A DNA stretch of 32,320 bases, taken from assembly GCA_937858895.1 (NCBI GenBank), contig CALLZN010000262.1, positions 1 to 32,320 of the forward strand, written 5' to 3'. This stretch comes from an uncultured bacterium. Lineage in GTDB: Bacteria > Planctomycetota > UBA1135 > GCA-002748355. Of the stretch, positions 1 to 32,320 are shown piece after piece. The notes under the pieces were generated by a model. That model was not told the DNA's origin, searched no databases, and worked only from the letters and a program-made list of their open reading frames with translations. The position numbers were made by a program, and so were the translations under genes. Every line of letters starts with the position of its first letter. Positions within the stretch are counted from its first letter, which is position 1.

Positions 1-538
1 CGGTGAGGTCGCGCTCGTTGCCGAAGATGAAGAGGACCTCGTCATAGTAGCCGCGCGCGCGGAGGGCTTCGGCCTTCGCCAGGCTCGCGCAACCCCTGAA
101 GGTCGCCATGTAGCGCGGCTTCAAGTGGCCCTCGCTCTGCAAGAACCAGTCGGGCATCTCGGGCTCTTCGACTCGAGAGCTGAGCAAGGCCGTCGACTCT
201 GGCTCCTTGGCAAACTCTTGGAGCATGCCCTCGATCCAGTCGGGCGGCAGCACGACGTCGTCGTCGAGGATGCCCACGTAGGCGCCACGCGCTGACGCAA
301 AGCCGATGTTGAAGGTCGTACAAGCCCCGAAGGCCGAGTGTGGCATGCGGATGAGTCGCACTTCGGGAAAGTCCGCGATGACCATCTCGGGCGTCCCGTC
401 GGTCGAACAGTTGTCGACGACGATGGTCTCGAGCGGCGCGACGCTCTGGGCGCGGATCGCCGCGAGGTTCTCACGCAGGTCGTCTTTCCGGTTCCAGACC
501 GAGATGACGAGGGAGACGTTCGACGACGCTTCAAGCAT
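1..538 (-). CDS. Glycosyltransferase family 2 (3' end outside window)
   Basis: Likely transfers a sugar from a nucleotide-sugar donor to a growing glycan at the cytoplasmic side of the membrane. The visible 179 residues give the start of a GT-A fold: a beta strand reading SLVISVWNR, the nucleotide-binding acidic motif DNCSTDGT, a metal-binding LDDDVVLPPDW (DxD-type) near residue 90, and FGNERDL near the edge, at the place of the usual catalytic-base motif. The ATG at 538-536 overlaps the stop of the preceding deacetylase gene by 8 bases, so it is read as the last visible gene of the glycan operon. The reading frame stays open to base 1, so the C-terminus is missing because of the window edge and not because of damage. 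Donor and acceptor cannot be told from sequence. Confidence 0.9.
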   Translation of the reverse strand, partial: MLEASSNVSLVISVWNRKDDLRENLAAIRAQSVAPLETIVVDNCSTDGTPEMVIADFPEVRLIRMPHSAFGACTTFNIGFASARGAYVGILDDDVVLPPDWIEGMLQEFAKEPESTALLSSRVEEPEMPDWFLQSEGHLKPRYMATFRGCASLAKAEALRARGYYDEVLFIFGNERDLT

Positions 539-1310
539 GGTGCACCTCAGCGAGCGCATCGATCGCCGCCACGTAGGCAGCCCAAGCCGCGACGCTCGTC
601 TCGGCCAAGAGCTCGGCGTGGGTCACGGCCCGGTCCTCGACATTGACGGTCGCCGCCACGTCGCGACACAGGGCCTTGGTCTTGAAGTCGACGTAGGCGA
701 GCTGGGACGCGAAGCACGCGAGCGCACGATCCTTGGCGTCGACGAGGTCCGAGTAGTCGAAGAGAGATCCGAAAGGCACGACCTGATTGACTCCAAAGAG
801 CAGGATGCGACAGTCGCGCGGCAGGAAGTCCCGCGCATCGCACGCAGCGCGCGCCAAGGTGCGATGGTCACTGTGGTACTCGCCCGGAAAAAACGTGTAG
901 AGCAGTTTGGGGCGACGCTCGGCAAAGAGGTTGCCGAGGCGGTCGACGAGCTGCGCATAGTGCGACGCGAGGTCCCCGTCTGGAAAGCCCAGACCGCTCG
1001 GCTTCTTCAAGCCGAGGACCGCGAGGGCGGCCTCGACCTCGCGAGCGCGGATCTGCGCAATGCCCGCTGATGCGCCGCCAGGCGAATCGACGGACATTGC
1101 ATCTCCCTCGAGGCGACTCAAGCCGCGAGGATCCCCCGCGTCGCCTTCGGTCGCGTGAACGACTTCGACGACGTCACCGCGGCGGCCGTGGAAGGCGAGG
1201 AGGCCGCCGATGCCGATGACCTCGTCGTCGGGGTGGGCGACCAAGACCAGGATCTCGCGTGGCAAGGCTGCACGATCGCAGATCGCGGGGAAGGCAGGAC
1301 CGAGCTTCAT
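531..1310 (-). CDS. LmbE/PIG-L family N-deacetylase
   Basis: This is a 259-residue member of the LmbE/PIG-L family, zinc enzymes that remove the acetyl group from N-acetylglucosamine-type sugars, either free, on small molecules or on glycan intermediates. Seen in the sequence: the family motif AHPDDE at residues 25-30, which supplies zinc ligands and the catalytic Asp, and a second zinc motif EYHSDH in the middle of the protein. The length is normal for the family. The ATG overlaps the stop codon of the upstream GT4 gene by four bases (ATGA), and its own stop overlaps the following GT2 start, which implies translational coupling. By context the substrate is probably a sugar of the glycan made by this operon. 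It is the second of two such enzymes in the cluster and is clearly diverged from the other one. Confidence 0.92.
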   Translation of the reverse strand: MKLGPAFPAICDRAALPREILVLVAHPDDEVIGIGGLLAFHGRRGDVVEVVHATEGDAGDPRGLSRLEGDAMSVDSPGGASAGIAQIRAREVEAALAVLGLKKPSGLGFPDGDLASHYAQLVDRLGNLFAERRPKLLYTFFPGEYHSDHRTLARAACDARDFLPRDCRILLFGVNQVVPFGSLFDYSDLVDAKDRALACFASQLAYVDFKTKALCRDVAATVNVEDRAVTHAELLAETSVAAWAAYVAAIDALAEVHHA

Positions 1311-2536
1311 GCGACTCCCGCAGCAGTGAAGAGTTCGAGGTAGCGCGCGGCTGCGTCATGAATCGTCAGAAACTGAGCCGGCACCTCCATGCGCAGAGCA
1401 TCGAGTTCCCCCCTACTGCGGAGCAGCCTCGCAAGCACAACGGCGAGCGGCCCGACTCCGCCCTGCCGCACGACCCGTCCGCCCCGCGCCGCCCGCTCGG
1501 GCAGCGCGCCGAGGCCCGAGACGATGACCGGCACGCCGCGCGCGAGGGCTTCGTCGACCACGAGACCGTAGGACTCGTGACAGAGAGAAGGGAAGACCGC
1601 GAGGTCGATGTCGAGGGCCGGATGCCGTTCGCCTCGCCCGTAGGCGCCGTGGTAGACGAGCGAGATGCCGAGGCTGCGCGCACGCTGACTCAAGGATTCG
1701 ACGTAGCCCGCATGCGGGCTGAAACCCGCGAGATGGAGTTCAGCCACGTCGCCGAGATTGCCCATGGCCTCGACCAGCAGGTCGAAGCCCTTCTCGGGCA
1801 CGATGTTGCCGAAGCTGCCGACGCGCAGCTTGGCGCCCGGGCGCGGACCTGCGGACCGCCCTTCGACCGGCGCGAGCAAACCGTGGGGCACGACTTCGAC
1901 GGGTCGCTTCAGCGCTACGTGGCGCTCGACCAGCTGTCGCTGAGCAGCGGACGGAACCGTGATGAAGGCCGCGCCGTGCAGTTCGCGCTCGAGCCCTTGG
2001 TCCCGCTGCGCGATCTCGCCCTCGATCCAAGCGTGTTCGTGGCTGTCGAGTTCGATGCCGACGCACGCCACACAACTGTCACGCGACGTGTCGAGCGGAC
2101 AGCGCACGCCGCTCGGCGGTCGCCTGAAGAAGCGCGGACAGCTCGTCCACAAGTCGTGCAGCGTCGTCCCGGCCGGGATGCCGAGGGCGGCCGCGCGCTG
2201 CACCAGGTCCTGGCCGAGCGTCGACCAGTGATGGACGTGAATCATGTCGGGCCGCTCTTCGCGCAAGACTTCGGTGACGAGGGCACCGACACGAGGCCAG
2301 TCGAGGCGAATGCCGTAGTTCTCGTCGCTGCGGCGCAGCACACGCAGGACGCGCAGCCCCTCGTAGACGCTGGCCTCGACGCGTGCGTTCGGGTCGTCGT
2401 CGCGACGCTGCGACCCCGCGACGACGAAGACCTCATGGCCGCAGTCGCGATACGCAGCTGCGAGGGCGAGCACGACCTGCTCGGTGCCTCCGAGAAAGTC
2501 CGGCGGAAAGTCGTGGACGAAGAGACCGATCTTCAA
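1307..2536 (-). CDS. Glycosyltransferase family 4
   Basis: A 409-residue retaining glycosyltransferase of GT-B fold. The N-terminus (MKIGLFVHDFPPDFLGGTE) is the typical GT4 first strand with the glycine-rich acceptor loop. The C-terminal half has the donor-binding EX7E motif, ESYGLVVDE. Between about residues 150 and 190 there is a four-cysteine segment (TSCPRFF, RCPLD, DSCVACVG), seen in a subset of GT4 enzymes from O-antigen and exopolysaccharide loci and possibly a metal-binding loop. The start codon is TTG at 2536; I accept it because the protein begins exactly at the family N-terminus and the TTGA overlaps the stop of the preceding LmbE gene by four bases. It sits between two LmbE deacetylases, so it may add the N-acetyl sugar that one of them then deacetylates (inference). 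Confidence 0.92.
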   Translation of the reverse strand: MKIGLFVHDFPPDFLGGTEQVVLALAAAYRDCGHEVFVVAGSQRRDDDPNARVEASVYEGLRVLRVLRRSDENYGIRLDWPRVGALVTEVLREERPDMIHVHHWSTLGQDLVQRAAALGIPAGTTLHDLWTSCPRFFRRPPSGVRCPLDTSRDSCVACVGIELDSHEHAWIEGEIAQRDQGLERELHGAAFITVPSAAQRQLVERHVALKRPVEVVPHGLLAPVEGRSAGPRPGAKLRVGSFGNIVPEKGFDLLVEAMGNLGDVAELHLAGFSPHAGYVESLSQRARSLGISLVYHGAYGRGERHPALDIDLAVFPSLCHESYGLVVDEALARGVPVIVSGLGALPERAARGGRVVRQGGVGPLAVVLARLLRSRGELDALRMEVPAQFLTIHDAAARYLELFTAAGVA

Positions 2537-3207
2537 AAGAAGCTCCCTTCGCGCAGCGCCTCGCCGTAGCGCGATGCCTTCGGCAAGTAGACCGAGCGAT
2601 GGGCCGCGAGGCCGAGGAGCTGGTGGGGATAGTCGGTGTAGGCGACCTGGGTCTCGTGCGCGAGCATCGCCTTGCGCTTCTGTTCGGCGCTGTCCGTCAC
2701 GTCGACGACGTAGTCAGCCGGCAGCGGCGACCAGACCTCGTACTCGAGCACGCGCGGCAGCGAGGCAGCGCGGTCGCGCCGCCGGGCATAGCAACGCCGC
2801 AGCGCCTCCCAACTGTGGGCATGGTCGCTATGAGCTTCTTCACGCCAAGGGACGTAGACGAGGTCCGGGACAACGCGATCGATGGCTGCATCGAAGAGTC
2901 CCGCTACCGCCTCGAGGTCGTCCTCGGTGACCTCGAAGCCATCGGGGAGACCCAAGAACTCACAATGACAACCGCCGAGGACTTCTGCCGCTGCGCGCGC
3001 CTCTCGCCGACGCAGTGTCGCAAGGTCTTCGTAGCGACCGTCGGGGTCCCCGCTCGTGCCGTCGGTGACGAAGAGCAGGTGCACGGGATCGCCTTGGCGC
3101 CGGTGCAAGGCCAGGATGCCTCCGATACCGCACGATTCGTCGTCGGGATGCGGAGCGATCACGAGGACCGTGCCCTTTGGCGGCAGCAGGAGGACGGGAG
3201 GCTTCAC
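2533..3207 (-). CDS. LmbE/PIG-L family N-deacetylase (second copy)
   Basis: A second zinc-dependent sugar N-deacetylase. It carries APHPDDE near the N-terminus and EEAHSDHAH in the middle, the two zinc-binding motifs of the family. The start is uncertain: no ATG lies upstream of the motif. I chose the GTG at 3207 because it gives a 224-residue protein beginning about 17 residues before the HPDDE motif, as is usual. A GTG at 3264 and a TTG at 3324 would add 19 or 39 poorly conserved, Arg/Ser-rich residues, and none of the three has a good ribosome-binding site. The gene is followed by the GT4 gene with a four-base overlap. Unlike the others in the operon it is separated from its upstream neighbour, by about 145 bases if the GTG at 3207 is right. 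Confidence 0.88.
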   Translation of the reverse strand: MKPPVLLLPPKGTVLVIAPHPDDESCGIGGILALHRRQGDPVHLLFVTDGTSGDPDGRYEDLATLRRREARAAAEVLGGCHCEFLGLPDGFEVTEDDLEAVAGLFDAAIDRVVPDLVYVPWREEAHSDHAHSWEALRRCYARRRDRAASLPRVLEYEVWSPLPADYVVDVTDSAEQKRKAMLAHETQVAYTDYPHQLLGLAAHRSVYLPKASRYGEALREGSFF

Positions 3208-3351
3208 TGGGGCGAATGCTAGCGAGAGCTGCTCTGGATCACGATCGGAAGAGTTGCGAAGCACGAGCGGACAGCGGCGCGGTGCTGCTCGGCACCGCCC
3301 ATCCGATGAAGATCGGGTGCCCAAAGCCCTCTGCTGTAGGCGGCGTCGAGC

Positions 3352-4392
3352 TCAGGTCGACGACCCTGTCGATTTTGACGACAGTCCGGCGCTCAGGGCC
3401 TCGCGCACGATGCGCTTGACTTCGGCGCGCGCGCTGCGCCGGTCCTCCTTGCGATCGAGGCGGCGCCCGATGGCGACCCACTCCTGCCACGCACGTAGGC
3501 GCGTCATGAGACGCACGAAGCCTGCGCCGAGGCGGCCGTGGTGCTTGCGGTAGTAAGCCACACGGTTCTGCACCCAGTAGACGAGGCGACGTCCGAAGGC
3601 CTTGGTCGAGGCCCCCTCGTGGTGCTCGACGCTGACGTGGCTCAGGTAGCGAATGCGCAGGCCGCGGTCGTGGATGCGCTTGCAGAGGTCGACGTCGTTG
3701 AAGAAGAGCCAGAGCTCTTCATCGAAGCCGCCGAGCTCGGCGAAGAGCGAACGCCGCAAGACCAAGCAGGTCCCGGGCGGTTGCTCGACGTCTTGGTCGT
3801 GCAGGTGGTCGAAGTCGCGGTAGTGATAGGCTGCATCGAAGCGGCGCAGCAGCGGCCAAGTGCGCCAGAACATGTCGTAGACGAGGGCCGTGCGCAGGGT
3901 CGGGAAGCGCATACAAGCCGTCTGCACGCGGTCGGCGCCACCGGACACTTCATCGCCCCGCACATCGTCGCCCCGAAGCGCGACGCCCCGAACATCGACG
4001 AGGCAGGGCGCAGCCGCCCCATAGTCCTCATGGTCCAGCAAGAAGCGCACGAGCGCGTCGAGGGTGCCAGGACGCACACGAGTGTCCGAACCGAGCAAGC
4101 AGAGGAAGTCGCCGCGCGCTTCCCGCGCGAGCAGGTTGTGACCGCGCGCGTAGCCGAGGTTCTCCTCGCTCCGCAGCACGCGCAGCCCCGAGCGCGCCCG
4201 CAACATGTCAAGGGTGCCGTCTTCGCTGCCGTTGTCGAGGACGAGGACCTCGCGCGCGAAGCTCGGCGCATCTCGGTCGAGCGCATCGAGGGCCTCGCTC
4301 GTCAAGCGCTGCGTGTTCCAAGAGAGGACCTGGACCGTGAGCTCGGGCGTGGCTGCGACGGCGTCCGGCGCTTCGCTCGGTGGCTCGGTCAT
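3352..4392 (-). CDS. Glycosyltransferase family 2, rhamnosyltransferase-like
   Basis: A 346-residue inverting GT-A glycosyltransferase. Motifs in order: VQVLSWNTQ (first strand), LDNGSEDGT (nucleotide binding), the glycine-rich ENLGYARGHN, LLGSDTRV as the DxD-like motif (here S-D-T), PPGTCLVLRRS (acceptor side) and FFNDVDLCKRI as the ED-type catalytic-base motif. This order matches the rhamnosyltransferase-like GT2 group common in O-antigen and exopolysaccharide loci. The ATG overlaps the stop of the upstream GT2 by four bases (ATGA). Odd point: residues 134-148 form three pentapeptide repeats (hydrophobic-R-G-x-x), encoded by 15-bp DNA repeats in a loop after the DxD region. The C-terminus is basic and probably lies at the membrane surface. 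The sugar specificity is unknown. Confidence 0.92.
   Translation of the reverse strand: MTEPPSEAPDAVAATPELTVQVLSWNTQRLTSEALDALDRDAPSFAREVLVLDNGSEDGTLDMLRARSGLRVLRSEENLGYARGHNLLAREARGDFLCLLGSDTRVRPGTLDALVRFLLDHEDYGAAAPCLVDVRGVALRGDDVRGDEVSGGADRVQTACMRFPTLRTALVYDMFWRTWPLLRRFDAAYHYRDFDHLHDQDVEQPPGTCLVLRRSLFAELGGFDEELWLFFNDVDLCKRIHDRGLRIRYLSHVSVEHHEGASTKAFGRRLVYWVQNRVAYYRKHHGRLGAGFVRLMTRLRAWQEWVAIGRRLDRKEDRRSARAEVKRIVREALSAGLSSKSTGSST
3949..3993 (-). repeat. Three 15-bp tandem repeats inside a GT2 gene
   Basis: Read on the minus strand, three consecutive 15-bp units each contain CGGGGCG and encode VRGVA, LRGDD and VRGDE (residues 134-148 of the glycosyltransferase). A partial fourth unit follows. 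The repeat keeps the reading frame and lies in a region that is variable in GT2 enzymes, so it looks like a slippage-prone surface loop. Confidence 0.75.
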
Positions 4393-5651
4393 CGCGCCTT
4401 GGGCACGCGGCGGAAGCGATACACGGCGAGTTCCTCCGGGCGTTCGCGGCTCAGGTCGACCGCGCGGAAGTAGTACTCGGACTCACCGAAGGCCGCCCAG
4501 AACGAGGGCCCCGGCGTCCACGAACTGCCCGAGCCGCGGATGGCGGCGGCGAGCAAGAAGCCCGGGTCTTGGCAGAGTTCGAGGACGTAGCTCGTGCAGG
4601 ACCGCGGCAGTTCGATCGTCGGCGGCTCGGAGACGTCACCGAGGTCGATGACGCGCCGCTCGATGCGCTTCCGCGCGCGCTGGGCGAACTTCGTCGCCAA
4701 GAAGGCCCGGCAGGCCCAGTCGCTGAAGCGCCCGAGCGCGCCGTACCACTTGCCGTAGTAGTAGCGACGCGCGCGCCAGTAGCGGCTCATCGCTTCACCC
4801 GGGTTGGTGGTGCCCGAGCGGTTGTAGAAGTGCGCCATCTCGGCACCGCGAACCATGACCAAGCGCTTGCCGCCCTTCGTCGCGCGGCGGAAGAGGTCGG
4901 TGTCCTCGTAGTAGAGCGGAAAGCCGTCGTCGAAGAGCCCACCCATCGCGTCGATCTGTTCACGCGCCACGAGGAGGCAGGCGCCCGAGAGCATTTCGAG
5001 TTCGACGTCCGCAGTGCTGCGATAGACCTCGAGGGCAGCCGCGAAGCGCCGATCGACGTAGCGCCGATTCGAAGTGCGAAAGACATGGGCAAGCGTGCCC
5101 CGGTAGAGATCGCCCAAGGTCGGCAGGACGTTCGGCGGCAGGAGCACTTCACGCCCGCGATCCCAGTAACCGACCGGCCCCACGATGCCGATCGTCGGGT
5201 CGGCCTCGAGGGCCTGGTAGAGCCGCTCGACGCAGTGCGGCAAGAGCAGGAGGTCGGGGTTGAGCACGAGGGCGAAGCGACCACGCGCGTGGCGCCACGC
5301 GAGGTTCATGCCACCGGCGTAGCCGGCGTTCTGGTCGTGCAGGATGACCTTGCCCGGCAGCGCGCTGTCCTTGGCCAGTTCCTCGATGGCCGCGAGTTCG
5401 GTCTCGTGACGCTGCTGCGAGGCATTGTCGACGAAGACCCATTCGAGGCTCAGCTCTCGGCCGTGAGCGTCGCGCGGCCGCTGGTCGCGCAAGGAGCGCA
5501 ACATGTCGAGGGCGAGCTGGGCCGTGTTGTAGTTGACGACGAGGGCGCTGATGTCGACGGTCACGGCTTCCTCGAGCTCTGAGGGGTCAACGTGTGTGTC
5601 AACGTGGATGTCAACGTGGATGTCAACGAGGCTGTCAGCGCGTCTTGCCAC
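4389..5651 (-). CDS. Glycosyltransferase family 2 with C-terminal extension
   Basis: Up to 420 residues. The GT-A domain begins at VDISALVVNYNTAQ and continues with FVDNASQ, QNAGYAGGMN, the DxD-like LNPDLLLLP, LSGACLLVARE and the catalytic-base motif YYEDTDLFRR, again the rhamnosyltransferase-like arrangement. About 100 residues after the GT domain (from roughly 320) are not typical of GT2 enzymes: rich in Ser, Pro and aromatics, with SGSSWTPGPSFW, and reminiscent of a small beta domain that I cannot name. Two starts are possible. GTG at 5651 includes a VDIH repeat and overlaps the upstream lipoprotein stop by 17 bases. GTG at 5564 has a GAGG five bases upstream and begins directly at the GT domain. 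The stop overlaps the next GT2 start by four bases. Confidence 0.9.
   Translation of the reverse strand: MARRADSLVDIHVDIHVDTHVDPSELEEAVTVDISALVVNYNTAQLALDMLRSLRDQRPRDAHGRELSLEWVFVDNASQQRHETELAAIEELAKDSALPGKVILHDQNAGYAGGMNLAWRHARGRFALVLNPDLLLLPHCVERLYQALEADPTIGIVGPVGYWDRGREVLLPPNVLPTLGDLYRGTLAHVFRTSNRRYVDRRFAAALEVYRSTADVELEMLSGACLLVAREQIDAMGGLFDDGFPLYYEDTDLFRRATKGGKRLVMVRGAEMAHFYNRSGTTNPGEAMSRYWRARRYYYGKWYGALGRFSDWACRAFLATKFAQRARKRIERRVIDLGDVSEPPTIELPRSCTSYVLELCQDPGFLLAAAIRGSGSSWTPGPSFWAAFGESEYYFRAVDLSRERPEELAVYRFRRVPKAR
5586..5633 (-). repeat. Four 12-bp tandem repeats at the start of a GT2 gene
   Basis: Four units on the plus strand, GTCAACGTGTGT, GTCAACGTGGAT twice, and GTCAACGAGGCT, are followed by a partial copy. 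On the minus strand they encode the repeat VDIH-VDIH-VDTH-VD if translation starts at 5651. If it starts at 5564 they form the leader between the lipoprotein stop and the GT2 start. Because the unit is 12 bp, copy-number change would keep the frame. Confidence 0.85.
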
Positions 5652-6183
5652 GCAGCGGGTCGCCGAGGTCGATGCGCTCGGGCTTGCGCAAGGCCACGCC
5701 GCGCGCCTGGTCGATGCGGATCGTCAAGTGCCGGTAGAGCCGACGCTCCACCTCTCCGTCCTGCCCAGCGTCGTCCCACTCGTCTTCTTTCGGCTCGAGG
5801 GGCGTCGACATATCACCGTAACGCTGCCTTTCGACCCAGTAGAGGATCGTCGGAACGCCCGCTTCGGGATTGTGCTCGCGGCTGCCCTCGGTGCGGCGCT
5901 CGATGCGGAACTGGGCGCGGCGGCGCACCCCCATGCCGAGCGGGCGCACGTCTTTGCGCCAACGCGTCACGAAGCTGCGCTTCCCGATGTCCATCTGGGC
6001 CGGGTCGATGCGGAACTCGGTCTGCGCAGCGTCGAGGCAGATCGACCAGAGAATGTCGATCGGCAAGTCATCGACGGCGAGCTCGCGATCTTCGTGCAAG
6101 CCCGAAGCGCAGGATGCTGCGCCCAATGTGACGAGCAGGGCAAAGCAGGCCAGGGCCCGTCGAAGTGACTGCACGATCCTCAT
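5635..6183 (-). CDS. Putative lipoprotein of unknown function
   Basis: 182 residues from the ATG at 6183. The N-terminus has two arginines followed by a hydrophobic stretch and LGAASCASG, which fits an exported protein and probably a lipoprotein, although the residue at -3 of the cysteine is Ala and not the usual Leu. The mature part is polar and rich in Arg, Asp and Glu, with a conserved-looking core (DILWSICLDAAQTEFRID, ending in RLYRHLTIRID). I do not recognise a family. The frame stays open for 28 residues further upstream, but that part has no signal character and overlaps the upstream gene's region. It is the first gene of the overlapping glycan operon (17-base overlap with the next gene if that one starts at 5651), so a role in assembly or export of the product is possible but unproven. 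Confidence 0.75.
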   Translation of the reverse strand: MRIVQSLRRALACFALLVTLGAASCASGLHEDRELAVDDLPIDILWSICLDAAQTEFRIDPAQMDIGKRSFVTRWRKDVRPLGMGVRRRAQFRIERRTEGSREHNPEAGVPTILYWVERQRYGDMSTPLEPKEDEWDDAGQDGEVERRLYRHLTIRIDQARGVALRKPERIDLGDPLRGKTR

Positions 6184-6223
6184 GCCCGAGAGGATCGCAG
6201 GTCGCCGCTTCGGCTTCCAGCTA

Positions 6224-7906
6224 CTAACGCGGCTGTGCTGCGCGACCGTGGCCACTGCAGCAGCCAAGGCGTTCGTTCAAGGCGTCGAGTTCGCCGGCAA
6301 GGCCCGAGTCTCTCGTGCCGCCCGCTTTCTGCAGACGCGCGAGGATGTCGGCTGCGTCTTGGGGCCGCACCGCGTCCTTGGCCGCGCGGAAGAGCGCTGC
6401 CCAGCGGGCGCGCGCGTTCGCTTGCGCTGGGTCCCCTAGGCCATCCATGAGCGGGTCGAAGCGCGCGACGCGCGCGATGAACTGCGCAAGCTCGGGGTCC
6501 TTGCGCTCGAGCTCGAAGCGCGTGTGCCCGTGCGTGATCGGTTGCCCGGGGACCTTGACGAGGGAGAACCAAGCCTCGAAGCCCTGGGCGAAGTACTCGC
6601 CAGCGTTCGAAGCCGCATAGTAGTCGAGGGTCAGGCCGAGGCGTTTGGCGCGCGCATAGAGGCGATCGATCTCCGCGCTCTCGGAAGCGCTCATGGCATG
6701 GAAGTGCAGCTGGTGGGCGAACTCGTGGACGAGGGTCTGGAAGCCCCCCTCACGCGCCTCGTCGAGGGCCTCGACGCCCGTCGCGGCGCAGAGCCCACCG
6801 ATGCCGCGCACGTCGTCCCAGACTCGACCATCGAAGGTCTTCTGGCCGCGCAGGAAGGCGCGCTCGCTGGCGTCGGTCGTTCGCTCCCCGGCGGCCAGCA
6901 GGTCGTGGCGCCCACCCTTCTCGAGCACGCGGCGGAGTTCGTCGCCGAAGGGCCGCAACGATACGCGGACCATCTGGCGCCGCCCTTCGTCGAGGGCCCG
7001 GTAGTCGGGCACGAAGCGCAGGACCCAAGGCTCGACGCGGACCGGATCGAGGGCGTGGAACTGCTCTTCGAAGAAGCCACGCGCGACGAGGGGGTTCTTC
7101 TGCCGCTCGGCCGTGAGCTCGAGCTCGCCGAGCATGCGCAGGGCGGTCGGGTGCTCGGTGTGGCTCGCGAGGACGCGGGAGAGGCCAACGCGCGCGCGCC
7201 CATCTTCACCGCGCTTCCGCAAAGCGATCGCGAGCGCGAGGCTCGCATCGACCGGTGCGGGCCGCGCTTCTTGCAGGCCGCCGCCGAGGCGCATCAAGGC
7301 CTCGACGTGCAGGGGATCATCGCGCAGCAGACCGCGGTAGGCGGCGGCTGCTTCGTTGAAGCGGCGGTTGCGATAGAGAGCGGCCGCGTGCGCGGAGCGC
7401 AGCTCGGCGTCGTCGAGGCCGAGAGCCTTCTCGGCTCGACGTGCGGCGAGCAAGGCATCGCCAAAGGCCCCGCGGTAGAGCAAGGCACGGATCTCGAGCG
7501 CCCGCGCTCCGGCCGCGAGTCGCTTCGCGACCCCAGCGTTCGACGCGGCAAGGCCCGCGACCTCGAGGGAAGCCTCGACGTGGCGACTCGCTTCGATGGC
7601 CTCGTCAGCGGAGCCCAGGAGCAAGCGGACTTGACCGATGCCGAGGACGACCCGTAGACGCTCCGCGCTCTTCGACCCGATGGCTTTGTGGGCAAGGAGG
7701 GCGCGACCGGCCTCGAGGGCCAGCATGGGGTCACTGCGAGCCGAGTCTTCGAGCAACGAAAAGAGCAGCGTCGGCGCATCGCCTGCGAGCTCTTCGAGCG
7801 GCGCTTGGCATGGCGCGTGCTTGGCGGCGCCGATGACCGGCACGAGGGCCAGCACGAGGGCCAGGCTGCGGGTGAGCGAAGCGAGGACTCGGGGACCCAG
7901 GTGCAT
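6224..7906 (-). CDS. Secreted TPR protein with gluzincin-type zinc metallopeptidase domain
   Basis: 560 residues from the ATG at 7906, where a signal peptide begins (basic start, then LTRSLALVLALVPVIGAA). An alanine-rich helical region of TPR-like pairs covers about residues 40-270 (for example EAAAAYRGLLRDDPLHVEALMRLG). The C-terminal half has a zinc site: HEFAH at residues 394-398 (HExxH) and, about 40 residues on, NAGEYFAQGFEAWF, whose Glu437 is the likely third ligand. This spacing and the xAxEYFAxxFxAW pattern resemble the anthrax lethal-factor-like (ATLF) peptidase clan. The substrate is unknown. It is divergent from the TldD-type gene with 79 bases between them, and it lies 40 bases upstream of the lipoprotein and glycan operon, so it could be the first gene of that transcript. 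Confidence 0.85.
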   Translation of the reverse strand: MHLGPRVLASLTRSLALVLALVPVIGAAKHAPCQAPLEELAGDAPTLLFSLLEDSARSDPMLALEAGRALLAHKAIGSKSAERLRVVLGIGQVRLLLGSADEAIEASRHVEASLEVAGLAASNAGVAKRLAAGARALEIRALLYRGAFGDALLAARRAEKALGLDDAELRSAHAAALYRNRRFNEAAAAYRGLLRDDPLHVEALMRLGGGLQEARPAPVDASLALAIALRKRGEDGRARVGLSRVLASHTEHPTALRMLGELELTAERQKNPLVARGFFEEQFHALDPVRVEPWVLRFVPDYRALDEGRRQMVRVSLRPFGDELRRVLEKGGRHDLLAAGERTTDASERAFLRGQKTFDGRVWDDVRGIGGLCAATGVEALDEAREGGFQTLVHEFAHQLHFHAMSASESAEIDRLYARAKRLGLTLDYYAASNAGEYFAQGFEAWFSLVKVPGQPITHGHTRFELERKDPELAQFIARVARFDPLMDGLGDPAQANARARWAALFRAAKDAVRPQDAADILARLQKAGGTRDSGLAGELDALNERLGCCSGHGRAAQPR

Positions 7907-7985
7907 GGCGAAGCCTACCCCGGTCACGCGGCCGGCGTCGAAGTTCCGACCGTGCCGCGTCGCGTCGCTGCTATGGTTCGTGCGA

Positions 7986-9617
7986 ATGTCCCTCGACAAC
8001 GGCGCCGCCAAGGAAGTCCAGCGCGCGATGCAGCGCGAACTCACGCGATCGATGCGCGGCCTCCGCCTGCCTTCGCATCCCAAGCCCTTCTTCCTCTCCT
8101 ACCTCCTGCACCACCGACAACAGACGCGTGTCTGGGGTCGCTACGGCAGCGTCTTCCACTCGGCCCAAGACAAAGACAGCTCGCTCTACGTCGAGTGCCG
8201 CGTCGGCTCGTACCGGCTCGACCAGTGCCTCGACGGCGGCATCACGACCGACTGGCTCGAGCGCGACTCCTACTCGTGGGTCGCCGGCCCCGAAGAGCCG
8301 CACCCCGACGCGCTGCGCTACGCCTTCTGGAAGCTCTCGCAGCACAAGTACGAAGAAGCGCTGCAAGACTACTACGAGAAGAAGAAGGTCCTCGTCGAGC
8401 AGAAGCTCCAGGGCGGAGTCGGCACCTTCAGCAAGGAGGAGCCCTTCGTCTTGATCGAGGACATCGAGCCCGCGCGCTTCCCGCTGCGGCGCTGGTCCGA
8501 CTTCGTGCGCGAGACCTCGCAAGTCTTTCGCCGGCATCGCCGCCTCCTCGATCCCTACGTCGAGGTGCGCGCCGAGGACCGCGTGCGCATCTACGTCAAC
8601 TCCGAAGGCTCCAAGTTCATCACGCAGGACCGCTACTACGAGGTCACGGCGCGCGCCCTCATCCTCAGCAAGGATGGCGTCTACCTCGCGGCCGAACGAC
8701 GCTTCCACGGCCGTCGTTCCGAGGAGCTGCCGAGCCGCGGCGCGGTCGAGGCCGCGATCGACGCCCTCGCCCGTGACCTCGACGAGCTCGCGCGCGCAGA
8801 GCCGCTCGCACCCTACGCCGGCCCGGCGCTGCTCTCGGGCCTCGCATCAGGCCTGCTCTTCCACGAGGCCATCGGCCACCGCCTCGAGGGAGAACGCATG
8901 ATCGCGCGCAGCGAGGGCAAGACCTTCGCGACGCGCATCGGCACGCAGATCCTGCCCGAGGGCATCGACGTCTGGGATGATCCGACGCTGGCCAAGCTGC
9001 AAGGCAAGAGCCTCTTCGGTCACTACCGCATCGACGACGAGGGCGTGCCGGCAGAGCGCGTCCAGCTGGTCGAGAATGGCGTGCTGCGCAACTTCCTCAT
9101 GAGTCGCTCGAGCGTGCCGGGCTTTCCGCGCTCGAACGGTCATGGTCGCCACGGCAGCTTCGAGGACCCGATGGCGCGCATGGCGAACCTCATCGTCGAA
9201 GCGCGCGAAGGGCGCACGCGCGAGGACCTCGAGGAGCAGCTCGCGAAACTCGTGCGCGATCGCGGCCTCGCCCACGGCATCGTCGTCGAAGGCGTATCCG
9301 ACGGCGAGACCCGCACCGACCGTTACGACTTCCAAGCCTTCAAGGGTGTGCCGACCGAGGTCTTCGTTTTTGACGCGAAGACGCGGCGCAAGCGGCGCGT
9401 GCGCGACGTGAGCTTCATCGGAACGCCGCTCGCGGCCGCCCAAGGCATCCTCGGGCTCGGCGACGACGGGGCGGTCGACAACAGCTACTGCTGGGCCGAG
9501 AGCGGCGGCATCCCGGTCGCGACGGTCGCGCCGTCGATGCTCGTGCACGAACTCGAGCTCCAGCGCTCGACGACGAAGCGCTTCCGCGCGCCCCTGCTCG
9601 CCTTGCCGCCGATGTAG
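7986..9617 (+). CDS. TldD/PmbA family metallopeptidase-like protein
   Basis: 543 residues from the ATG at 7986. TldD/PmbA proteins form a ring-like peptidase that cleaves unfolded peptides; the TldD subunit holds the metal site. Here the characteristic HExxxH motif is seen as HEAIGH at residues 293-298, within GLLFHEAIGHRLEGERM. Downstream features fit the family: a DDPT strand, GHYRIDDEGVPAERVQLVENGVLRNFLMSR, and a C-terminal GGIPVATVAPSMLV segment. The N-terminal half is divergent and has no signal peptide. TldD normally works with a PmbA (TldE) partner lacking the motif, and no such gene is next to it. The open frame extends upstream of 7986, but that extension is antisense to the neighbouring gene and is rejected. 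Confidence 0.9.
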   Translation: MSLDNGAAKEVQRAMQRELTRSMRGLRLPSHPKPFFLSYLLHHRQQTRVWGRYGSVFHSAQDKDSSLYVECRVGSYRLDQCLDGGITTDWLERDSYSWVAGPEEPHPDALRYAFWKLSQHKYEEALQDYYEKKKVLVEQKLQGGVGTFSKEEPFVLIEDIEPARFPLRRWSDFVRETSQVFRRHRRLLDPYVEVRAEDRVRIYVNSEGSKFITQDRYYEVTARALILSKDGVYLAAERRFHGRRSEELPSRGAVEAAIDALARDLDELARAEPLAPYAGPALLSGLASGLLFHEAIGHRLEGERMIARSEGKTFATRIGTQILPEGIDVWDDPTLAKLQGKSLFGHYRIDDEGVPAERVQLVENGVLRNFLMSRSSVPGFPRSNGHGRHGSFEDPMARMANLIVEAREGRTREDLEEQLAKLVRDRGLAHGIVVEGVSDGETRTDRYDFQAFKGVPTEVFVFDAKTRRKRRVRDVSFIGTPLAAAQGILGLGDDGAVDNSYCWAESGGIPVATVAPSMLVHELELQRSTTKRFRAPLLALPPM

Positions 9618-9621
9618 CGTC

Positions 9622-9637
9622 GCCCGCGGCCTCGGGC
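9622..9637. terminator. Possible shared hairpin terminator between convergent genes
   Basis: GCCCG and CGGGC form a 5-bp stem around a 6-base loop in the 21-base gap between the stops of the TldD-type gene (plus) and the cytochrome gene (minus). No T-tract is present, so this is only a weak candidate. Confidence 0.3.
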
Positions 9638-9638
9638 C

Positions 9639-12407
9639 TCAGCGAGCCCGCACGGTGAAGCGCAGGGCTTCACTGCCGACGACGCCCGCTTCGAGTCCGA
9701 TGAGAGCTTGGACGACGAAGGTCTCGTCGACGAGGGCGGGCAGACGCAAAGGAACTTCGAAGAGCAGTGTGCCGCGCTCATCGGCGACGCCGTCGATGAC
9801 GATCGCCGCTGCAGCATCGACGAGCAAGGTCGTCGCGCCGAAGTCTCGGGCCGCGAGACGCCGCCCGATGACCAGGGCTGCGGGCGTCTTCGCACGCCCC
9901 GTCTCGACGACGAAGCCGAAGTCTCGCGCGAAGAGTCGCGGCGCATCAACCGCACGCAGCAAGCCCGGGGCACGCGACGCCGACGGCAGGGCGACGAGGG
10001 CGGCACCTTCGTCGCCGTCGAGGATCCCATTGCGATCGGCATCGAGGGCCTGGCGCCGCCCGCTCCCTGGTGGCACGCCACGCGCCAAGAAGCGCGCCTG
10101 GCCGCGCGCCACGCGCTCGACCATGTCCATGCGCGTAAAGGCAAGACCACTGCGATCGGCCACGAACTCACGCTCTGCAGAGTCATAGAAGACCCGCGTC
10201 GCGCGTCCGTCGATGTCACCGCTCAGCACGAAGTCGCAATCGCCTTCCTCGGCGCGCGCGATCATGAGGTCCAGGAAGGCCGCTGTTTCGACCGAGCGGA
10301 TGTCTCTTGCCTCGAGCAGGTGCGCATGCCCCACGGTCGGCGCGGTGCCGCTATCGAAGGAGAGCACGAAGCGCTCGAGCATGCGCTTGGTCGCGTCGTC
10401 CCGAACGGCGTTGGCAAAGATCGGTCGGGACAAAAAGCTCACGACCGAGTCCTCACTGCCATCATGAAGGAGGCCGAAGCCCGAGGCACGTCGACCGTCC
10501 ACCACACGACGGCCCATGCGCCGATAGGCCGTCTGGAGCTGGGCCGTCTTCATCGGTTGCAAGCCCTGCAGGGTCGAGCCGTGGAATATGCCACCGTTCG
10601 TGCCGCCCGGAGCGGCATGGCAACTCACACACTTGAAGCTCGAGAAGATCGGCACTTCATGAAAGAAGCGCCGCCCGTCCTCGGCGCTCTCGCCGAGCGG
10701 CAAGCGCGCGTAGCTACGATCCCGCTCTTGGTTCGGGTTGGGCATGTGCTCGAGGGACATCACGAAGGCCTCGAAGCTCTGCATGTCGGCGGCGTCCAAG
10801 CGCTCCCCGCCGAGCAAGGTCTCGAAGGCCCCGTTGAAGTCGGCAAAGCGCGGCTTGTCACCCCGCCAGTGAAAGGGCTGATCACCCGCAAGGCCGATGA
10901 GCGTCTGGGTCGTGAGCGCGCCCTTCATCGGATGCAAGCTGCTGAGCGCGCCCTCGAGCGTCCGCACGCGCACCAAGGGACCGTTCGGATCGCCGAGATC
11001 CCAAGCCAAGCCGTCAATGCCGGCATCGACATGGCAGCTCGCGCAGGAGGCCGTACCGTTCCCCGAGAGCTTGGCGTCGTAGAGGAAGCCACGCCCCGCA
11101 CGCAGTTCGCGCGGCAGCGGGTCTTCGGGCAGGGCGACTTCGTCGACGACGACCGCCTTCGCCAAGTCCACCACGACGAGCGTCGAGCTGATGCGGCATG
11201 CGACGTAGGCCACAGTGTCCTGGGGGTGAAGCGCGAGCCCGCGCGGGCCGCGCTTCTCGCGCGGGGCGACGCGCGTGCCTGCTGTCGTGCCGACCTCGAT
11301 GCGTTGCAGGACGCGACCGCGAACGTCGAGACGCGCGATGCGATCCGTCCCGAAGGCCGCCACGTAGAGTGTGCCGTCACGCGCGACTTGGACGTCGGTG
11401 ACCTCCGCGAGCGCCGTCGCAAGTGCCGCCGGGTTCGGTAGCCGCTCGTAGTCGATGTCAGGGTTCAGGTCGACGGCCTCGACTTGGCCACTGTCGGGGT
11501 CGACGAAGCTCGCACGATGCGTGACGAAGTGACCACGCAAGGCGGGCTCGAAGCGCACACGATTGCGCGCTTCGCTTCCCGTGACGGCCAGCCGCCCATC
11601 GCCCAGCAGCGCGATGCCGTGGAGCGTCGTCCCGACGCCCGAAGTCGTGCCCACGAGCCGCAGGCTCGCGACGTCGATCGAGAAGACATCGATGTCGGCC
11701 AAGTCCACGCCAAGCCGTTGGCTCCACAGCGGATCACGAGCATCGACGATCGACGACACGTGTGGTGGCCGTGGCAGGCCAGGCCCCGCGATGCCGGGCA
11801 GTGGCCGCAACGGGTCTGTCTCAGACACGACCGTCGTCCCGTTACCGGACTGGCGCATGATGCCGTGAACGAGGCCGCGGCGCGCGTCGTAGACGAGCGC
11901 GTGAGGCTGCATGCCGAGCACGTCGATGGACGCGTAGGCTTGCAGGCTATCGGCGTCGAAGACGCGCACGCGATTTTGGAGCGCGAGGCTCACGAAGGCG
12001 AGCGTGCGGCCTCGACCCTCGACGAGGACCACGTCGCTCGGCTCGTCGCCAACGTCCAAGCGCCGCGTGACGCGCCGCTCCCTCAAGGACACGATGCTGA
12101 TCGAATCACCGAGGCGATCCACGACCCAGAGACAGTCGGGGCTGCGCTCTCGGACAGCGACGGGTCGCGAGCCGACATCTATCTCATCGATGAGGCGTGG
12201 ACGCAGCGGGTCGCTCAAGGTGTAGACGAGGAGGCTGTCCCGCGGCGTGTGCACGACGAAGAGCCGCGTCCCGTCGGTGCTGACCAAGACGGGCCTCGTC
12301 GCCCCGACCTCGTAGTTGCGATGATCCTGGGCGGCGAGGAGCCTGGTGCCGCAAGCGCAGAGGACCGCAGCGACCAACGCGATGAGGCGCGAGGCTCGGC
12401 GGTCCAC
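9639..12407 (-). CDS. Exported beta-propeller / di-heme cytochrome c peroxidase-like protein
   Basis: 922 residues with an N-terminal signal segment (RLIALVAAVLCACGTRLLAAQ). Residues about 30-440 form YncE/lactonase-like propeller repeats (VSTDGTRLFVVHTPRDSLLVYTL, VARDGTLYVAAFGTDRIARLDVRG, ALHPQDTVAYVACRISSTLVVVDL). Two haem c sites follow: CASCH at residues 455-459 and CVSCH at 593-597, in the order and spacing of the MauG/cytochrome c peroxidase family. A calcium-type EF-hand or dockerin-like loop (LDADRNGILDGDE) lies near residue 820, then a beta-rich C-terminal domain. It likely acts in the periplasm or outside the cell as an electron-transfer or peroxide-linked oxidase; the substrate is not evident. 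The start lies 8 bases after the SH3-like gene stop, so the two are almost certainly co-transcribed. Confidence 0.9.
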   Translation of the reverse strand: MDRRASRLIALVAAVLCACGTRLLAAQDHRNYEVGATRPVLVSTDGTRLFVVHTPRDSLLVYTLSDPLRPRLIDEIDVGSRPVAVRERSPDCLWVVDRLGDSISIVSLRERRVTRRLDVGDEPSDVVLVEGRGRTLAFVSLALQNRVRVFDADSLQAYASIDVLGMQPHALVYDARRGLVHGIMRQSGNGTTVVSETDPLRPLPGIAGPGLPRPPHVSSIVDARDPLWSQRLGVDLADIDVFSIDVASLRLVGTTSGVGTTLHGIALLGDGRLAVTGSEARNRVRFEPALRGHFVTHRASFVDPDSGQVEAVDLNPDIDYERLPNPAALATALAEVTDVQVARDGTLYVAAFGTDRIARLDVRGRVLQRIEVGTTAGTRVAPREKRGPRGLALHPQDTVAYVACRISSTLVVVDLAKAVVVDEVALPEDPLPRELRAGRGFLYDAKLSGNGTASCASCHVDAGIDGLAWDLGDPNGPLVRVRTLEGALSSLHPMKGALTTQTLIGLAGDQPFHWRGDKPRFADFNGAFETLLGGERLDAADMQSFEAFVMSLEHMPNPNQERDRSYARLPLGESAEDGRRFFHEVPIFSSFKCVSCHAAPGGTNGGIFHGSTLQGLQPMKTAQLQTAYRRMGRRVVDGRRASGFGLLHDGSEDSVVSFLSRPIFANAVRDDATKRMLERFVLSFDSGTAPTVGHAHLLEARDIRSVETAAFLDLMIARAEEGDCDFVLSGDIDGRATRVFYDSAEREFVADRSGLAFTRMDMVERVARGQARFLARGVPPGSGRRQALDADRNGILDGDEGAALVALPSASRAPGLLRAVDAPRLFARDFGFVVETGRAKTPAALVIGRRLAARDFGATTLLVDAAAAIVIDGVADERGTLLFEVPLRLPALVDETFVVQALIGLEAGVVGSEALRFTVRAR

Positions 12408-12415
12408 GACGGGCC

Positions 12416-13783
12416 TCAGCTCTTGCTCGAACTCAGGATCACGAGGCGCTCGACGTCGAGGATGCGGAAGTCCGCGCCTTCTCGGCGATCGACGACGCCG
12501 ATGAGGCCGACTTCACGACCAACGAAGTCTGCGAGGTCGTAGCGGCCCGACGTGCAGTCGAGGTATTGGATGGTCGTCCCCCCTTTCATCAGGCGGTAAG
12601 GACGGTAGTCCGACGTGCCGGGGCGGTATTCGATCCAGCCCACCTGAGTCCACGTGCGACGTGCGGCGACGGCATCTAGCTGTGCATTCTTGACCTTGCC
12701 TGCCTCGCTTGCGTCGGTAGTCGCGGCGGCTGGCTTGGCGAGGTCGGTCTTCACGAGGGCCTTGGCCTCGGCCACGATGCGCTTTTGGGCAATCGCGGCG
12801 AGGAGAGTCTCGAGGCGGCTCGTCGTGACGGTCGCCGCGAGGCCCTTTGCGGTCGCGCTCGCCTGCAAGGCCTGGCCACGCGTCGCGAGCTGATCGAGCT
12901 CTTCGAGTGAGAGTTCGGGCTTGCTGCGCGCGCCGTCGAAGTCCTGCAACAAGGTGATGACAGCACCTTCGAACTCGGTCGCGTAGGCCGCGCGCGCTGC
13001 GGCTTCTTTGGCGGCCGCGCGCTCCTTGGCGAAGCTCGCCTCGAGGGCGGCGATGCGCGCCGCGAGGCGTTCAGCGAGCTGCGGGTGCTTCGACAGGGAG
13101 CTGAGCAGGACCCGAGCATCGTCGAGTTGCCCCTGGACGAAGGGCAGGGTCGCCGCGCTGCGATAGGTCCCGTTCTCGATCCAAGCGCGCGCCGACGGCG
13201 GCGCTACGACCCGGACCCAGTCGCCCTCGCGGCCGCGCACGGCGAGCTTGGTGCCGGCGCGCTCGAGCGCGCAGAGCGGCGGCTCGCCGACGCGCGGGCG
13301 GATGCGGAAGGACACGTTGGTCCCGGTCGTCTCGCCCCAACCGTCGCCGAGGTCGCGGAAGAACTTGCTGTGGACGAAGCCATCGAAGCCGTCGATGAGG
13401 CCGACCGGGGCATGACCGTAGAGGTCGGGCCCGAGCCGCACGAGCAGCGTGCCGGCGGCGAGCTGGGCGCCGATGCTTGGCGCTTCCTTCGATGGCACTT
13501 CACGTAACGGCGTCGCTGCGCTCAGCTCGAGGATCTCCACAGCGCTCGTCGGCGCTGCGCTCGGGTCTTGTGCAGGTGTGCGGGGAGCCTCGGGCTGGGA
13601 CCGCGGCAAGGAACCGGCCTCCTCGAGGCCCTCGAAGCTGCCGCGCCGCTCGACGGGCGGTGGCTCCTCCTTGGAGCCCGGCGTATCGCCTTGGGCAGGA
13701 ACTTGGCTAAGGAGCGCCGCGACGGCGCAGAACGAGGCGAAGACGCGCGTGCTCGGACTCTTCGATGAAATGATGTTGCGCAT
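12416..13783 (-). CDS. Exported SH3-like domain protein
   Basis: 455 residues from the ATG at 13783, which has a clear ribosome-binding site (GGGAGG, 6 bases upstream). Signal peptide: MRNIISSKS, then RVFASFCAVAALLSQVPAQG. Then comes a Pro/Glu-rich linker (about 30-80). Two SH3b-like modules follow: one with GTLLVRLGPDLYGHAPVGLIDGFDGFVHSKF, the second with SFRIRPRVGEPPLCALERAGTKLAVRG and DWVRVVAPPSARAWIENG. The middle is a long Ala-rich helical region (about 230-370). The C-terminus (WTQVGWIEYRPGT to EGADFRILDVERLVIL) is a small beta domain. Bacterial SH3 modules commonly bind cell-wall or surface ligands. It lies directly upstream of the cytochrome gene; whether the two work together is inferred only from the operon. 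Confidence 0.85.
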   Translation of the reverse strand: MRNIISSKSPSTRVFASFCAVAALLSQVPAQGDTPGSKEEPPPVERRGSFEGLEEAGSLPRSQPEAPRTPAQDPSAAPTSAVEILELSAATPLREVPSKEAPSIGAQLAAGTLLVRLGPDLYGHAPVGLIDGFDGFVHSKFFRDLGDGWGETTGTNVSFRIRPRVGEPPLCALERAGTKLAVRGREGDWVRVVAPPSARAWIENGTYRSAATLPFVQGQLDDARVLLSSLSKHPQLAERLAARIAALEASFAKERAAAKEAAARAAYATEFEGAVITLLQDFDGARSKPELSLEELDQLATRGQALQASATAKGLAATVTTSRLETLLAAIAQKRIVAEAKALVKTDLAKPAAATTDASEAGKVKNAQLDAVAARRTWTQVGWIEYRPGTSDYRPYRLMKGGTTIQYLDCTSGRYDLADFVGREVGLIGVVDRREGADFRILDVERLVILSSSKS

Positions 13784-13880
13784 GTGGCCCTCCCTTGGCC
13801 CCGGTCCATGGCTACGAAGACCCCGAACCATAGCGAGGCACGCGCTTCGTCGCTGCCGAGCTTGCCAAGATTTTGCCTGC

Positions 13881-13931
13881 GTTGCCGTGCACGTTGCTGT
13901 GCGGCGTTGCTGTGCGGCGTTTCAGTGCGGC
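13881..13931 (+). repeat. Degenerate 12-13 bp tandem repeats in a divergent promoter region
   Basis: Four units in the 194-base gap between two divergent genes: GTTGCCGTGCAC, GTTGCTGTGCGGC, GTTGCTGTGCGGC and GTTTCAGTGCGGC. The middle two are identical. Head-to-tail spacing near 13 bp, about 50-100 bases upstream of the aminotransferase ATG, could be an operator or a slippage product. Confidence 0.6.
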
Positions 13932-13977
13932 AAAGAAAACGGTTCCTTGGCAAGGGCATCGCCGACATCCTTCGCCC

Positions 13978-15126
13978 ATGGACTTCCGCCGTTTCGCATA
14001 CATGAGCTGGGCCAAGCGTCACTACTTCGACGCCGAGATCTCGTTGGTCCCCAGCGGAATGGCCTGGCCGACGCGGTCGACCTTCCCGCTTTGCTTCGAA
14101 GGTGACGCGTCGTTCGAGCCCTACCGCGAAGTCGGCTTCGACGACCCGGGCGGCTTGCACGAAGCGATCGCGCGTGCCTATGGCTTCGACCAGGGCGGCA
14201 TCGTCGCGGCGCTTGGTAGCACGCAGACCTACGAACTCGCCTACTGCACCCTGCTCGAGCCTGGGGACGAAGTCCTGATCGAGCGGCCCGGCTACGAGGT
14301 CTTCGACTGCTTCGCGTCGATCCGCGGCCACGCGAGTCGGAGCTTCGAGCGCGATCCTGATGCTGACTTCGACTTGGACGTCGCCAAGATCGTCGAAGCC
14401 TTGCGACCCGAGACCAAGCTCGTCGTCCTGACCTCGGTCCACAATCCGAGCGGCCGCCTCGCGAGCGAGGCAACGCTGCACGAACTCGGCGAGGCGTGCG
14501 AGCGCTTCGGCATCCACGCCCTCGTCTCGGAGGGCTACCTCGACTTCGTCGACGGCACGACCGTGCCGCTGGGCGGCGGGGCGAAGACGCGCCGCTTCGC
14601 CCACGAAGTCCACCCACGCCTCTTGTCGACGAACTCGATGACCAAGGTCTACGGGCTCGGCTCGCTGCGCTGCGGCTGGATCGCGACGAGCCCCGAACTC
14701 GCAGCGCCGATGCGCGAGGCGCGCGAGATCCTCTGTCCGCTGCTGCCGGCCCTACCGGTCGCGGTCGCCATCGCAGCGCTGGAGGATCCCGGGCTGCTGC
14801 TCGAGCGTGCCCGCTCTCGCGCGCGTGAACAACGGCCGCTGCTCCACGAGGCCCTTGATGCGGCTGCCCACCTGCGCCTCGTGCCGCCGCAGGCCGGCAT
14901 CATGGCGAGCGTCGAGGTCCTCGATGCAAACGGCGAGCGCACGGCGAGCGAGCCCTTCGCGGACTACTTGCGACGCGAGCACGGCGTCGGCGTCGTCCCT
15001 GGTGAGCACTTCGACGCGCCGGGCTTCTTGCGCGTCGGCTACGGCGGCGACGGGCAGGCCTTGCGCGAAGGCCTCGCGCGCCTCGTCACTGCGAGCGACG
15101 CTTGGGCTCGGAGCGCTCATGCCTGA
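13978..15126 (+). CDS. Class I/II pyridoxal-phosphate aminotransferase
   Basis: 382 residues from the ATG at 13978; an in-frame upstream ATG at 13873 would run through the tandem repeats and is unlikely. Fold-type I features in order: GSTQTYELAYCTLLEPGDEVLIERPGYEVF (cofactor-phosphate loop and large-domain strand), LTSVHNPSGR (the NPSG substrate-carboxylate loop), a strand ending VSEGYLDF (the usual D-x-x-Y is replaced here by E-x-x-L), and STNSMTKVYGLGSLRCGW, whose lysine is the Schiff-base residue with the following Arg as phosphate ligand. Near the C-terminus FLRVGYGG contains the substrate-binding Arg. The amino acid handled is not clear. It stands alone between divergent and tRNA neighbours, so context gives no pathway. 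Confidence 0.9.
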   Translation: MDFRRFAYMSWAKRHYFDAEISLVPSGMAWPTRSTFPLCFEGDASFEPYREVGFDDPGGLHEAIARAYGFDQGGIVAALGSTQTYELAYCTLLEPGDEVLIERPGYEVFDCFASIRGHASRSFERDPDADFDLDVAKIVEALRPETKLVVLTSVHNPSGRLASEATLHELGEACERFGIHALVSEGYLDFVDGTTVPLGGGAKTRRFAHEVHPRLLSTNSMTKVYGLGSLRCGWIATSPELAAPMREAREILCPLLPALPVAVAIAALEDPGLLLERARSRAREQRPLLHEALDAAAHLRLVPPQAGIMASVEVLDANGERTASEPFADYLRREHGVGVVPGEHFDAPGFLRVGYGGDGQALREGLARLVTASDAWARSAHA

Positions 15127-15206
15127 CGGCGGCTCGTCGAAGCCTACTTTGTCCGCGCCTCCCCTCGAGGCCGTTTCTGCCGTCCTTGGCGAAGCGAGCT
15201 ACGGGA

Positions 15207-15283
15207 TGGCGCGCCCGGCAGGATTCGAACCTGCGACCGCCGGATTAGAAGTCCGATGCTCTATCCAACTGAGCTACGGGCGC
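15207..15283 (-). tRNA. tRNA-Arg (anticodon TCT)
   Basis: Read on the minus strand from 15283: acceptor GCGCCCG, T8-A9, D-arm GCTCAGTTGGATAGAGC, anticodon stem with loop CTTCTAA (anticodon TCT), T-arm GCAGG-TTCGAAT-CCTGC, and 3' acceptor CGGGCGC, which pairs fully with the 5' strand. Discriminator G and an encoded CCA (15207-15209) complete it. TCT reads AGA/AGG, rare arginine codons in such GC-rich DNA. Confidence 0.97.
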
Positions 15284-15354
15284 GCACGGATAGCGGAGTC
15301 TCAAGCGCGAGCAGCCAAGGGTCAAGCAGCGAAGCTGCCACGTGAGCTCAGTCC

Positions 15355-17145
15355 ATGATCGACTTCCTCGCGGGTTTCATCGTCGCGGCCGTCCTGATCG
15401 CCGCGACCCTGTGGTGGCGCGGACGGAGGCGACCCTCGCGGCGGCGCGCGCGCGAGGCCGAGCGCTGGAACATCCTCGAGCACCTGCTCTCCAACATTCC
15501 GGTCGCCATCTACTGGAAGGACAGTGACTCTCTCTATCGCGGCGCGAACGAGCGCTTCCTCGCGAACGCCGGCGCCGAGCGGCTCGCGGACCTGATCGGC
15601 AAGAGCGACCATGACTTGCCGTGGTCCAGCGACGAGGCCCACGCCTACCGGCGCAACGACCGCATCGTGATCGCGACCGGCCACCCCCTCCTCGACCTCG
15701 AGGAAACCCAACTCAACGCGAGTGGCGAGCACCTGATCTTGTCTTCGAGCCGCATCCCCCTACGCGATGGGCGCGGTCGGGTCCACGGCATCCTCGGCAT
15801 CTACTCCGACGTGACCGAGCGGCAGAAGAACCAGCAGATGCTCATCAACTATGCGTTCTATGACTCGCTGACGGGCTTGCCGAATCGACGCCTCTTGCGC
15901 GAGCGGCTCGAGCAGTCCTTGGGCCGCATGCGTCGTCGGAAGCGCAACGTGGCCCTGCTCTTCCTCGACCTCGACGACTTCAAGCGCATCAATGACACGC
16001 TCGGCCACGACGCGGGCGACCGCCTCCTGGTCCAGGTCGCGCAGCGGCTTCGCTCAGGCCTGCGCGAGAGCGACACGGTCGCCCGCATGAGTGGCGACGA
16101 GTTCAACGTCTTGCTCGAAGACGTGCGTGGGCCCGCCGACGTGCAGAACGTCGCGCACAAGCTGCTCGAGGCCTTGCGCGCTCCGATTCGCATCGACTCG
16201 CACGAGATCCTTGTGACGACGAGCATCGGCATCACGATCGCGCCGAAGGACGGGGACGAGTCCAAGACGCTGCTGCGCAACGCAGACATCGCGCTCTACG
16301 ACGCCAAGGGCGGCGGCGGCGCGCGACTGCGCTTCTTCAGCGCCGAGATGAACGAGCGCGCCAAGAAGCGCCTCGAGATCGAGAACGAGCTACGCCGTGC
16401 TTTGCGCAGCGGGGAGTTCCAACTCGCCTACCAACCGCTCGTCCACCTCGCAACGCGCCGCGTCGAGTCGGTCGAAGCGCTGCTGCGCTGGCACCATCCC
16501 GAGCGCGGGCTCATCCCGCCGAACGACTTCATCGACATCGCTGAAGAGACAGGCCTCATCGTGCCGCTCGGCAACTGGGTTTTGCGCCGAGCTTGCGAAG
16601 AAGTCCTCGCCAATCCGCGTTTGGGTGCGAATGGTCCACGCGTAGCCGTCAATCTCTCACTGCGCCAGTTCCGCGACCCCGAGCTCCTCCTCGTCATGCG
16701 GCAGACGCTCGCCGACTGCCGCGTCGACCCGCGGCGCCTCGAGCTCGAAGTCACCGAGAGCGCCGTCATGGACGACCTCGAAGCCACGCTCGCTGTCCTC
16801 GCCGAGCTCAAGGGCCTCGGGATCACGATCTCGATCGATGACTTCGGTACCGGCTACTCGTCGCTCGCCCAGCTCAAGCGCTTGCCGGTCGACACGGTCA
16901 AGGTCGACCGCGCCTTCGTGCGGGACATCCCCGACGACAAGGAAGACCTCGCGATCACGAGCGCGATCATCGCGATGGCGCACAAGATGAACCTGCGCGT
17001 GGTCGCCGAGGGCATCGAGACGCGTCAGCAGCTGCACTTCCTCGAAGAGAACGGCTGCGACGTCGGCCAGGGCTTCCTCTTCAGCAAAGGGGTTTCGATC
17101 GGCGAACTCGAGGCGACGATCGACGGCTGCGGCTCGCTCGATTGA
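15355..17145 (+). CDS. Membrane-anchored PAS-GGDEF-EAL cyclic-di-GMP protein
   Basis: 596 residues that make and/or break down cyclic di-GMP. An N-terminal helix (about residues 4-21, FLAGFIVAAVLIAATLWW) anchors it, followed by a basic stretch. PAS sensor domain at about 40-160 (SNIPVAIYWKDSDSLYRGANERF). The GGDEF domain has its signature as SGDEF at residues 246-250, with the inhibitory I-site RESD five residues before it, so it may be an active, product-inhibited cyclase. The EAL domain begins about 350: ESVEALLRW with EAL at 374-376, then NLSLRQF, EVTES, DDFGTGYSSL (metal binding), KVDRAFVRDI and AEGIET, all conserved, so the phosphodiesterase looks intact. It is alone on the plus strand, facing the LOG-family gene. 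Confidence 0.95.
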   Translation: MIDFLAGFIVAAVLIAATLWWRGRRRPSRRRAREAERWNILEHLLSNIPVAIYWKDSDSLYRGANERFLANAGAERLADLIGKSDHDLPWSSDEAHAYRRNDRIVIATGHPLLDLEETQLNASGEHLILSSSRIPLRDGRGRVHGILGIYSDVTERQKNQQMLINYAFYDSLTGLPNRRLLRERLEQSLGRMRRRKRNVALLFLDLDDFKRINDTLGHDAGDRLLVQVAQRLRSGLRESDTVARMSGDEFNVLLEDVRGPADVQNVAHKLLEALRAPIRIDSHEILVTTSIGITIAPKDGDESKTLLRNADIALYDAKGGGGARLRFFSAEMNERAKKRLEIENELRRALRSGEFQLAYQPLVHLATRRVESVEALLRWHHPERGLIPPNDFIDIAEETGLIVPLGNWVLRRACEEVLANPRLGANGPRVAVNLSLRQFRDPELLLVMRQTLADCRVDPRRLELEVTESAVMDDLEATLAVLAELKGLGITISIDDFGTGYSSLAQLKRLPVDTVKVDRAFVRDIPDDKEDLAITSAIIAMAHKMNLRVVAEGIETRQQLHFLEENGCDVGQGFLFSKGVSIGELEATIDGCGSLD

Positions 17146-17200
17146 TGGAAGCCGCGGTTCGCGTGAGCGGACGCCCGACTCGCGACTCGCGACGCCTGGC

Positions 17201-18016
17201 TCAGCCGCGGCGCGCGGCGCGCTTCTTCGAGGCCTTGGCAGGCTCAGCGACGCGACCGCTGCTGCCCTTCTTGCTGCGCTGATTGCGACGGCGCTGCGAG
17301 GCCCAGATGCGACGCCAGTCGTCGAGGCTCTCGGCATTCATGCTCGCGCCCAGCCTATGGAAGTGCTCGACGACGGCGAGTGCCTCTTCGGGATCGTCGG
17401 TCAGGTAGAAGAGCGAAGGGTCGTCCGGGCTGATGGTCTGATATTCGACCATCTGCTTCTGAATCCAGCGAACGAGGCCACCGTAGTAGTCCTTGCCCAT
17501 GAGGACGATCGGGAAGCCGCGCACCTTTGCGGTTTGCACGAGCGTCATAGCCTCGAAGAACTCGTCCATCGTGCCGAAGCCGCCAGGAAGCACGACGTAG
17601 GCCTGGGCGTACTTCACGAACATGACCTTGCGCGCGAAGAAGTAGTCGAAGATCAGCTCGACGTCTTGGTACGGGTTCGGGTCTTGCTCGAAGGGCAGCT
17701 TGATGTTGAGGCCGACCGAGAGACCACGGCCTTCTTGCGCGCCCTTGTTCGCTGCTTCCATGAGACCGGGACCGCCGCCGGTGATGATCGACCAACCGGC
17801 ATCGGCGAAGCGACGGGCGACGTCCTCGCCGAGCTTGTAGTAACGGTGCGAAGGCGGCGTGCGCGCGGAACCGAAGATCGAAACGGCCTTTCCGACCTTG
17901 CGGAGGGTCTCGAAGCCCTCCACGAACTCCCCCATGATTTTGAAGACTTGCCACGTGTCGCGGCCGGTGCGGAGTTCGTCGTCCTCGTGCGGAGCGAGTA
18001 GGTTCTTCATGCTCAT
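17201..18016 (-). CDS. LOG family protein (TIGR00730 type)
   Basis: 271 residues. LOG-family proteins are Rossmann-fold phosphoribohydrolases that release a free base from a nucleoside monophosphate; many bacterial members were once annotated as lysine decarboxylases. Seen here: VSIFGSARTPP, GWSIITGGGPGLMEAANKGA (nucleotide-binding loop) and the family signature PGGFGTMDEFFEA with the catalytic Arg/Glu region. The C-terminus (about 235-271) is an extra Lys/Arg/Ser-rich tail (RRRNQRSKKGSSGR and onward) outside the fold, possibly nucleic-acid binding. The ATG at 18016 is used; a second Met two codons later is equally possible. The gene is divergent from the PEGA lipoprotein gene. Confidence 0.92.
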   Translation of the reverse strand: MSMKNLLAPHEDDELRTGRDTWQVFKIMGEFVEGFETLRKVGKAVSIFGSARTPPSHRYYKLGEDVARRFADAGWSIITGGGPGLMEAANKGAQEGRGLSVGLNIKLPFEQDPNPYQDVELIFDYFFARKVMFVKYAQAYVVLPGGFGTMDEFFEAMTLVQTAKVRGFPIVLMGKDYYGGLVRWIQKQMVEYQTISPDDPSLFYLTDDPEEALAVVEHFHRLGASMNAESLDDWRRIWASQRRRNQRSKKGSSGRVAEPAKASKKRAARRG

Positions 18017-18195
18017 CCAATGGGTCTTGCGGGACAGGCTCGACGCCGCAGGGGGTCGGATTCATCGGCAGCTCGCAGCGCCTGACGTGAGGCCTTGCGG
18101 CATTTCGTTGGCCCGAGCCTTCCGTGCGCGTGCGCCGTGGGTCGATAATGCCATGGCCTCGTTGACGAGGCTTGGCCACGAGCCACGGACGGATC

Positions 18196-18657
18196 ATGAT
18201 GCGCAGCACCATGCGGAACACGAAGAAACTCGCCATCCTCGCGACGTTGTGCTTGGCGCTGCCGTCCTGCCTCTGGATCGAGGGGGACACGCGCGTCTTC
18301 GTGACGAGTGACCCGGCCGGCGCCGACATCCTCGTCGACGGCCAGGACACCGGCCTCACGACGCCGGCCAAGGTCGACCTCGATGGCCTCTTCGGCGACG
18401 ACCACCGCATCCAGGTCCAGAAGGTCGGCTTCGAGCCCGAGGAGCGCGTCGTCACGCACTTCCGGGCCTGGAACACGAGCAAGTGGAACGACGGCGCGGC
18501 CGATTGGTCGACGATTGCGTTTCCGCTCTTCTGGACGGTCGGCGACCTGCTCTTCCCCTTCGAAGTCCGCTACGCCTATGTGCCGCAGCGCCTGCACGTG
18601 AAGCTCTTCGAGATGGGCACGTTCCGCCGCGGCGACGGCGCATTGGGCACACGATGA
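18196..18657 (+). CDS. PEGA-domain lipoprotein
   Basis: 153 residues from the ATG at 18196 (preceded by GGACGG); ATGs at 18172, 18199 and 18211 are alternatives. Signal peptide with lipobox: KKLAILATLCLALPSC. A PEGA-like beta domain follows directly: VFVTSDPAGADILVDGQDTGLTTPAKVDL, the P-x-G-A-x-I-x-V-D-G-x pattern found in surface and cell-envelope proteins. The second half (AADWSTIAFPLFWTVGDLLFPFEVRYAYVP) contains a hydrophobic stretch that may be membrane-associated. The stop overlaps the next gene's ATG by four bases (ATGA), so the two are coupled. It is probably an envelope-anchored structural or binding protein. Confidence 0.85.
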   Translation: MMRSTMRNTKKLAILATLCLALPSCLWIEGDTRVFVTSDPAGADILVDGQDTGLTTPAKVDLDGLFGDDHRIQVQKVGFEPEERVVTHFRAWNTSKWNDGAADWSTIAFPLFWTVGDLLFPFEVRYAYVPQRLHVKLFEMGTFRRGDGALGTR

Positions 18658-19220
18658 AGCGAGCGGTCTTCCTCGACCGCGACGGTGTCCTCAACGAAGA
18701 GCGTGGCTTTGTCACCACAGTCGAGGACTTCGTGCTGCGACCGGGCTTGCCCGAGGCCTTGGCCGAGCTCGCTCGGCATGACTTCGTGCGCGTCGTCGTC
18801 ACCAACCAATCGGGCGTCGGTCGCGGCCTCATCCCGATGGCGACGCTCGAGGTAATGCATCTGCGCTTGCGCGCCGAGACTCGAGGCATCGACGCCCTCT
18901 ACTTCTGCCCCCACCACCCAGAAGCGACGCTGACGTCGTTCCGCACGACGTGCACGTGCCGCAAGCCTGGCTCTGGCATGCTCCTGCGCGCTGCCCGCGA
19001 CTTGGACCTAGACCTCGAGCAGTCGTGGATCGTCGGGGATGCACCACGCGACATCATCGCTGGCGCGCGCGTCGGCTGTCGGACGATCTGCGTCACCGGT
19101 CCCAAGATGCCGGACGAGCAACACTGGCCCGCGGACGTGACGAGGCCACTCGCCTTCGTCGACGACCTCGGGGCCGCGGTCGCTCACATCGTGGCCTGTG
19201 ATTGCGGGCGGACTGTGTGA
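18654..19220 (+). CDS. gmhB: HAD-IIIA phosphatase, D,D-heptose 1,7-bisphosphate phosphatase-like
   Basis: 188 residues. GmhB removes the C7 phosphate of D-glycero-D-manno-heptose 1,7-bisphosphate in the pathway to ADP- or GDP-heptose for lipopolysaccharide or other glycans. Motifs: FLDRDGVLNEERGFV (nucleophile Asp8 and acid/base Asp10), VVVTNQSGVGRG (HAD motif II), the GmhB-specific zinc loop CPHHPEA followed by CTCRKPGSGML (Cys, His, Cys, Cys ligands and the KPxxGM motif III), and IVGDAPRDIIAGARVG (motif IV). All catalytic residues are present and the length fits. It is translationally coupled to the PEGA lipoprotein. Other heptose genes (gmhA, hldE) are not in the window. The last codons lie in a tandem repeat. 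Confidence 0.9.
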   Translation: MKRAVFLDRDGVLNEERGFVTTVEDFVLRPGLPEALAELARHDFVRVVVTNQSGVGRGLIPMATLEVMHLRLRAETRGIDALYFCPHHPEATLTSFRTTCTCRKPGSGMLLRAARDLDLDLEQSWIVGDAPRDIIAGARVGCRTICVTGPKMPDEQHWPADVTRPLAFVDDLGAAVAHIVACDCGRTV

Positions 19221-19253
19221 TTGACGAACGGACTGTGATTGACGGGCGGCGCC
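19201..19253 (+). repeat. Imperfect 18-19 bp tandem repeats at the gmhB 3' end
   Basis: Three units starting ATTGCGGGCGGACTGTGTG, ATTGACGAACGGACTGTG and ATTGACGGGCGGCG. The first covers the last codons and the stop of the phosphatase gene; the others are in the short convergent gap. Confidence 0.65.
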
Positions 19254-19261
19254 TGGCGCCG
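19247..19261. terminator. Perfect inverted repeat between convergent genes, possible terminator
   Basis: CGGCGCC-T-GGCGCCG is a perfect 7-bp inverted repeat; sterically this gives about a 5-bp all-GC stem with a 5-base loop. It lies between the convergent gmhB-like and selenoprotein genes. No T-run follows on either strand, so termination is a guess from position. Confidence 0.4.
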
Positions 19262-19302
19262 GCGAATCCAAGACTTGCCAGCGCCAGCCGTCTCAGATTC
19301 GC

Positions 19303-20214
19303 TCAGAGCTGTTCGAGCAGCGTTTCGATGCGCGCCTGAAGGTCGGTGCCCTTGAGGCGACCAAGCAGGATCGCCAGCTTGGTCTTCGCGGCCTTCGCGT
19401 CGGTCTTGCTCAGTTCTTCGAGCTGATCGACTTGCGCCGACGCGGCGTCGAGCGCGAGCCCCTTGATCTTGGTGACGCGGGCGACGGCGAGCTCGGGCCA
19501 ACCGCTTGCTGCCTTCTCCAACTTGGCGACGGCGGCCAGTGCCTTGTCGAGGCGTTGCTTCGCGACCTCCTCGCGGACGGTCGCCTCGGCTTCGTCGATC
19601 TTGGCGAGGTCCTTGCGCGTGAAGTCGGCCTTGCCGTGCTTCTCTTCGATGGCCTTGCGCGCGGCGGTGGCCGCATCGCTGACCTGGCCTGCGCTCATGC
19701 CCCCCTTGAGGCCTTCGATCTTCTCGAGCGTGAACGGATCGACGAAGGACGTGTGCGGGATGGCGCCCGTGTCGTTGTAGCTGCCGGCCTTCGACGAGTT
19801 CATCTTGTTGATGTCCTCGACGCTCAGGTTCGGAAACTCGACGAGCAAGGCGACCTTGTTGCCGCTCGCGTCGGTCGCCTCGTAGGTCTCAGCCTTCTTG
19901 TCCTTCTTTTGGACACCTTCGTCGAGACGGCTCATCGCCATGACCTCGACGGTGTTGTCCTCGGCGAACTTGATGTACTTCTTGTTCTGCAACACGGCAG
20001 AATGCATGCCCCAGCAAGGGCCTCAGTAGAAGCCGTGGCTGTGCACCACGATCGGCAGCTTGAGGAGCTTGGCCTCTTCTACGGCAGCGTCCCACGTCTT
20101 GGCGTAGGTGACGCTCGGCTTGAGCTTTGGCTTTTTGCCCTGGGCCTGGGTGACGCTGCCCATGACCGCGAAGGCGGAGAGGGCGAGCCATGTCAACGGG
20201 GTCGTGTGCTTCAT
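19303..20214 (-). CDS. Candidate selenoprotein: secreted thioredoxin-like protein with UGPC motif
   Basis: 303 residues if the single in-frame TGA (20025-20023) is read as selenocysteine. Residues 1-25 are a signal peptide (TWLALSAFAVMGSVTQA, then QGKK). A thioredoxin-like start follows: KTWDAAVEEAKLLKLPIVVHSHGFY, then U64-G-P-C67, then WGMHSAVLQNKKYIKFAED. This is where thioredoxins have WCGPC, so the TGA replaces exactly the attacking cysteine while the resolving cysteine is kept. The frame is otherwise open from ATG 20214 to 19303. After the domain comes an Ala/Lys/Glu-rich helical tail (about 150-303). A SECIS-like hairpin follows the TGA. Likely a periplasmic thiol/disulfide oxidoreductase. 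Alternatives are a nonsense mutation or a base error, which would not be expected to hit this codon by chance. It lies 73 bases after the FemAB fusion gene. Confidence 0.85.
19985..20002 (-). promoter_or_regulatory. SECIS-like hairpin downstream of the in-frame TGA
   Basis: On the minus strand TTCTGC-CGTGTT-GCAGAA forms a perfect 6-bp stem with a 6-base loop. The stem begins 21 nt after the TGA and the apical loop 27 nt after it. The second loop base is G followed by U. Bacterial SECIS elements lie inside the coding region shortly after the UGA and have a G among the first two loop bases for SelB binding; this one fits both rules. The stem is at the short end, and no outer extension was seen. 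Confidence 0.65.
20023..20025 (-). other. Probable selenocysteine codon (TGA)
   Basis: The only stop in an otherwise continuous 304-codon frame. It sits between TTCTAC (Phe-Tyr) and GGCCCTTGCTGG (Gly-Pro-Cys-Trp), in place of the first Cys of a thioredoxin CGPC motif. Confidence 0.82.
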
Positions 20215-20287
20215 AAGCGGCGTTCTACGTCAAAGTCGTCCGGGCTGCGAGGCGTCAAGCCTGGCCTGGCACAAAAAGTTAGGAAGT

Positions 20288-22474
20288 TCACGGCAAGTGC
20301 CGGAAGAGCTTACCTCCGAGAGCGCTGACAACGGGCCTTGGCAACTTCTGCCAGGCGCGCTTGTAGCCGCTCAGCTTCGGGTTGTCCGGCGTGAAGTCGG
20401 GCAGTTTGCCGGATGGGCTGAGCCAATACTGGTAGCCGAGCGGCTGGACCTCGAAACCCATGTTCCTTTTGAAGCTGGCTGGCCCGCTGTCCTTGCGACT
20501 GCGCCCGAAGTCGAACGAGCGGATCCCATGCTCGACAGCCCAGGCCATGAGCGCCCAATACATGTAATTGTTGACGCCAGGCACGCCCGGGTCTGCGAGG
20601 ACACCCGAGTAGTAGGGCAGGATCTGGTCGCGGAAGCGTAGCGACAAGACAGCAGCGACCGCCCGGCCCGAGCCGGTCCGAACTTCATGCAGCACACAGT
20701 TCTGCCCGAAGTTCGCACGCAGAGTCTTGAGCATGGAAAAGGGCACCGTCGGCGAACCAAGTGCCTGCTTGTTCTCGGTGAAGAGCCGGTGGAAGCGACG
20801 CAGGTCGTCGGATTCGACGAGCTGCAAGCCAGCTTGGATGCCCTTGCGCACCTCGGCGCGGGCCTTGCGCGGGATCGCCTCGAGGCAGGCCTCGGGTGTC
20901 GTCGGCAAGTCACGGACGAAGGTCACGTAGCGATCGTTGTGCACGAGGTCGACACCGAGCTTCGCCGCATCGTAGGCCTCGAAATGTCGAAGCTCGAGGT
21001 AGGCATGGCCACGCTCCTTCGTGCGTTCGATCGCGACCTCGATCAGGCGACGCGCCGCTTCGTCGTCCGTGGCTGCTATGCCACCGTAGACCGCGAAGGG
21101 CATGGAGATCGAGACCTTGCCGAGGAACATCGACTTGATGCCGAACCACGGCAAATAGCCGACGATGCTCTCGCCACGCTCGACCACGACGCAATCGGCG
21201 TCGACGCGGAGCTCGGACTCGACCATGCGCCGCCAAGCGCTCGTGTGGTAGACCGTCCCGCGCGGGCATTGCGCGAGGAAGTCGTCGAGCATCGCGTCTT
21301 CGCCCGGCGACGGACGACGCAATCGCAGCTCCGACGACGCCGCCGCGTTCTCGAGTCGCTCGAGCACTTCGACGCGCGGCGCGTCATCGCCGCCCGTATC
21401 GACGTCAGCACCCGCGACTCGTGAAGCAGCCGCATCGTGAGTCTCACCCGGTCGGAGCGCCGCGACGAGCGGAGTGACCTTCCCACTCGTCAAGATGCGA
21501 TCGATCTTGTAGTCCTTCAGGTCCTTGCTCTGCGTGAAGATGATGATCTCACCGACGAGACCGAAGCCGATGAACTGCAGGCCGAAGGAGATCAAGACCA
21601 CACCGAGCAAGACGATCGGGCGGTCTTGAATACTCGACTGGATGAAGACGCGTGAGAAGACCGGCGGCAGCGCGATCGCGAGTCCGATCGTCACGAGCAC
21701 GAGGCCGATGATGCCGAAGAAGCGCAGCGGCTTGTGGGTGAAGCGCGTGAGGAAGGCGACCGCCACGATGTCCAGCAGGCGCCTGAAGTAGACCCCGACC
21801 CCGAAGAAACCGGTCTTGCCCCGCTCTTCGCGGTGCACGACTTGAACCTCGCGGACCGCGAAGCCGCGACGCGCCGCCATGATCGGCAAGAAGCGGAAGA
21901 GGTCGCCATAGAGTGCGACCTCCTCGAGCACCTCGCGGCGCATGAGGCGGAAGCAACAATTGAGGTCGTGCAGGCCGACCTTCGAGAGCAGGCGCAGCGA
22001 CCAGTTGAAGAGGCTCGATTGCCACTGGTTGAGCTTTGCATCGATGCGCGGATGCCGCCAAGGGCTGATGAGGTCGAGCTTCTCACGGTCGAGGCGCTCG
22101 ATCATCGGTCCGATCGACTTCGGATCGATCTGGAGATAGTCCCAGGCCGTGAGCAAGAGGCGGCCGCGCGCGTGGCCGAGGGCTGCCCTGAAGGCGATCG
22201 ACTCACCATGGCCGCCACCCTGCAGGGCCACGACGCGCACGTCGTCACGCTCTTGCTGCAAGCGCTCGAGACGCTCGACCATGGCCGGACTCTGGCCATC
22301 CAGGATGAAGACGTACTCGCCGCTGCGCCCGATTTCTTTGAGCGCATGCGCATAACTGCGCACGAGCACGTGAATCTGCGCATCGGGGTCCGTGACGTAG
22401 ATCAGGACCGAGATCTCGGGCACGGAGGCGGAATCGGACGACGGGGCTGCGTGAGCGTCGAGCACTTGAGTCAC
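20288..22474 (-). CDS. Fusion of a GT2-like membrane domain with a FemAB/GNAT-type aminoacyltransferase domain
   Basis: 728 residues from a GTG at 22474 whose GTGA overlaps the preceding GT2 stop by four bases; the frame opens further upstream but that part is antisense-like. Domain 1 (about 20-240) resembles dolichol-phosphate-sugar synthase-type GT2, ending RFLPIMAARRGFAVREVQVVHREERGKTGFFG. Two membrane helices follow (about 253-275 and 287-312) and a linker. Domain 2 (about 380-728) is FemAB-like: GTVYHTSAWRRMVES, GYLPWFGIKSMFLGKVSISMPFAVYGG, LELRHFEAY, RKARAEVRKGIQAGL, YWALMAWAVEHGIRSFDFGRSRKDSGPASFKRNMGF, similar to the FemAB proteins linked to XrtA/PEP-CTERM exopolysaccharide systems. 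The GT2 DxD is lost: residues 109-118 read TAWDYLQIDP where the neighbour has TMDGDLQNDP. Domain 1 may bind rather than transfer sugar. Confidence 0.9.
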   Translation of the reverse strand: MTQVLDAHAAPSSDSASVPEISVLIYVTDPDAQIHVLVRSYAHALKEIGRSGEYVFILDGQSPAMVERLERLQQERDDVRVVALQGGGHGESIAFRAALGHARGRLLLTAWDYLQIDPKSIGPMIERLDREKLDLISPWRHPRIDAKLNQWQSSLFNWSLRLLSKVGLHDLNCCFRLMRREVLEEVALYGDLFRFLPIMAARRGFAVREVQVVHREERGKTGFFGVGVYFRRLLDIVAVAFLTRFTHKPLRFFGIIGLVLVTIGLAIALPPVFSRVFIQSSIQDRPIVLLGVVLISFGLQFIGFGLVGEIIIFTQSKDLKDYKIDRILTSGKVTPLVAALRPGETHDAAASRVAGADVDTGGDDAPRVEVLERLENAAASSELRLRRPSPGEDAMLDDFLAQCPRGTVYHTSAWRRMVESELRVDADCVVVERGESIVGYLPWFGIKSMFLGKVSISMPFAVYGGIAATDDEAARRLIEVAIERTKERGHAYLELRHFEAYDAAKLGVDLVHNDRYVTFVRDLPTTPEACLEAIPRKARAEVRKGIQAGLQLVESDDLRRFHRLFTENKQALGSPTVPFSMLKTLRANFGQNCVLHEVRTGSGRAVAAVLSLRFRDQILPYYSGVLADPGVPGVNNYMYWALMAWAVEHGIRSFDFGRSRKDSGPASFKRNMGFEVQPLGYQYWLSPSGKLPDFTPDNPKLSGYKRAWQKLPRPVVSALGGKLFRHLP

Positions 22475-23499
22475 GCCTGCTCTCCGGTTTCGACAAGCTC
22501 TCTCCCCGCGTGCTGGAAGAAGCCCGAGACGTGAACCGAAAGTTCGCAGAGCAGGCCCAGCAAGAAGAGATTGAGCGCCGTGACGAGCATCAGGACCCCA
22601 CAGGTGATGTAGCTGATGTCCCACGAAGTGAGCATGCGGACACCGTTTCCGTCACCGAACTTGAGGAGGCCCAAGAGGATGAAGCCAAAGGCGACGAAGA
22701 AGAGCGGGAAACTCACGAGGCCAAAGTAGCGGATCGGGTGACTCGCGAAGCGCACGAGGAGGCGCACGACGAGGAGGTCGGTGAGGACGCGGAAGATGCG
22801 ACCGATGCCATACTTCGACTTGCCATATCGGCGAGCGTGATGCTGGACCGGCACTTCACGCACGCGACCGCCGACGCCAGCGGCGAGCGCCGGGATGAAG
22901 CGGTGCATGTCCGAATACAGATGCAGCTTGCGAACGACCCAGGAGCGGTAGGCCTTCAGGGTGCAGCCGGTGTCGTGGATGCGCACGCCTGTGAAAGTCG
23001 AGATGAGGCGATTCGCGATGCGGGACGGCAGCTTGCGAGAGAAGGCGCGATCCTGGCGGTCGCGGCGCCATCCGCAAACGACATCGAAGCCGTCCTCGAG
23101 GGCGGCGACGAGGCGCGGAATGTCAGCGGGGTCATTCTGGAGGTCACCGTCCATGGTCACGACGCGGTGTCCGCGGCACACGTCGAAGCCCGCAGCCATC
23201 GCCGCCGTCTGGCCGAAATTGCGACTCAGGAGAACGACGCGAAGGCGTGGATCGCGCCGCGCCGCTTCGGTCAAGAGTTCGCGCGTGCCGTCCGTCGAGC
23301 CGTCGTCGACGAGGACGAGCTCGTAGGTCCCCGGCATGGTCGCGAGGGCACGGCGCAGCGCCGCCAGCAGAGGCGGCACGTTCTCGAACTCGTCGTAGAG
23401 CGGAACCACGACCGACAGATCGGGGGCCATTCTCGTCGTATGGCCGTGGGGTTGCGGGCCGTGAGGTTGCTCAGTCATCCGGCGCGGCAGTATAGCCAT
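22471..23499 (-). CDS. Membrane glycosyltransferase family 2 (DPM1/ArnC-like)
   Basis: 342 residues from ATG 23499; Mets at 23478 (MTEQ) and 23430 (MAPDLSVVVPLYDE) are also plausible starts, since the stretch before LSVVVPLYDEFENV is His/Pro-rich. GT-A motifs are intact: LVDDGSTDGT, LSRNFGQTAAMAAGFD, TMDGDLQNDP (DxD) and CTLKAYR. Two C-terminal membrane helices follow (FGLVSFPLFFVAFGFILLGLL and ITCGVLMLVTALNLFLLGLL), the layout of enzymes that move a sugar to a polyprenyl-phosphate carrier. It is coupled by a four-base overlap to the GT2-FemAB fusion, so the two likely act on the same lipid-linked product. Confidence 0.92.
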   Translation of the reverse strand: MAILPRRMTEQPHGPQPHGHTTRMAPDLSVVVPLYDEFENVPPLLAALRRALATMPGTYELVLVDDGSTDGTRELLTEAARRDPRLRVVLLSRNFGQTAAMAAGFDVCRGHRVVTMDGDLQNDPADIPRLVAALEDGFDVVCGWRRDRQDRAFSRKLPSRIANRLISTFTGVRIHDTGCTLKAYRSWVVRKLHLYSDMHRFIPALAAGVGGRVREVPVQHHARRYGKSKYGIGRIFRVLTDLLVVRLLVRFASHPIRYFGLVSFPLFFVAFGFILLGLLKFGDGNGVRMLTSWDISYITCGVLMLVTALNLFLLGLLCELSVHVSGFFQHAGRELVETGEQA

Positions 23500-23566
23500 T
23501 GGCTTCCTCGATTCCGCTCAGGCGCGCGCCCATGCTCCGCCTTGCCGCAGGCTGCTCGGCGCCGCA

Positions 23567-24022
23567 TCACGCATCGCTCGCCAACGTGAGGACGAGGCTC
23601 GCGACGAGCACGGTCGCGAGGACAACGGCACAAATGACGGTCGCGACTACGACGGCGCGGTGCGACGCGGGTCGCTCTGGCAAGTCGAGGACCGTTGAGA
23701 CCAGGTTCGTCGCGACGCTATCGGCTCGCCGCAAGTCACCGCGCCGGACCTCGACTTCGAGCCGGCGCGCCGTACGCGACAATGTGCGCGCACCCTCGAG
23801 TTCGACGAAGTCGCGCTTCAAGACCGAGGCCTTGACTTCGCGCAGCAAGCGCGTGAAGCGTTCCTCGTCATCGACATCCGAGTCGAAGTCCGCGAGGCTT
23901 GCGCGCCCTTCGCAGTCTTCGTCATCGAGGGCGGGCAGAAGCACGAAGGTGGAGCGCCGCTTGGCCGCGCAGTCGCACGGCAAGGGCTCCCCACAAGTGC
24001 TGCACCGAGCGGCCTCGTCCAT
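23567..24022 (-). CDS. Zinc-ribbon protein with C-terminal membrane helix, unknown function
   Basis: 151 residues. The N-terminus has a compact four-cysteine motif, CSTCGEPLPCDC, which looks like a minimal zinc ribbon. The middle is polar and acidic (DDEDCEGRASLADFDSDVDDEERFTRLLREV), then helical and basic. Residues about 124-147 form one strongly hydrophobic helix (AVVVATVICAVVLATVLVASLVLTLA), ending four residues later, so it is tail-anchored with the zinc site in the cytoplasm. I do not recognise a family. It is divergent from the sigma-54 regulator gene, with 245 bases between the starts. The good frame, sensible domain order and ATG support a real gene; the function is open. Confidence 0.72.
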   Translation of the reverse strand: MDEAARCSTCGEPLPCDCAAKRRSTFVLLPALDDEDCEGRASLADFDSDVDDEERFTRLLREVKASVLKRDFVELEGARTLSRTARRLEVEVRRGDLRRADSVATNLVSTVLDLPERPASHRAVVVATVICAVVLATVLVASLVLTLASDA

Positions 24023-24267
24023 CTCAACGCCTATCGGCCCCTAGACGCGTGCATCTCGCGCAGGGCTAGCACGGTCCGTTGCCAGCGGCATCGCGCGGCG
24101 CAGCGGCGCCCCCGAAACCGACAGCAGACCGCGCTCCATATGTGCCTGGTCTCGCATTGGACGCAGCGGGTCAACCCTGGGGACCCAATGCGCCGATCAC
24201 TGTCCCATGTCGACTGCCCTACAGAGAGTGTCGCAGCGCTTCCGATGCACCGGCCGCCGGGGGACGC

Positions 24268-25662
<1,395 letters not shown>

Positions 25663-25690
25663 TCCTCGATACCTTCGAGCCCCGGTTACC

Positions 25691-28600
25691 ATGCTCCGGC
25701 ATTCCCTGACTGTCTTCGTTCTGCTCTTCCTACTCGCGCTCACGATGATCCTCGGCTACGCAGCCTGGAACCGTGAGGCCGCGCCAGAGGCGCTCGCAGA
25801 AGCGGCGCGCCTCTTGGACCAGGACCGAGCCCAGGATGCCTTGCGTCTGCTCAACCACACCGAACGGACCCTCGGCTCCAAGGGTGACCCGGACCTGCGT
25901 CGGCAGGTCTTCGACCTGCGCTACCAAGCCCACGACCGCGTCGGCAACCAGAAGAACGCGCTGAGCGATCTCAACACCCTGCAGCGATCGTTCGGCGAAC
26001 CGAGCGCGGACGACAAGCGCAGCTACGAGCTCGCCCGCGTGCGCCTCCGCCTCGCGCTCGGACGCAAGGACAGCGACGAATGGGACCGCGCCCTCGACGA
26101 AGGTCGGGCCCTGCTCGCCGAGAACAACAAGGACCACGAACTGCGCGAGATCGTCGGCCAGGTCTTGCAGGCCATGTACGAGGCCGACCTGCAGAAGATC
26201 ATCTCCGAGGAGCTGCCGCCGCTGCTGCCGAGCGAGCCGCTCGAAGTGGCGACGACCGCGATCGAACACTACATCTACCGAGAGGCGAAGGACCCGGAGG
26301 GCGAGCGGCAGCGCAGCATTCTCCAAGGCGTCCTCGACGAACAAATCCGCGACCGCCGGCTCGTCGAACAGTATCTCGGACGCATCGCTTCGATCCGAGA
26401 TCGAGTCCTCGAGACGAGCGACCACTATCGCTTCGCGCTGCGCGGCGAAGCCCCGGCGTGGAACGCGCTGCAGGGCTACAGCGGTCAACTGCTGCGCTCG
26501 GATCGCGCCGAAGAAGCTGGCGCCGTCGCTTGGCTCTACTTGCTGCGCTTTCCCCGTCGCTACGGCAGCGTCATCGCGGTCAGTCGCGCCCTCGAGGCCT
26601 TCGTCGCCATCGGCAACATCAACCAGGCTTGCAAGGTCGGCGCCTACTGGCTCGAGAAGAATCCGGTCGAGAGCGTCGTCGAGAAGAAGTGGTTCAACTT
26701 CACGACCCTCGACGCCTACCTTCTCTACGTCCGCGCCTTGCATCGCCAAAAAGACGACGTAGCGATCGACACCCTCGTCAATCAACTGCTGAAGTACGGC
26801 AAGGCTGAGTACGAGACCATCCTCTGGCCTGACCTGCACTGGTGCTTCGGCTTGCTGCGCGATCTCTACAAGGACGCGAACGGCGTCGAGAACAGCCTCA
26901 GCCAGTTCTGCAAGACTTACACCTGGCGTGAGGCCGGACCTGGGGGCGAGGTCGATTGGTATCGAGAGGCGATCGAACTCCGCTACCGCGCTGCGCAGTC
27001 GCGCAAGAACGATGAGCGCGGTGACCTCGTACTCGAAGAGTGGATCAAGGCGCGCCCGAAGGACCTCTCCGCCCGATTCTTGCGCGCGCGGCGCATGCTC
27101 GAACGCGGGGAGTACGTGCTCGCAGTCCATGACGCCAACGTCATCATCGCATCCAACGACGCGACGGCGCGTGAGCGTGAGAGCGCACTGCGCATCCGGC
27201 TCGACGCGCGCAACCGCGAGTTCGCGAAGGACGGTCGCGACTCCGAGAGCATCCTCAAGGCCCTCATCCTCGACGAGACGGCGACCCTCATCATCCCAGA
27301 CCCGGTCTTGCACCTGGGTGTCGCCGAGCTGGCGCTCCGCAACGGGCTCACGCGCATCGCGCGGCGGCAGATCCGCGCGGCGGCAGAATCCTTGCAATGG
27401 TCGTCGACACTTCGCCTCTTACAGGCGCGTGACGCCATGCTCCGCGACGAAGACCCCCTCTACGACATCGAACAGGTCTTGGCGATCGAGCCCGACTCAC
27501 TCGACGCCCACTTGCTCCAGATCGAGGCCCTCGAGAAGGCCAAGGCGCCGCCCAGTCGCATCGAGAAGGCATGGTTCGATCTGATCAGAACGAACCCTAC
27601 CAACCTCGAGGCTGCGACGCGCCTCGGCGAAAAGCTGCTCGAGCGCGGCGCCTACGACCTCGCACTCGAACTCGGCAACTGTGCGAAGCTCGACGAGGCC
27701 GGCAAGCGCGCGCTCGGTTGGATCCGCGGTCGCGCGATGCTCGGCCTCGACCGGGATGCCGATGCGATCACCGAGCTGCAGAGCTTGCCGATCGAAGCCG
27801 AGAACCGCATCCAGGGTCTCGCGCTCGCGATGGAGACAGCCGCGCGCTTGGGTCACTTCGACAAGCTGCCGGGCCTCAGGCGCCTCTTGCTCAAGGCTCA
27901 GCCCGACGCCGATACGCTAGAGCGCACGGCGGAGGCGCTCGCCAGTCAGCGGCGCTACGCCGATGCTCTAGAACTTCTGCTCGAGATCTCGGATCGCAAT
28001 CCTGATCTCGTCGACGGGCGCGACGGCAAGCTCTTCGTGCTCATCGGCCGCCTCGACTACGCCCAAGGCCAGATCCAAGAAGCGCAACAGAATTGGGACC
28101 GGGCCATCAGCTTTGCTGACGGCAGCGAGGCTGTGCCCTTGCTCGCACTGTCTTTCGTCCTCGAAGGGCGCATCGACGAGGCTCGTACGACGCTCGGCTA
28201 CACGCCGCAGCCAGTCGGTGACCCCCTTACCCTCGCCTACCTCTACCACCGCCTCGGCCGTGGCGACGACGCCATGCGCTACTTGCGTGACTTCACGACC
28301 GAGAAGAGCGCGCTGCTGCCGAAGATCCTGCGGCAGTCCTTGCACTTTGCCAGCAAGACCGAGGGCGAGCCCGAGTCGACGCCCTACCCGTGCTTCACCG
28401 ACATCGCCAAGGCCAAACCAGATCTGTGCTTCGAGGCACTCGCTCTGTCGCGAGGCATCGCCTTCGAAAGCCTGGCCGCGGAGGCGATGAAGGGTCTCAC
28501 GTCATCCTTCGAGGGCGGTGACGCTGTCTCCAAGGCGGCGCTCGAGACGCTTCGCGCTTACCAAGATCTCCTCGCGAAGCGCGAACGCGCGGCCGCCGAC

Positions 28601-30004
28601 CGACTCGCGAATCTCGTCAACCGCCAAGCGGAGTTCTTCCCGGCCTATGACGAGCTCTTCCGCTTGGTCGAGGACGACCGTCCTGAGATGCTCATGACCG
28701 CGGACATGCTCGCGCGCTACGAGAAGCTCACGACCATGCTGCCGAGCGGCGTGCTCAAGGAATCGCGCTTCCCCCTACTCGCGCTGATCGGCAAGGGGCT
28801 CCAGAGTGATGACCCCAAGGTCGCGGCCGACTTCTACGAGAAGGCGAAGCTCTTCGCTCTCGAGTTCCAGGTCAACGATCCCGAGCCGTGGCGCGCGCTC
28901 GCGAAGCTCGCCAAAGAAAGCGGTGACTTCGTCACGGCCCTCGAACGCCAGTTCGATGTCCTCGACAAGGTGACGGGCCGTTCGCACCACAACGAGCTGG
29001 CACTGACGCTTGCGCTCGCGTTGACCGCTCTCGAGACCGATGAAGGCCGCTCGATCGAGACTGCGCTTGGGCGCCTCGTACGAAAGGCCGCCGACGCGGC
29101 GCGCCTTCACCGAGACCGCGTCGCCCAACGCAAAGCCGACCCCCTCGGCTTCGCAGCCGTGATCCAAGTGCGCATCGACGAGATCGACCGTCTGGCAACC
29201 GACGCCGAGCGCAAAGCTACAGCGATCACCCTCCTCGAGGCGAGCCTGCGCGCGATCCTCGAAGGACGTGTGGCGCCTCACCGAGATGTCGAGGGCCTGA
29301 GTCTCGTCCTCCGCGAACTTGCGCTTCGCAAGCCACCGACCGCGATGCGGGCGCTGATCGCCGACATCCTCGTCAGGGACCCGTCGCTCTTCGAAATCTC
29401 GCTCCTGCAGAGCCACTTCGAAGAAGAGTATCGCAACGTGCCAAAGGCGCGGCAGTCGGTGGCGTGGATCGCCGAGATCCTGCCCACGTACCGGCCCATC
29501 CTCGAACGCATCGTCCGCCTCTGCGGTCGCTACCCGGTGTCGGAGCCGAGCGTTTATGAAGGCTTGCTCGCCGCCGTGCCCGACGACAACCAGGGCCAGT
29601 GGGCGCGCGCGATCTTGCTCTCGCGCCTCGGCAACGCGACCGCGGCCGCGGCCGCCTTCGACAAGGCCGCCGATCAACTCGGCGCTCCCGAAGCCGTCTT
29701 GGCTGACCTGACGCGCATCTATGCCGGTGGACCGGGCGGTGACTTTGCAGATGTCCAAACATCGTTCTTGCGTCGCTCGAAGACCGACAGCGGTCGCTAC
29801 GCGAGCTTCGCCGAAGACATGTCCATCCAGCTCGACCTCTTGGTCGAGGACCGCGCACGTGAACTCGAAACGAGCGCCGTCGAGGCCGAGCGCGCCGTCT
29901 TGCGCAACTCGCGCAGCGCCCCCGAGGAAGAAGTGCGTCGACGTCGCGAGGCCGAACGTCTGCGCCGTGAGGCCGAACGCGCAGCGCGCCGCGGCGGTCG
30001 CTGA
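25691..30004 (+). CDS. Giant membrane-anchored TPR-repeat protein, unknown function
   Basis: 1437 residues. An N-terminal helix (about residues 4-24, HSLTVFVLLFLLALTMILGYA) acts as an uncleaved anchor, so most of the protein is in the periplasm. The rest is almost entirely helical hairpins of TPR or related type, e.g. LAEAARLLDQDRAQDALRLLNHTE, LDEGRALLAENNKDHELREIVGQVLQ, KLFVLIGRLDYAQGQIQEAQQNWDRAI and LSFVLEGRIDEARTTLG. The last 30 residues are a charged Arg/Glu coiled-coil-like tail (EEEVRRRREAERLRREAERAARRGGR). No catalytic motif was seen. TPR solenoids scaffold protein complexes, and such large anchored ones occur in exopolysaccharide and secretion systems. It lies 28 bases after a sigma-54 regulator and 11 bases before a GT-C-like membrane gene, so the three may be one transcript. 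Confidence 0.88.
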   Translation: MLRHSLTVFVLLFLLALTMILGYAAWNREAAPEALAEAARLLDQDRAQDALRLLNHTERTLGSKGDPDLRRQVFDLRYQAHDRVGNQKNALSDLNTLQRSFGEPSADDKRSYELARVRLRLALGRKDSDEWDRALDEGRALLAENNKDHELREIVGQVLQAMYEADLQKIISEELPPLLPSEPLEVATTAIEHYIYREAKDPEGERQRSILQGVLDEQIRDRRLVEQYLGRIASIRDRVLETSDHYRFALRGEAPAWNALQGYSGQLLRSDRAEEAGAVAWLYLLRFPRRYGSVIAVSRALEAFVAIGNINQACKVGAYWLEKNPVESVVEKKWFNFTTLDAYLLYVRALHRQKDDVAIDTLVNQLLKYGKAEYETILWPDLHWCFGLLRDLYKDANGVENSLSQFCKTYTWREAGPGGEVDWYREAIELRYRAAQSRKNDERGDLVLEEWIKARPKDLSARFLRARRMLERGEYVLAVHDANVIIASNDATARERESALRIRLDARNREFAKDGRDSESILKALILDETATLIIPDPVLHLGVAELALRNGLTRIARRQIRAAAESLQWSSTLRLLQARDAMLRDEDPLYDIEQVLAIEPDSLDAHLLQIEALEKAKAPPSRIEKAWFDLIRTNPTNLEAATRLGEKLLERGAYDLALELGNCAKLDEAGKRALGWIRGRAMLGLDRDADAITELQSLPIEAENRIQGLALAMETAARLGHFDKLPGLRRLLLKAQPDADTLERTAEALASQRRYADALELLLEISDRNPDLVDGRDGKLFVLIGRLDYAQGQIQEAQQNWDRAISFADGSEAVPLLALSFVLEGRIDEARTTLGYTPQPVGDPLTLAYLYHRLGRGDDAMRYLRDFTTEKSALLPKILRQSLHFASKTEGEPESTPYPCFTDIAKAKPDLCFEALALSRGIAFESLAAEAMKGLTSSFEGGDAVSKAALETLRAYQDLLAKRERAAADRLANLVNRQAEFFPAYDELFRLVEDDRPEMLMTADMLARYEKLTTMLPSGVLKESRFPLLALIGKGLQSDDPKVAADFYEKAKLFALEFQVNDPEPWRALAKLAKESGDFVTALERQFDVLDKVTGRSHHNELALTLALALTALETDEGRSIETALGRLVRKAADAARLHRDRVAQRKADPLGFAAVIQVRIDEIDRLATDAERKATAITLLEASLRAILEGRVAPHRDVEGLSLVLRELALRKPPTAMRALIADILVRDPSLFEISLLQSHFEEEYRNVPKARQSVAWIAEILPTYRPILERIVRLCGRYPVSEPSVYEGLLAAVPDDNQGQWARAILLSRLGNATAAAAAFDKAADQLGAPEAVLADLTRIYAGGPGGDFADVQTSFLRRSKTDSGRYASFAEDMSIQLDLLVEDRARELETSAVEAERAVLRNSRSAPEEEVRRRREAERLRREAERAARRGGR

Positions 30005-30015
30005 GCCACAGCCGC

Positions 30016-31560
30016 GTGCAGCCAGCGATCGCAGCGCCGATGGGCACGTCGCGCCGAGGACGCCTGTTGCGGCTGTCGCCTTGGCTCGCCATGGCGCTTC
30101 CGCTCTTGTGCTGCGCAGCTTTCGCCGTCCTACAGTCGTTGCAGCAGTGGCCAGCGCGGCTCGGCGATGATTGGATCTACTTCCATGAGTTCGACGACCT
30201 CGCGTTGCTCGACTCGGACGGCGGCGGCGCCCTGACGAAGAACGGACGACCCGAAGACGGGCTGCGCTTCCGGCCTTTCAGCTACCTATGGCTCTTCGTC
30301 GAACGCCGCTTGACGCAGAGTTTCGCGGTGAGCCACGCCATCGGCCTCGCCTGGATCGGCCTCGGCGGCACGGCCCTGGTTGCCTTTCTGCGCGCAATCG
30401 GAGTCACGAGTTCGCGCGCCTGCCTCGCGGCCCTGCTCTTCGTCCTGCACCCGGCTCAAGTCGAAGTCTGGGGCTGGGCTTCGGCGCGCATCGACACGAT
30501 GGCCATGGCGGCGTCCTTCGCGGGCCTCGCCCTCCTCGCTGGCGTTGCGGGCCCCTTGCGACTGGTGCTCGCATACTTCGCCTTCGCTGCCGCCTTCGGT
30601 TCGAAAGAAGCCGCCTACCCCGTCGTGGCCGTCGCGCCGCTCGTGCCCCTGCTGCGTGGACTCGGCGCGAGGCGCGCGCTGCGGGACGCGGTCGTAGCTT
30701 GCCTCGCCCTCGGCTCCGTCCTCGGCCTCAAGTTGCTCCTCCTCGGCAGCGCCTTCGCGGGTTCGTGGGGACTTGCCCTCGCGACCATTCCGCTGCGCAT
30801 GCACGTCGCGGGTTGGTTCTCTTATTTGCACGCCCTCCTCGTCGATCCGCGCTCGACGGCAGCTCCCGCCGGCCAGGTCGCGTCAGCGCTGTGGTTCGGC
30901 CTCATGGTCGTCGCAATCGCCACGCCTTTCGCCGTCCTCGCGACGACGACACGGCATCAGAAGCGGCGCCTGCTGCGCCGCATGAGCGCACAGACTCCGC
31001 TCTACGCCCTTTGCATCGTCGGCTTCTTCCTCACGATCACGGTGAGCTTCGGCGTGCCGGCGCGCGGCGACCTCGCGGGTTCGCGCCTCTGGTATCTACC
31101 AAGCGCCTTCCTCTGCGCCGCCATCGCGATGCACGCGACACGGGTCGTGCTCGTCGCGGGCATCGTCGTCGGCGCCTTCCTCCTGGACCAGAACCTCGCA
31201 CCCTATCGGGAAGCTGGGAGGCTCATGACGCGTGTCGAGGCGACCATCGAAGGCGAGCTTTCCGATGCGGGGCGCGCTCTGCGCGTCGCCGACTTGCCGA
31301 AGGAACACGGTCCGGTGCCGCTCTTCGTCTTGATGGCCGAACTCTGGACCGTCGGCCGGCCCGAACTGGCAGACGACAGCACGGCGTCCGGCCCGCCCTC
31401 GTTCCCCCGCGTCTTCTTGAGCTGGAGCGAAGCGGGGCAAGCGCGTGATCTCGGCCCAGTCGAAGCCATCTGGGCGACCGAAATGCAGCGACGTGGCCTC
31501 GAAATCCGACGCCTCGTCTGGCAGGGCGGTGACCTGGTCGAAGCGACGTCGAAACGCTGA
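30016..31560 (+). CDS. Multi-pass membrane protein, GT-C glycosyltransferase-like
   Basis: 514 residues from a GTG at 30016, 11 bases after the TPR gene; an ATG at 30040 is an alternative. About ten hydrophobic helices are visible, the first at LAMALPLLCCAAFAVL. After it an acidic loop (GDDWIYFHEFDDLALLDSDGG) and LRFRPFSYLWLFVERRL face the outside, like the first loop of GT-C enzymes where the catalytic Asp lies. The motif VLHPAQVEVWGWASARIDTMAM recalls the HP...E.V.W..gR.D region of TMTC/ArnT-like mannosyl- or arabinosyltransferases. The last 115 residues are soluble. It probably uses a lipid-linked sugar, but the family call rests on pattern only. Confidence 0.8.
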   Translation: MQPAIAAPMGTSRRGRLLRLSPWLAMALPLLCCAAFAVLQSLQQWPARLGDDWIYFHEFDDLALLDSDGGGALTKNGRPEDGLRFRPFSYLWLFVERRLTQSFAVSHAIGLAWIGLGGTALVAFLRAIGVTSSRACLAALLFVLHPAQVEVWGWASARIDTMAMAASFAGLALLAGVAGPLRLVLAYFAFAAAFGSKEAAYPVVAVAPLVPLLRGLGARRALRDAVVACLALGSVLGLKLLLLGSAFAGSWGLALATIPLRMHVAGWFSYLHALLVDPRSTAAPAGQVASALWFGLMVVAIATPFAVLATTTRHQKRRLLRRMSAQTPLYALCIVGFFLTITVSFGVPARGDLAGSRLWYLPSAFLCAAIAMHATRVVLVAGIVVGAFLLDQNLAPYREAGRLMTRVEATIEGELSDAGRALRVADLPKEHGPVPLFVLMAELWTVGRPELADDSTASGPPSFPRVFLSWSEAGQARDLGPVEAIWATEMQRRGLEIRRLVWQGGDLVEATSKR

Positions 31561-31580
31561 TCGTCCAGCTACGAAGTCGC

Positions 31581-32320
31581 TCAGCTCACGGCGCGCGCGC
31601 GCCACGTGCGCTCGACATCGGCGAGCGTCGTGAAGCGATGCTTCTGCAGCAACCACTCCAGCTTGTCGCTCGTCTTCTCGAGCCCGACGTAGTGACGGAA
31701 GCCTCGCAGACCGCCGACCCCGAAGCGCGGCTGTCCGGGATCGAGCTCCCAGGGATGCAAGTAGATGCAACTCGGCTCGCCCCTCCGCTCCCGCCCCTTC
31801 AGAGCACGGCTGATGAGTCGTATGGGAAAGAGTCGCAGATAGCCGCCGCCGCCTAGCGGCAGGCGCTTACCGAGCGCGTCGACGACGAGCGGCGGTAGCT
31901 CGAAGAGTTCACGCTCACCAGATGGCCGGAGGATGTGGGGACCGAGCGGCGCATCCGGCACGCCGTAGTCGGGGTGCCGCACGGGATGGATCGACGAGTC
32001 GCGGGTGTAGCCCTCTTCGACCAGGATCGGCAAGGCCCATGGAGTCTTGGCCGTGATCGACCACGTGCAGGCCCTGAAGGACAGCACTTCGACGCTAGCA
32101 ATCTCTTCGAGGATGCGTTTGGCCTTGCGACAGTCCTCACGGAAGCCCGCGGCGCCGAGGTCGGGCAGAAGTTGGTGGTCGTAGCCGTGCGAGGCCAGCT
32201 CATGACCACGCTCGACGATCTCGCGCATGAGGTCGGGTGCCCGCTCCGCAATCCAGCCCAGGCAGAAGAAGGTCGCCCGCACCGAGTGGCGACTCAGCAT
32301 GTCGAGGAAGCGCCGCGTCG
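31581..32320 (-). CDS. XrtA-type polysaccharide deacetylase (5' end outside window)
   Basis: The visible 246 codons are the C-terminal part of a NodB-fold deacetylase of the kind found with exosortase/PEP-CTERM exopolysaccharide genes, including its C-terminal DUF3473-like segment. The frame is open through 32320 (RRFLDMLSRHSVRATFFCLGW), so the N-terminus with the catalytic DD motif lies outside the window; the Met at 32300 is internal. Seen: SHGYDH (zinc His motif), SFRACTWSI at the R-P motif (with Cys in the usual Pro place), TRDSSIHPVRHPDYGVPDAP and YLHPWELDPGQPRF near the end. It would remove N-acetyl groups from a surface polysaccharide. It converges on the GT-C-like gene with 20 bases between the stops. 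Confidence 0.9.
   Translation of the reverse strand, partial: TRRFLDMLSRHSVRATFFCLGWIAERAPDLMREIVERGHELASHGYDHQLLPDLGAAGFREDCRKAKRILEEIASVEVLSFRACTWSITAKTPWALPILVEEGYTRDSSIHPVRHPDYGVPDAPLGPHILRPSGERELFELPPLVVDALGKRLPLGGGGYLRLFPIRLISRALKGRERRGEPSCIYLHPWELDPGQPRFGVGGLRGFRHYVGLEKTSDKLEWLLQKHRFTTLADVERTWRARAVS

Follow-up and report, generated by a model that had tools for sequence, protein, structure and literature searches.

A predicted exported selenoprotein family with a thioredoxin fold, a UxxC motif and a helical C-terminal domain in uncultured Planctomycetota

Does a TGA at the active site of a thioredoxin-like reading frame end a gene, or is it read as selenocysteine (Sec)? This question is raised by a locus in the window, meaning the whole stretch of 32,320 nucleotides analysed here (contig CALLZN010000262.1 of assembly GCA_937858895.1, an uncultured bacterium of the Planctomycetota). 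On the minus strand, from 20214 to 19303, translation gives a frame of 303 codons that begins with ATG and contains one internal TGA in the context S-H-G-F-Y-U-G-P-C-W-G, while the terminal stop at 19305-19303 is TGA as well. The initial annotation had placed a TGA at the first Cys of a CGPC motif (Y-U-G-P-C-W), and its coordinates, motif and reading are exact. Its description of 304 codons with a single TGA holds if the terminal stop is counted as codon 304 and the one TGA is the internal one, but the terminal TGA went unmentioned. The features of the locus are as follows.

19303..20214, minus strand: full coding sequence of the predicted selenoprotein, 303 residues plus a TGA stop (19303-19305), with the frame kept in homologues
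20143..20214, minus strand: predicted signal peptide, residues 1-24, MKHTTPLTWLALSAFAVMGSVTQA, from sequence with the boundary set by eye
20023..20025, minus strand: in-frame TGA, the putative Sec codon, residue 64, from translation and homologue alignment
20014..20025, minus strand: predicted active-site motif U-G-P-C, residues 64-67, from translation and alignment
19985..20002, minus strand: bSECIS-type apical hairpin UUCUGC-CGUGUU-GCAGAA, 20 nt after the UGA, from family comparison
19699..20109, minus strand: thioredoxin-fold domain, approximately residues 36-172, Thioredoxin_7-like, from Pfam, AlphaFold2 and Foldseek
19756..19761, minus strand: Ile-cisPro motif, residues 152-153, with P153 invariant in the alignment
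19309..19692, minus strand: C-terminal all-helical domain, approximately residues 175-302, AlphaFold2 pLDDT ~86-92, conserved in the family

Conservation of the TGA column

Homologues were sought in two ways, by scanning 84,980 species genomes with a pattern and by searching 392 genomes of the phylum in six frames. The scan returned five relatives (L010-L014; 41-69% identity), each from a Planctomycetota metagenome-assembled genome and each with TGA at column 64 (5/5). The six-frame search gave a match in 60 genomes, around 25 of them with strong, mostly full-length homologues (E < 1e-50), and most of these homologues have exactly one internal TGA, the remaining ones having TGC or TGT at the column. 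Counted over independently assembled Planctomycetota genomes, more than 25 homologous genes (32-70% identical) have TGA at exactly column 64. As the same frame and the same TGA recur in the five scan relatives and in most strong homologues of the phylum, the TGA column is far beyond chance. The strong members, once extracted and aligned, share the motif H-G-F-[YFKN]-U-x-x-C-W or a close variant, and both flanks of the TGA are conserved: 18 columns do not vary across the 26 aligned members, among them H60, F62, U/C64, C67, H71, N77 and P153. Distant relatives (~26-30% identity), with H-K-D-x-U-G-x-C and other motifs, also have TGA at the same column.

Cys homologues, which the initial annotation had suggested looking for at position 64, do exist: TGC or TGT replaces TGA in five full-length members (L016, L019, L025, L029 and L057). 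In the tree, the Cys forms are scattered among Sec forms, with five label changes, at least three of which are forced by well-supported branches, and genome G154 encodes one Sec copy and one Cys copy. Within the window's own family, represented by eight genomes, the gene is present in seven (7/8), G393 among them. The G393 homologue (L095, contig C110, around 567-1439) has neither Sec nor Cys at column 64 (HKIDGPECK) and keeps Cys67 and the helical domain. The initial annotation had counted homologues of this kind against its reading, and this divergent gene is the single exception found to a column in which UGA is otherwise exchanged only with Cys. TGA-bearing paralogues are also seen in tandem pairs (L056, L058, L059, L061-L063) and are possibly partners.

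Under the standard code, the TGA would be a real stop, leaving either two separate genes or a pseudogene created by a nonsense mutation or a sequencing error, and the ATG at 20007 could start an ORF of 234 residues. Yet dozens of independent genomes have this codon at this column, the frame of the Cys homologues runs uninterrupted across column 64, and the codons directly after the TGA are themselves constrained, as described below. Split genes or a pseudogene, now very improbable, were rejected as refuted by the conservation of the TGA column.

The hairpin and the selenium machinery

In bacterial SECIS (bSECIS) elements, a G is found in the first two positions of the apical loop; that of the E. 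coli fdhF SECIS reads GGUC. The hairpin of the window lies just 3' of the UGA and has a G in the first two loop positions. It belongs to a subgroup of 14 genes from several families with the form TGA-N20-UUCUGC-CGUGWU-GCAGAA, in which both stems are invariant and one gene has a CGUGCU loop. Since this subgroup is invariant, no covariation is available from it. Instead, constraint is seen at the codon level: codons +7 to +10 and +12 (CAT TCT GCC GTG. CAG) are identical in 14/14 genes, with Ser always encoded by TCT and His by CAT, against an average share of only 65% for the commonest codon at other positions of the gene. The His upstream of the motif is mostly encoded by CAC, and the Cys homologues use CAC at +7.

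Covariation comes from a second subgroup of 22 genes, mostly with a GGUC loop, of the form TGA-N17-GCACC-GGUC-GGUGC. Here, 97.3% of cells are paired, with compensatory changes of CG to UA, GC, AU and GU and nine two-sided changes; neither the pairing nor the covariation score was equalled in any of 500 shuffles, and sliding the hairpin lowered the paired fraction to 19-55%. A synonymous-codon folding test gave a mean z of -1.66 for 43 TGA genes, compared with -0.41 for six Cys genes; 19 of the TGA genes and none of the Cys genes lie at or below 5%, on rows that lack independence and include a few duplicates. The Cys homologues also lose the hairpin pattern. For the window's gene alone, the synonymous-codon folding test fell short of significance (z -1.33, with 12.8% of shuffles being as stable), and the thermodynamic folding of its own hairpin was unremarkable against shuffles, so the case for the hairpin rests on the family. 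The two clean consensus forms, one with the GGUC loop, are usable for finding further genes of this kind.

All four components on which the initial annotation had made its reading depend are encoded in the window's genome, each above its curated cut-off (4/4). The tRNA-Sec is found on contig C152 (71.6 bits) and is also called by ARAGORN, selA (469.8 bits) and selD (356.6 bits) are adjacent on C165, and selB (359.4 bits) is on C188. The selD gene carries a TGA of its own (S-A-A-G-U-A-A-K). In the window, the only structured RNA found was a tRNA-Arg (anticodon tct; 15207-15283, minus strand). Across genomes, selA is present in every TGA-bearing genome tested, being a fragment at a contig end in G176 (263.5 bits, just below the cut-off), and four of the five genomes with only weak TGA-free matches have no selA above the cut-off. 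As genomes without the selenoprotein gene mostly have selA as well, many relatives among them, this co-occurrence is supporting and not decisive.

The Sec machinery and the hairpin, which accompanies the internal TGA and is lost in Cys homologues, also bear on a reading in which a changed code or unassisted readthrough inserts Cys or Trp at the TGA without selenium. Nothing specific speaks for it beyond the existence of some Cys homologues, and the gene itself and 25 of the 48 family members end with TGA, which argues that the codon has not been reassigned. It would be surprising if this reading were correct, and a recoded genetic code was rejected with TGA serving as terminal stop and the Sec machinery present. 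With Cys homologues, Sec machinery and a conserved 3' hairpin all found, the initial reading as a selenoprotein is supported, and, judged from sequence, the 303-residue protein is almost certainly a selenoprotein.

Fold, export and relation to known families

The protein is likely exported, as a hydrophobic, signal-peptide-like N-terminus is found in essentially all members (46 of the 48 examined, with a plausible signal-peptidase site by eye), in line with the signal peptide proposed initially. The thioredoxin fold and the helical extension of that proposal likewise stand. For the fold, profile, model and motif agree: the protein displays a beta-alpha-beta start, the UxxC/CxxC motif, a fold match and, at residues 152-153, the predicted cis-Pro of thioredoxins. 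The Pfam profile Thioredoxin_7 (PF13899) scores 21.0 bits, below the curated cut-off of 27, and rises above threshold in distant members (29-34 bits). AlphaFold2 run on six sequences gave a mean pLDDT of 71, with a thioredoxin-type domain whose active-site loop is of low confidence, and with this model Foldseek returned 3f9u, an exported cytochrome c biogenesis-related protein, and DsbH as best matches. The helical domain is predicted with confidence and matches no known selenoprotein family. A sequence search of the PDB gave no match for the single sequence, and a profile search gave only helical matches of doubtful meaning.

Like the exported reductases of the Thioredoxin_7 (PF13899)/DsbH/DsbD-gamma type, the protein has a signal peptide and a thioredoxin fold with a CxxC-type motif and cis-Pro; however, its sequence match to them is sub-threshold only, it would have Sec in place of the attacking Cys, and it adds a long C-terminal helical domain. 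The Trx7/PDZ (NF041199) and VPGUxxT (NF041382/NF041383) selenoproteins, relatives of which occur in the same genome, are likewise exported proteins of Thioredoxin_7 fold with Sec, but their Sec motifs are CxxU and VPGU, the window protein gives no match to their models, and NF041199 has a PDZ domain where the window protein has the helical tail. Membership in NF041199 would call for a score over the model cut-off, a PDZ domain and CxxU, none of which the window protein has. TsoB (NF045694), a rhodanese/DsbD fusion, is matched with 16 bits against a cut-off of 805, over 63 residues only. The known UxxC selenoproteins share a UxxC motif in a thioredoxin-type fold and include Sec-thioredoxin (PF00085), the Prx-like thiol:disulfide oxidoreductase, the thiol:disulfide interchange protein (PF13098), the thioredoxin-like protein with the HUIPC motif (NF047660) and SaoT (NF040730); no listing describes any of them as a helical-tailed Thioredoxin_7 protein with UxxC, and none matches above cut-off.

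No model in NCBIfam release 20.0 covers the family; what reaches a family profile after standard gene calling, which cuts the gene at the TGA, is at best the tail without the active site. The main text of an inventory of 119 prokaryotic selenoprotein families (PMC13188914, 2026) neither includes a helical-tailed UxxC family of Thioredoxin_7 type nor mentions Planctomycetes, and the same holds for a 2022 review (PMC9312934) by word search and in parts of its tables. Given its absence from these three sources, the family is rated as a candidate new selenoprotein family among the thioredoxin-fold UxxC selenoproteins. No published account of it was found, yet an earlier listing is possible in the supplementary tables of PMC4807772, which reports selenoproteins or candidates in two Planctomycetes.

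Possible function in the cell envelope

Probably, the protein is an exported thioredoxin-fold selenoenzyme whose UGA is read via the hairpin and which acts as a thiol-disulfide reductase recharged by DsbD. In this scheme, SelB with Sec-tRNA would read the UGA, helped by the hairpin, and the precursor would be exported. The selenolate of Sec64, at the position of the attacking Cys of CGPC, would attack a disulfide or oxidised thiol in extracytoplasmic substrate proteins, and Cys67 would resolve the mixed selenosulfide, leaving an Se-S bond; its re-reduction may fall to a membrane reductase of the DsbD type, which in the window's genome is likewise TGA-bearing. The C-terminal helical domain would probably hold or recognise the substrate protein. 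Substrate, redox direction and electron donor are those we infer, and the specific assignment as an exported thiol-disulfide reductase or isomerase is moderately likely.

The gene neighbourhood offers no operon partner pointing to a substrate, as no neighbour is conserved beyond close relatives; in some genomes of the window's family, a phosphatidylserine decarboxylase and a SIS-domain gene lie nearby. Elsewhere in the window, on the minus strand, 9642-12407 encodes a 922-residue protein with a match to di-haem cytochrome c peroxidase (MauG-type) and a beta-propeller-like part, and 20291-22624 is a single open frame that joins a glycosyltransferase family 2 (GT2) domain with a GNAT domain of FemAB-like type and overlaps the end of a further GT2 gene (22474-23499).

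A genuine exported selenoprotein could also be something other than a general disulfide reductase, such as a thiol peroxidase or repair enzyme, or a holdase of the chaperedoxin kind that binds unfolded exported proteins through its helical domain. CnoX/YbbN chaperedoxins, which are cytosolic, TPR-type and devoid of Sec, similarly join a thioredoxin domain to an all-helical domain, and YbbN/CnoX-type structures occupy Foldseek ranks 4-5 (E 3.6e-3 to 5.7e-3), albeit with TM-scores of only ~0.23-0.25. The conservation of the helical domain across the family fits such alternatives, as does the G393 homologue, which lost the active site and kept the rest, hinting that the tail has a role apart from redox. 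However, no TPR or other Pfam repeat was matched, and redox catalysis is favoured by the otherwise unvarying UxxC/CxxC motif and cis-Pro. We consider a peroxidase, repair or holdase role unlikely.

Returning to the favoured reductase, the window's genome has one DsbD_TM gene (contig C229; L078 1406-3820, minus strand, 805 aa), consisting of an N-terminal region, DsbD_TM and a gamma domain with an in-frame TGA at its CxxC (FTGVTUTNCRGME). Single-TGA forms of DsbD are common among related genomes (L081-L092). In all nine TGA-bearing DsbD loci with a readable motif region (9/9), the TGA is followed by a hairpin with a GGUC loop, which is absent in the two Cys forms read (2/2). A TGA-bearing DsbD is not found in the main text of the 119-family inventory (PMC13188914). 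Given this DsbD and its hairpin, a selenium-based envelope relay is plausible.

Also in the same genome is a Trx7/PDZ selenoprotein gene (L079 1237-2631, contig C215), which scores 326.6 bits against the NF041199 cut-off of 300. It carries a haem-type CxxCH motif and TGA twice in frame (FRUVPUTDC), compared with a single Sec (CxxU) in the inventory's entry for the family (PMC13188914). Four more Thioredoxin_7-type genes have an in-frame TGA (L073 1405-1947, L075 1381-2781, L077 1271-2461 and L076 on contig C125), with the motifs VPGUSTC, TYUPHC, SYAYUGPCK and SYSPUPPCK. With these four genes, selD, DsbD and Trx7/PDZ, the genome appears rich in selenoproteins. It could tentatively be speculated, as a proposal held at somewhat less than even confidence, that an envelope reducing relay of uncultured Planctomycetota runs from a U-x-x-C DsbD gamma domain to several exported Sec thioredoxin-fold proteins, including the window protein with its substrate-binding helical domain.

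The locus would add a widespread selenoprotein family for uncultured Planctomycetota, a phylum that goes unmentioned in the main text of the 2026 inventory and in the searched text and table parts of the 2022 review. Together with the TGA-bearing DsbD and the further Trx7 TGA genes, it raises the testable question of why a bacterial envelope may run its thiol chemistry on selenium.
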